64,000 nucleotides of DNA. Origin: Tetmemena sp. SeJ-2015. Lineage: Eukaryota; Ciliophora; Spirotrichea; Sporadotrichida; Oxytrichidae. Of this stretch, positions 1 through 64,000 are shown piece by piece. Where the stretch lies: positions 62,001 through 126,000 of the forward strand of contig JAJKFJ010020768.1 in NCBI GenBank assembly GCA_027382625.1, in the 5' to 3' direction. Positions within the stretch are counted from its first letter, which is position 1; each line of letters opens with the position of its first letter. Under the pieces are notes generated by a model. The model was not told the origin of the DNA and made no database searches. It saw only the letters and a list, made by a program, of their open reading frames with translations. Both the position numbers and the translations under genes were made by a program.

Positions 1-564
1 CAGCACAGATCGAGGAGGAAGAAGTACCAAGCCAAGAGCGTGTATAGATCGGATGATGAAGAGGAGTGGCTCCGTTAGGGCGGAAGAAGACCATATCATT
101 ACCAGCAGCAGTACCATCATCACTACCTGGACGACCATGACCAAGACATGGGACACACTGGTAGCAGACAACAGGACAGGGCATGAAGCCTGACTTCTAT
201 CAGAGAGCGAACGCATAGACACCACCCAGAGGAGGAAACCAGAGCAAGGCACACTCCAGTCTGCCTATCGGCCAGAGAGACAGAGCAAAGATAGAACAGG
301 AACCCTTTCCAGCAGGACTACAAACTGAAGGTCACATCGCGCCACAATGACTACAACTGAAGAAGGTAGGAGAGGCACCGGAGGTAGACAGGAGAGATGA
401 ACAGGAATGAGAAAGATAGTGCGAACCGATACAGTACGACTGTCACCGAGGACAATAGACACTGTGGATGCAGCCCGGCTGTTACCAATGAACACTGTAT
501 ATACTGCAAGAGATGTGCCGATTGCTTTAAATTCGTATTTGTCTTATTCGACTTTTAAATCTGA
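1..564 (+). CDS. 3' end of an unresolved gene, frame interrupted
   Basis: The segment is markedly more GC-rich than the rest of the window. Frame 1 is open from the window edge as a Q/H/R-rich stretch (residues about 1-60) and meets TGA at 184 and 358, then continues to TGA 562-564. The last part (397-564) is cysteine-rich, with six Cys in about 25 residues (CGC, CIYCKRCADC), which could be a metal-binding tail. A second reading is possible: the repeats ACTGAAG at about 336 and 368 could bound a 32-nt insert, and joining them gives a different tail ending at a TGA near 408. No family is recognised. The 5' end lies outside the window. I am fairly sure that it codes on the + strand, and unsure of the frame path. 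Confidence 0.45.
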
Positions 565-573
565 AATCTGAGG

Positions 574-744
574 CCTCCTACAAAGAAGTTGTAAGGATCT
601 AAGTTGCTTAGAATTTTAAGCTTAATCGAATGGTAAAAATTTAAACCAAAAGCTCCCACTTCAACTGCCTAGGATTTTAAAATTACTTAATTTATTTAAT
701 TTTTAATTATCTTTTTATTAAATTCCAGCTATAATTATATAAAT
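574..744 (+). repeat. Diverged dispersed repeat, copy A
   Basis: About 170 bp that align by eye with 7434-7602. Shared blocks in the same order are an AAGTTG-AAGGAT core, CTTAGAATTT, AATCGAATGG, CACTTCAACTG, and a T-rich run ending TTTTTATTAAATTC then AGCTATA. Identity looks near 70%. Both copies lie just after a gene end and before an AT-rich gap, so this could be a repeated element, a duplicated gene-end region or a shared promoter. Confidence 0.6.
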
Positions 745-932
745 AAAAGGTTTACAGCAATTCCGATATACTGGGTCTAAATTTACAACTACGAACTGCA
801 GCTTCCCTTCCCTTAATACTCACACATAATTTAAATATACTCAATCAAAATTAAATAAAGATGAATACTGGAAAGAACAAGTAACTCCAGTTTTTGTGTG
901 CGCCTTTCCTCTTCTCTTTATTTTCCTTGAAT
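745..932. other. AT-rich spacer
   Basis: No convincing coding stretch. A + strand ATG at 861 opens a frame that reads poorly. It may be promoter or IES sequence upstream of the gene starting near 933. Confidence 0.4.
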
Positions 933-3768
933 TCACCATGGACGCCATCCAACCTGATAATTAACTATATGAATAGTACAATTAAGAACTTATGAAATAA
1001 AGCAACATATAATTTATAATGATATCAGCAACTGGTATTATTCAACTATTCCAATCGGAATATACTTGCTGATTGATCTTATCCGCACTAAAGTAACTGG
1101 AGTTGCACTGGTCAGTGGACTCGCATTTAATTCAATTGAGAATTATTTTAGTAAATTATATGGCATGGAATGACTTGGAGTCTCTTATGCTGGCGACTCT
1201 GCTAGTGTGCTACTAAATCTTTATCTTCTACGTCTTCTGCTACATATCTGCCAATAAGACCATATCAGGCGCCTCAAGAGTTATAACTATCCAACTATCC
1301 CAATGATTACTACTATGTTATCATTCTTTATTAACCATTTAGTTTTATGATTTCACCTCAAACTAGAACAGAGATATAATCTATAAATATCCTTTAATTG
1401 TTATTAGGGCTGAATCAAAATTACTAAAATAATGCGGTCCAGTAGCATCAGCCTATGAATTAACAAAGTCAGTCGGTTCTGCAACCTGCTCCAACTAATC
1501 TAAACGTAGACTAGACCTTCTTCAACGGAAATTATTATCATTACAAAAATTTAAAAGTATCATATTCAATTAAATGGGACTACTAGGCCAATGACGACTG
1601 CTTCTCGACCCTTCACTCAGTCTGGCAATAAAGAATAGAAAGCTCAGTATTTAGAAGAACTCAAACGCTAGATAGAAGAGAAAGAGTTTAATAAGGAAAT
1701 TCAAAAGAGCCAAAGGAAGGCGAAGGACAGTTATGAGGAGAACTTTATTTTAAAAGTGGTTTATATTTTCTATTGATAGAGTGAAACTTCCTATCTGGAT
1801 TTGGAAAGTAAGTGATTTGCAGTCCTTTATTCAGTTTAGAGGAGGAGGTGGTGCTCCATTGAAAGATCAAAATGGATAAATGATCACAACAAGAACTCCT
1901 CATTAAAATAAGCATTTTGAGAGAAACCCCCAACAAGTAAAGGGAATTCTAAAGAAGTAAGATGAAAAATTCGACTACTACAGAAGCGAGGCTTAGTCAA
2001 GGGGAGGAGGAGCCTAACCTATGGCTCAAAGCAACTATGGGAACGATAACTTTAAATAATTAAGAGTACCTATTTTATAGACTTTAATAGCAAGGAATTC
2101 TATCAACCACTCAAGAACTCAGACAACTAAATGCCTCAACCTTTTTTCTAAGCGCCTGAACCTATCCAGCCTCCAAATTCAAATATGATAACTTTGCCCA
2201 ACCACCCATCGGAAATGAGAAGAGAAGATTTCGTTAGGAGTAAGAATAGTTATTTGTTTATATGTTGTTGTAGTTGGAGACCCCATCAAGCCAGAGATCT
2301 AACAAATACCACCATCAACTACTCAGATGCAAAATATGCAGCCTGATTAGTTCCATCAATTTGCGAACTAACTAGTGCTCTATCTTCATCAAGAAAGAAT
2401 CAAATTAATTTAATCATCTCAAAGTTATAAGATAAATTTAAGAATGGCTAGGGAATCAGAGAAGACACTTAAGAACACTGCCTATGATTCTGAGTTAGAT
2501 CGTGTCAGAGAAGAGCGACTTAGGTTATAGCAAGATTACGAGCGTAAACTGCAAGAAAGAGAACGCGAGTACGCAGAACTCAACAAGATAAACATGGAAA
2601 GAATCAACAAGCTCTATGAATCAAAGCTGCATGCAAATAATGATGCTCAAGTACTTATATCATTGAATCTATTTGCATGAAGAAAGGAAGAGATTTGATA
2701 TGATGAGGACGATGAAGATAGCAAAGGCTCAAGAGGGCGAAGAGTCTCTATTGCTTACAGAGTCTTATCCGAATATACTTGAACAAGAACTTAGAAATGA
2801 GGTGCAGCAATTAACAAATGAAATAAATGAAAACTCTCTACTTGCGTAACAGAAGATGAATGAGTTACAAGAGACATCAAATGCAATTGAAGAAGAAAGA
2901 CTTGAGGCAGAGAGAGAAGTTTCTGATCTCAACGACCAAATGTATAAAATGAAGTACGATGAGGCAATTAGGCACAAGTATGTCTATCAATCATATTTAA
3001 ATAGCTAGAATTTATATAAATTTAGACTTGCTTTCATTCATTTGTGAATAGCTGATTAACAATAAAGCAGATGCTGAGGCAAAGCCAAGAAACCATGTGC
3101 CATTCTTGCTTCCTCGGCGTAAGAACCTAGACTACATAGCAGATATTCCTAATGCTTTGGATCTAAATATACCGCTCAAGCCAAATACTACAGCAGTCAG
3201 GCCTTACTACAACACTATATTGAAATTAGCATTATAAAATCTAAAATTGAACTTAAGTTGATCCCTTGTATTCAACTAAACCTCTTGGCCATGATGTGTT
3301 CAATACCGACATAGTGAAGTAGAAAAAGGAGTTAGGAACTCTTGATGATAAATGGAGAGACCAGTAGCTTCATACCGATTCAAAACTGTTTGATTTCGGA
3401 CAAGGTCATCTCAACCCTAATCTGTATGCTATTAATAAATTATAAGGTAAAAGATTTAAATTCCTACAATTAGAGTTGCCTAATAAGAACAGTGGATATG
3501 TTAACAGCAATCGTTTGCCTGATAGATTTGGAGGATTCTAGGGAGGAAGCCATATGCTAAACTACAATACTTCCAACAAAGGAGTAATAGAATGTTCTTT
3601 TTGTATTTAAAATGAGTAGAGGACGAATTTGATAGGTTACTGAACATGAATGCTGGCTAGAGGACTAGCTATGCTTTTGGAACTGATCTTAGCCGAAGAG
3701 AAAGACCAGGTAGTGGCTCAAGAAGAAGTAAGCCCCTCACCTCTGCATCCAAGTTTACCTACCTCTGA
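933..3768 (+). CDS. Coiled-coil protein, interrupted gene
   Basis: The ATG in CACCATGG opens a short polar segment (MDAIQPDNQLYEQYNQEL). From 1010 to about 1470 I see no coding, and coding resumes with SVLQPAPTNLNV near 1475 and the frame through 1591. The protein then shows charged helical stretches at 1620-1740 (QYLEELKRQIEEKE), 2450-2640 and 2700-2990, typical of a coiled coil, followed by a basic tail ending at TGA 3766-3768. Likely GT-AG introns are 2252-2285, near 2651-2692 and 2981-3050. Small frame breaks near 2050, 3240 and 3580 are probably introns or IESs. TAA and TAG serve as Gln throughout. No known family is recognised; a cytoskeletal role is only a guess from the coiled coil. 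Confidence 0.6.
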
Positions 3769-3922
3769 ATCATTTCCCTATCATTTTATCTTTTTTCTCA
3801 AAACATATTTCCATTTTGCTAAGCAATATTAAGATGAGATAGAATTAATTGGACGAGAGAGTAATACAACTTCACTAATTAAGATCTTTGAGTTAGAGAA
3901 AGATAATTTAATAAATTTAAAT

Positions 3923-6900
3923 ATGTAGGAGCCTGCAGAACAAGTAGCCGCACCCGAAGAAGTGCGCTCATCGTCACCTTCCCAATCAAGAAAAGAGCAG
4001 TTCTTAAGCTGAAAGCACAGTCGAGAAGTCCCAACCAGCGCAAGCTAATGAGGGAAAAAGAGGGAACTAGCAGCAGTATTACTATCAACCCAAGGATACC
4101 AGAGGAGCCAATCACGAAAACCGCAAGGGTGGATATAATTAGGGCTACTACTAGCACTATTAACCAACTAATCAGCCACAGTACCAGCACATGAACCACC
4201 AATAAACTATCTATAAAGTGATCGTATTTAGAAAGTTAGAATTTAATAAAGATTTACTACCAATACGGAAACAGAGGAGGATAGGGAGCCAACTAAGCAA
4301 TGGGCTATCAAAATAATGCAAACTTCAACTTCATGCAGCAACAGTAGAGACTTATTAAACAGCAATAGCAGCAAGCTAATCAATTAATTTAGTGGGAGTG
4401 ATTTTAAGCTCATGAACAGATGACTAAGAAGTTGGGACACAAGCCCACTCTTACTCAGATGTGTGAGAAGCATCCTGGTAGCCTCATAGTAAAGATATTT
4501 TGTTACAGTTCTAATGTTAAATTTTAAGTGTTTGAGGATGAGCTTCCAGAAGGAGGAAAGTACTGCGAAAAATGCTATTAAGAGATAGAAGCTAAAATCA
4601 AGAGCAAACAGGAATTAACCCATATTATTTTTAGATTATAAAAAGCACAAAAAATAGACTTAAAGTGCCTTAAAGATTTGAGTTGAAAATTAATCCTTGT
4701 TGATTTATCCATCTTAACTTTAGTATTTATTTGCTGAATCAGCGGCTGCTGCAAATGATGAGCATAAGGAAGAAAGCAACAACATTTTAGCTCACTAAGA
4801 GCAACAATTTGAAGATACCAAGCTCACAAGTACTCAGGAATTCCTCTAAGCTTATCCTCAGTATGCAAACTTACCTCCCAAACAAGTCCATATCATTGAA
4901 CTACAAACTAAGATACAAACTCTCCTCAACAACCTCTCTTAGAAGATCCTTAAATTTTGAATAAGACTTCTTAACGAATTTCATTTAAACTCATTTAAAA
5001 TAGATCCAAAGGAAAGAAAATGACAAATTCATCTCACAAAACTCCCTAATCGTGTATCAGAGCGTCCTGGCTGATAAATATAAGCAAGTCTGTGGTCGCA
5101 TGAGAGAGGTCATTACATTATATCTATTTTATTGAGTATAGTGTCATATAGGAAAAGCAACTTGATTACACTACTTTCCTCGTTAGGTAGCTCAACTAAA
5201 ACAGAGATAGAGTGCAGATGGAGAAAATCACTCTTGACAAAATGATGGGTTCCTTTTACGAGGTCTCAGAAAAGTTCAAGCCAGAACTTGAAGAACAACT
5301 CAATCTCATCAAGGAGTAAGAAAAAGAGGCCAAGGCTAATAGCATTCATTTACGTTAGTTATCTCTTTTTCACGACTCTAAAATAATTTAAATGATTGTC
5401 GGTGAAGGTAACTCAGCCCAACAAGTGTCAGAAGACTCAAAAGAAGACTTGCCAATTATTCATTGATTCTTTTTAAGACCAGAAGAGCGCTGAAGAAAAG
5501 ACAAAACAAGTAGACACTTATAAAATTGATGCAGTAGCTACAATTATAGACGATTTTGAGAACATTGTTCAAAAAAATTACTGCGTCTACTCGAACTATG
5601 AGGACTTCTCCTATGCAGAGTCAAGAAACGTTCAGAAGCTTGAGACTGCTTTCAAAAATTTTGCTGAGGCAAACTTCTCTGGAAATTTCCAGCTTTAAGA
5701 CTACTTCAAGAAAGCAGTACTTCCCAAAATCGTTCTTATTCAATATGCTTCCAAGTTCTTGTAAATTAATTTGCTCTCCAAATTAAATTGATCGTTGTAC
5801 ATCTACAAGATACTTAATAACAACACAGAGGGATAAATGATCCAAAACAGTTTCCCTCTGCCCGAAAGAGTGAAGCACATCGTCACACCAGAGGGTCATG
5901 TGTACACAACTGGTGGATATTTGCAAGCTATCAGACTATTCTCAAAGAATACTTTCATTTATGATGAGCATAGAGCCCTTCTAGTCCCACTCTCATGCAT
6001 GAGCTACGCTAAATTTCGCTTTGTAAAAATTACCATTATGAGCGAAGCAAGAGCAGATCATTCAATCCTCTATTTTAAGGGTATGATTTACGTTTTTGGT
6101 GGAATGGCATTTGAAATCAACTACCCTCCAGAGGGATCTGAAGGTTAGGCTGAGAAGACTGATAAATTATAAAGCTTGAACACTTGTGAGGTCTACTCTA
6201 TTGCTGATGATAAATGGTCCTCTCTTCCCTCATTTACACACTCAAGGCAATATTTAAATGATATCTCCATCAATCAATTTATTCCTAACAATCTTTTGGA
6301 GTCTGTAGCTTCAATGACAAGTTCATCTTCATCTTTGGAGGAAAGAGGCTCAGAAGAGGAGCAAGCTTACCCTCATCAGTCTCAGCTCTTGCTTTAAACT
6401 CCTAGCCCTACGATTTCGTGGAAGAGGTTGAGGTATTAGATTTAGACAGCAACTCTTGGAGAGTGATCAGTTATATTGCTGCCAAAGAAAAACTTAGATT
6501 AATTCATCCTGGAACGATACAGATTAGCAGCTAGAAGATCCTTATATTTGGCGGTCTTTCTCCTTTCACTGAGAGCGCTGATTCTCAAGAAGAAGAAAAT
6601 TACATAAAGTATTAATCCCTGCCTTTCTTCTTAGTTTTAAATGTTGCAATTGAATGTGGATAGAAGGTGATACTTTCTAAGGTAGCACTTGAATTCAACG
6701 TGACAAATGGAGAAATCCTCTTCAATGGAGATCTTCCTCAGCCAAGCTATTTCGTGAATGGCAGCTCTGTCTTTTCTCAAGAGAACAAAGTATACGGGCT
6801 CGGCTTTGGCAAAGGAAAGCCAAATCAGAAGCACCTTTTCCTATCAGGTGACCTTCAAGTTCAGCAACTCTAGCAATAGAATTCTCAAAATGATCACTCA

Positions 6901-7056
6901 GCCTCAGCCAATTAAGCATAATCTCAAGATGAGGTACCTTAAGTTCCTAAGCTACACGAGCTGAATCCAAATATGGACAGGAAAGTTTTGCACTGCTATA
7001 TTTAACCCTATAATTAATGCTATCAAATTGATGATAAGCAGTGGATCGAGGCATGA
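3923..7056 (+). CDS. Q-rich B-box/kelch-repeat protein
   Basis: The start is the ATG at 3923 (MQEPAEQVAAPEEV). A Q/Y/N-rich region follows, then a zinc-binding B-box-like segment near 4430-4590 (CEKH near the start, CEKC near the end). A coiled-coil segment covers about 5010-5760. Kelch repeats occupy 5850-6900; three blades are clear from GGM, FIFGG and LIFGG motifs with a following W. The domain order resembles ciliate TRIM-like kelch proteins, though no RING is visible. Such proteins usually scaffold partners or recruit substrates; the role here is inference. GT-AG introns are seen, for example 4217-4250. Four direct-repeat-bounded inserts are listed separately, and removing them gives a continuous kelch reading. 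The TGA at 7054-7056 is followed at once by TAA. Reading past it stays open to TGA 7360, so the exact end is not certain. Confidence 0.8.
4373..4410 (+). other. Candidate IES, 33 nt, pointer AAGCT
   Basis: AAGCT occurs at 4373-4377 and 4406-4410. The AT-rich insert between carries the only in-frame TGA of this stretch. Dropping 33 nt keeps the frame and joins the glutamine run to AHEQMTKK, just before the zinc-binding segment. It has no GT-AG ends. Confidence 0.7.
5759..5799 (+). other. Candidate IES, 36 nt, pointer TTGTA
   Basis: TTGTA lies at 5759-5763 and 5795-5799. The insert holds an in-frame TGA (5789-5791). Excision of 36 nt gives SKFLYIYKIL, which fits the segment that leads into the first kelch blade. 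Confidence 0.7.
5999..6043 (+). other. Candidate IES, 39 nt, pointer ATGAGC
   Basis: ATGAGC lies at 5999-6004 and 6038-6043. Without the 39 nt the protein reads MSEARADHSI, a classic kelch strand. With it, 13 unrelated residues split the strand. Confidence 0.7.
6248..6292 (+). other. Candidate IES, 41 nt, pointer CAAT
   Basis: CAAT lies at 6248-6251 and 6289-6292. The 41-nt insert shifts the frame. Removal gives SRQSFGVCSFNDKFIFIFGG, a textbook kelch blade, and no GT-AG boundary can do the same. Confidence 0.75.
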
Positions 7057-7433
7057 TAAAATTTCACCCGATGAATTATCATCCTCGGCAACAGTTTTTA
7101 GCCTTGTTTTGAGTTGAAACCTTGCCATCCCTCTGACTGAATTCTTTCAATAAAGATTGATTCTCGAGGAGATGTAAGTGTTTTATAGTAGAAATTTTAA
7201 TTAAAATCGGTGATTGTTAAATAATAAATGGAGAGTTGCAAAATGGTGGCAGTTGAAATCGCAGATTCACCCCCTGATCTGCAGCTTTTTCGATAGAGAA
7301 TCATAAATCAATATGGGTTACTTCTTTAATCATCTTCACAGAACCTCTCAGCAGTGAGATGACTCACCCACTCTTCTTCCTCATCTTCATCGTTTTCATT
7401 AAATTCTTGTGTCACTTATAACTCTGTACTAAG
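7057..7433 (+). other. Downstream flank of the kelch gene, coding status unclear
   Basis: The kelch frame stays open past its TGA to a second TGA at 7360-7362, and an ATG at 7228 would give 44 residues. The residues look moderately protein-like, but nothing independent supports them. Either the kelch gene continues or this is a 3' flank. Confidence 0.3.
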
Positions 7434-7602
7434 CACTCCCACACAAAAGTTGCAAGGATAAAAAGTTCTTAGAATTTGATGCTGAATCGAATGGTGTAAT
7501 AATTATTCAAATTGGACACACTTCAACTGTCACTGATTTATTCCATTTTAATTTAATATCTAATTTAATTCTCTTTTTTATTAAATTCTCAGCTATATAA
7601 AT
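7434..7602 (+). repeat. Diverged dispersed repeat, copy B
   Basis: Partner of 574-744, in the same orientation, with collinear conserved blocks and small indels. Like copy A it follows a gene end and precedes an AT-rich gap. Confidence 0.6.
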
Positions 7603-7916
7603 GACTATGGATTTCAAAATTAAAGAAATAGTCCTTCTAACTCCAAGTATGTCCAGAAATGCACTCTTTGATTTATAAAACTCACTCAAGGCTACTTATT
7701 TTTAGATCTCTAATTCTATATCATTTAAGTAGAATGAAAAATTGTGCAAAATAGTTCTTAATTGATTAATATATCGAATTCTTCTTTTGTTCTGCTTAAA
7801 TAAAATGACTCTCTCTCTTATGAAGTGGCTTTGATTATATTATCTTCCTGCTATTTTTGTGCAAATAATTTAAATATAAGAAAACAAGACTTAGTAAAGA
7901 ATATTTTATAATAAAG
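7603..7916. other. AT-rich spacer
   Basis: No coding signal recognised. It probably contains the promoter of the gene starting at 7917. No clear motif. Confidence 0.4.
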
Positions 7917-9835
7917 ATGATGATGAACAACAATAACTCTTAAAAACAGTACTAGCAGCCACTGTCCTCAAACGATCTCTCTAAAAATTAGACAGGGCTG
8001 TAGACTGTAGGGGCCTCATCTTCTGGCTATGCCACTAATTCTGGCGGCCAGCTGAAACCACCTTCGTCCAAGGGGCAGGCCGAGCTTTCGAATTAGCTGC
8101 AACTTTAGCAATAGAAAAGTGCAGGCACCAGTAGTAAAATAAATGACCATCTCAAAAGATCTTCAGAAATCGAGTCGAGGCAGTCCTGAAATAAAGAGGA
8201 ACTCAAGCAAGGTGCTCCCGGAGTGGGGTTTCTAGCTGCAACCGACTAACAAATAATTCTTGCCCAGAATAATAAGAAGAGCTAGCAGCAATAACTAAGT
8301 GTTAATAGATAGAGTTTGTTTGAATATACTTAAATTTTGATAAACTACTGCCATAGAAATAGAATTAAAATTAGCAATAGTTGCTATCGGTGAGCGCAAA
8401 TTTTCCTGTGAGCAACTTCTCCAACTCGTATGGGGCCAGTTACGCTCCGTAGCCATAAAACCAAACTTTCACCAATCTAGCTGCTCTTGAAAGTAAATTG
8501 GTAAATACTCATAACGCTAGCAATAATCGAAGTAGTAATACGAGTCAGATTTTAGTCGGAGGAGGGAGCAGTGGTGGCTCCAGCAGCCTAGGAATTAACA
8601 GTGCCTATGGAGGAGGAACAACTAAGGGCAAATAAAACCAAGAGCTGGTGTTAGAATACGGAGGAGGGAGTAATCCATTTGGTGTGTCGCTAGTAAATCC
8701 TGATATCAGTGGACTCATGATGCACAGCTCAACTTTCGATAAAAAATCTGCTGCAAACAATTCAAACAACAGCAGTGCTCTCAATTCCTCAAAGTTGGAA
8801 TTCTCAAATATCAATGCTAATAAGAGTTTAAATTATAGCTCTTATTATTAAGGATAAATATAAAAGACTCAGCTCAGTAGTAGGAATAGTGCACCCACTA
8901 AGCAATATAAATACTGGGTTGATGTCTAAGACCTACTCAACTTAATGAGATTCCTTTAAAAGTATCACACTAAGCTAAATGAGAGAAGAGATAATTCGAA
9001 TGAGGAACAGAAAAGATCAAGCGAGAGAACCAATATACTTTATTTATATTTATTCAAGATAAGTTTTAATTGAGGATTCAAAAGATTTAATTGAATTAAC
9101 TTCAATTTTAGATTTCAATTCATATTGTTTGCTTATCTTATTATTGCAATAGTAATAATTAATAAAGCTAATCTCAGCAAATGCATCTTTAAAATTATTA
9201 GACAAATACTAATACTGTTCCACACAATTAAAATTTGTAGATCCCTAACTCAGGAAATAGTACCAATAGTTCCAAGCCACCAAGACAGTAGCAACTTGGC
9301 TCAGCTACAGCGTCTGTCCAATCTCAATAAAATCCATTTGTGCAGCCCTAGAGTAAAACCAGCTCCTAAGATCTTAAAATAATACAAACTGGAGTTTAAT
9401 CTCTTACCTTGGCTAACTAATAAATACTTGAATATATACATGACAACGACCATGAAGTGGAGTAGCAATTATAAAGCATAAACCCTGCTTTATTTCATTA
9501 TAAAATTTGAGTAGTTAGTTGTTTAGCTTGCAAAAGAATTTGGAGCAAGTTATAGTCTCGAGGAGATAATTCAGCTGAATAAGGGCTATAAAAAGATCTA
9601 TCTCGTTGAAAATCAGAAAGTAGTAACCTAGGTATATGAAACAAAGCTCAGGAACGACGTTTCAGTAGCCATATAGCAAATGAGCGAAAGACTAATTCAG
9701 TATCAAAATAAGTTCAAGAGTAAAACATTGAGACTATGTTTCTCAACATAGCAAGAACTCTACAGCATCTGCTTCAAAATATTTGGGCAAGATTTGTTTG
9801 CTTAAACTTCTGCTAGACGTGTAAGTATTTTTAAT
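7917..9835 (+). CDS. Asn/Gln/Ser-rich protein, interrupted gene
   Basis: Three tandem ATGs (7917, 7920, 7923) open MMMNNNN, and TAA/TAG codons read as Gln fit the low-complexity composition. The N-terminal two thirds is N/S/G/Q-rich. Near 8900 a short ordered helical segment appears (YWVDVQDLLNLMRFLQKY), and from about 9540 to 9820 a second ordered region (LEEIIQLNKGYKKIYLVENQ and RLCFSTQQELYSICFKIFG). A likely GT-AG intron is about 8299-8370. Another interruption spans about 9050-9200, and a 16-nt GT...AG piece at about 9510-9525 restores frame before the second ordered region. A frame change near 8130 suggests an unresolved IES. A donor-like GTAAGT follows at about 9820. Coding may continue to about 10040, so the 3' end is open. 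No family is recognised. Confidence 0.55.
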
Positions 9836-10045
9836 TACTAGAGCGACCGTTTCTAAATCCATATTTGGATGCATATTATTTATGGCTTTGAGATTTATAA
9901 ATGATGTTCTAATGGAAATTTAACACTTATTCCATCAGAATATGTCTGCTTATTTTCCATAATTTTGGTGGAAAAGTATATCCTCCTATAATAAAAGTGT
10001 CTAAGCTATTTATAGATGCTCTAAGATTTATGGGAGTGTTCACTG

Positions 10046-12110
10046 ATGTTTCGGGAAGAATTCAACTTACTCCCAGTTAGTCTTATGAACCATTACTTTC
10101 TTTTCAAACTACAGCTTTACTGCAAAGGAAGGGCTATTTTCGATCAAGCCAGAAAAGACTATCCCCTTCATAAGGCAGTGTTCGAAAATAATTTGCCACT
10201 AATTTCAAGGCTGGTCAAATGTCAACATGAGGGAACTTTCTTTGCGGAAAAAAATGAAATTGATGCTGGAGGTTTACAATACATTTATATTTAAGGTAAC
10301 ACTCCATTAATGTTGGCTGTGAAACTTGGAAATGTGGACGCAGTCAAAGTGCTTACAGATCTTTTCACATGCCCAAAGATGAAAAGCTTCCCAAGTTGTA
10401 AGCAATATTTAAACTTATCATCGATCTATCTAGTCCCTTGTGCATTAGATGTTGCTAGTGCTATGAAACAGAAAGAAGTTATTAGAATACTGCTTGAAGC
10501 TAATTAGAAAATTAAGCAGCATTAGTAAAATTGTATGCTTAATAATATACTATATTTTTGTTCATTACCTAGATCTGCATAAGGAAGTAAGATAATCCCC
10601 TAATTTGATTGATACAGGCAATATTTAGTTCGCTGGAAAGTCTCCCTGACTTTAAGATTGACATCCATTTCAACTGCAAATCCAACTTCATTCCATTTGT
10701 CCGAAACATTGCACCTTCAGATACTTAAACCAATTCTTTTAACTTTTGAAATAAACAACTTTATAATTAAAAGGTTACAAGATCTACAAACAAGGCTCAA
10801 GACTGCGTCTTGACATGACTCTAGTCGGATTTAGAAAAGCTCAAATGCGTGAGAGGTAACTTAAGTGTGCTTTTCAAAGGGCGTGAACAGCAAAATGAAG
10901 GGGAGTTATTCGTGGTAGATCACGAATCAAAATCTGTGTCAAATATTTTCAATGACTTGGCTTATTCGAAGATAGACAAGGATCTGGAAGACATTTTAAC
11001 TGATAAGAACTATTAGAAGATGTACAAAGCTGACAAATTTAAAATTGATCCTGAAATTGATAAGAAGGGCGAAGTTAGGTCCAAACTTATCGAAGGCTAT
11101 AAAGCTGAAAAGTTCAATTTAAAGACATAGTTTACAATGACTAAGTATAGACTAAATATGCAAGAAGAGGCGTAGAGTATATAGAAGTATAAGAGCTATG
11201 ATGAATACAAGCAGAAGAATACTTTTGACTTTACTCCTCTAGGATCTGGAAATGCAATTGATAAACTCTTGCCTGGAGACGCTTCTTCTACATCAAGACC
11301 AGAGAGCAAAGCCAATGGATATTATGAATAAATGATTATAGACTTCTGAAATAGAAATTCTTTTTATCACTATAAGAGTAAAATAATCTAATGAACACTA
11401 TGCAACATATCAGTTGGAATCCATTGAGTGCAGTTACACCTAATCCTCACCTCATCAGAGTAGAAACAGAATAACACGAAGCTCTTTCTCATTAAGTTTT
11501 CACTCAAGGCGGTCGTGATGGGTTTAGCCAAAATATTGCAACAAGCAACACGATGCAAGGTTACACCACTGATAAAAAAATTACGAAGAAAAGTATATCT
11601 GCCTCAATTTGGCTCTCTAAATAGCATCCTCTCAGTCTTGAATCGTTTCTTCCTCTCTTATAAGTTCTTTCTTTCAGTTCAAAGTAAATTTCAAAGTTCA
11701 AAGACCATCTTATCAAATATCAGCTGCCTAAAGGTTCCTTTCCCCTGAAGGCTAAAGTACCTCTTTTCATGACCATGAAGGCAACTTATTGTCATTCATA
11801 TTTTTATCTTAAATGAATTTCAACTTTTGCCTTATAGAATTTGACTTTCGATATTTCTGACTTCGCGAATAATCTCTTCACAGTTGATGAGGAGTATGTA
11901 GAATTGAGGCATCAACATAACATATAATATCAGCTATTAAATTAGAATAGGCTTCTTCAGCTAATGAACAAAAATTCACCATCTCCGAACTCTGCCGCCT
12001 AAACTCTTAAAGAGATTTATAAGCTTTGCAAGACAGACGAAGATTGTGAGGAGGATGACGAGGATTCAGATAGCATAGAGAGGGCAAATTTATTTTAGTT
12101 TACCTCTTCT
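10046..12110 (+). CDS. ANKRD13-like ankyrin protein with GPCR-chaperone domain
   Basis: Ankyrin repeats are clear at 10160-10500 (DYPLHKAV, then GNTPLMLAVKLGNVDAVKVL, then KEVIRILLEAN). They are followed by the PF11904-type domain: LESLPDF near 10635, the PSDT/YKIYKQG junction, and RLRLDMTLVGF with CVRGNLSVLFKG. Further on are KLIEGYKAEKF and, near 11730, LPKGSFPLKAKVPLFMTMKA, the conserved end of that domain. The order and spacing match animal ANKRD13 proteins, which bind ubiquitin and act in endocytic trafficking; that role is taken from the family. Introns: about 10273-10296 (24 nt) and 10399-10434, both GT-AG. A 50-nt non-GT-AG insert breaks the PSDT-YK motif. The acidic tail near 12050 has no clear stop, and the next coding block may be its extension. 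The ATG at 10046 is the first good one, but upstream coding cannot be excluded. Confidence 0.85.
10725..10777 (+). other. Candidate IES, 50 nt, pointer TTA
   Basis: TTA at 10725-10727 and 10775-10777 bounds an AT-rich 50-nt insert that shifts the frame and contains no usable GT-AG pair. Removal joins PSDT directly to YKIYKQGSRLRL, exactly as in ANKRD13 proteins. Confidence 0.75.
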
Positions 12111-12136
12111 AATTACTAAATGAGCTCTTCAACTCA

Positions 12137-14575
12137 ATGCTAAAGAAGGTAAATCAGTCAGAGGAACTTTTATTAGAGATGTCATCCTTCCATTCTGAAT
12201 ATGATTCAGTCGACTTAAGTGAGAGACATATAAATGATGAGTCCTTTAAGCTAGGCATTTAATTAAAATCTCTCATTCTCACACTTTATAATAATAGCAC
12301 TCATGCTTTTTCCTAGATCTAAACCATGAATTCAATAAATGTGCGACACAAAGATGATGACGGTCTAAATTATCACTCATCCTAGAATCCCATCCAGAAA
12401 TAGATCCAGGAGTATAAGAATCTATCAAATAATTAGAGACGCATCAAATTCGGTCGAAAGAAATAGAGTAGTTAAGGCAGTGGAATTGGTCTTGGTGTTG
12501 GGGCTGGTGGGATAAGTTAAAAGAGTAAGCTAAACTAGACGAATGAAGGAGAGAATATTTTTGATAGCAAGATTTTGGAGGAAAGACCTACTGTCAATTA
12601 CACCATCACAAAAAGATCTTTCACAAAGTCTCAAAAGCCACCTACAAATGGACCTCCTCTGGGCGCTACTGATGCAGCAAAAACTCTGAAGAAGAACTTT
12701 CAACCAAGAAATATGAAGAATTACAAAAACATGTTCAAGTATGGGAGCAATCAAAATCAGTTTGAGGCGACTTATAATTTCCAAGCTCCTCCAAATATTG
12801 ATCCTAACGCCCAAACCCCAGCTATAAGCACAGCTGATACTAGTCTTCTCACAAATAAGCTATCATCATTTTTCATTGGGTAGAGCTAGTTTAATAGAAG
12901 AGATTAGAATGCTTGGTTCCGCTAATTACTGAATTACAAGAATAATCTAGGCGGTCCAACTGGAGGCTATCTTGCACACCATTGAAAGTGAGGAAGTTAT
13001 GGGCACTGAAGGGCCAGGAAACGATGCTATGAGCCAGTTAGGAAATTAGACTCAAGGAGGTATGAATAATAGTGTGTTGATGACTGGAAGTAACTTTGAT
13101 GACAACTTTTCTCGAAAGAGCTTTATCCAGAGCTTTAGCAATCAAAACAACAATAACGGGACTGGGAGTGGAAGTAACACTGGCTATGGAAATATGGGAG
13201 GAGGCAGTCACAATATATATAGTAATGGAAGTCATGGCATATCAACTGGATAGAATAACAGCATGGGCAACAACATCAATTCAAAGTTTCTTTTCCATAT
13301 TAATTAGAAATTAGATAGAGTAATTCAAGTAGAGAGAGTTCTTTAAAATCGTTTAATAGCGGGGGAACTCCGATGGTTCAATCATAAAACATTAGAGGAT
13401 AGATAGTAAATAATCAGAATAAGTCATTACCTATTTAAAAAGCATTATACGAATAAACTGAATTTATACCTTACTCTGATTAGTCACATAGCAATGAAAT
13501 AGGGTAAAACAAGAACAACAACATAATGTTCTCAAAGAGTATGTAGAATGGCTACTCTTAAAAGGAAGGAAAGGGAGCTTTAGTGAATCACAATGCTCTC
13601 ATTTCAAGGTTTCATAACTATGTCAATCAACATCAAATTCCAAGTCAGTAGTAATAGACTATGATTCCCTCTTCTGCTAATCAACTGTTTGGCATGGGAG
13701 TAGGAGGTTCTAATAATCCAAATGTGAATTAAACTCCACAGAAGCAGTATGGAAAAGGTTCTGTCTAGACTCCTCAGCAAATGATAGATATTGCACAAGG
13801 CTAAGCTCAGTACTAATAAATTCAACAACACAAGAATACTGTCTTCACTCAGAGTGTTGATCAGTCCACCTTGCCTGGTGGTTTTGTACATTCAGCATAG
13901 ACCATGAAGTAATCCTCTAGATAAACTGGCAACAATAATAATCCTCAATCCTCAAACTAAGTAGTTAATAATACAAACTAACAAAATAACAAGTCTCTCC
14001 TCCCACCTAAAGTTGCACATCGAAGGTAATCTTCTTACGGAGGTAGCAGTTCAAATGTAAATGCTTATCTTGGAAATCTTTAGCAGTAAACAAGTTCTTA
14101 GCCTGGTTAAAACTCCAACTAAGGATCAGGAGGGATATTTAACAAGATATTTGGAAGCACAATTAATCGTAGCTCCGGGATGAACTCAAATGGAATTTTA
14201 GGTCCTGGTGTCGCTGGTCTCAACATCTAGAATATTACAAGTCACGAGCCCGAGATAAGCCCCTTCAATCCACTATAATCATCGACAATAGATTTAACAA
14301 AGCCTAAGGGCTCTAATCAAATTGGAGGCAATAATCTCGTGAGCTAAGAGCTACAATCCTAGTAACTGGTTGCATTTTAAACTTTTGACCATCCTAGGCA
14401 ATAGACTACCAGTAGAACGACATCTAACACACAGTATTAGCAAAATGCTCCTCCTCTGCTTGGTTTCACCCAGAATCAGCAGTAAACTAATAGTGCAATA
14501 TTCATGAAAGGTCTTCTATCTCACACAAACAAAAAGACAAATGACGTTGATATTTTCCTTCCCTACCAAATTTGA
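12137..14575 (+). CDS. Asn/Gln-rich low-complexity protein
   Basis: Coding resumes in the frame of the ATG at 12137 (MLKKVNQSEELLLEMSS) and runs with dozens of TAA/TAG Gln codons to TGA 14573-14575. The middle holds a more ordered basic region near 12570-12790 (NYTITKRSFTKSQ, KNYKNMFKYG). The rest is N/Q/G/S-rich and prion-like in composition. A frame change occurs between about 12880 and 12990; either a 28-nt GT-AG piece at 12882-12909 or an unresolved IES explains it. The sequence just before 12137 also reads as helix in this frame (LLNELFNSMLKK), so this block could be the C-terminal extension of the ANKRD13-like gene. No family is assigned. Confidence 0.65.
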
Positions 14576-15385
14576 AGATATTCGAGTTGAGGTGAGTCCA
14601 AATCACTTCCTCCCAGTCAAAACCTATTTATTGTCTTTAAATTTGGTAATAAATCGATATTTAATTACTCTTTGAGTTTAAATTCTAAATATAATAATTT
14701 ATCTTAATGTTTAGGTTTGAGTGGGATTAAAACATAATTGCGTGTATATACGTTTCTCAAGTTTTATCTATCTATACATGGTCTTAAATCTACTACCATA
14801 AGATTTATATTAGATTTTTCTTTTTATAAATTTATTTGAAAATCTAAAGAGAGTTAATCTTTACTTTTGAAATACTTTAAAATGAAACTAAAATCCTATG
14901 AACGAAAAATTATGTAATTCTTCTTCTTTTCCTAAACTGTTTCAATTTATTATCTTAGAGATTTTATCTTCAATAAAATAATTTTGATGTATATTATCAC
15001 AAGTTTTTTGACCTTATTGTATTAATATATTAAATTTTCGCGAGCTGATATCATTCTTCTTCTCTAAGGTATGTGGTATCTCGCTGTTTATAAATAAGAG
15101 CTTTCTCAGTTGGAGTTAAAACTATAAACTCCTTTGCAGAGAATAATTAATTATTTTTGATATAATTTTGAAATTCTTCTCATTGAAAAGCAAATGTTAA
15201 ATTTTAAAATTGATGTGAATTGTGAAAATTTGTAAAATATAGACGTTGCTGATTATAAATTAAATGAAAGAGGTATCTGATTTTATTAATTTTGGCACAA
15301 AAATATATTATTTTTGGGTCCATCTAAAATTTTAATGTTTGTAAATATTTAGCAGCAATCAGGGATACTTTAAAATAAAGGCAAC
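14576..15385. other. AT-rich non-coding stretch
   Basis: About 0.8 kb of strongly AT-rich sequence with no coding character on either strand. It ends in a TTTAG that could be a splice acceptor before 15353, so it may be an intergenic region, a long intron or a long IES. Confidence 0.5.
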
Positions 15386-18300
15386 ATGTTCTCTAGTGGC
15401 TCATTTGATAGCTTCTCCAAAGAAAAGACCACAATTCCTCAAAATAAGAGATAAATTAAGCTGAATATGAGTAGAATTTAATAAGTTAAAAGAGGATGTT
15501 AAAAATCTGATTAATTTAAAATAAGTTTAAAATAATTAAAATGTGCTTTTATTAATTTAAAGGATACTAATCTAAGATTACGATAGTTTAATAAACATTT
15601 ATATCCTTATTAGGTCACTTTAATAAATCCTTCTTAGGTCTCTATGTCAATCCTGATCATAATAGATGACTGAGAATTAGAATATTTCTCAGCAAAAGCC
15701 GCCCTCTTATTATCATTGAGATAAATAGCATCATCAAGCACATAATTTCCCATCCAAAGTATTTCAAGATGATAGAAACTCTCCTACTCAAACTCCTTCT
15801 AAGATTCAGGATCTGCAGCAATCTTCTGAAAATAAGAGCTCCAAGAATTTAGATATAAATCATCAACCTGATGCCAAAACAGTATCAGGAAAACTTAATA
15901 AGTATCTCAATACAGCAGCTACCACTTAATTCCAGCCATTAAATCTATAAGCGAAGAGAAATGAATGCACTCCAAAGAAACTTTAGGATATCATTCATGC
16001 TCACTCTCCTCAAAAATTAACTAGTCAGGTAAATTATGTCTCTAATTTTATTTTATTACAGATGAAAGATTCAAACTCTTAGTAAACCACTTAAAAGAAG
16101 AATGCTTTTCAATAATCTAATTCAGTATCCCCAAATAAAAGATATGAGACTGGGGCTTAAAGTTCTAGTAGAGCAGATTCAGCTAGGCATGACTCAAGTG
16201 TGAGAACTTCCTAAGCCAGCATTCCTTAGACTGATTGGAATTAAAAATCACCAAGCATGAATCGAAAAGACCTGAAAGTTATTATGTAAGTGAACATATC
16301 ATTTTTCATCTTAAAAATTTAGGAGGTAAATACAGAGAGATAAGAAATTCACATTTGCTCCTTTGTTGACGCCCTTATCTTAGAAACTAGCTTCAAAGTC
16401 TAGATCTAATTCGCGACTTCACTCTATTTCTAACATGCAGCAAATTTCTATAAACTTTGATAAGGGAGGTGATAAGTTTTCAGGTTCTAGCTAAACAAAA
16501 GAGGTGTATGTATCATAGCAATCTGTTTCACAGTTTAATAAACTGCTGAGAAATGATAAAGCCAACATTATGGATTTTAAAACTTAAGCTTAGCCCTCAG
16601 AGGCCTCAGGAGGAAGTGCAATGGCATAGTAAATTCTATTTAGAAGAAAATAAGCAGCAAAAAATCAAACTTCTCAAGAAAATTTAAACACTACCACTGC
16701 TTAACAATCGCATAAGTTTGGCCTTAGCAATAAGTTTAAATAATTAAAGATTATTTTATTTCCTCGTTTAATCTTTTTTAATCATAATTTATTTTTTTAA
16801 TAAATGAGAAGAGCGATAACTCTTTGACTCCAAAAGAAGGAATAAAGAAGCGTAAGAGATGGGAGGAGCTTTATGACGAGGATAAGATGAGAAGAGACAA
16901 ACTCAAGACTCAGCAAGTAGAATTGCAAGATTCTAGAAAGTCGATGGAGATAATAGGCTGCACTTTCAAGCCCAATTTGAATTCCAGCTAGAGTTTGACT
17001 TCTAATAACTTTCAACCAATAAATCATAAGTCTAACCTTATCATTTAGAAGAGTAAAAGTCCTCTAAAAAGGAACAATTTTAATAGCAGCTGTGTCGAAA
17101 TAGAAAAATAAACTCAAAAAGTTGATTCTAAATCATCTGCTAAACATAAAATTTAAAATAAAAACTCTTCATTGTATTCAACAATAATAACTCTCCTTAT
17201 TATAGAGTTTCTCTTACTTAGGTTATTATGGGGTATTAGAAGTATTTATAAAATTTAGTTTTAAAAACATTGAGATTTGTATTAATAAGAATGAGAGTTG
17301 GTTTAGCTTCTTTGAGAAGAACCTGAAATGGAAGCAAAGCATAGAAGACAGTAAGGCTTATATAATTTTATAATTTTGTAGAAGTGACACAAAAGCAGAG
17401 TGAAGCTAAAGATAATGAGGAGAAGCAACTTACATTCAAACCTCAGATAAGTGCTTTTGATAAACAGAAGATTATTCATCAAATTTGATGAAAGTATAGT
17501 TATATTTATTCATCAAGGAGGGAAAAATCAGTTGGAGAGCAATATGAAAGCTGTAGACTTATATGTGAAAAGGATTTAAAAAGCTAAAGAGGAGGAACAG
17601 TGGAGACAGAGCATAGTCTTTGCTAATAAAAGTAAGAGTTTAGGATTATAAACATGTTTAGAATCTGAAATGACGATGGAGAATTATCTAAAGAAGTCAC
17701 CAACAAAGCCAGTCTAGCCAAATCTTTCGGGCTTCATGCGGCCTTCAAGCAGGAACGTATCTGCAGATAGATCAGATAGAAGCGCTTCTTTTAACAAATC
17801 GCCTTCTAGATAAGTGTCCACTTCTTATAAAACGGCTATTTTACAGCAATCATAGCAATTTGACAGAAGCCACTCTCCAAGGCCGATGAGTAGATTAAAT
17901 AAAGACCTCACGCCTTCAAAGTTAAATATAAGCCCAAATATGAAAGTTAATGTCAGCCCAAAGCTCATCAAGCAAGAGATGAGGAAATTTATTAACCAGC
18001 TGCCTTCATCAAAGATTCAAATGGATAAAGACCTTTCCAGATCTAGAATAGACACTTAGTAGAATCTATATTTATATTATCGGATTGTTAATGACTAGAA
18101 TAAAACTAGAAACCAGAATTAGTGCTAAAATAAGAATGTAAACAGCAGTCACTCAAAACTTAAAGCATCCTCGACTCTATCAGACAAAATTCCCTTTGAT
18201 GATCAGTCTAATACAATTTTAAACTTATTATAGTTAAATAAATTGAATTAATTGAGAAGACTAATGAGAATTAAAACATAGCAAAGTAGTAGAAGTTTGA

Positions 18301-18440
18301 GCAAGCTCTTTAAGGTTTACACTCACAAATAATGCAGTTAAGATTTTGATTAATCTTTTCTAACAAACTTAATTTAAATGAAATTGCTTTAGTTATTTTT
18401 TTGGACAGAGAGAAGAAATAAATTAAATCAATATTCTAAA
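15386..18440 (+). CDS. Ser/Lys-rich protein with GCTFKP-type repeats
   Basis: Starts near the ATG at 15386 (MFSSGSFDSFSKEKTT). GT-AG introns are visible, for example about 16030-16062 and 16286-16321. The C-terminal half has the motif family common in ciliate cytoskeletal proteins: a helix with WEELYDEDKMRRDKLK near 16860, GCTFKPNLN near 16970, LTFKPQISAF near 17430, and another basic helix near 17570 (DLYVKRIQKAKEEEQW). The tail is S/R/P-rich. Such TFKP repeats are seen in many uncharacterised ciliate proteins, and I do not know a biochemical function. Frame breaks at 15480-15640, 16735-16800 and 17170-17380 are introns or IESs. No in-frame TGA is found before the next gene, so the stop is unresolved. 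Confidence 0.6.
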
Positions 18441-18457
18441 ATCGAGAAAGATAAGGA

Positions 18458-19714
18458 ATGGAGTCAAGAGCAAGTAAAAATTTCGGCTTTAGCAACGTCA
18501 AAGATCACAAAGTGATTACGAAATGCGCAGGTATGGGAGGATGCACATCGAGTCTGGCTTCTAAAAAAGCTGACAGCAAACCCAAGAAACCAGTTGCAGG
18601 AATTTTCGAAGCTAAATCGTAAGCAACCTTATTTCTAGCTGTAACGACATTTACGAATTTTTATATCATCTTCAAAAAGAAGTTAGCCTTATAAATCCTA
18701 CTTAAAATATAGAAATAAAATAAGTGTAAAAACATTAATTACTTTATTTTATAATTTTTTTTTTCTCATAATTTTCCTAAGGGTATTTTTAGATTAGAAT
18801 CTTTAATAATTAATTATTTGTATTAAAATTACCGATTAATGAAATAATATGGATATGATAAAAAAAGATATAATTTAATTTTTCAGATGAAGAACTTTTA
18901 TAAAAAAATCTAAATTATAAAGTATACAGAATTGTACTCTAATTATTTTTTTCTTTGTAGATTAAAGATTAATAATGATAAATCTTGAATCGAATTTAAT
19001 TTTTGTACTTTTATTTTTGTAATTAATAAATGTTGATAGAGTGATTCCAAGCACTATATTCAAAAAATGCTACGATAGAGGAGACCTTCCAATAGTAGTT
19101 GATTTTTTGGGAGCTCACAGAAAGGTAAGCTTATATAATTAAAGCAAATCATTTACTCTTGTTGTAGATTTCTTGGAAGGTGGAAGTAGATTTGCTTGAC
19201 TATCATCACTACCTGCCAATCTTTTTCTCAGGACTGAGGGAAACCTAAGATCCCTATAAGTTCTTAGCCGACTAGGGACTAGATTCCCTGATAGCTTATG
19301 GGCGTGAGAAGATCTTGCCAGTGCTGCCTTAACTCATCATCCCTATCAAAGAAGCACTCAATACTAAGAACAGAGAAATAGTAGTCAAGACTCTCAAGAA
19401 ACTACAAGCGCTAGTTAAAGTATCAGATGCTGTTGCTGAGAGCATGGTTCCCTACTATAGACAAATTTTACCCATCTTCAATCTTCTCAGACATAGGAAT
19501 AGTAAGTCAACAACATTCTAAATAACTTCTTTGACTAACTAATACTTTTATTTTAGCTAATCTTGGAGACAAAATTGACTACAGTCAGAGGAAGGGAGAT
19601 AATGTGGGGGAACTTATTTAAGAGACGCTAGAGCTTTTTGAAAAGCATGGAGGGGAGGACGCTTATATAAACATTAAGTACATGATACCTACATACGAGA
19701 GTTGCCTGTTCTGA
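18458..19714 (+). CDS. PACRG: PACRG, parkin co-regulated gene product
   Basis: The body matches PACRG almost end to end: [98 protein letters not shown], and [20 protein letters not shown]. It ends at TGA 19712-19714. PACRG forms the inner junction between A and B tubules of axonemal doublets, so a ciliary role is expected. Exons: about 19040-19124, 19168-19501 and 19557-19714, with good GT-AG introns between. The N-terminal exon (18458-18618, ending VAGIFEAK) is separated by about 420 nt of AT-rich sequence. Its link to the body is likely but unproven, and the interval may hold an IES as well as an intron. Confidence 0.95.
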
Positions 19715-20199
19715 GAATAGAAGGAAGAGAAAGTTTTCAAAAGGAATGATTAATTTTAATGATAGCTAGTTAAATTTGATAGTTAGATTTCAATCGGATT
19801 AATAATAGTCATTTATATATTCAGAGTTTTTATCCATTTGTTGTTGTGTAGGTTATAAATGTTAAACTAAAGCTAACATCTCACTGTCTCTCTGACTTCA
19901 TTATAATTTTCTTCGAAATAAAGCCTCTAAAATAAAACACAATAAAAATTTTTGAAAGGCTTGCTCTTCTTTTGCCCAAATTTTAAATTCATTTTATTTT
20001 CTCTAATTCATATATTATGGATTTTGTTTCATCGGTAGTTATCTTTATATGGGAATTTTTGAGATACTAGCAGTAAAATAATAAGTCTAGCAAATAAAGG
20101 GCAAGGTAATTTGGTATTCTTAGCCTCGCTAATTAAATTTGATATTTGAACTAAAATTCATTTTAAGAAAGAAAGAATTATATATTGTATTTCATATTA
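19715..20199. other. AT-rich convergent spacer
   Basis: Between the PACRG stop and the end of the - strand gene. No coding signal beyond a possible tail of the latter. Poly(T) and poly(A) tracts only. Confidence 0.5.
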
Positions 20200-22908
20200 A
20201 CTTTTGTAATTTGAAAAGCGCCATTCAAAAATTCTCTAGGATTGGAATGGTTTCCTACTTGAGAAGGATTCTAAGAGATAACGCCATTATTTTTAATAGG
20301 AACTGAACTTAAGATTAACTACTAACCATTCTATTGGTTTGCTTATGAGTTGCTGGCTTTGAAGGTACTCATCAAACTCATACCGCTGATACCAACTGGT
20401 GCATTTTATGATAAGGGGATTGAAGCTTATCCAGAGGAGGCATATTAAGGCTAGATAAGATTATTAAATTGATGTGATTGCTTTGCTTTGAATAGTGCTG
20501 AGGCATGTGTGTTTACCTTAGCAGACTGAGCTTAAGTGTGAGAGTGAATAGGCTGGGGGATGCCTGGCTATTAACCCTTGCTAGCAATTGGCCTCACTGA
20601 AGGAGAGTGACTCAAAGCTGATGTTGAGCCCTTTTTCCCACCTATGCTGTTCGTTGCCAAGTTTTAACTTCCACTTGGCATTTGGTTCTGATTATTGGTG
20701 GACATTAATTGCCGTTGATGAATGAAGACTCGCTGCTAAGTAATTTAAGAATTCCTATTAGTTACTGGTTACTGTATATTCAACTAGCCTGGGAGATCTG
20801 GAAGAGGAGTTCTTTTGAGAGGGGAATCAGGCTAAAACTTCTGGCTTTGAGTGAATAAGTTTTAGTTGCCTACATATATAGGCATAGAAGATATCTGAAT
20901 TAATGTTCCACTCTTCTGTTGAGTATTTCTAGCCATTGCAAACTGCTACATCAAATTTAATTCTCCATTAGATATATAAGAGTAATTTAAATTTTAGTTG
21001 TACTAAGTTCTATTTCCCATTACCTAACCTTAATTTTGCTGCTATTGTTAGTTTTGCTGAATTTGCTGCTGAAGATTTTGCTAATGAGCTAACTGCTATT
21101 ATTGAGCGATGAACTAATGCATCAAAACTTTTTAAAAATATTAGGAAAAATTAAGTATAATCTTGCTATTGCTGTTGCTGATATTTAATTTGTAAAAATT
21201 TATGTTTAGAAACTAAATTTCTGATGTTAAATATAGGGTAGAGGTTAGGGATGCCTCACTTAACTTCCTGCTTAAACATCACTTGAATTACTACCGCTTC
21301 CAAAATGTTTTCGCTTAGCCTTCAAAATGTCATTTGAGTTGGTGCTGTACAAAGGCCCATTTGAAAATTAGCTGCTTTCCCCTTTTTCCTTTAAAGTTGG
21401 AGTCTGCCGTATCCCTGAGTCTTCTTAAGTCCTGTGTGGAATGCTATTAGAAATCAAGTGCTACTTAATTTACTAATCAGCTTATAGTCCTTATAGAATC
21501 TAGTTGATGACTGTTCGATTTCCATTCTAATGTCTATTTACAAGACTCAGAGGCTAGTAAGAAAGTTAAGGCGGCTATGTGTGACTGTATATTAGAGGTG
21601 TTGGTTCCGTCTTATGCAGAAGTGGAGAGTGATCTGACAAGAGCTTATTTTGATCTTTCTGTGCATTTGAGCTTTAGTAAATTTAATTTTCCCCCAAATA
21701 AATTATCAATACACATATCTAAGACGACAAGTTTAATTGTTTCCTGCTTTAACAGTTGAAAAATTTGCACTCTTTTGCATCATCTAATTCTAGCTCTATA
21801 GAATTAGACTATTAGCTTTGTTGTGTTTCAAGTCTTAGCTCACGTCTAACTCCTTATCCTAGTATTCATTTATTTGATCCTAACTTTTCTTAGCAATAAT
21901 TTAGTAAGGGTGTCCGTTTCCACTCGTTCTTAGATCTTTGTATACTTAGTTTGGGTCATTTGAACCTTAAACTAGTTGCTGCTATATTTACCCAGACCCA
22001 GTTTAAGGTTAGAGTTGAAAGCTCTCTCTCAGCTTTTGAGATTACTGCATGGTTTTATTGTAAATAAGATACGGATTTTGCAGAGCATTTTGAATTGAAT
22101 TGGCTTGATTAGTTTGATTAGGTAAGTGGTTTCTCTCCGCTCATTCTTAGCTTTGAATTAATCATAGCTGTACTGATTCCACCTCCATTAGCACCGCTGA
22201 GGGTACTAAGACCATTATGAGTTCTCTCAGTCACATCATGGCTGATGCTTTCTATCATCATATCATTTACTCCAGTTTCAAATGTAGCTGTTGATGATGT
22301 CCGCTCATTATTTACTCAACCTTCGTGACCTTAAAAGCTAGGTGCCTAGTTTGGGTGAGAAAAGCTCTCCTAAATTATCTTCTTAGACAAGTTTTCATTA
22401 ATTAGCTTTGATGAACTATCTTGAGCTTGAAGGGTCTTGCTATTATGACAAAATTTAAATTTATCATCAACTCATTTAATAGTCATTATATTAAAGGCAT
22501 TGATTTATTTAAATTCATATAATGACTGATGGTTGCAGTAGCAATGACTCCTGTACCACTTGTTAGTTGATTATTTCCTGAGTTAATGACTGCTAGCTGT
22601 TTCATAGTTTCTCGTGCGCTTGCTTTATTACTTTCTCCTTGATTAGCTTTTAAGAGAATATCTTTTTGAGTAGTAAGCTTATAGATCATGTTTGACGAAG
22701 CAGCTGCAGGTGCCTATGGAATTCTCCTTTGCAAAGTGGTGTTGGTAACTGTGGTCATATGCTGAAGCTTGCTTTAGTTTCTGGGTCCTTGTTAATTTAT
22801 AGAGCCTTTTTTGTTATCAAAGCCAGCAGTACCACCATTAGCTGCAGCTCCCTTTTTATTTTTCCCACCTGTGGTGAAATTCGATATTAAATGGAGGAAA
22901 ATAATCAT
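20200..22908 (-). CDS. Asn/Gln/Ser-rich protein, interrupted gene
   Basis: Read on the - strand with TAA/TAG as Gln. A possible start is the ATG at 22908; the first strong segment is GGKNKKGAAANGGTAGF near 22850, then MIYKLTTQKDILLKANQ near 22690. Long open low-complexity stretches follow at 22150-22440, 21250-21850 and 20250-20950 (for example QMPSGSQNLATNSIGGKKGS). The AT-rich interval 21060-21240 and TGAs near 22490 and 22330 mark interruptions. No ordered domain is recognised. The stop is not pinned down because the frame remains open below 20250. It is tail-to-tail with PACRG and head-on behind the TTLL 3' segment. Confidence 0.55.
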
Positions 22909-23067
22909 GAAAATATTCGGGCTTAAAAATGCAAAATATTATTTGAATTCAGAATGAAGTGGAAATCATTTCAAAAAATAAGAAGAATGTTTTTATTGTT
23001 GATAAGAGAAAAATAAAAAACTTTAAGATAAAAATGGGAAGAGGTTTTCACTAAATATAATTCAATA

Positions 23068-24200
23068 TCACTAAAGAATTTTTAAGAAATCATCCCATAA
23101 GTCATTTGCCTTTTGAATGTAAGCTTCGTATTGCTTGTTCATAGTTTCATCCGCAGCAGGAAAAATAAGCTCATACCCCCCAGTCCTATTCCTCTCGTAT
23201 TCAAACCTCTCCTTGAGTTTCTCTTGCCTAAGCTTTTCCTTATCTTCCCCTCCGATTTTTTAAGTTTTGCCAGTCAATATTCTCTTATCCATTTCTTCTT
23301 TTTTGTTCTTAATATATTCCTGCCTTCTATCATAGGAGCAGTTCAGTAGGTTGAAAGCGTCACCTAATACATCTTTCTTTATTTTATAGTCAAGTGGAGA
23401 GTCTGTGGAGAAACTGGGCGATTAATTTACTTCTAAAAGCCAAGGCTTGCAGTCACTGTCTAGGATAATATCAAAACCCAACACTTGAAAGCACATTGAG
23501 TTAAGAAATGCAATACGTATAGGAAATTTATTAAAACTGAGTTATCTAAACACTCAGGCTAGCAAGACTTGTACAAGTGAGATAAGTAAGGCTGGCCAAT
23601 AACTAGAGTTTTCACGATGATGTCCTTGATTTAAATTATCCATAGTTTATGATATAGATTTAAGGTTGATTTCTCTGAGTAACTTCTCAGGATCATGACC
23701 TTCTCTTTTCACAAGACAAAGAATAGCATTGAGCGATCTTTTGTGGCCTTGATCATCTTCATCTGAGTCCTCATTTTGTTGAAACTTCGCATTATTCTTA
23801 TTTATGGCATAGTTTAAATTAAACACTTAAACTAAGTTGGTAAGGTGCATGTACAGATTGTCTAAGTTAGAGTTAAAAATAATTGCTAAAGTTATTTGGA
23901 GTTTCCTGGCTTTTGGTATTCTTCAGTTGCAAATCTTGCTAATCCCTCTTCGTGGAAGTAAATTCGGAGAGGATTGACTCCGTAGAGCATGACGTATATC
24001 CTCAAATCGAATTTTAGGTCCTCAATCAAGTAGGGCTTGGTTATGTATTACATTAAATTATTGTGTATGTATTCTTGCACTACACATCCTTCAGTTTGGC
24101 AGCTGTCCATTATTTCATCAAAGGAGCGACTAAGGAAGATGCCTTTGCCTTGAGATAAGGCCTCTGGCTTTACTATGTACGTTTTCTTTTTCGGTGGCTT
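23068..24200 (-). CDS. TTLL glutamylase, C-terminal half (scrambled gene, segment 2)
   Basis: This - strand segment encodes the C-terminal half of a tubulin tyrosine ligase-like ATP-grasp domain: [17 protein letters not shown] (ATP-binding lysine motif), [19 protein letters not shown]...YAINK, and [16 protein letters not shown] with the catalytic E and N, ending at TGA 23068-23070. It begins in mid-domain; everything N-terminal is missing on this strand and lies inverted at 26041-26780. The ATG at 24206 is six bases outside the pointer and is not a real start. Four direct-repeat-bounded inserts (listed) interrupt the most conserved motifs, and a further small frame change lies near 23630. TTLL enzymes add glutamate chains (or Tyr/Gly) to tubulin in cilia. 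A glutamylase of the TTLL6/9 type fits best, but the subtype is not settled. Confidence 0.9.
23497..23543 (-). other. Candidate IES, 41 nt, pointer TGAGTT
   Basis: TGAGTT at 23497-23502 and 23538-23543 (AACTCA on the coding strand). Removal joins PECLD to [15 protein letters not shown], restoring the TTLL segment before LEVN. The insert shifts the frame and is not GT-AG. Confidence 0.8.
23811..23838 (-). other. Candidate IES, 24 nt, pointer AGTT
   Basis: AGTT at 23811-23814 and 23835-23838. The 24-nt insert adds eight residues inside the invariant TTLL motif MHLTNYAINK. Removal restores it exactly. Confidence 0.75.
23870..23903 (-). other. Candidate IES, 29 nt, pointer GAGTT
   Basis: GAGTT at 23870-23874 and 23899-23903. 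Dropping 29 nt restores frame and gives [15 protein letters not shown], as expected between the ATEEY motif and MHLTN of TTLL enzymes. Confidence 0.8.
24042..24071 (-). other. Candidate IES, 24 nt, pointer TATGTA
   Basis: TATGTA at 24042-24047 and 24066-24071. The insert puts eight extra residues into [18 protein letters not shown]. Removal restores the consensus spacing. Confidence 0.8.
24193..24200 (-). other. Pointer at scrambled junction, copy 2 (AAGCCACC)
   Basis: GGTGGCTT on the + strand (AAGCCACC on the - strand) marks the start of TTLL coding on this strand. The same eight bases end the + strand half at 26773-26780. Joining the halves through one copy keeps the frame and reads [15 protein letters not shown]. 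Confidence 0.85.
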
Positions 24201-24206
24201 ACTCAT

Positions 24207-24307
24207 ATAAATGAATCTTGTAGTAGTTATAATTAAAATAGAGAGCTATTCAATCCTTGAGAAAATAAACGAGTGGAAGAGAGAAGAGGGTTTAGTAAAT
24301 TCTTAAG
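24207..24307. other. Short spacer between inverted blocks
   Basis: About 100 nt of AT-rich sequence beyond the TTLL pointer. No promoter motif can be named. Confidence 0.3.
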
Positions 24308-24805
24308 ATGAGCCGCATGAGTTGCAAGATCCCCAGCCTACTAGGATCCCAAGACCTTGAAGTTGATTCTAGACATAGACTTGAATGAGTTAGACCTAGT
24401 TGATCCAACTATTGCGCTTCAGCAGGTCAACAAAGGAAGTGGCTTAAATCAAAATGGATAGGTGGATAACACCTACATTTCAGGCGTGAGTAGTTTTAAT
24501 CCTCCTCATAATTTGAATGCCTCTTCAATTATTTGAATGTTTTTGTTTTTATTATAAATTACGAACAACTACCTATCAACTAATACCAACTATCACTCTT
24601 CAGCAGCTGGCAAGTTACACCAAAAGTAAAATTCAGGAGGAGTTCACAGCAGTTAAGCAGCATAGTAGTTGGAGAGCAACGCATAAGAGTTGCTTCAGAT
24701 GATCAAGCAAGAACAAGAGAACATAAAGAGAGTCACAGATCACAAGTACAAGCAATTTCACAGATAAACTATACTAATTAACTCATAAATTACTGTAAGA
24801 TGAAT
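24308..24805 (+). CDS. Small coding island between the two TTLL halves
   Basis: Two + strand stretches look coding with table 6: about 24360-24530 (NELDLVDPTIALQQVNKGSG, then SSFNPPHNLNASS) and about 24560-24800 (HSSAAGKLHQKQNSGG, then a helical NIKRVTDHKYKQFHRQT, ending at a TGA near 24803). The AT-rich piece near 24540 looks like an intron or IES. An ATG at 24308 opens a different frame, and a CTTGAA repeat at about 24356 and 24380 hints at a 24-nt insert. No family is known. It could be a small gene or stray MDSs of another scrambled gene. Confidence 0.5.
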
Positions 24806-25500
24806 TAAGTTTAGTAGCAAGAATATTTAAATGCCATTAACTAAAAATGAGAAAGTCACAAATAATTTTAAATTAGTTTTGAAAATAAAATAGATTAATC
24901 AAATGAATTTACTAATTATCGGGAAATCAAAATAAAACAAAGCATTAAAGAAATAAATAGAAGGATCAATCAATAGTTTTGAAGTCTTTATGATTAAATG
25001 CACGTGAAATTAGTTTTTGTTAAAGGTAAAAATTTCAGTTAAAAATATGATTACCGACTAACTAAAACTAAAATTAAAAAGCACCGTATGAAAGTCTATG
25101 ATTCTTATCCACATATCTTATTAAGAAAAAGCTATTATAAATTATATTTTTTAGGATGAATATATTTTTTTCTCTCCATATATATCCATGTTTTTTTGCT
25201 AAATTTCAAAAGACATTTGATTTTGTAAAGCGTTTTTATAGTTTGCTATAATTTAAAATTTAAATGTATATTCTAAATAAATTTTTATTTCATTAAGATG
25301 TAGTATGATCCTCTATTGCTACATCAGCATATTTAAACTTATTTGTTGTTAATACTTCTAAACTAATCATTCCTAAATCGTAATCCTGTATAATTATGAT
25401 TAGAGATTGAGTTATGGAAAATTGTATGGTTGATGGATAATTATTAATATGTAGAATATGAAAGGGAGAAAAAGTGAAATGAATTAACTCTAATTAATAA
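24806..25500. other. AT-rich non-coding stretch
   Basis: Strongly AT-rich, with no coding character on either strand. Confidence 0.5.
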
Positions 25501-25504
25501 AATG

Positions 25505-26030
25505 ATTAAAATAGTGCCCACTGCTGCCACTGTCATTTCCTCCCAGACTGCAACAGCAACACTTCTACCACTAATACTACTAACCCCTCTAAACAGTCCA
25601 CCTAGAACTACAATGATAATAAGAATTACAATATACTCTCTTATTTTTAGCTTCTATAAGAATCTAGCGGTCGATATATCGCCAATTACAAACAATAAGA
25701 ATCAGGCGCAGACAGTTGTAGATAACTCAAGTAAGACGGTAAGGTATTCATCCAACAAATATATTCATAAATCTCTTTTCAAGAAGATTAAGAAAAAATT
25801 GAAGGGACCTAAAATATTTAAAACTGGTTTATTGAAAATACACATCAACAATAATTCTAAAAAGTACTTTTTTTGCGTCCCGAAGAATTATTCTTGCTTA
25901 TTTCGATCTTTTTTCCAGCTACTTATCTATTTTTAGAAGGAAGTTGTGTAGGTTCAGTCCAAAATATAACATTCTAAGGCTCAGCAACATAATAAAATAG
26001 CTTGTTAGCCACCATTAAACTTTTTTATTA
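25505..26030 (+). CDS. Coding island with Cys/His cluster, no clear start
   Basis: With TAA/TAG as Gln, one frame reads a Cys/His cluster (HCCHCHFLPDC) then an N/T/S-rich region (NTSTTNTTNPSKQSTQNYND) and a polar Q-rich part to about 25860. The standard-code ORF over the same bases is in another frame and reads less naturally. I find no ATG in the right frame and no TGA before the TTLL start at 26041. It may be an internal MDS of a scrambled gene rather than a complete gene. Confidence 0.4.
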
Positions 26031-26040
26031 TATAAGAAAA

Positions 26041-26780
26041 TGCCTGTGAGTAAATATGATAACTTCGATCCTAACGCACTCTCTGACGACGAAGATAACT
26101 CTTGGGCAGACGATTTGTCAAATTCAGGTGCTTCAGGAGGAGCTGATGATGATTATTATGGAGAGGAAGATGGAGATTACGGAGAAGAATCAGTGATGAA
26201 GCACAGCAAGGTTCAAGATGACTCAATGTTGCAAGTTGCTTGTGGGGACGAGAGTGGATACTCAGTAAAAAAGAAGACTAACAAACGAGTTTGTATCAAT
26301 TCTAATATGATAATCTTAATTATGATCCTCAAAATGAATTCGATAGTTTGAATGTCTACTGCACCGAGTATGATGTTGTTAAAAAGGTAGCGAAGAGAGT
26401 GTGCAACTACAAACTCAAAGAATAAGAGGAGGATCACGAAGGTGCAATTATCAAAGGACAAGGAGGATAAAAGCTAAGTCCAATTTGGGACATTTCTTGG
26501 CATGATTTAGCAATCACTCCTGACTACATGAGCAAGATGCATTCTTATCAGAAAGTAAAATACATCGCATGCTTTAATCTCTTTAGGTTAATCACTTCCC
26601 CGGTATGTATGTTGTCTGTCGGAAAAATTTTCTTGCTAGAAATCTCATGAAAATGCAGAGACAGTTTCCTGAAGAATACTCTTTCTTTCCAAAGACTTGG
26701 CTATTGCCTTCAGAGCAAATTGAATTCAGGAATCAATTCTAAAGTATAGGTGCAAATGGAAAAGCTAATCCAAAGCCACC
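26041..26780 (+). CDS. TTLL glutamylase, N-terminal half (scrambled gene, segment 1)
   Basis: The ATG at 26041 begins an acidic N-terminus (MPVSKYDNFDPNALSDDEDN) with a D/E/Y/G-rich stretch. It is followed by the first half of the TTLL domain: WDISWHDLAITPDYMSKM, NHFPGMYVVCRKNFLARNL, FPEEYSFFPKTWLLPSEQ, and SIGANGKANPKPP. A 32-nt GT-AG intron (about 26557-26588) splits QK from VNHFPGM. A frame change near 26290 suggests a small IES. The homology stops at the pointer AAGCCACC (26773-26780); beyond it the + strand has no TTLL similarity, and the rest of the domain lies inverted at 24200-23068. Together the halves give one full-length enzyme of the usual domain order. Confidence 0.9.
26773..26780 (+). 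other. Pointer at scrambled junction, copy 1 (AAGCCACC)
   Basis: Last eight bases of TTLL coding on the + strand, identical to the first eight bases of TTLL coding on the - strand at 24200-24193. Confidence 0.85.
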
Positions 26781-26814
26781 AAAATAAATTCAACATTTGG
26801 TTCAGGAGGAAATA

Positions 26815-29800
26815 ATATTCATAGCTCTCTATGTTGCTAATGAAATCATTTTACTACTTTATTTCATCTAAATCTATCTGGAATCCTTGTTGTTTCTTAG
26901 AATTTCTTTTTCTGGTTTTGGATATGAGACCTACAAATTTTTCAATTTGGTTTGTCATGATATTCATCTGTTGTCTCATTCTTGCTAAAAAAAGCTATTA
27001 TAAATAGTTATCTTGACATTTCTGATTCCTGCATTTGATTTTAAGTTCTAAGTGTACATATTTCCTCAAACTGAGCAGACACCATACTTTGGCTTTGCTA
27101 TAGAGCGAGCGAAGCTTCCTCTGTAATCTATCTCTCAGGTGATTTTACAGCTCTTTAATTGGTGATGTTCGAATTATTCTGATGCACTCTAGCGCTGTTA
27201 ATCTCCTCATCAGTAACGTTTGTTGGCATTAAATAGCTCTCTTAAGGTACTTTTGATCCAGCATCTGCTTTAATAAAAGAAGTCTAGATACCCACATCTA
27301 GTGCTTCATAAAATTCTTAATCATCCCTCACAAGCTCTTTCAGATTTTTCAACGCTGACTTCTTTCTGAAAGAACTGCCTGAATCAAATGCAGCGCCTGA
27401 GTATACTGCTACATTCGTACTTGAATTTCCTCCGTTTCCTGAAATTCCTGGCTTTCTATTAGATAAAGCTCCCTAGTCATTAGTAGAGTTGGATCTTGGC
27501 TAATTATAGCTACCTCCTGCAGCACTTTAGGAATTCAAGCCTTGACCTTGGGTCTTTGAACGTGATCTTATCCTATTCTTATTATGCTAGATAAAATTCC
27601 TAATTTTTCTGGCATCTGCTCCATTCAATTCCTTTCAATGGAACTTAAAAATTTCTTTTAAGACTCTTATAAATTAGCACCGTTAAGATAAGAAGCAGGT
27701 TTTTCTGAATCAAATTCTTTCGTCTGGACCTCCTCCTTGAATTCAGTCTTTTTCTCCACTCCAACTATATCGCAGTAGATTTTATGTTAAAGCTACCTCA
27801 GCTCAGTCTCTTTGTCAGAGCAGATTCTTAAATATATATATACTCCTAGATATCATATTTTTGCTAAGATGTCTCTCCACTCATCAATTTCCAACTTCAA
27901 ATCATCAATGGCTTCTTTAGCTTGAAAAACAAGTTATTTAAGTCTTTCGCATCCTTCACACTCATCCTCAGAAACTTGCTTAAACTCAATTTATAATCAT
28001 TTTTTAGCTAGTTGGTATTTGCTATGTCTTGCTGAGATTCATTTTCAACATTATCTTCTTATTTACAAGCCTAGTCGTTTATTTTTGCTCTAAGAGGAGA
28101 CTATTAGAGCTGAGACGATTAGTCCTAGAAGTCTTATACTTAATATTCCAATACGTTCGAAGAAGAGTCTTATTCTGTGAACCTAAAATAAGAAAGAAGC
28201 ATTAAATTGAGTTATTTAAATCTTCGTAAGTTACTATCCTCCTGGCAATTATCTTAATTCTTGTATTGCAGAGTAGAGTTGTTGCGCATCAGTTTCTAGG
28301 GAGAGAGATTAGTAGGGGCTAAATTATTAACTTTTTGCACTTGCATTCCTTTCATGTTAACTATTGGCCTTATCTTAACATCCAAGATAGAACTTGACTT
28401 TTGCTACTAAATTAATAATTATAGTATGGCTGAGGGTGAGCATCATGAGAATTAGTCCTTGAATTTGTATTCTAAAGTGAGAACTGATTTTGCTGATTTT
28501 ATTAAAACTAGCGGCTCTTTTGAATTATTTGCTTGTTGGTTGCCTCCAAATAAAGCGCAGTTGCTATTACTGTGCAAAATCCCTGATCCTGCATTCATCA
28601 AACTGTGCAGATAACTATGCTGTTGGGGCTTGGAAAGTATAGCCATTACCATTTGTGAGAGAGTTGTTTTATCTCATTACACTTGACCCTCTATAATAAT
28701 TATCTTAAATAATGTAGAATAAGATTAATTTTAGGGGCTGTAGGATTGTTGATATTTGAGATTGTTTGACTCTGCATTGAAAGTTTCTTTCCTTTTTTCT
28801 CTGACAATATCAGACTATCCTCAGTATCTGATAACAATACATTTAAAGGATTAAATTGCAGATAGGTGTTTCTTGCTACTTGCATTTGCATTGACTCCAC
28901 TTCCTGCATTTACTCTTTCAAAACTCTAGATGAAGCTTCTTTATTTGAACCTGCGTTTCAAGTCAGAGTTTTTATTCTGCTGATCTTACAAGTCTGATTC
29001 TAGCTGCTCAATATACTACTACAAATTTCTTATCTTTTGCTGAGCATCCTCATCTTCTCCAAGTCCTGGACCTTCTTATACTTTGGTTGGCGAATAGTCT
29101 CCGCTCTTCAGCACGAGTTGATAAGGCAAAGACGAATTAATTTGAGTGAACTTTGGAGCGATATGATTAAAAAAAATAATTTCTGTCAGTATGGAAGATT
29201 TACTTTCTTATTGAGTTTGCTCTAACAAAAGTGCCTGTGCTGCTAGGCTAGTTGAAGCTTTGTTTACCATTACTAAGTGAATCTTTGGGAGAGGAGAGGT
29301 CAAAGATGCACTACTGTAAGTAAATTCTAATAAGAATTAACATTTCTTACTGCTGATTGCTTGGACTGAGTTCAAATTAAAGACTTCCACTAGGCCCCAT
29401 GCCATTCATTACGATTGCCTATTGCTAGATGCTATTGGCTGATACATCGCTTCTTCTTTAGTTCTGCGATCCTGAGTTTTATTTGCCATTCGAGTAAAGC
29501 TGATTGTTCTGATTTAGCCCACTTATGTTAATGTATTTTTGAGGATTTACAGTGTTTTGCATATCTGATCCAGTCGTGTAATATTTGAACTCGTTATATA
29601 CGACGGTAGCCTTCTATCCGGAGTTTTGAGTCTTAGAAATTTAAAAACAAAGCTCTATATAATAAGTCTTGTTACAATATGGAGCTGGAATATTTCTAGA
29701 TTCTGCTGATAAGACCTGTGCTTGTTGATGCAAGTTGCTTTACATTTAATAATTGAGACTCATAACTTTTCCTCTACCCCTGTCCATTTGTTGAGTGATC

Positions 29801-31370
29801 AGAGTGATTAGTAGTAGTCTCTTAAACAGCCGCTCGACTCATATTGGATTATGAAGGCTTAATTTAAGGAGACATGGGTTGTGGCAAATGTCTCTAAGGA
29901 GTTAAGTTCTGATATGAGCTGCCACCGTGATTCAAAGTCTTCCCCTCGTTTCTTTATACACTTGACTGAGCAGATAGTACAGCCTAATCCATCGATTCAT
30001 TTTAGCTCACAGGAGTCACTCTTTCTAATCTATTCTCGAATCTTTGATCACCTCTATTTTCTTAATAGGAATAGACTCTAGTTTTTTGAGGTTGAGAATT
30101 TGAGTTAGTATTTTGGTGATGATTGCCCTCTGGGGTGAACACCTGACGATTTAGATTCTTATTGATCTAATTTGGGACTATAGAGTTTAGAGGCTACTTG
30201 CTATTCTTAGAGGTAGTTGAGTTAGAGCTTTGTCCATTTAAAAGCTGGTTTAACTTTTAGTTGGGAGTGACCAAGCTCTAATCACAGCTATTCTTATTGG
30301 TTTGATGGTTACTATTTTAAAAAGAAAATTCAGCTAAATTTGCTGCAGATTAGACATGGAAATTCTAACCTTAGGAACTGGTTGAAGAGACGACTCTCTC
30401 TGACTGTAGGTTTTTATTTTGACCTTAAACTCCAGCCATGTTGCCCTTTGTGTTTACTCTTAAACTTGGCTATGACTGAACCTGCTGGGGAACTACAGGT
30501 ATTCCCCTTCCTTTATAATTGCCTTAGTCCTACTTTCCTGGGTAAGCTGTTTGGGCAGAGGCCCCAGAGAGGAGCATGTTTTCTTTGAAGTCACTCTCTG
30601 ATGTGCAGTCAAAACAATCATTCAAAAGTAAATCGCTTATTTTTGTCTTGAAGCGAGAAAATTTGGTTTACACTTCCCATCTGTAGACTTTAAAATTGCT
30701 GCTGTTGACGATAGTTAGTTGGCAGACTGGCTAGATTCTAAACTGGAGGATATGGACATAAATCTTAGCCTCCTCCTGCTCCAATAAAGCGGTTCGAACT
30801 GAAGTCATCAATAAAATTTGGCTTTTCATTTTTACTTTAAACCTACAATATACTCACTGGGTTGCTCTTTGAAGATGTCAGACTGATAATCGCAGCAACT
30901 GCTGTTAAAATCAGTATCATCTGGACTTTAAATCACATTGAAGCCTTCAATTTAAAGCGTCATGGGGTCTCTCTATCTTCCAGATATAGACTCTATCTGA
31001 TTGATGATGTTTCTCTCCTCTCCATTGTCAAAATACTCTCCATCATGCTCAAAATAGGTATTAATAAATCATAGTTGGGGATGATCTCCTGGTCGCATAC
31101 TATTTATACTTTCTGCTCTTCAAATTCCTGTTTATGAAAAGGGCTCTTCATAATTACTTATATCGTTGAATACATAGTTCGAAGGTGCGGGGCCCTTCTT
31201 CCTTCCTCTTTGAGATTGCTGATATTAGCTGGAAAGTTGATAAGCACCGCCTCCTCCATTGGATACTCCTTTCTTAATATGTATATTTTTTTAATATAAA
31301 TACCTTCATAATAAATAATAATCTTGCCTCTTTGAAAGTTGCTGTTATGGTTGTTGCTGATTGAAGCCAT
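26815..31370 (-). CDS. Large coiled-coil, N/Q-rich protein, heavily interrupted
   Basis: Starts at the ATG at 31370 (MASISNNHNSNFQRG) and reads downward through many blocks: GGAYQLSSQYQQSQRGRKK, an acidic YFEHDGEYFDNGEERN, Q/N-rich regions at 30200-30750, a coiled coil near 29000 (GEDEDAQQKIRNLQQYIEQL), another near 27900 (CERLKQLVFQAKEAIDDLKL), S/R-rich 27300-27600, and a final helix near 26900-26960 (MTNQIEKFVGLISKTRKRN). Three pointer-bounded inserts near the 5' end are resolved; at least ten further frame changes are not. It may be more than one gene. No family is recognised. The end near 26815 abuts the TTLL N-terminal half tail-to-tail. Confidence 0.5.
31054..31074 (-). other. Candidate IES, 17 nt, pointer ATAG
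   Basis: ATAG at 31054-31057 and 31071-31074. Removing 17 nt joins PNY to FEHDGEYFDNGEE and corrects the frame. Confidence 0.65.
31115..31149 (-). other. Candidate IES, 28 nt, pointer GCTCTTC
   Basis: A 7-bp repeat at 31115-31121 and 31143-31149 bounds an insert with an in-frame TGA. Removal gives NYEEQKVQIVCDQEIIPNY and avoids two stops at once. Confidence 0.75.
31249..31330 (-). other. Candidate IES, 77 nt, pointer GCCTC
   Basis: GCCTC at 31249-31253 and 31326-31330. The very AT-rich 77-nt insert shifts frame. Its removal joins SNFQRGG to AYQLSSQYQQ. Confidence 0.7.
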
Positions 31371-31574
31371 TATTTATTCGAGCTGTTTTCTTTCTGCAAA
31401 CAATAAATTAATTAGTAACTCTATTAAACTTTGCTCAGATTTAAAATCAAATTTAACAGACAAATTATAGTCACCACCACTCCATCTTATTAATAATTAA
31501 CTTTAAGGGAAGCAGTGTAGTGGTTTTAATTTAATCGAAGCTTATAATTAAGAATATTAAATTTCAAATAGAGA
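31371..31574. promoter_or_regulatory. Divergent intergenic region
   Basis: About 200 nt separate two divergent ATGs (31370 - and 31575 +). AT-rich. It must hold both promoters if both starts are right, but no motif can be named. Confidence 0.35.
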
Positions 31575-34500
31575 ATGGAAGATAACTACTCAGATACCGA
31601 ACATATAAGTAAGAACCAAACCATTCAAACAGTATATTAAACTTAAACTTGAAAACATAATTCTCCTTTGTGGCTTGATAATTGTGATTAAAGCTTGATC
31701 ATTTAGTTCGTGGAAAGAGAAACGATAAATTCTAAAAGCGAGTGCTTGCACTGAAGGGACTCGCCACATCTTTGCTGGTATTCGGCTCAGTTTTAAGTAA
31801 GTCAAGCAAGAGGAAATATAAAACAAGCTAAGAGATCATCTCTCTTTATGAATACCCATATTGACTATAATTTGTAGCTGTATTCGCTGGAATTACTTGG
31901 AACAATAACTCCAATGAGATCCTACGAGGACTGATGTTCACTGGCCTCGTGACGGTGTTTGCATCAATAATTGGACTTGTTGGGTGCAACAGATTTTTAT
32001 ATGCTTTATTAAGATGCCTGAGTGCATTTGAAGTAGTTAAGGTTTCAAAAATGAAGAAGAGCCCAGGCCAGGAGTCTCTCCTAATCTTCTTCTACTTCAA
32101 CTTCCTCCTATTCTGCAGCTACCTACTATTCGGCACTTGGTGCTTCTTCTATCAAGACGATGTTTCCACTTGGCTTATCAAATATATTTAAGCTTGATGC
32201 AAAGTACTCTGAGAATAGTGAAAATTGGGAGAAAGATTTCAAAAATATCAAGCTAGATACAGTTCAGTAGAATATCTCTTTGATCCTATCAATTGCAGGG
32301 TGCATCTGCCTTGTAGTAGCTCTGATCAACTTCATGTGCATTCACTACGCCATCAAGGTATCTCAATACTTTGAGACTATTCACACAGTCGTGCAAGTGC
32401 AAAACATGGTTCTTGTACTTAACTCCTTCTTGATTATCTACGCTGGAGCTGTGGCATCTACTTACTATGGAGTGCCTTATGTCTAAGAGACCGAGCCAGA
32501 GTATCTTCCTCAAGTCTTGATTTATTATTGAGTCTAACTTATGATATTTAATTTGCACTGGAGTAGCTATGATTGTAGTGGCATACCTAGGCTTCATGGC
32601 TTCAAGAGCTGAGTCTAAAGTTGGTCTTATAGCTTACTACAGTCTTTTGTGTTATTCTAATGATCAACTTCCTTGTCTTCATTGTACTCATGAACTTTGG
32701 AGCTCAAGTTTTGCAAGAGCAGCTAGAGGAGAAGTGCTACGAAGTGATGCCCTATTTCCATAAAAACTTCTATGAGTCATTTGGATGCGTAAAGAAGTAC
32801 TTATCAAATACCACAGACCCAAACAATCTTTAATGCTAAAAGCAACAGGTTGCAGCAATTTGGGAACAAAATGTAGATGTTTTAATTGATGAGCAGAGTG
32901 AGTATTCAACTTATAACTCCATCATTTGTTAACGTAATCTATGTTTTACTACGGCTGCTTGAACAATAGCTGTTGCACTGCTATGATTGCATTCGTAAAG
33001 GCTAAATTTAACTTCTTAGCTGCTTTTTGCGTAGTTGCATTCTTCTTCTGCATGGTAGCTATCTTGACTGCTCAGTACATGTATCGCAAAGTCAAGAAAT
33101 ACAACACACTTATTTTCTCTCACAGAAACGACAAATACCTCTTTGCACTTAAATTATATGTGTGGAGTATGTTGCTAACTTTTTTAACTTTTGGTTTTGT
33201 GCACAATCGGTCTCGCAGCTGTGGTGAGTGTTTACTGGCCTCATGGACCCAAAGCCCTTCCTCAGCCAGACAAAAACAGATTTGAGATAAGTGACAAAGA
33301 TACTCTCTATAAGTTTAATTAATTGTATGACTTATAAGTTTTACGATTTGCATCAAGACAGAGATATCGGCTTGGGAACTGTAAATGACGACGGTTGGTG
33401 GAGCTTTGATCGTATTCAACTATTCTAGGAGGAGTATGAGCCAGAAACTCAAACCACTAGCGATAGCTCTTAAAACAAGAAGACCTCATCTGACTCTTCT
33501 GATGGCAGGCTTGAAGTTGAGGTGGCCATCCATGCTTTCCCCACTGGAGAATTCAAAGTATATAACTCTCACAATAAGCATTGTTGTTTCTTTATACTGT
33601 TATAATTTTAATACCACTAGAGTTGATCAATCTCACGCAAATAAGATAGTGATCACAGGGCCAGTTGCTGAAGTTAATAAGACCATGGCCACCCTCTACT
33701 ACAAACCAGGATGCATAATTAACCCTTCAAATTCACTTGAGCTTAATATAACATTCTGCCTATACCCTCCTAGTAGACTACTTCAAGCAGCACCATAGCA
33801 AAACGTAACACCATCCACTCCTTCATGCTAGCTTTATTTTTTTAAAAAAGCTTGTTGGAGAATCGAGAAGATATAAGTTAAGCACCAATCTTAATTCAGG
33901 AAGCTTAAGAAAATACAGGGGAAAGATTTTTCAGCTTAATTTTAGATTTTAAGTTGGTTGAGGAAAATCTTGAAGCATCTGGAACTGCAAACTACTTCAA
34001 ATAAGTTCAGAGTCCTTCAAGCGATATCAAGCTATCTGTCAGCTTCCCATAGTTTAAGGATTGCTCTGCTTTAGTGCAATCGTTGACTCAATGGCGTTTT
34101 TGAATTCAATATGAGCTTAAATAATTATTAGTAAAAAAAAGCATCTTGAACATGTCCATTCCTTATTTAATGAAAATCAAGGCTGAGAGAACAATTTACC
34201 CTGTGCCAATTACATTTGACTACTTCGTGGGTGGTCTTCCTCACACCTCGGTAGTCGAGTTAGGAACTTATGCATTTAAAATCATTTCTATAAAATCACA
34301 TTCTTCATGACAGATAACAAAATGCACAACGTATCTGGAAGAGTCTATGAAGCATTTACCAACAGAACTTTTTCAGACGACTACACTCTTTCAGTGTACT
34401 AAGGATATGGAGAAATGGCAAATTCTACTTCCTCTCTTGACGCTTATGAGGTTCTTGATTAGTATGGAAATGGTTTGTACTACACTGGGTATTTCGAATT

Positions 34501-35299
34501 GCAAGATCTTAAGGCAGGTCCATATGTTGCAGTTGTGGATGCTCATCCTGACTTTATGCGCAACTTCTAGCGTTTCTATGCTCTTCCCTCTCCTCCTTTC
34601 TCAAAGCATATGAGAGCTATTCCCATCGTACCTATACTTGAACCTGGTGAACTCGCTTTAGTGCTATTTTAAAAATTTTAGTAATTGCTCACTTGGGGCT
34701 ACTCACCCAAAGATCTTGATATTCATGTAGAATTTGTAGGTGGACCAACTGTGCTCTGCAAGGCTGACTATAGCATGCATCACTGCGGAGGAGTCCACTA
34801 TATGACTGACTCTCTTGAGGGTGGTGACAGAGGAGCAGATGTAATAAAGTTCGATTACATCGGTGACTACCAATACTTGGTGTATGTGTCTCATTTTAGA
34901 GGTAGACTAAACAATACAGCACCAATCGCTAAAGGAGAATAAGATGTTCCTCTTTCTGACTCCCAAGCTTAACTAAAGGTCTTTGCTCCACACTACTCAT
35001 GGCCTGTCTATATCTTTGACGTTCCAGCTGCAGCTTCAAACCCTACTAACATTTTAAATGTAGTATAAAATAGTTCACTATTAATTCTAACAACTACTGG
35101 ACGGTCTTTTGCTTAAGTGGCAAAGATGGACTTAGAAGACTAGCTCCTATCAATTAACTTACGCAAGGATCTCCTGATGCTAGTCTCTGTCACGAAATAT
35201 ATGGAAACCGTAAGTTCTTATATCTTATTAAATATGTATATAGCCGAAGCACTTAAGAACTCAGAGCTAGATGAAGACATCGATGATGGCAGCGAATGA
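31575..35299 (+). CDS. Multi-pass membrane protein with large extracellular region
   Basis: The ATG at 31575 opens a short polar N-terminus. At least four hydrophobic segments follow: near 31935-31990, 32080-32150, 32280-32350 and 32640-32700. The second and third are in a tetraspanin-like arrangement, followed by a loop with Cys (EEKCYEVMPYFHKNFYESFG, YGCLNNSCC) and another membrane span near 33000-33090. Beyond 33280 the protein is polar with beta-type segments: VSGRVYEAFTNRTFSDDYTL near 34340 and WGYSPKDLDIHVEFVGG near 34700. The last resembles DUF2135/YfaP-type domains (a weak guess). A GT-AG intron lies about 35211-35240, then an acidic tail to TGA 35297-35299. Many frame changes indicate unresolved IESs or introns. 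No specific family assignment is safe. Confidence 0.65.
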
Positions 35300-35462
35300 A
35301 GAAATCATCATTTTAACTTTTTCCTTAAATTAGTATTCTAAACTATCATGACAGCAAAATTCTTAATAAATTTGATTAAAGAATTACTGATTCCACAAAC
35401 TTAAATCAAAATTGTCTGCTCTTCTTTTTCTTCTTTAACAAAGTTAATCAATTGAAAAATTC
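35300..35462. other. Convergent spacer
   Basis: 163 nt between two convergent stop codons. AT-rich, with no coding signal. Confidence 0.5.
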
Positions 35463-37182
35463 TCAGCTCTTAATTCTTTTCATCTTTCTCTCCATTCTCT
35501 CTCTTTTCTCTTCCTCTTAAATCTGTCTCAAGGCCTCTGCATCCTCTTGTCTAGCGATACGAGCAGCCCTTCTCTCTTCTTCATCAATCTCATCGTACCC
35601 TGCCTCCATTCCATAGTCACTCTCACTATCATCATCGTTATAGTAAACATAATTGCTCCTCTGCTTTAGTCGCTAGAGCTATTTAAGTTGATCAGGGTCA
35701 TCTATTTCATTCTCAATCTCATCATCATCAACTATGAAACCTTTCAAATCTTCTCCATCATCATCCTCCTCTATTCTGCGCCTCTTTCCAAGCTTTGGCA
35801 TAGAAGTATTAGATGAAGAAAAAGGCTTTTTGCTCAGGTCTCTGTAAGGCTTTCTTATTTTCTCATCTCTCAAATTGTTTGTGGCAGCATATTTTGGATG
35901 AGTTGAAGGCAAGACTTTTATAGTTGGACGATTTTATTTTGTGTCAGGATCATAGCTATTTTCTTAATCTTAGCTTGATTTGTTTTCAGTCTTTATCATT
36001 CCAGACTTCTATTTTTTCTCCATCTGCTTTTTCAAATGATAATCAATCTCATGAAAACGGCCGCATTTCGCACAATAAATTTATGAATCTTTCTTTGCTT
36101 TTTAACCATTCGTTAAAATGCTAGAGCTTCCTGACTCTTTGTGATTTGAAGATTAATGATTTCCGTTTTACAGCTTGCTTACCAACTTACTGACCTGTAC
36201 TCTTTAATCATTATTTTTTAAGTGGCTGTTGATTCCTCCAAGACCCCTTTTAAATTTCTTTGACTCTTCATGTCTATCAGCAGGTTCACCACGATTTTTG
36301 GCTTTCTTTAAAAGTTCTGCAGCGAGCAATTACTTTTTCATTTCTAGTTCTCTAATCTTCCTTTCCTTCTCATTGTCTCTTTATTGATCTCTTTTATCAA
36401 CTTACCTAATATCATTAACTCTAAATTTAAGTGAAATGATGAGAATATATTTACCTTTAGACTTAGTTGGAATTGCCAAAACCTTAGGTACTTCTATCTC
36501 GATTTAGTGAAGAGGAGGAGGTATCAAGAGGATCATACTCTCTATAACTCTTATTTTGTGACCCATTGAATCCTTCATTTTTACTTTTAAGAGTTTCCTT
36601 GATCATTCGATCACTCTCCTTCTACTTTTCTTTTAGCTCTCGTAGTTTGTCCATCTTTTTCTCAAGTTTCTGCCGTTAGATTTCTTTATCAGTGAGCATC
36701 TAGTTTTTGGTTGAGTTTCCTGTAGTATGAGAGCCCAATAGAGCTTTGTACTAGCCAGTAGAAGAACTTTTTGTAGCAGGAATCTTGCTCAGAATATCAT
36801 TTCTAGAAGTGCTGTGGCCTAAAGAAAGGAATTAAGACTTTTCAAACTAGTAAAGGGGTTAAGCAAGCACCAGATTACCTTATTAGGGTTAGGTAGAGCT
36901 TGCATCTGTTTTTGAGTTCTTACTTCCATTTGCACTTGCTCCTGTAGAATCCTTGCCTTGCGATTTGACTTGGCTTGTTCCTCCTGACTTCGAGGAAGAT
37001 CCAGTCTTCTTTAAACTCATCTGTAGTTGCTTTATCATCTCTTCTTATTTCAGTCTCTATTGAGTAATGGGGTCGAGCTTGAGAGCATTTTTAGCTGCCT
37101 CCTCTTCTTTGGCCTTTTTAATTTGCAAAATCTTCTCCTTTTTCTTCTGCTTAGTCAAGTAATCTAGATAATCGTCAGACAT
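35463..37182 (-). CDS. SPT2-like histone chaperone
   Basis: The ATG at 37182 opens MSDDYLDYLTKQKKKEKILQ. The N-terminal half is basic and coiled (KLEKKMDKLRELKEKQKESD near 36640), with S/T/Q-rich linkers. The C-terminal 110 residues match the SPT2 domain: GFIVDDDEIENE, a spacer with QLQRLKQRSNYVYYNDDD, MEAGYDEIDEEERRAARIAR, QEDAEALRQIQEEEKRER, and stop TGA 35463-35465. SPT2 binds H3-H4 tetramers and acts in transcription elongation; that is taken from the family. The acidic block and the D-rich helix order are seen directly. An intron with GT-AG ends lies near 36410-36475, another near 36820-36880, and a break near 35920-36200 contains AT-rich sequence. Confidence 0.8.
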
Positions 37183-37541
37183 TCTCACTTATGCTGCAAC
37201 AATTAATTCTGAAATATCACTTATAAATTTATATATGTCCTCTGTGCTATGAAATCACGAAGCAATGGAGAATACTTGTAAACCAATAAAATCTATTTTT
37301 GAGAGGTATCTATTCTAAATAGATTTGAGTATTTAAAAGTCCTATTATTGTACTGCCATATTTTCAATGGAAACCTTTCATAGATCAGTTTTAAAAAGTG
37401 AGATGCATGTTTGAATTTATTAAAATCGTTTTAAGGGTACAAGCTAGTATAATTTGGGGTAATATTTACAGACTCTTAATTATAATGAGTCGTCTAGAGC
37501 TTAAATATTCAAGCTCTCTAAAATTTATAGATTAACTTTAG
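37183..37541. other. AT-rich spacer
   Basis: Between the SPT2-like start and the Rab stop, both on the - strand. No coding signal. Confidence 0.5.
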
Positions 37542-38639
37542 TCAACAGCCGCATGAACTCTCTTGCTTATTTTCAACTTCAAAGAGCTAATTTTTATCTA
37601 GTCGTATTCCTGACACCCTTATTTCTGTCTTTTCCCTGCCTCCCAACATCTTTTTGTCTTTGACAGTCACTCGGGCATCATCATCACTTTAATATACTTT
37701 AATCTCTTAACTCAATAAAAGTATCAGGTGCGTTTCTAGCTGAGTATGATTCAATCCTATTGCCTCGAGCTACATCATGAGGCTACAGGTTACGCTAGGA
37801 TGCGTTAGCTGGCATTCCATAATCGTATTTCTAGGAAGAATGACTCCTGTCAAAATTATCTTCTTTCAAAGCTTCTGATACGATTGCTAAATTAAAGTGT
37901 TACAAAGATAAAAATGTATTACTTTCTACAACATTTGTGATAAGATATCCAACACCTCCTCGCTCATTTGGCTTTGAGATCAATTACCTATCCCAGAAAC
38001 TAGAGGTCTCAAAGTAAATAAGTCCATTTTACTCTGCAAACCTTCTTACGTCTTATTCTTCTGTTAAACAATAAAAACTACTTATGATATTCTCTAATGA
38101 CGGGCTCTTGAGTTTCAAGGAGATCGCACTTGTTAGAAATTAAAGCTATGACACAATTTGGTTGTGTATTTTCACTTAACTCTCGCAGCCACTGTTATGC
38201 AGATTCAAATGAAGTGCGAGAGGTCACATCAAATACAAGTAAAGCTCCTTAAGCACCTTTGTAGTGACTAAAATCAAATTAAATGGCTATGAATATTGAG
38301 TATGCTTAAAAGATAGTTCATAATTTAGACTTACTGTGTCGTAAGAGATTTAAACCTCTCTTAGCCGGCAGTATCCCATATATGAACTTGTGCTCTCATC
38401 TTTATATTAGGGAGCTCAAGCAATCTTTTTGAAAATTCAACTCCAATGTGGATGAGATGTCTCTTGGTGGAGCTTGATTTCTCACAAATCTGTGAACTAA
38501 GGCAGTCTTACCCACGTTAGCATCTCCAACCAAAACAACTATATTTGATTTTAATAAATTGTCTTAAAAAGTATTGCATGCAAATAAACTTACTTTTGAC
38601 AAGATGGTTGAACTAGTCTGCAATCGGAAATTAATTCAT
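37542..38639 (-). CDS. Rab-family small GTPase
   Basis: GTPase motifs are all present: G1 VGDANVGKT near 38520, switch I ending IGVEF near 38440, G3 WDTAGQERF near 38370, G4 SNKCD near 38120, and G5 ETSS near 38000. The C-terminus ends Cys-Gly-Cys just before TGA 37542-37544, the geranylgeranylation signal of Rabs, so a membrane-trafficking role is expected. The protein is longer than a usual Rab: about 100 polar residues sit between the last GTPase helix and the CGC end (VTVKDKKMLGGREKTEIRVS). GT-AG introns lie at about 38270-38335 and 37890-37925, and another near the start. A 5-nt duplication disturbs switch I (listed). The region around 37960-38090 has two further frame changes that are not resolved. 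Confidence 0.85.
38451..38459 (-). other. Candidate 5-nt interruption, repeat GATG
   Basis: GATG at 38451-38454 and 38456-38459. Removing five bases converts a frameshift into RDIHIGVEF, the expected switch I of a Rab. It is too short for a normal intron; it could be a minimal IES, a slippage indel or a sequencing error. Confidence 0.5.
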
Positions 38640-38822
38640 GTTTAAATTTATAATCTTGAATTAATTCAGCTTATAATTTCTGGCTTATCTTCATTATATA
38701 TGAGTCGTATTCTCGGTCTTAAAGAGTTTTGATATTGAATTGATATGATAAAGCCGTACCTTATTTTGATTTTCGATATTGGATTGTGTTATTTAACTCC
38801 TAAAATAGGAGTATTTTGTCTT
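38640..38822. other. AT-rich spacer
   Basis: Between the Rab start and the diacylglycerol kinase stop. No coding signal. Confidence 0.5.
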
Positions 38823-41097
38823 TCAGAGTTCGTTTACAAACTTTCTGTTTGACTTTCTTTTTCTTTCAAGTATTCTAAGTTTTCCATCTGGGATGCAGTC
38901 TCTTGCCAGTTGAATTGTAACTACGTCTGGGTTCTTCAGCTTGTAGAATTCTCCATCAATGTGCATTTCTCAAGATAGATATATAGAGTATTACTTTGAG
39001 TAGTGCATATAAGTGTAGAAATCTTTGGGTTGGTCTCTAAATTTAATCTCAAATGGACCCTTGTCTTATGCTATCCTATACCCTCGACCAAAGGCAATCC
39101 CCAAAACTGTATAAGTTGAGTTAAATTCCAGAATGTCATCATCGAAACTCTAGCATCCAAATTATACTTTGTTCTTCACTGAAGCTTTATCCTTGCTCTG
39201 ATAAGGATTTTAAAGGCCTATTCTCTACTTAGATTCCTTCCAATATTGAGCCCTACCTCCCATTATACTTGGGATATAAATATTAGAGATGTTAGTACCA
39301 ACAAGGCTTATTGGTTTCTTTGTTATTCTGAAATGTTCCTGATCCTTCATGTTCGTAGTAAAGAGGATGTTGTCTTCAGGTTACTTCTTTTTCTATAAAA
39401 GACTTTCTAAGTGTTAATTGCTTTAAAGTAGATGAGAATCGAATCCAGTATGCTTTGTGTCTTCTATCTCGATCTCCTTAATGATGGAAAGTTTTCTTTG
39501 CAGTATATCAGAATTCTTCTTAGTCTTAAGGTATTCAATTTAGTTGAACACTGTGGGTGGCTGTTTGCATTTACAGCACATGTTCCAAAGGCCCACACAT
39601 CCATATACAAACTTATTGCAGCATCTCTTCTTTGTCCTTTTCTTTTCAAAGCCTGCCCCTATTCATCCATCCTCACCTAGGCCAAAGTAATTTATCATAT
39701 ATCTCTCGAAGAAGGTTTCATTCTTGATAGCGTAACTCTTTGTAGCCGGGTCTATTTCATAAGATTCGCCTCCCTCCTTGAACTTAATTATAATAGTCCA
39801 TATATTTATCTATCTCTCATTTGAGTTCAAACACACTTCAAGAACCAAGGACTTAAGACTCTGGTAATAATTCTCATCTGGCTAGCCGCCCCAGTTCAAA
39901 ACTCTTGAAAGATCATTTCCAGTTCCAAAAGGTAAAGGGCAGGTGACTAATCGATTCATGTCTATATGGTTTGCCTTCAATTTCATAACTAAACTCATCA
40001 ATGATCCATCGCCTCCTGCAGTGACAAGGATAAGCTTTTGAACTGGGTTTCTCAAGTTCTAATACTTTTTGATTATCTTGTAGCCTTGTTAACATTTTTC
40101 CTAGTCAGTCAAGTCGTAAACAAAGACTCGAGCTATTTCCTTCTCAGAGAGAGTGATTTCACAATTGTCATAATCAAGCTTCGTATATCGCAGTGCTTGT
40201 TAGGAGCCACTTCTTGGGTTAGCAAACAAGAAGATGATGTTCTCTTTCTCCACAATTATAGCACTATTTAAACAGTAAAAATATTTCTAAGGGCATCAGG
40301 TAAATACTTGGCTTAAGAAGTTCCAGTGCCTGTTGCTCTCTTTATTTTTTAGCGAGCTAAACTTAGCAAATCTTTAGATTGCTAGATAATTTTAGCGGAC
40401 TCCTCTTTACTGTGATGACGCATTCCTGATATGTCCCCTGAGTTATCATTCTAACTTTGATCTTCTTAAAGCATATACTGATAAAATTTTCTTCAAATCA
40501 GTTTATAAAAATAAGTAGCTGATTTTCACTAACATCTTCGAGTACTATACATAATGTAAGTAATAAGGGTTATTTCTATGCTTACAATTTGTAGACTTGA
40601 CATCAAATATGTTCCTACTATCCTAAACAGCGATTTGTAGTTAGTTCTAGTCTGTGGTGAAGTCATCTATATTTTGAATAGATAAGTTTCTTCTCGTTTG
40701 CTCCTTACTATACACAAAATGTCACTATTATTACATTTATCCTAAGAGTTCTTCTATCATTTAATTACCTTTGAGGTAGGTCGTAGAATATGACGTCGCT
40801 CTATTGATTCTACCAATTTCAATAAAATATTAAAAAGCTATAATCTCTCCTTTATTGGCTTGATAAGCTATTAGAATAGATTTTACTATGATTTGGGTAT
40901 ATTTATAGTTTCTTAAGTAAATGCGCAGGATTTAACTTACTGCTTTTATTTGTTCCCTCTCGGAAGTTATGATTACTAGTGGTTTATTCCAATTCTTCGC
41001 GATTTTTTGTTGGTATTTTGAAGTTGTAATGATCGGATTCACTCCTGCCCACATAACCTTCTCTGCTGTCATCAGTATCCATAACTATGTCCTGCAT
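38823..41097 (-). CDS. Diacylglycerol kinase
   Basis: The ATG at 41097 starts MQDIVMDTDDSREGYVGRSE. An N-terminal region has EIIAFQYFIEIGRINRATSY near 40830. The catalytic domain is clear: IIFLFANPRSGS near 40235, LVTAGGDGSLMSLVMK near 40010 (the GGDG ATP-binding signature), LPFGTGNDLSRVLNWGG near 39915, and NYFGLG near 39690. The accessory domain has RAQYWKESKQR, VLGIAFGRGYRIAQDKGPFE and IDGEFYKLKNPDVVTIQLAR, ending at TGA 38823-38825. It phosphorylates diacylglycerol to phosphatidic acid; no C1 domain is visible. Two in-frame TGAs occur at about 39665 and 38970. The second lies in a clear pointer-bounded insert; the first is ambiguous. An intron covers about 40880-40955 and others lie at 40300-40800. 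Confidence 0.88.
38961..39008 (-). other. Candidate IES, 42 nt, pointer GTGCAT
   Basis: GTGCAT at 38961-38966 and 39003-39008. The insert contains an in-frame TGA. Removal keeps the frame and gives FYTYMHIDGEFYKL, matching the accessory-domain DGE motif. Confidence 0.8.
39658..39679 (-). other. Possible IES, 18 nt, pointer CCTA, contains TGA
   Basis: CCTA at 39658-39661 and 39676-39679 flanks the other in-frame TGA of the kinase. Removal keeps frame and gives YFGLGAGFEKKR. However, the unspliced reading GEDGxIGAGFEKKR aligns better with the conserved G-x-D-x-x-I pattern of the family, so this call is weak. Confidence 0.4.
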
Positions 41098-42182
41098 TAT
41101 ATTACCTTATTTAACAACAAAAATAAAAAAGTTAGTTCAACTATTTTTCACTTATTTGTCACAGATATTTATTATAAGAAAATATTTAGAGAATGGAATT
41201 AATTATAAGATTCACATTATTTTACTATCTGAGATTATAAATTCTAAGACGACCGAAAAAAGAAATTCTGTGGAAGGTCTAAAATCAAATTGAGCGAGAG
41301 AACAAAAGTAAATTATAAATAGCATAGGCGATAGTAATAAACTAAATTAAATCTGCTGTCTATTTAAATTTAGAGTGCAGAGGGATTTTAATCAGAGCAT
41401 ATTAGCAAAACTAGAGGAAGGACTATGATTTCATGCTCTAAATCTTCAGTTTTATCTCTCATTCACAAGGATAAAAATAAATTGGGAGGATAGGTAGGAT
41501 GGGTCTTAGAAATGTAAAGATAGCTTAGACCTTGGCAGTGAGAGTGATGCTTCCCATTTGACTTTGGTATATTTTTCGTGAGCTTTTATTATATTAGTGG
41601 CTCTCTAATCGATGCCCCAGCCTTGTTACAAACTAATTTAATCAAATCACATTATTTGTTTCTGATATCATTGGATTTAAAATTCAACTTAGATTTTATA
41701 AATTAAGTTGAAATTTGTTTCAGTCTTTTAAAATACCTAACCTCAAAAATAATTTCGATTATGCTTAAATTGGTATTTATACTTCTAGAGTATTTTATCA
41801 TCATATTTTATAATAAAGAGGATGTTTTAATACATTGACTCAGGGGCATTAGTTTAAAAGTTAAAATCATTACAAACCATAATAATTTAAAGTGATTTTT
41901 ATTTTTAAATCTTACTTGTAATTATAATTATATAATACTTGGCCTATTGAAATCTGAATTAGGTTCATTTTCAGTTTTATTTTAAGTTGGTTTAATTTTC
42001 AGTCAGAAAAAATTGTCTTAACTTACTTATTCTGAATTACGAAATTGCCACAAATTGGGGTAGGAGTCAAAATGCTCATTTAAATAATTTGTAATTGTTT
42101 ATTTGTAATCATGTTGAAGAAAGTGTACTTTTATTTCGAGGGAGCCATATTTGAGGGGAGAAATGAGGAGGGTGAGTGGAAC
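41098..42182. other. AT-rich intergenic region
   Basis: About 1.1 kb without coding character on either strand. It contains the upstream region of the kinase and the 5' flank of the tRNA gene. Confidence 0.5.
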
Positions 42183-42253
42183 GTTCGTGTCGTATAGTGG
42201 TTAGTACCCTTCGTTGTGGCCGAAGAAACCTGGGCTCGAATCCCAGCACGAAC
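42183..42253 (+). tRNA. tRNA-His (GTG)
   Basis: 71 nt fold into a full cloverleaf: acceptor GTTCGTG with CACGAAC, D-arm around TATAGTGGTTAGTAC, anticodon stem CTTCG/CGAAG with loop TTGTGGC giving anticodon GTG, and T-arm CTGGG/CCCAG with loop CTCGAAT. The internal A and B boxes (TAGTGGTTAGTAC, GGCTCGAATCC) are intact. No intron and no encoded CCA, as usual for eukaryotes. Confidence 0.97.
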
Positions 42254-42257
42254 ATGC

Positions 42258-42262
42258 TTTTT
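42258..42262 (+). terminator. Pol III terminator
   Basis: TTTTT five bases after the tRNA 3' end. Confidence 0.8.
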
Positions 42263-43195
42263 ACCGCAGCTATTAATTCAACTTTTTATTTTAATTATTA
42301 AAGATCTGATAATTATTAAAGCCTTAAATTATTCTCAAATTAATTAATCATGGATTATTATGGCTACTCCACAATTTAAGTTTTTAGCACATAAAACATG
42401 ACAACTAGGATAGATGTAGCATAATTTCAATCGCATTCAGTAGCTAAGAACTAAGAACAAGAAGTAAGATGAGCTACAGTTTGTTTTAGCCTTGAATTCA
42501 TCATGTGTGAACAAGAAATGTAAAGTCAAAACAAAGCTAGTTCAAACTAGAAAATTCAAGGGAACTGAATTCGTTAAGGAATGTTAAAAATCAACCAGCA
42601 ATTTAAACCTAATACAAACTTAAGGGTGAGATCTTGCTTACAACAAATGATTAAGCTAATTTTCATTTTAAAATTTTATGAATTGACAGAATGATAAGGA
42701 TCTGGATAGAATTTTATTTCAGCTTATTGGACTTTCCTAAATTCAAGTAGAAATGTACAGATTAAAAGTTTCATGAAAAGAGTACTTGATCGAAATGTGC
42801 ACTCGATTCGTCATTTCTGGAACTTGAATGTCCCTTGGCTTACTGATTAAACAATTTAATTGTAAAAAGTGCTTGAAACTTACAATTTAGACTTAATTAA
42901 TTTTCACTTTAATTTTATATTATTGAGCCATAAAGTTGAAACAACATTCAAGAGAGAAAAATAGTTATCATCTGAAATTAAAGTGCCACTTATTTTGAAT
43001 TTTTCCTCTTCTTCCCTTTCTTGAGTTTAAGAACTTACTTTCATTAGAAATTGTCTTGATTTCTATTTTTATTATGAAAGGATTAGTAAACATAACAAAT
43101 ATTTTTCTAACTTGTCTAATTCATTCTAAAATTTACTCTCTTATATTCTAATTTTACATTCATGAATATATACTCTCAGAATCTCTTGCTCTCTT
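42263..43195. other. AT-rich intergenic region
   Basis: Nothing coding recognised on either strand. Confidence 0.5.
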
Positions 43196-44427
43196 TCAAA
43201 TCATGTATTGCTCTAAAAAGCTTCCATTAGCTCCTGTCTTCTAAATTAATTCAGGAATATGTTAGGGTGGCTCTAATCCCAATCTTTCAGAGTTCTGCCA
43301 TCTCACATTTCTTGGTATACCCTTGCAAGGACCAAAGTCCTGATCTAGATCGAACATAAACAATTCATGAAGCATCATCTGCTCCTCATTAAGAAATCAA
43401 ATTATAATACTCATGCTAATAAGGCATCTATGAGTAGTCATAGTCTGACTCATAATTGCCCTAAAAGTCCATTTATTGATTTTGGTAGTGCTCTAATTAA
43501 GAATAGAAATATTTTAATAGCTATTTGGTGCCTGCTGCCGTCTATTTTGAAGCATTTTGAGAATAGAAGCCATCGTTTTGTTATTGACCTTTATGTGAAG
43601 AGTAGGGATTATTTTTATGGTACTCAAATTCTTGCTAGGCTCGATTTGAACTCTTAGACTAGGAAAAATAGTTATTCAGATTGTTCATCGTTCTGCTTTA
43701 TTTTTAGGAAGGTAGTTCTCTGCGTTTACAAATAAAATTTAATTATGATTTATTCATACTAGGACTAGATTACTTCTAGACGCATTATAGGAAAATTAAA
43801 AAATTAAATAAACTCATTTTCTAGGTCTCATTATGATTCTCTTATCTCTGGGAGAAACGAAACTATAGCTTGTCTTTTAAGTAGCTCTCATGCTTTGGCT
43901 GCCACTTTTGATGTTCTTAAGATCTACACTTAAAATAAAGCTGCTTTAAAACTAGCAGTGAGGCTTGATCCATGCTTTGGAATTACTCTTCCCTGGTCTT
44001 TAAATAATAAGTTACTTTGTTAAATGCAGCAGGTGAATGCTCTTTTGAATTCTTATTTTTGAGTGTAATATTAGACTAGTCAACCATTGAATTATTCTTA
44101 CTGGCTCTTGAATCTGCCCTTCTTTAGGCTTATCTCTCCATTATAGTTTAGGATTAGTAGAAGTTAGATTAGACGTCCATAGTCACTAGTTAACCATATC
44201 TCTCTTCTCCTTCTTAAATGTTATAACCTATTTCTTAATAAACATATTAGATTTGATATGTTGATTTGAGGTTGTATTTACTCTCCATTACTGCCACTCT
44301 TAACCTCCTATTCCTCATTTTAATCATCAAACTCTGACCCACTGACTGGCTCCTATTCCTCCGCAGTTGCCGCTCTCTCTTCGCTCAAAATTTGCCCTCT
44401 TCCACTTAGGCTTCCCTTGCTCATCAT
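43196..44427 (-). CDS. POLD4-like protein (DNA polymerase delta small subunit)
   Basis: The last 55 residues carry the p12/POLD4 signature: LFMFDLDQDFGPCKGIPR, RWQNSERLGLEPPQHIPELI, and FLEQY just before TGA 43196-43198. In animals and fission yeast (Cdm1) this domain stabilises DNA polymerase delta. Upstream, in the same direction, are KQLLKYFYSQLEHYQNQ, which could be a degenerate PCNA-binding segment, and N/S/Q-rich sequence. The ATG at 44427 (MMSKGSLSGRGQILSEERAA) starts an acidic N-terminus. POLD4 is usually about 110 residues; here it would be 300-400, with AT-rich breaks at 43690-43800 and 44170-44280. The N-terminal block may therefore be a separate gene. A frame change just before the signature (about 43388) is an unresolved interruption. 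Confidence 0.7.
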
Positions 44428-44588
44428 ACCTATTCCTTAGTTTGGACGCAGCAACTATAATAAAATAGCATTGAGCCATTGAGTGACTCATTGAAATTAA
44501 TTCTCAGCTGCTAGGTTCGCTTAGTTGCATGAGTGAATGGTCTCACAGTTTCTTTTGATTACCCAAAATATTACAAAATTTGAAACAA

Positions 44589-47130
44589 TCAGAAAATGCT
44601 TTGTATCACCAACTAAAGCAGAAGAATTTAGACCCTCAATTGAATCAAATCCAGGGTTGTTAACGTCTTAATTAAGGAAAAAATAAATGCGATGTCTTAT
44701 ATACCGCTAGCGTTAGTGTGATAGTGATGAAGAGGCTGAGTGTTGTTAAGAGTTGACTAAGACATGCTTAGCTTCCCATGCAACTCTGGATTGTATTGCC
44801 CTGGCTTCAGATTCTGAGATCCACTTAGATTCATACCATAGCCGTTGAACTTTGAAAGTACCTTAGAGTACCCAGTTCCAAACTAAATATCAAAATTAGA
44901 AGAACTCCAAATAATTTACTCTTTGAATCTTGTCGATTGAATTCGGGATTTTGCGGTTAGATTACTCTCCTGTTGTAAGTCTTCGCTGTAGTCCAAAGTT
45001 AAGCATGTCTTTGGTAATCGCTTAGCCTTGAGGAAGTGCATTAATTTACTTAGTCGTTAGAAACCCATCTGAGATGTCGTTTTCGATAATCTAGGTACTG
45101 AATTTAAGCAATCAACTTTATTAAAATTTCTGTAGTTAATGGACCTGACTTGCAACCATATTAGATGTGTGATGGAAGTTCATGTGGTTAAACAGAATAT
45201 CACTTTGCTGAAGAAGTTAAGTCAGAGTAGAGGCAGCTCCCATTCCTCCACCAGTTGCCACACCAGTTTACCCTCCATTCGTAGTCTGGTACATCACTAT
45301 ATCAAAGAGATTCTTCATTTGCTTGTCTATCACTCTAAAGTTCTTTCGAGTGTCATTTCTATCTGCCATTGACTTTGTGAGGGCTTTCACTACATCATTC
45401 ATTCTATCTACCATCTTGATCTCCAACTCTGCTGTAGAGTTCTGTTGGAAGAGATATCGCATTTCATCTCTGAGATCATCAACCTTTTTGAAAGCTATGT
45501 TTTTGAGATTGTGAATTTAAATGTTCATTGCCTTCATGTCTGCAAGAAGGTGATCAGCTGAAGGAGGAATATTCCGCTTGATATCTTCAGTTATAAGCCA
45601 GAGATCTTATGCTTTAGATTCCACGTTTTCAAGTCTTCTTGCCACGTGGAAGTAACGCTCGTTCAACAATTTCATCTCATCTATTTCATTGAACATAGTT
45701 CGCAGTCGCTTGTTCATGGCCTCTAAATCTTCTTTTGGGAAATTAATTATCATAAAAGTGAGTGTGACATAATGCATTGAAATATATTTTGGGTTGATCT
45801 CTGCAAACTGCATCTTGATGTAGCTTTAGCCGTCTGATAGTTTAGTGAGATTTGCCTGTAGTTTTTAGATCTAGCTATCCATTTCAGTTTTGAGATCATT
45901 GAATTTTCCAGCCAGTTTAGGATCAACATCTTTCGACTGAACCTTTCAAAAGCTCCAATCCATCTCTCACTTCAGACAACTAATCCTTAATATCATCTAG
46001 TTCTAGCTCAAAGTCTTCTATCAAAAAGTTATCTCCACTATAAAATAGCTATAAGGGTAAAATTAATCTTACCTCTCTTTAACGTCAATCGCTCCAGCAG
46101 CATTGAATCCTGATCCTCTTTTCTTTGTTAACTAAGTTTTAACTTGAGAGCCATTTTGCAATGCATTTATTATGGTAGGTCGTCTCATAATGGAAGAACC
46201 ACTTTCCATTTAAAAACTACAAAGCAATAAGATTTCTTTCCTTAATTATTGCTATTATCATTTCCTTTAACTGAGCTTAGTCTATGCCACCTATTCTGCT
46301 CCCTCCTGAGTACAAATTTGCACAAACAAATGAAACGGAAAATGTTATTATCTTCACTGCTGCTTGTATTGGAATGTTAGTTCAGCTAGGATGATGCATT
46401 AAGCAAGCCACTTGCATTTGCACTCATGCCTCCATTAGCTGGTTGCCCTCCACCCATCAACATTTGCTACTTCATACCCATAAACTGGTCTTGTAAATCT
46501 GAAAGCTTTTGCAAAGTGGCTTAAAGGTCTGCAATTGTTGTATTTTCAAAAGTATTGAAGCGTGATAACACTCCATCAACCTTGAAAGTCAAACTATTCT
46601 TGAAAGACTAAATCAATTAACTCAAACTTAAGATTTAAAACTCAAATTGTATCATTATAGTTTAAAGCAATGACATTTTAAAATTATAATACCTCAACTT
46701 GCGAAACTCTTTGACTGATCTCATTTAGCTGTTACTAGTTTCTATAATGAAATTAAACTTTCTGAAATGACTTCAATTATCAGGGGATGTTACAGATAAT
46801 TTTGACTTACTATATTTCTCTTAGCTAGCTTTAGTCTAAAGAGCTTTATTGTTCAAGTAGAGCCTTTTCATGAATAATAGTAGTGGATTGCAAGCTCTGA
46901 AGAATTCTTTTGAGTTTTTCAAAGTCAAATGAAAATCTAAACATGGAATCGAAGTCACCAGGGTCAACTGCAGTCAGCAATACAGATCCAGATGCTGGTG
47001 GGTTTATCGATGTTACCGCTTAATTAGCACTATAATCTTTGGGTTGAATAATTTAGCTTAGGACGTCAATCTCTGATGCTTAGGGTGGTTGGCTCAAGGA
47101 CAATGAGTTATTTTTTCTTATTATCTCCAT
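44589..47130 (-). CDS. Coiled-coil protein, interrupted gene
   Basis: The ATG at 47130 (MEIIRKNNSLSLSQPPQASE) is followed by a helical block near 46900, a helix-then-glycine-rich part near 46430-46540 (LQKLSDLQDQFMGMKQQML), and a long coiled coil at 45290-46060 (FLIEDFELELDDIKDQL, AMNKRLRTMFNEIDEMKLL, KMVDRMNDVVKALTKSMADR). The tail has YSKVLSKFNGYGMNLSGSQN near 44850. Two pointer-bounded inserts restore the heptad pattern when removed. In-frame TGA 44589-44591 is the likely end. AT-rich gaps at 46220-46330, 46600-46730 and 46760-46820 look like introns or IESs. The layout is vaguely like central-channel nucleoporins but without FG repeats, so I do not name it. Confidence 0.6.
45733..45793 (-). 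other. Candidate IES, 54 nt, pointer TTTTGGG
   Basis: A 7-bp repeat at 45733-45739 and 45787-45793. The insert encodes a hydrophobic stretch out of place in a coiled coil. Removal keeps frame and reads EINPKEDLEAMNKRL. Confidence 0.75.
45930..45947 (-). other. Candidate IES, 13 nt, pointer CTTTC
   Basis: CTTTC at 45930-45934 and 45943-45947. Removing 13 nt corrects the frame, avoids a TGA and reads ELLKDVDPKLAGKFNDL. Confidence 0.75.
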
Positions 47131-47606
47131 CTGAAGTAGTAGTTTCTGATTATTTATATGAATAACTTAATTTATTTATTCAATAAAGTTGAAAATGCGT
47201 TAATGATTGTAATTGAACATCAAACACAAATTATAAGCTATTGTTTTTAACTAAAATGAGATATAATTATTCCAAATCAATTATAGAAGGATCATCAATT
47301 AAGAAGAAACTAAGTTAATAAAATTCTTAATTAAGATTAAATCTTAAGTGATACTTTCTTCTATTTTCTAATTTATAAATTAAAACTTGAAAAGGTTATC
47401 AAAATAAATTAAATCAATTTTCTCTCTCTGAAATTCATATTTTATTTTTAAAAAATCTATTTAATTTGTACAATAATAAATCCTGCCTTTTTTGGCTTTC
47501 TAAGTTAGTTTTATGTTTGAGAGTTTTATTAGATTTTCAAAACTTATAAGAATCCTTATTTGCTTATACTATTATTTGATATATTTTCTATTAGCGAAAA
47601 TGTGTT
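47131..47606. other. AT-rich spacer
   Basis: No coding signal recognised. Confidence 0.45.
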
Positions 47607-50145
47607 TCATTTTTCAACATCGGTGACTATCTGAACTTTAAGTTGCTCAATGTTAGTTTCAGTTTCAATGAAGTCTTCCGAGGCTCCTGTGAAATGATAT
47701 ATATGGCGCTCAGTTACTGTTTGTTGCTCTACTCCACTTCTGAAAAAGTTTTGCTGCTACTGTTGCTGCTGGTGCAATAGATCATCTTAGACATATATAA
47801 TTTATAAAAGGTAGTATTAATGTAAAAAATTTATCTTTGATTTTCTTAAAGGTGGTTATGAAAGTGTCCTCTGAGTCACAGAGAACTGTCGTTTTCTTTT
47901 TCTTGGGGAGGTTGTTATTGAACTATACGCTTGTGTCAATGCTAATGTTTCTATATATTATACTAAAATATATCACATCAATAACATCTGCTTGTGTTTT
48001 CATGAAGAAAGGCAGCCTACTGATAGATGAGTTTCTCAAACTCTAGTGCAATTTCGAGTTGCCTTTCATTCCAATCTTCACAAGCTTTGTTGCCTCCCTG
48101 GTCCTGATAGTTGCAGGATTAAGTCTCATCCAAGATCAAATGGTTCTGCATGTTAGAGGTTCTTCTTCTCTGGTTAAGAGTTGCAGAGGAAGAACTAGGG
48201 ACCTAGGTCTGAGTTTGGAAAGTGGTAGTTGTTCCTTTCTTTCCTCTAGGTAGTAAAGTCTACGCCATCAAATTGATATCCAGCAAAAGATAAGAGTTAA
48301 AATAAATGAGCAAGGGAATCAGTTTCTCTTTCTGCAGGAGGGAGTTTTGTAAGTTCTCAATGTCTTAAGCAGAAAGTTCAAGAACCTTAGGATAAGTTTC
48401 TATAGACTCTTGCTGAGAATGTGAAGAGCTACCCGAATTTAAATCTAAATTTTACAAAAAGTGAGTGGTTTAAATTTAAGACCACATTAACACATGCCTC
48501 AAGAAGTCTTCCAAAGAATCCTCTCATACCTTGATTAAGAGTTTCATTTGCAAATCTTCTTACAAAGATACACTCTGATATGATTTCTGGATATTAAGTG
48601 GCCCAAACTACGTAAAGAGTTAATATATAATCAGCTAGGCAGATATATTTAAAGTTAACTGCTGTAGCTTTTCAAAATCAACTAAAGTCTAAATGCTTCT
48701 TGGGCTTCCATTAAGTGGAGATCTAGAAGGTGATTTGCCCATGCTAACTTTGTTAGTTGAAGTTTTAGTAGCTCTAATATTAGAATTGAAAAGTGTACTG
48801 TTAGTGTGAGCATACTTATCATAAATAGAGTTAGTCTTCAGCTAGTAGCCATTCCAAAAGTCATCTATGTCTTTCCCTAATTAGATTCTTAAGGCTTGAT
48901 GAATTATGTCTAGCTTATCAGCTATTGCCATCTCCCACTTAATGCTCCTAAGCAACTTTATTGTCTCAGTATAAGGCTAATGCAAACAACTAAAAAACTA
49001 TTATAAATCAAAATGCCCTTAACCAATATCGTCGTCTCTGAAAACTAGCTATTACTGATCTTAGTTTGATTAAAATTCTAAGTCATCAATCAATTTCAGA
49101 TTCATTACAGCATTATTCATTATATTTAAATACTTAATGTCTATGACTTTGTCTGATTGCTTTTGCTATTCTCTGTCATGGACATTCAATTGAAACTTCC
49201 TGTCAATTTTTATGTCTGAAAGAAAGAGTGCCTTGTCTCTCATCATTTCTTCAAGACTTTTAACTTTAGACTCATGTGAGAGCGTAATTAAATTGATGAC
49301 TAGCGCATAAAGGTCTCCATCTAAGAGCATGTTTGTCACAATCACTTCAAGGATGTCACTCCAAAGTTAACAAATAATTTATAACTGGTTTCGATAAAGC
49401 CAAGCAAGTAGAATTTAAAGATTGCCTCACTTACAGCCTTTATGATAAACTTGATGTCTCTGGTAAGATTATCATCTTCAGCTTTTAAATCAGCCTCAGA
49501 GATACCTCTCAGTAGTAAATTTCTGTACTATAGTATGAGGATTGATCTGATAAATATTATAAGCTGCCTTATAGGATGATCGAACACATCTAACTGTCTC
49601 TTGATCAAGAGTAGCTATTGTATATCAATATTGAGTGAGGAAGTGAATCCTGTAGAAAGAAGATTTGAAGTAGGGTTGCTTGGATTTGGAAGGTAATGAT
49701 TATCTTGCTGCAGATACTTTTTCTATCTCTGCTGCATTTTGTCGTAGTCAATACCACTCATCTTTTGCTTAGATATGAGTTTGAGTATTTTATCTAGGTT
49801 TATTTAGCTCACGTATTCTTTGAGGAGCCTTGTTTCTTTATCCTTGGATGCAACTTTAAGCTGACTCATATAATTCAAATAGCAGTCTCTGTTCCTCAAA
49901 TCTGAGTTTAGAGCAAATTTCTCTCTTAATTCATTCAACCAATTCTAAAGAGGAAATTTAGTGAGATAGAAATGATAAGGATTTATATCAATAGAGATGA
50001 TCGTAATTTAAATCTTACATATTAGGTGAATTTAGTTTGAGCGCAGCAGTTTTTCTTTCCTTTCCTCTTTGACGCCTCAGTCGAACAGCTTGAAGCTCTT
50101 TCTCCGAGCATAGAAGTAGAAAGAGTTCCATTTTGCAACTCCATA
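47607..50145 (-). CDS. Helical protein of unknown family
   Basis: The ATG at 50145 opens MELQNGTLSTSMLGERASS, then a basic Cys pair. A GT-AG intron (about 49948-50020) leads to a strongly helical domain: NWLNELREKFALNSDLRN, RDCYLNYMSQLKVASKDKE, KYLQQDNHYLPNPSNPTSN, RQLDVFDHPIRQLIIFIR, EVIVTNMLLDGDLYALVINL, KVKSLEEMMRDKALFLSDI, and KLDIIHQALRIQLGKDIDDF. Then comes an S/P/K-rich part (48700-48800) and a Q-rich tail ending at TGA 47607-47609. The all-helical body with charged loops might be a GTPase-regulator type fold, but no signature residues are visible. The segment below 48300 may belong to a separate gene because an AT-rich break lies at 48250-48480. Confidence 0.55.
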
Positions 50146-50252
50146 AAATCTTATTGCCTATGAGTCTACCAATCTTTGAAAAATTGTTACACCCTTTTAT
50201 GAAAGACTCTATCCATATGCAAATAGAAAATAGTTAAAGCATAAATTTATTG

Positions 50253-50600
50253 TCAATCCATATGGCTGCAATCCCTCATAGTTTGATTGCTCTCTCTTCC
50301 ATCAATATTTGGGTTGACCTGATTGATTTCATTGTGTATTTCCGTGTAAGCTTTTGTGGCTGCTGCACCGACTGCAGTTGTCGCGTCAGAGCAAGATGCT
50401 TGCAGATTAGTTTGCCCCGCGCAATTCTATATCTCTGAGTCAATATATTAATTTGATTTTAAACTATGATCACCATTAAGGAGATTTGTGTGATTAGAGG
50501 GAGCGCGAGATGTCTTTATAGATTGCTTTGTGCTTTTGTTAATGGTTTTATATTTTTAGTTGTCTGACTTTTCCACTCCTGAGGAGCTTTTATTACCCAT
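50253..50600 (-). CDS. Small predicted N-myristoylated protein, orphan
   Basis: A clean uninterrupted reading frame of 115 codons from the ATG at 50600 to TGA 50253-50255. TAA and TAG occur several times as Gln. The N-terminus MGNKSSSG fits the N-myristoylation pattern (Gly2, small residue at 6). The body is polar (NQKYKTINKSTKQS, HTNLLNGDHSLKSNQYI), and the C-terminal part has an Ala-rich helix (TTAVGAAATKAYTEIHNE). No transmembrane segment and no recognised domain. Membrane anchoring through myristate is an inference from the motif. This is one of the few genes in the window with no insert. Confidence 0.75.
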
Positions 50601-50859
50601 AGTTGAACAAGATTATTGAATTAGAGGAAATTGTTATAATATCAAAATTGCCTATTTATTGGATATTTTTATATTCAATCTATTACAAAAGTGCAAGATA
50701 TTTTAATATGATTAGGATAATTGGTTTGTGTTTAGAATAGATATTTTAAAATGAAAATGAGTGGGAGCAATAATCTTCAATAAACTTATTATTCTGTATT
50801 TGCACAGCGATTAGTTGCTCTTTCGTGACTCAATTTCAGATTTCAAGTTAAAATTTATC

Positions 50860-52040
50860 TCATTTTAAAAAAGTAATCCAGTGAATCTATAGAGTTGGAA
50901 AATGTTTCTAAATAGTTGAGTAATGAGATATCTTCATCACCTTCACTTTAGCTAAAGGCTTTATGAGTTGCATATCCTGATTAGAGAGTTCAAATGAGAA
51001 CTAAGATAAGTTAAAAAAAGAATAAGATATTGCTTGCTTATAACGAACCATGCTAAATTTTGATCTTTCAAAAAGGATGAAGCTTTCCTCCCAAGATTAG
51101 AAAATAGATGCTTATTTCAAGTTATGATATTAATTTTCAGAGCTTTTCAATTCTAGAGGTTCATCTTATAGCAATTATTTCCCTTGATTATTCTCGAAAC
51201 CAAAATTTGATTGATCTATGCCTTAAATGAGAAGAGTATCATCATAAGCTGGATTATTAGTACTAAAAAGCAGGCTAATGTCATTTTAAGGACCATTTAT
51301 TTACTCGTATTGCTAAAATTAAGGTCAAGGTAATATCTTTTAGTCTACGCTGACATTTAGGGATTATTTTTACTTTAATTATTGACATGAGCGAGCCTCA
51401 ATGTCCAGAAAATGTTTTTGCCTTGAGATACTTATTTCTTCAGGACAATTAATTTTCTTCCCCTATTCAGGAATTTTTCAATAATTTAAATATAAACTTT
51501 ATCAGGAAGTATTTGAAAGATGACATTGATAATTTTTCCAAGAATGCTAGAACACTTCCAGCATCTAATCTATTTCTCTTCACAAATAGTTTTATTAAAA
51601 TAATTAAATTAAATTTATTTTATTAAATTAGTTGCTGAGATAGCTTTCAAATCTGTATTTATAGATTCAAGATTGAAGGTATCATTCAAAGATTATCTCA
51701 CAGTATGTTCGTAAAATTCTTCTTGCCATTTTAGAAAATAAGTGCCTTCTGTTTTCAAAAGCTTAAACCTCTCTTAATCTTCTTCACTAATGAGTTAAAA
51801 TAAGATATAAGCAAGTTCAAGTCCTAAGAGTTTTTGTATCAACTTGCGATTTTGAATTAAGTTTGTTCCAGGTGCAAGACAAGCTAAACATTACTTGCAT
51901 ATTATAAGCCACAAGTGGTCTCTACTGCGAACTTCTCTCTACAGATAATGTGAGTTCATCTCAAATAATTTATTATAAATCTCTTTGCACTCAACAATTA
52001 TTTATTTCAGAAGTATATTTATGAAGTATTTTACAAAATT
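50860..52040 (-). CDS. Helical protein, unknown family
   Basis: Read on the - strand, a dense helical region covers 51570-52000: ECKEIYNKLFEMNSHYLQRE, RSRDHLWLIICKQCLACLAP, KLIQKLLGLELAYILFQLI, SEEDQERFKLLKTEGTYFL, and QEEFYEHTVRQSLNDTFNL. A second part at 50900-51420 (CPEEISISRQKHFLDIEARS, NNPAYDDTLLIQGIDQSNFG) ends at TGA 50860-50862. No start codon in the right frame is found near 52040, where this gene meets the end of its upstream neighbour. An AT-rich break lies at 51430-51600. A 6-nt tandem repeat with TGA is listed separately. No family is recognised. Confidence 0.5.
51321..51331 (-). other. Candidate 6-nt interruption, repeat AAGGT
   Basis: AAGGT at 51321-51325 and 51327-51331 (ACCTT on the coding strand) encloses an in-frame TGA. 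Dropping six bases gives KILPQFQQYEQINGP. It could equally be slippage or a recoded TGA. Confidence 0.4.
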
Positions 52041-52048
52041 ATCTTAGA

Positions 52049-55000
52049 TCAAACTGGAATTGAAAACTCATCTATAAACCCTTAGTTGTTGCTAAAGTCT
52101 TCACTCATATTTTGCTGACTAATTGCTAATTAATTCCTGAACTTCATTTCTACAAGAGTCTTTCTCTGCTGCTCTCTTTCTTCGACAGAGAATGGATTTA
52201 CTAAGCCTTTAAGATACTTGAAGATCTCTCTTGATTCCATAACATCCACTCCAAGCATAGCTCTCAGCTTCGGATGTCGTGATACATTATAGTGATGACA
52301 CTGCAAATCGACGAGGTCATTATCGTTGCAGAAGTTTACAAAAGAATTCAGTACTTCTCTTCTCGTGCAAGGTGATCTTAACTTGAAAAGCTGTTGTAAT
52401 TCAGGGCGAACATCATACATTATGTTCTCTCCTGCATTCATTCTTAATCTTAAGCCGAAGTCTTGTCTGAGTTCTGGCCTCACCTGCATATACTACTTTA
52501 CTTCCATTATGTCAGTCGGGGCAGCATTATTTGCCAAATAAGTAGTAGATGGATTTTCTACGCTCATTTAAGAGAGTTCCTAATTAAGGCATGTACTTCT
52601 GTCGAGCTGCTAGTCGTGCATCATTTGAATTTTTTCTTTAAAAGACATTCGACCTCTCTTCTTAGTCTCTCTGTGCTCTCTGTGAAAGTAGTATTTAGTT
52701 GTATCAGGATAGAGTTCAAGCGCTTCCATTTTATCCTCGTACTGATGTTGGGCCACTTATTCGAAGTTTGAAACCTCATCCATTCGAGAAGGTATTAACT
52801 TATCTAAAAATTGATTAGGAGGAGCGAATTAAGTTTTAGGCTTTGGACCTCTTTTCTTTTAAGGTTGCTAGTTCATCTGAGAATATTGCTACTACTACTA
52901 TTAAAAATGTTTTTAGGAATACTACTAATTCTACTGTGAGTTCATATTATTCTACCCATAGGACATAAAGGATTGAGGTTCGTTAAAAGCCCCTCCAATA
53001 CCTCCTGCTGGATCCATGCAGCTCAAGATAGAATATTGTCCCTCATTGTTATTCATCATACCATTTCCGTAATCTTGAAATTCACTTAGAGGATTAGCAT
53101 TTTGGTTCTGCTGCTTTTAATCGGATACATCAAGATTAATTTGAATAGCCTTCTTTCTTCCTCTTCGCTTTCCACCTGAGCTTGCCTGAGAATACATTGA
53201 ATGATTGTCCATGACTATAGAGTTCTAACCCATGTCTAAGGGGTTTCCATTTTTATGAGAATCCATTTGGGAATTTTTCTACTGCTAATCTGCGTGCTGT
53301 AGAAATATATTGGTGCTTTAAGATTTTGAAGAGCTCTGTTTATTTAAAGGTTCATCATTTTCCGCCAATTATTAGAGCACACTACCCTCCTCTTGAGTGT
53401 TATTAAAAAAATCATCAGGTTTCTCAAAGTGATCAAAGGTTTCCTCTTCAGGATTAGCATTATAGAGTTGAAAATCATTCATACGATCATCCTCATCGGA
53501 GCCAGGATTACCAGTGAACTCTGTCATGAAAGAGGGCATATCTGGGTTATCCTCTAGATCTCTGAAAAGCTTTGTGTGCTTTGAACAATAAACTTTAGGC
53601 TCTCCTGTCATCTCATCACTTTGCTTATCTTTCATCGTCTCGTATTCAGTGATAAGTCCTCTTTCAATTGCGCATCTAACATGAAAATTCTTTCTGCAGT
53701 TGTACTCACACTATAAGGTTTAAATAAAGGATTTAAAGGAGTTTACAGTCATAGTTTTTCAATTTTGTCCTTGATTTCTGCAGTAGCAACATTTGCTTCG
53801 AGTTTAATAATTCTTCTAAATAAGCATCACATCCATCCTGGTCCTATGATAAAGTTAAGAATTTTAGAAAGAAGCCTTACTCGTCCTTAAATTTATAGCT
53901 GGAGTGCCAAAAAATGCAAGCTAAGTGGACCCATCCTACAAAGACTGCTTTCTTCTAATTTCGATCTATATAGATCAAGATACCCTTAAACTCGTCACAA
54001 AATTTGCATCGATATTTTTCATAATCCTGCAAATCGTTGTCCATAAAATACTTGCATCTCTCGCATATAAAACTGTCAAAATTAACTTTTCCGTTTCGAG
54101 ACGAGTAAAGCAATTTTCTCCCATGACATCGTACATGACAAGCAGATAGGCACAGTTCACAGTAAATTATCTTATTTTCTTCATAAGATACCTTTGAGAG
54201 ACAGCAATCACACTAAAGATCTCCAGTCTCAGGATTATTAGTCAAGTTGATAGCTTTCTCATACCTAATTCTAAGTTCTTCATACTCCTACAAAAGTCCT
54301 GTCCCTAAAACTGTATTAGTAATTGGAGCATACTCATTGTAAGCGTTTGCAGTCATTGGGTCATCTAGGATCTCACTTTCAAGTGCCTCTTTGAATTATT
54401 GTTTCTGAAGTATGGCAGTCTTTCTTGCTATCTCTTATTCCTTAGTTTCATTTCGCATCTCTTGAATTTATGAAAGATGGCTTTCCACCTCTTCAACTTG
54501 GAGTTTTCGACTCAACTCTGCATTTATAGGATTTACTCTCACTTTGTTCCCTCTTCCTGAAATAGTGGAGAGAGGATTTGACAATTCTGATCCACCCTCA
54601 AATCCAGACCAACTTTTGTATTCTTTAGTTCCTAAAGTTAGTTTCGATCCTTCATTATTACCTGATGCTAAATTTAAAAATGTATAATCTCTTTGCTTCC
54701 TCTTTTACTGATCCTTCAGCTCCTTCTATTCCTTCTAGGCTGAGATAGTTTGCTTCTCTATTAAATTTCCTCTTAAAGGTGTGAAAGCTGAGGATAGTCT
54801 CTCATGATAGCTAGAGCCTTCCTCGACATTTTAAGAAAGAGGTAGAGTAGGTTCCATTTATTAAGAAGTTCTATCTGGAATCTTTTTAGCTAAAAGTAAG
54901 TCAAGATCTTTGTTAAGCTTAGAGGAATTTTTATTTTCATACTCCATAGGGGTATCAAATTTAGCGAAGGGACTGGTTAGGTTATTTGGGTCATAGCTGA

Positions 55001-55391
55001 ACTTTTCAAATCCAGTTCCATAGTTCTGAAACGTATTCAGCTAACTTGATTAGGCAGCATTGACTCCCATGCAGCTAAAGTTATTTTGAAAGCTATTCTA
55101 CTCAGAAACAAACCCTCCCTTAATTCCAGCTCCAATTTTGCTTATACTCGTATTATTTTGTTGTAAAAGCTTAGAATTAGTCTCTTGGATTATTGATTAG
55201 ACCTTTTGGTTTGAAACTCTGGGAGTGAAATTCTGCTCGAGTGTTTTTGAAACTTGTTCGGATCAGCGTCTGCGGTCTGAACTTGTCACTGAAGACTGAG
55301 ATAGATTAATCATGGAGAGTGGTGTCTCGTTTTATTAGTGGAAATTAGAGAGACTGGCTTGTATAGTTTAAAGGAAAGATTTCTAATCCAT
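52049..55391 (-). CDS. PHD/extended-PHD and SWIB-domain chromatin protein
   Basis: The ATG at 55391 (MDQKSFLQTIQASLSNFHQQ) begins a long disordered region and a helix near 54430. Then comes a PHD finger (CDCCLSKVSYEENKIIYCEL, CHVRCHGR, CERC) at about 54030-54210, a zinc knuckle (YRCKFCDEFKG, about 53990), and an extended PHD with VGWVHLACIFW, CEYNCRKNFHVRCAIERGL and YCSKH down to 53580. This is the PZP module of BRPF, JADE and AF10 proteins, which reads unmodified H3 and nucleosomes. An AT-hook-like GGKRRGRKK follows near 53170. The C-terminus (52160-52480) resembles a SWIB domain of the SMARCD/BAF60 type (PELQQLFKLRSPCTRREVLN, PKLRAMLGVDVMESREIFKY) and ends at TGA 52049-52051. An in-frame TGA near 55268 and breaks at 53710-53900 are unresolved. 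Confidence 0.8.
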
Positions 55392-55604
55392 AGCTTATAT
55401 TAAAATAGGATTGGTCAATTAGAACTTAAAAAGGTTACAAAAACAAATATGAGTAACTTAAGGAATCTTGTGAGAAGAAACTCTTAAATATTCAATTAAA
55501 TTCGAGAGATCTGTTTGCTACAATCATTTAAAAATCAAATAAAGGGTGAAATAACCATCAAATTAGCTAAATTTGTAGAAATTTAAGAAAGATAGATAAC
55601 TTAA
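55392..55604. other. Short intergenic region
   Basis: AT-rich, between two - strand genes. No motif named. Confidence 0.4.
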
Positions 55605-57481
55605 TCAAGAGGCTTCGTCGTCACAGATATTAGCTTCAAAAGCTTTTCTAAACACGACCTTGTGTTTATTGAACTAAATTATCTTCCCTATAGCGTCATA
55701 GTCCTTAAAAGATTGCAGGAACTTGCGAGTCTGTTCTTAAGCACTCGCATTCAATCCACTAGCTCCCCCATTTAATGAAAATATTAAATATTTATTAAAT
55801 GCAATAATAAAACCTCTTTTAATTGTTCGTGGCAGAGCTCTTAGAATCAGAGCGTACCTTAAACTGGCCTCGACCTTAAGATGAGCCGCTTCCCATTACT
55901 TAAAGCCTGGGATTTACAGTCACTCTCTTTGATGCGTTATCAAAATCATCAGATGGAGTACGCCCTGATGATCCTTAACCAATTATCCTATAAATTATAA
56001 TATATCTAGTTACAAATTAGTTAGTGAGAAGGGGTCGGTTAAAGATAAAAACTTGATCGTCTATTTCTTCCATTCTAAATATTAAAATGATATAAAAATT
56101 AAAAATAATCTAGTCGATCAATTTTTTCACAAGTCCTCCTTGCTTTTGCAACTAATTAGATATTAAATCTGCTGCTAAGGTCTGCTCGTTCTTTAAGGTT
56201 TAAAGTTGTAGAGGGGAGTTTTAAAAGTTTGTGGTGACTTGACTGTTTCGGTTGCTGCTATTAGAATTTACCCCTCCGCCTATAGTTTCTCTACGTTGAG
56301 AATCTATTAATAATTTAACTTAAGTATCAAAATTCAATATTTAATGAATTGACCTGAACAATTTTGAACCCCTCTGATGAAGTTGCATTCTTTTTTTTAT
56401 CTTTGGCGGCTTTGAAAGCTACGAAATCCTCCGGAGTAGAGAATAAAAATTTGATGTAATTTCAAATAAATATCTTGCGATCTAGTTAGCCCTCTTAAAG
56501 TTTATTCTTAGCTTAGAAGTAGCGTTTGAAATCATCCACTTTCTCGTGCAAGTAGATCTTTTTCTCAAATTCCCTTTTCTCTTGTTTATAGCGAATCCAA
56601 AATTATTTACCACTCGTCTCTCTGTCAGCCATTACCATCCCTACTTAATGAAACTAAGGAGGCTTTGGATTTATGAGCTCTTCTGTGAGTGCTTTAAATA
56701 AACTAAAGCCTATAAATTTCATGTAGCTGTGACACTCTTGACAGTTGCTTGTGCCTAAGCTGCAGCTGCTGCTTGACTAGAAGCTGATTGTAGCTTTAGC
56801 TGAGTCATAATAGAGCGTTTGAAGAAATTCTCCACAGACTTACTAATATTCTTGCTTATTGCTTCTTGCGATCCAGTGTTCTCTTTAAAGAAATCATCTT
56901 CAAGAGTTACCTTCTTCTGCTCGTTTATTTGCATTATTCGAGAGAGGTTATTCCTAACGTAATTCACAATATAATTATTCCATTAAACTATAATTAACTT
57001 TGCCACTTCCTTCGAAGTTGGCGTAGTCTTCTATGTTTACTTTCGGCTTGCTAATGCTAATTGGGGAGCTAGTGTGAATGGTATTTATCCTTTATAGACC
57101 CGCATTTATGCTTTTGTGTGATCGAGAAGAGTTAAAGTTTAGCAGGTTATTAGTCTGAATAAACTCAGTAGATAAATTAATTCATGTAAAAATTATCAAT
57201 TGTAAGTTTATCCCCTTTGCCAGACTCATTTTTCTATCCTGATTCTTTTTCATCCAGTCTCTTTAAATGCTATTAGCCTAATTGTGACACTCTCTGGGTG
57301 ACTGGAGAATTTTAAACTGTCATTGATGATTTGCCTTAAAGTTTATTGTACCCAAGAAATTCATCCGAATTCGGTAAAGCTTTGGCTGACCTTGGAGAGG
57401 CACTTTCTTCAGATTCATCTATTTATGGCTCCAAAATTTAAGAGCTTCTAACTGTTTTAGCTCTGTTTATGGATTAATCAT
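55605..57481 (-). CDS. Polar, partly helical protein of unknown family
   Basis: From an ATG at 57481 (MINPQTELKQLEALKFW), blocks include SASPRSAKALPNSDEFLGYN, RVSQLGQQHLKRLDEKES, a helix MNYVRNNLSRIMQINEQKK near 56960, an Ala/Gln run near 56750, and WIRYKQEKREFEKKIYLHEK near 56600. Further on are STPEDFVAFKAAKDKKKN near 56430, EQTLAADLISNQLQKQGG near 56160, and a final TRKFLQSFKDYDAIGKIIQF, ending at TGA 55605-55607. Frame changes between nearly all blocks suggest an IES every 150-250 nt. It might be continuous with the TPR-like gene upstream, since the same strand and spacing of blocks continue. No family is recognised. Confidence 0.5.
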
Positions 57482-57540
57482 GGCTTGAAGTAGCTCCAGA
57501 AACTTAGATATGTCTTTTCTTCGATTAACTGCCTGCAAGA

Positions 57541-59835
57541 TCAGTCTAAAACCTCATTAAGATTCAATTTTATACATGTAATAATTAATTCTATCTCATA
57601 ATTAATTGTAGGTGGCATCTGAAGGTAATCTTCAAGCTCTTATTTATTCAAATCTGCTTCAACTTAACTTACTCTCTTCTGATAATTCTTGCCAAATAGA
57701 TCAAATGTAACTTTCTTTTTCAAAATTTCAGTCATCAATTTCTGAATTGCTAAGTTAACTCCCTCCTCATCTAGATTCAAATCTTGCTTCATCTTTTCTT
57801 TTAGACAAGTTCTTCAGAATTTCCTTATATCGATCTCTAGAACAGCTTCACAAAGAGAACTTGCAAGTAATCACTCTAAGGCAACTATTCTTGAGATAAG
57901 GACATGCAAGTCTTATAATAAAAGGAGGCTTGAGACTTCTCTCCAGCACACTCCAAAATAAAGCCTTTCAAAAACAATGCTAAGATATGATTGAGCTGTA
58001 ATCTATCTTCATCGCCCTCTAAAATGAAATCAGTTCTTGGTCTCTATCTCTTTTGCATTTGAGACAAAATTAGGCTCTCTATTTTGGTGAGAGATTTGAG
58101 AACTTTCTCTATTAGCTTGCGAGAATTTCCGAGACTTTTATCATTTTTATAAAATGATGCTTGTGAAAAAGCATGAAAAACCTTATCGATAAGCACAGTT
58201 GATTAGAGGAGAGTATACTCTGATTCAAACTGAATATGCTTGATCTTCGCTCCACTGAATTAATTATCACCCTAGCTCTTAATTTATTTTTTCCACAGTT
58301 TGTATTCTTAGAACATATCTTTGAAGATGTTTTACATTTCTAGCATCTCCTAGCACAACTCTGAATTATCACTGAGCTAGAGATTCTTCGTAGTAGTTGT
58401 ATTATAAGATCCCAAATTTATCTTTAAATTTGATCGCTCTGTGTTATTCTTGGATTAACTTAGCTTGGTCTATTATGTCGATGTCTTATCATTTAGAGGA
58501 CTTAATATGAGTTTGATTCTAATTGCCATTAGTTTGAGCTTTTTAAAAGTGAAGTTGGATTCCTTTATCCTTTTGGCCATTTTAGTGGGATTTTTAAAGA
58601 GAGTCCACACAAAAAATGAAAATAAGGCAGATAATTTATTAAGAGAGTGAAGTCCATAATACTGAACAACCTTAAGAAATAGTCAATATGAAAATTAATT
58701 AGATTATTGAATAGTCAATGTAGGTCAGTGCTTTGTTTATTGTACCATGGATTGATTTTCACAACCTAGATAAATCAAAGTCAACAAGAAGTGTCTGTAA
58801 AATTCAAAGACGTAGCTTTTGAATTGAGTTCCATCGCACATCAGCTTTCGATGGAGTGGCTCTAGAATTTTGAAAGACTCTAAGAACATTCCATTCGAAT
58901 TCTTATGAAATGCAAGATCAACTCTGTCTCTGATTACTCTCTTTAGTGGCAATTAAAGAGACTTGAATTTCTCATAGTAGTCTTTTGAATTTAGCAAACG
59001 ATGAGAAGTTTGTGGCCTTATGATTCTAGCTGATTTCAAACACTTGATCTTTAAGTTATAAGAATATACAATGGAAATAAGTTTTTATTCGGCTGGTAAG
59101 CAGATGAAGCTTCGTCTTTATTACTCTGAAAATCTTTTAATGTTTTATCTTATTGTATGAATCGTTAAGTGTAACTCAAAGCTATTGCGTCTTAATTCAA
59201 GGCCTCTCCGTTTATCCCTTTAAAAATTTCATTAAGATTTCTTCTATTCGATTAAGGTCTTTTTTGTGAGGACTTATGATAATAAGTGGCTTAAAATGGC
59301 ACAGTAATTGTGGGCTTTAAACCATACGCTCCAAATTTATTTAGATTTTCTTGAGATTACTTTGAATTCCTTGCCATATTTATTGTTTTTAGCGGCTCTT
59401 AATGCTAGAAATAAAATAATTTAATGAGTTAGGATTGAGATCTTAAAAGTATTTTTGGCTGCTGATATTGCTTTTAGTCTTTCTTATCTGTGGGCAAATT
59501 TGAATTGTATTTTAAATTATACTCCTGAATGAAGATTGGAATCAGGAATATTATCTGGCTACAGTTCATAGTAGTCCTAATTTAATTGATGTTCTTATTT
59601 CTAATCATGATGCTTAACTGCCGCTTCCTTATTTTTAAACTACTAATTTTCCTCCTGCAACCAATTTAAACAATCTCATAATTATTAATAAATGCAAAAT
59701 ATGCTCCTCGCTTTTAAAGAGGATAGTCTAAGCTGGAACAAAAGGTGGATTTGATATCACTTGACTTTCACTATTCATTTACTGCTTAGCAAATGTAATT
59801 GTCTCAATTGGAGAATCAGCTATTATCGTTGACAT
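57541..59835 (-). CDS. TPR-like helical protein
   Basis: The ATG at 59835 opens MSTIIADSPIETITFAKQQM. After a coiled N-terminus come basic helical blocks (RRGLELRRNSFELHLTIHTI; NSKDYYEKFKSLQLPLKRV). A series of helix pairs like tetratricopeptide repeats follows: MFLESFKILEPLHRKLMCDG, HFLLTLIYLGCENQSMVQ, LALFLKGFILECAGEKSQA, ASFYYKTCMSLSQEQLPQSD, and YLQVLFVKLFQRSIQGNSE. The last block (VNLAIQKLMTEILKKKVTFD) ends at TGA 57541-57543. Near 57790 an ATG overlaps an in-frame TGA as ATGA, so either a frame-correcting IES or a gene boundary is there. A pointer-bounded 52-nt insert near the 5' end is resolved; several others are not. The start is 65 nt from the divergent UPF0235 gene. Confidence 0.55.
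59652..59708 (-). other. Candidate IES, 52 nt, pointer CTCCT
   Basis: CTCCT at 59652-59656 and 59704-59708. The AT-rich insert shifts frame. Removal gives LFKSEEENQQFKNKEAAVK. Confidence 0.7.
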
Positions 59836-59900
59836 TTTAGAATTTAATAAAAAAACTAATAATTAACACTACTCTATTTAAAACTATACTTTATTAAATT
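59836..59900. promoter_or_regulatory. Very short divergent promoter region
   Basis: 65 nt between divergent ATGs (59835 - and 59901 +). AT-rich. It must carry both upstream regions if both starts are right. Confidence 0.4.
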
Positions 59901-60353
59901 ATGGAGAAAAGTTAAAAGTAGTCAAAGCAAAAGGGAAAGAAGGCTTCCAACAAAGCTCAAGAAGAAACAAAAGAAGGAAAGAAATCTAAGGAGTAGAAAC
60001 ATAAAAATGGGAAGGAAGAAACTAAATCTTCGGCATCATCAGAATAGGAATCAGTTTTTCTAAAGAACGGGAAAATTTACATAGCAATTAGAGCTAAACC
60101 TGGTTCAAAATCAGATGAGATATTTGCTGTTGAACCTGATTACATAGGTGTCGCAGTTTAAGACCCTCCTGTAGATGGAGAGGCGAATGAAGGAATATTG
60201 TAATTCCTGGCTTAAGTAATTGGAGTAAAGAAGAGAGACTTAACTTTAGTGAAGGGTCACAAGGGACATGATAAAGTAGTGTAGATAGATGAGCCTACTA
60301 AAGATATGACCACTGATTCTATTCTCATGAAGTTGCTTTAAAGTAGATCTTGA
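59901..60353 (+). CDS. UPF0235 (YggU/C15orf40-like) protein
   Basis: A clean 150-codon frame from the ATG at 59901 to TGA 60351-60353 with TAA/TAG as Gln. The first 50 residues are Lys/Glu/Ser-rich and disordered. The rest matches the UPF0235/DUF167 domain: IAIRAKPGSKSDEIFAV, then VAVQDPPVDGEANEGILQFL, and GVKKRDLTLVKGHKGHDKVV. The conserved A/D-P-V-D-G-x-A-N motif and the L-x-x-G-x-x-G-x-x-K-x-V end are seen. The family is widespread in bacteria and eukaryotes, but its biochemical role is not established. No intron and no insert interrupt it. Confidence 0.93.
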
Positions 60354-60539
60354 AAGAGTTTTTGTATAAAGTATGTTGTTAAGAAATTAGTCTAAGTATT
60401 AACTATAACTCAAACAATTATAAAAATCTTCAAAATCTTGCCATAGGCTAAAATTAGTTTTCTCTATGTAGCTTTCAAAATCAGGTCTAATTGTTTGCAA
60501 AAATAAGAGTAGATTTATTTAATGGGAAATATTTTGCAT
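60354..60539. other. Spacer at convergent gene ends
   Basis: The - strand neighbour has no in-frame TGA here, so part of this interval may code for its tail. Otherwise nothing is recognised. Confidence 0.35.
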
Positions 60540-63337
60540 GTCTTTATCAGTCTTATCTTTCGTCCCTCCAGTTTTATTTTCTTCCAATCTATCAACTTCA
60601 TCGACTACTTCATCTAGCTGTTTTCTCTTTCTAGTCAGGGCATCTTCCATGAGCTCTTAATCGCTTTCTCTTAGATCATCTTCCTCTTCTGCTTCGTCTT
60701 AGGCATTTCCATTTTGCGACTTCTTCTTTCTCAAAAGTAGATTCCTTACTTTCAACTTTAAATGTAGATTCAGTCCTTGCAGTCGATGAGATAGATTCTT
60801 GTAGTAGTCATTTTCTGTGCTCAGGAGAGTGATCTTTTCGTGGACAGTATTTATATCTATGTCATTATAGGTGCGCTGGTACTTTTTAACTCGCTTCTTC
60901 AATTCATCATTTGATTCTTTTAATGTCTCTTGCTCATAAAACAAAGCAAGCTAAAATATCTGCTCCTTCTTATGAAATTCTAACTCTGACAGTGCAGTTT
61001 TTAATTTCTCAGTTGTCCCAGTAGAAGACTTTAATAACTAATCCAGCTCAATTTGCAAATGATCCTTCTCTAACATAGCTTTTTTGTATTTATCTGAGTA
61101 CTCTTTCACTTTTTATTCACAATCAGCGCCTATTTAATCAAACCGCTCTCTCATTTATTACTATGATACTTGTGCAAATGTTAACTTTGAAATAGCTTCA
61201 GAGAAAAGTTCATTCATTTGCTCATGCTCCTCTGCATAAGATAGACTCACCTCATCATAAATGAGTTAATGATAAATGAATTAATATTTCGAGTGTATAT
61301 TCAATCACAAATTTCATTGACTTTTTACTCCATTTCCTGATGTAGTTTGTAGCATGTTAAAATTGATAGCTTGAAGATACTTAGTCTTTTGGTTGAATAT
61401 GTATTTGTATTTCTAAGGCAAAAGCATCTCGTTATATTGATGCTCTAAAATATACTCTGCCTCTTTCAAATGAATCCTTGTATCTGTACGCTTCAAGCTC
61501 GAACACTAGTTTCCTATTTAACTTCTTTCAACTGCTCATTTTCAATCTTCAGCTGATCCATCAAGCCTTTGTAATGAAAGTAGAAAAATATACTATATTG
61601 AATGCTTGAAATCCTAGTTTATGTTGATTTGACCTATTTCTATAAGTTGGAGCCTAGGGCTTTGCTAAAATCCGCCCTTGAAGGTTGCATTTTTAGTTGC
61701 TTATTAATCCTTTTACTGTATAATTTTCTCTTACTTTTAGATAAGTTCTTAAATCCTGATAGAGGAATTTGAAAAGAACTGATGAACTCCCTCTGCTTTA
61801 GGTCTGACTCTTTAACTCTTTTTGTTCTCTGGATCTGATACATCCTCCGTTAAGCCATAGTTTTAAGGAGATTTATCCCCCATTGAAGACCTCCTACTCC
61901 ACGCGGCAGAAGTCCAATTGCTTTATTTAGCATCCTTCTCCAATTCAGAATTCCTCATCTTCAAATGAATCCTGTTACTCTCTTTCTTGCTTTTATCTTA
62001 ATCATGGAGAATCTGACTATAGCCTTCTAGGAAATGCGTTCTGCCATCTCTTGAGTGGTTGAATATGCCACTTCTTTCTGTTCCCTCCGCTTGAAAAGAA
62101 TGCGACAAAGAGTCGTTTAATTGCTAATCGCCTCCACTTCCAAGTCTTGGACGAGGACTATGCTTGCTTGAAAAAACTAGCCTTGGCTAAATTGGTGCTG
62201 GAACCTTAGAAAAAGAAGTTTTAGCTCTGCTTGCTTATAGATGAAGAACCTTCGGCATGCTTTTGATACTTTCTATTTGACAGAGGAGTTTAATTGTATT
62301 ACAAATAAACAATGATAAAATAGAGTTAAGGTATCTGACTTCTCGTCATTATGAAGTGAAGAGACTTGGAGATTTGAAATCTTCACAGTTTTCTTTTTTA
62401 ATTTCTGCGTGACGGTCTTTTCGTTATATCTAGTTAAAAAAAATATAGCAAAATGTTTGCTACTATCCCGCTTAACTTCATCATAAACTTGCTTGAGGAA
62501 CTTGTTTTGAAATTAGAAGCTTTGGCTGTATAATTCATGAGTAAACTCATTGGGATCCTTACCAGCAGTAATTAGATCTGAGTTTAAACCGTGAAGTTGG
62601 GACAAGTGCTTTCTGTTTGTAAATTTTGGGTTTTTGCTTTGTGAGGTTATTAAAGATGGATTATTAGTTTAGGCATTATGATTCTTATCCCTATAAGGGC
62701 GATGTAAGGGAGGAGGGCTTGTCCCATTCAAACTTAAAGAAATAAAGAAAATTTTTTAGAACTCTCATCTTTTTCGTTGCTACCATCTGCGCTATCTACA
62801 TCTTCTCTTTCTTCCACGAGAGTTGGAGGATTGATTACAAACTTTGAGACATTTTTGTCCGTTTAATGAATCCTTTCCTTCCTACTCTCCCTTCCTTCTA
62901 CTGTTTATAGATAATCTTCCTGATTGATAAATATCTCCTTCTAAGCGAAGCTTATTTCTTTTATCAAAATAAATAAATATATATTTCCCTCTCTTATACT
63001 TGCTTAACATCTTATAAATATGAGGTAAATATGATTATTTAATTGCTAATGATGCTTCTATGTGTCCATGTTTGCATCATCTATTGCATAATAAGTCTAA
63101 ATAAATAATAAATTAATTATTGTGAGTAGAGATTATTTCAGCTTCTGAATCCCTCCAGATTTTAACTATGCTCTCTCCTTCAAGAATTACTTTGAAACAC
63201 TAAAATTTTAAATGCTTTTTTATACTAGTACTGCTAGAGGGCACTAAGGAGAATTTGTGATTGACTCTGTTAGAAGGAGATTAGGCAACTGTTCCTGGCC
63301 GCATAGAATTGGTGTAACTTACTTGAGAATTAACCAT
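60540..63337 (-). CDS. Long coiled-coil protein, interrupted gene
   Basis: The ATG at 63337 opens MVNSQVSYTNSMRPGTVAQS. Blocks follow: an acidic VEERED-type segment near 62810; GTSPPPLHRPYRDKNH near 62700; a helical ELYSQSFQFQNKFLKQVYDE near 62480; LHDQDKSKKESNRIHLKMRN near 61960; QKYKYIFNQKTKYLQAINF near 61400; a long coiled coil 60710-60950 (KKRVKKYQRTYNDIDINTVH, LLSTENDYYKNLSHRLQGL); and an acidic tail (DEAEEEDDLRESDQELMED) to about 60540. An 11-nt pointer-bounded insert is resolved; breaks near 62990-63120, 62290, 61600 and 61280 are not. The C-terminal stop is not found. The protein is probably cytoskeletal or centrosomal in type, judged only from the coiled coil. Confidence 0.6.
61489..61501 (-). 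other. Candidate IES, 11 nt, pointer CG
   Basis: CG at 61489-61490 and 61500-61501 flanks an insert with an in-frame TGA. Removing 11 nt joins QETSVR to TDTRIHLKEAEYI in the right frame. The pointer is very short, so the exact borders are uncertain. Confidence 0.5.
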
Positions 63338-64000
63338 CTATGAGTTATGTCCTGATCCAAAATAAAGCAACAAATACTTTTAAAGAAATAGCTGGAGTCT
63401 TGATCTATTTTATTAAATATTGTTCAAAAATAATTTGGTACTTATCCATGAGACTTTAGTTTATTAAAATTCAAATAACTAAGTTGCGTCTTCTATTTAT
63501 CTTTCTTTGAATTTGATTAGTGGGTACTCCATAAAGTCTTTTTTATTTTTGAAATGCTTCTTTACTTAGGATCTCCAAATTTTCTTGGTTATGCTACTAC
63601 TGTTAAACTAAGCTAATAGAAGAATACTCAATAAAAATAATAAAGTTAAATTGGGACAACTTTAATGTATAACATATCATGATAATCCTAAACAAATTTA
63701 TTGCGCATAAATAATCAAAATTTATTCTTTAAGATAAAAAATAAGTTACCTATAATTAAAGATTGAGGTTTTTTGACTAAACTGCTTTGGTCGCTCTTGT
63801 TTGAGAATAAATAAATGAGCATTAGTTATATTCATTTTAGAAATTTGTGTCCCTAGGTTTAATTTAAACACCGAAAAGTTATCAAAGATTAAAACATAAA
63901 TAAAAGTCAACTGTTGGGTTATTTGAGGGTGTTTACTTATTAGAATTGTGCTTATTGGGAATATGGCCAGGCAGAAGGCTAGGGTTAATTATCTGCTTCA
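63338..64000. other. AT-rich non-coding end of window
   Basis: No coding character recognised on either strand. Confidence 0.45.

Follow-up and report, generated by a model that had tools for sequence, protein, structure and literature searches.

The window, a 64 kb stretch of ciliate DNA, is best explained as spirotrich germline sequence in which a single inversion has split two neighbouring genes, one encoding a TTLL protein and the other termed N, both of which would be expected to be restored during development through matching pointers; the probability of this reading is put at roughly 0.83. The parts of these genes now lie in the order TTLL C-terminal half (minus strand), N2 (plus), spacer, TTLL N-terminal half (plus) and N1 (minus), with N2 adjoining the former half and N1 the latter. 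The first-pass annotation, made from the sequence of the window, had recognised the divided TTLL gene and overlooked gene N, which appears to be broken at the same two places.

The coding segments of the TTLL gene are found on opposite strands, at 26040-26780 (+) and 24200-23068 (-). The C-terminal half, which ends with a TGA at 23070-23068, lies exactly where the first-pass annotation had placed it; for the N-terminal half the strand and end had been correctly assigned, but the ATG is at 26040 rather than 26041. Neither half is a single open frame in its raw form. The N-terminal half, comprised of two MDSs and one intron, is in frame after the removal of a predicted 53 bp IES at 26298-26350 (pointer AAT), which restores the frame both in the window and in a second copy of the locus, on contig C4981, that differs from it inside the IES, and of a predicted 32 nt GT-AG intron at 26555-26586, the loss of which gives QKVNHFPGM, aligning to TTLL6. 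The C-terminal half consists of five MDSs separated by four predicted IESs, all on the minus strand: 23875-23903 (29 bp, pointer AACTC), 23815-23838 (24 bp, AACT), 23633-23672 (40 bp, AAATCAA) and 23504-23544 (41 bp, or 39 bp in C4981; TAACTCA). All five predicted IESs are short (24-53 bp), pointer-flanked and AT-rich (76-83% in the window). Both broken ends carry the same 8 bp, AAGCCACC, at 26773-26780 (+) and 24193-24200 (-), in the orientation needed for joining, as had been claimed; with the five IESs and the intron removed and the halves joined at this 8-mer, an uninterrupted 548 aa TTLL protein results, its frame passing through TAA and TAG codons, read as glutamine, and terminating at TGA. 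A check on excision is provided by a paralogue, in which removal of a 38 bp IES adjoining the same site generates NNKKAKTFIIKPE, in agreement with the Stylonychia lemnae protein P0020.

The earlier proposal that the join is in frame and recreates part of a TTLL ATP-grasp domain is borne out by comparisons with known proteins. The Pfam TTL family (PF03133) matches the N-terminal half with 39.5 bits (model positions 4-62) and the C-terminal half with 218.9 bits (66-282), such that neither contains the whole domain, whereas the joined protein scores 263.0 bits as a single stretch covering positions 4-282 of 292, nearly the whole TTL ATP-grasp domain, against a curated cut-off of 20.1. Similarly, mouse TTLL6 aligns with the joined protein straight across the join in a single alignment (residues 76-539, E = 1.1e-90), and residues 200-240 are spanned in one alignment by 119 of the 120 listed homologues, from 3,445 found. 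The closest relatives of solved structure are TTLL6 and TTLL7 (PDB 8t42 and 6vzt), and the product is predicted from its sequence to be a TTLL6-like tubulin glutamylase. It resembles the TTLL6-type tubulin polyglutamylases in possessing nearly the whole TTL domain once joined; among the matches listed, identity is at most 48% to named ciliate members and reaches 68% to others.

By contrast with this coding evidence, the 8-mer is by itself weak evidence, lying within what chance produces: when 3,980 pairs of 60-base stretches were drawn at random from the window, 326 (8.2%) had an inverted match of at least 8 bases. In the window as a whole, AAGCCACC is present four times where 0.78 would be expected, a count that none of 100 shuffles reached. 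It is through its position at the coding ends, the in-frame join and the completion of one protein domain that it exceeds chance expectation. The first-pass judgement that the arrangement is hard to explain otherwise therefore stands for the coding evidence and not for the 8-mer.

Further copies of the locus are present in the draft assembly (146 Mb in 5,213 contigs). C4981 is mostly 98.1-98.2% identical to the window, shares its arrangement and yields an identical 548 aa TTLL protein when decoded, although the IESs differ, one of them by 2 bp in length; all 10 substitutions in the 1,647 coding bases are at third positions. A third copy, on contig C1030, is 95-97% identical in three aligned pieces (92% over a whole-query search) and carries the same junction between the TTLL C-terminal half and N2, with the N-terminal half absent. 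Its C-terminal half yields 331 aa on decoding; of the 45 differences over 993 bases, 37 are at third positions. This contig may itself be a chimera. The 24 bases following its telomere were not found in the window, and a 13-base core of them matches there once, at 46156 and with a single mismatch, as chance alone would produce.

Reading TAA and TAG as glutamine, the AT-rich pointer-flanked IESs, the C4A4 telomeres and the further copies of like arrangement together make it very likely that the window is spirotrich germline DNA, and support the first-pass description of a scrambled gene with an inverted MDS and pointer of the spirotrich micronuclear type. A C4A4 telomere 20-mer begins at base 1 of nine contigs; the reversed-pattern control for this count was uninformative, the pattern being its own reverse. 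As no joined (macronuclear) copy of TTLL or N was found in the 146 Mb assembly with up to three mismatches allowed, rejoining is a prediction. In Oxytricha, the joining of segments is guided by template RNA.

Gene N appears to be divided in the same manner. N2, the 3' part, extends over 24238-24850 (+) with a TGA at 24848-24850, and includes predicted IESs at 24527-24556 (pointer AATTA) and 24765-24811 (pointer TA). Of N1, the 5' part, the decoded end lies at 26821-27999 (-), with predicted IESs on that strand at 27827-27859 (AAT), 27636-27658 (AAAG) and 26985-27015 (CAAGA); upstream of it, coding-like frames continue to about 29900. A 17 bp candidate IES in N2 (pointer GATCCC) was dropped, as it is only 41% AT and both C4981 and C1030 read through it without excision, the window having a one-base frame break at this point instead. 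The 12-mer ATAGAGAGCTAT occurs just twice in the window, at the broken start of N2 (24238-24249, +) and the broken end of N1 (26821-26832, -), and inverted matches of at least 12 bases were found in 2 of 3,980 random pairs of stretches; in C4981 the N1 copy has one mismatch, leaving 8 exact bases. Joining N1 to N2 at this repeat is in frame, and in C4981 the reading frame stays open across the join as far as the TGA. In the window N2 is not open throughout, owing to a one-base frame break near 24351-24362 that is absent from C4981 and C1030. Third positions account for 19 of 22 substitutions in N1 between the window and C4981, and for 16 of 22 in N2 between C4981 and C1030. Homologue and Pfam searches with decoded N returned nothing usable, one Pfam match falling below its cut-off, and for want of a detectable homologue it is the frame and the substitution pattern that support the N join.

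The two genes meet at two AT-rich spacers, each flanked by a TTLL pointer on one side and an N pointer on the other: a left spacer of 37 bp (24201-24237, 81% AT) between the TTLL C-terminal half and N2, and a right spacer of 40 bp (26781-26820, 75% AT) between the TTLL N-terminal half and N1. The 1.8 kb said to separate the TTLL halves indeed measures 1,839 bases (24201-26039), but the first 650 of these, taken to be other sequence, hold N2. When one segment of approximately 2.6 kb is flipped in silico, all four parts fall on one strand and both genes are whole, with 38 and 39 bp between the pointer copies; where to cut within each spacer was a matter of choice, whereas the sum of 77 was not. 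A search for this double-repeat pattern in DNA alone found 43 instances in the window, of which this locus is one, against 16-41 in 20 shuffles; as this narrowly tops the shuffles without clearly beating them, it is not used as support, and the case for scrambling rests on coding evidence, not on repeats alone.

The layout of the TTLL gene, with the C-terminal half on the left on the minus strand and the N-terminal half back to back with it on the right on the plus strand, cannot arise from flipping one half alone; it does arise from a single inversion that takes in part of each of two genes. Before such an event, the minus strand would have carried N1-N2 and the two TTLL halves in tandem, each gene interrupted at the future breakpoint by an ordinary IES of about 40 bp. 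If an inversion of around 2.6 kb then had its breakpoints within these two IESs, one in N and one in TTLL, it would have produced the present order and left at each breakpoint 37-40 bp of AT-rich spacer between a TTLL pointer and an N pointer. Development would rejoin TTLL at AAGCCACC and N at ATAGAGAGCTAT.

An alternative, considered unlikely, is that TTLL is truly scrambled by inversion but reached this state by other steps, such as duplication and decay or several moves, the halves of N having been split independently or not belonging to one gene. The route to scrambling favoured in the published literature is duplication and decay (PMC9797194), and there is no homologue of N by which its join could be confirmed. 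However, the breaks in TTLL and N coincide at both sites, where they are 37 and 40 bp from each other, as predicted by one inversion and not by independent events, and N1 and N2 share an in-frame 12-mer join and substitution patterns biased to third positions. Nor were duplicated segments found: in assembly searches with the best candidates scored, only short matches of 69-90% to 23068-26832 were detected beyond the three copies, and the decoded 537 aa of N had no match beyond them.

It is far less probable that the TTLL halves are separate functional genes generated by fission, the C-terminal half starting at its own ATG. An in-frame ATG does lie just upstream of the pointer, at 24206-24204 in the window (MSKPP) and also in C1030 (MPKPP), but the frame of the N-terminal half has no TGA for more than 100 codons past its pointer and would extend into N1 in antisense, and the whole TTL domain is in neither half. 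Furthermore, 27 alignments to paralogue loci in the assembly, some of these loci overlapping at one place, cross the join position on one strand, just two having a TGA nearby. A survey of TTL domains in the assembly, based on the 134 of 204 candidates that were scored and weak in that it failed to register the window's own N-terminal half, gave 144 matches at 99 loci, allelic copies included; of the 43 loci in several pieces, 41 are collinear on one strand and two resemble neighbouring separate paralogues.

An inverted misjoin would be conceivable in a draft of 5,213 contigs containing a possible chimera in C1030, but is hardly credible given that the left junction recurs in three contigs differing by about 2-5% and the right in two copies, with both cuts falling between the pointers of two genes. 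The frame break in the window's N2 might hint at a decayed TTLL pseudogene next to it, an idea that can be set aside in view of the identical 548 aa in two copies and the confinement of all 10 substitutions to third positions.

Inverted scrambled genes are already known from spirotrichs; the fresh part is an inversion common to two genes. An earlier paper, to judge by its title, reportedly describes two genes intertwined in the germline. In the literature searched, no account was found of two genes being scrambled by one inversion, although key older papers fell outside its scope and no claim of absence from print is made. Among hypotrich ciliates, the actin I gene of Stylonychia lemnae (PMC2394655) likewise has its MDSs distributed over both strands, with pointers at their ends and short IESs between the other MDSs; the pointers there are 3-19 bp, compared with 2-12 bp here. 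By contrast, TTLL has one scrambled junction found, a second gene apparently split by the same inversion, and a joined product that is predicted. Loci in which one gene's segments lie between those of another, whether interleaved or nested, are likewise reported from Oxytricha trifallax, where 272 of 387 interleaved-only loci are scrambled (PMC5940158); here the arrangement is ascribed to one inversion with both breakpoints common to both genes, a form that some of the 387 may also have. The duplication-and-decay model also addresses the origin of scrambled genes but needs paralogous copies (PMC9797194), of which none were found at this locus, where a single inversion is proposed instead.

For the origin of massively scrambled ciliate genomes, the leading model invokes duplicated segments. 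The TTLL/N locus has the appearance of a clean first step taken along a different route, an inversion between two IESs that affected both genes together, with no duplication found and little later change. It seems reasonably probable that scrambling can start in this way in one step and without duplication: an inversion with both breakpoints in pre-existing IESs would interlock two neighbours reciprocally, and the existing pointers would repair both, leaving the inversion invisible to selection. On this model, inverted scrambled genes of the simple kind would often be expected in neighbouring pairs with both breakpoints in common, and such pairs could be counted wherever a germline assembly and a macronuclear reference are both available.

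In the window, which spans bases 62001-126000 of contig C1848 in a 146 Mb assembly of 5,213 contigs, TAA and TAG are read as glutamine in coding frames. The N-terminal half of the predicted tubulin glutamylase gene (TTLL) runs on the plus strand from an ATG at 26040 to 26780, and the C-terminal half on the minus strand from 24200 to a TGA at 23070-23068, with the 8-mer AAGCCACC present at both broken ends. Neither raw half is a single open frame. To restore the frame, the N-half must lose a predicted 53 bp eliminated segment (IES) with the pointer AAT and a predicted 32 nt GT-AG intron, and the C-half must lose four predicted IESs of 29, 24, 40 and 41 bp, with pointers AACTC, AACT, AAATCAA and TAACTCA, respectively; in the window copy, the AT content of these five predicted IESs is 76-83%. 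Once these are removed, the halves joined at the 8-mer encode 548 residues followed by a TGA, and the first-pass annotation was right to describe halves on opposite strands that share an 8-mer and join in frame. An in-frame ATG at 24204-24206 on the minus strand, just upstream of the C-half pointer, could give rise to a short C-half protein if the locus were unprocessed.

The joined protein is a TTLL. The Pfam TTL domain scores 39.5 bits against the N-half alone (model positions 4-62) and 218.9 bits against the C-half alone (66-282), and 263.0 bits against the joined protein in one stretch (4-282 of 292). Mouse TTLL6 (8t42) matches residues 76-539 in a single alignment (E 1.1e-90), and residues 200-240 are crossed in one alignment by 119 of the 120 homologues listed, from 3,445 in all. 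Among paralogous loci of the same assembly, 27 alignments cross the position of the join on one strand, with some of these loci being overlapping pieces of one place; two of the 27 alignments have a TGA near the join position. The family is very large in this assembly, with at least 144 TTL-domain matches at approximately 99 loci, allelic copies included; among the matches listed, 41 of 43 loci with several pieces are collinear on one strand.

A neighbouring gene, N, appears to be split likewise: the minus-strand coding sequence of its 5' part, N1, ends at 26821, and its 3' part, N2, carries on from 24238 on the plus strand. The 12-mer ATAGAGAGCTAT, common to both ends, occurs exactly twice in the window. 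A further copy of the locus on contig C4981 is in frame through the N1-N2 join to a TGA once predicted IESs with pointers AAT, AAAG, CAAGA, AATTA and TA are removed. In the window, a one-base frame break near 24351-24362, not present in C4981 or in the third copy, on C1030, means that this copy of N does not itself read through. In C4981, the pointer copy matching window 26821-26832 differs from its partner at one base, so that pointer length would differ between this copy and the window. Most substitutions are at third positions on either side of the join, both in N1, comparing the window with C4981 (19 of 22, in the frame set by the earlier decoding of N1), and in N2, comparing C4981 with C1030 (16 of 22). 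The decoded 537 residues, covering the part of N below 28000, gave no detectable homologue in homologue and Pfam searches and, among the best-scoring candidates, were found in these three contigs only. N2 and the start of TTLL are separated by a spacer (24920-26039) of only 27% G+C, in which no gene was recognised on inspection; elsewhere in the window is a tRNA-His (GTG) gene (42183-42254; ARAGORN and Rfam).

A single inversion with both breakpoints inside IESs would split N and TTLL together. The TTLL and N pointers are 37 bp apart at the left breakpoint (81% AT) and 40 bp apart at the right (75% AT). When the intervening segment is flipped in silico, N1-N2 and the two halves of TTLL again lie one after the other on a single strand, their pointer copies 38 and 39 bp apart; the exact cut points within the spacers are our choice, and the total of 77 bp, equal to two ordinary IESs in size, is fixed. 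The best-scoring paralogous loci (C695, C3080 and C4754) have an unscrambled 38 bp IES that lies, by our own reading, no more than about one codon from the TTLL join site. Its removal from C695 and C3080 leaves sequence as in the Stylonychia lemnae protein P0020, and C4754 reads like C3080 at this site; this makes it plausible, from sequence comparison, that an IES was present there before the inversion.

That the arrangement is an assembly slip is unlikely, judging from copies in which the IESs drift and the protein is largely kept. C4981 aligns to window 29904-19740 in three pieces (98.1%, 98.2% and, over the last 190 bases, 96.8%) in the same arrangement, and encodes the identical 548 residues, with all 10 TTLL coding differences at third positions and one IES 39 bp long, against 41 bp in the window. 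The C1030 alignment falls into three pieces at 95-97%, or gives 92% over a longer query, and this contig has the C-half/N2 junction and no N-half; its C-half, which also has the ATG upstream of the pointer, decodes with pointers that we chose (AAC, AACT, ATCA and AACTC) to 331 residues with six differences, 37 of the 45 differing bases (of 993) being at third positions. The predicted eliminated segments thus drift and the protein is largely kept, as expected of IESs. Bases 1-160 of C1030 open with precisely C4A4C4A4C4, followed by 24 bases that were not found in the window and by the 3' end of N, which hints at DNA processing. The last predicted N IES (pointer TA, window 24765-24811) is missing, whereas the remaining IESs are retained along with the inverted arrangement; the contig could represent either a partly processed molecule or a macronuclear/germline chimera.

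Chance matches mean that the repeats alone prove little: random pairs of 60-base stretches from the window share an inverted match of at least 8 bases in 326 of 3,980 cases, and of at least 12 in two of 3,980. When DNA alone was scanned for paired inverted repeats lying in parallel order, the window gave 43 hits, the TTLL/N pair among them, versus 16-41 (mean 25) in 20 shuffles. The strength of the case lies in both repeats standing at coding ends and both joins being in frame.

Local duplication and decay is the origin of scrambling favoured by PMC9797194. That model relies on duplicates, whereas no leftover duplicates of 23068-26832 or of N were found among the best-scoring candidates, so it is not needed at this locus. 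That both genes were split within their IESs by the same inversion has good support, and this inversion probably happened once. No joined copy of TTLL or N was found in the assembly; the window DNA appears to be germline and the predicted IESs would be removed in development, with joining described as guided by template RNA (PMC9797194).

In spirotrichs, both interleaved loci and scrambled genes with inverted segments are established (PMC9797194, PMC10901763, PMC5940158, PMC2394655, PMC4684698, PMC7599177), and the TTLL gene is of this known kind. In the portions of the literature searched, no account was found of two neighbours being scrambled by a single IES-to-IES inversion. The larger point, beyond the TTLL gene, is that one inversion would have split two genes inside their IESs.
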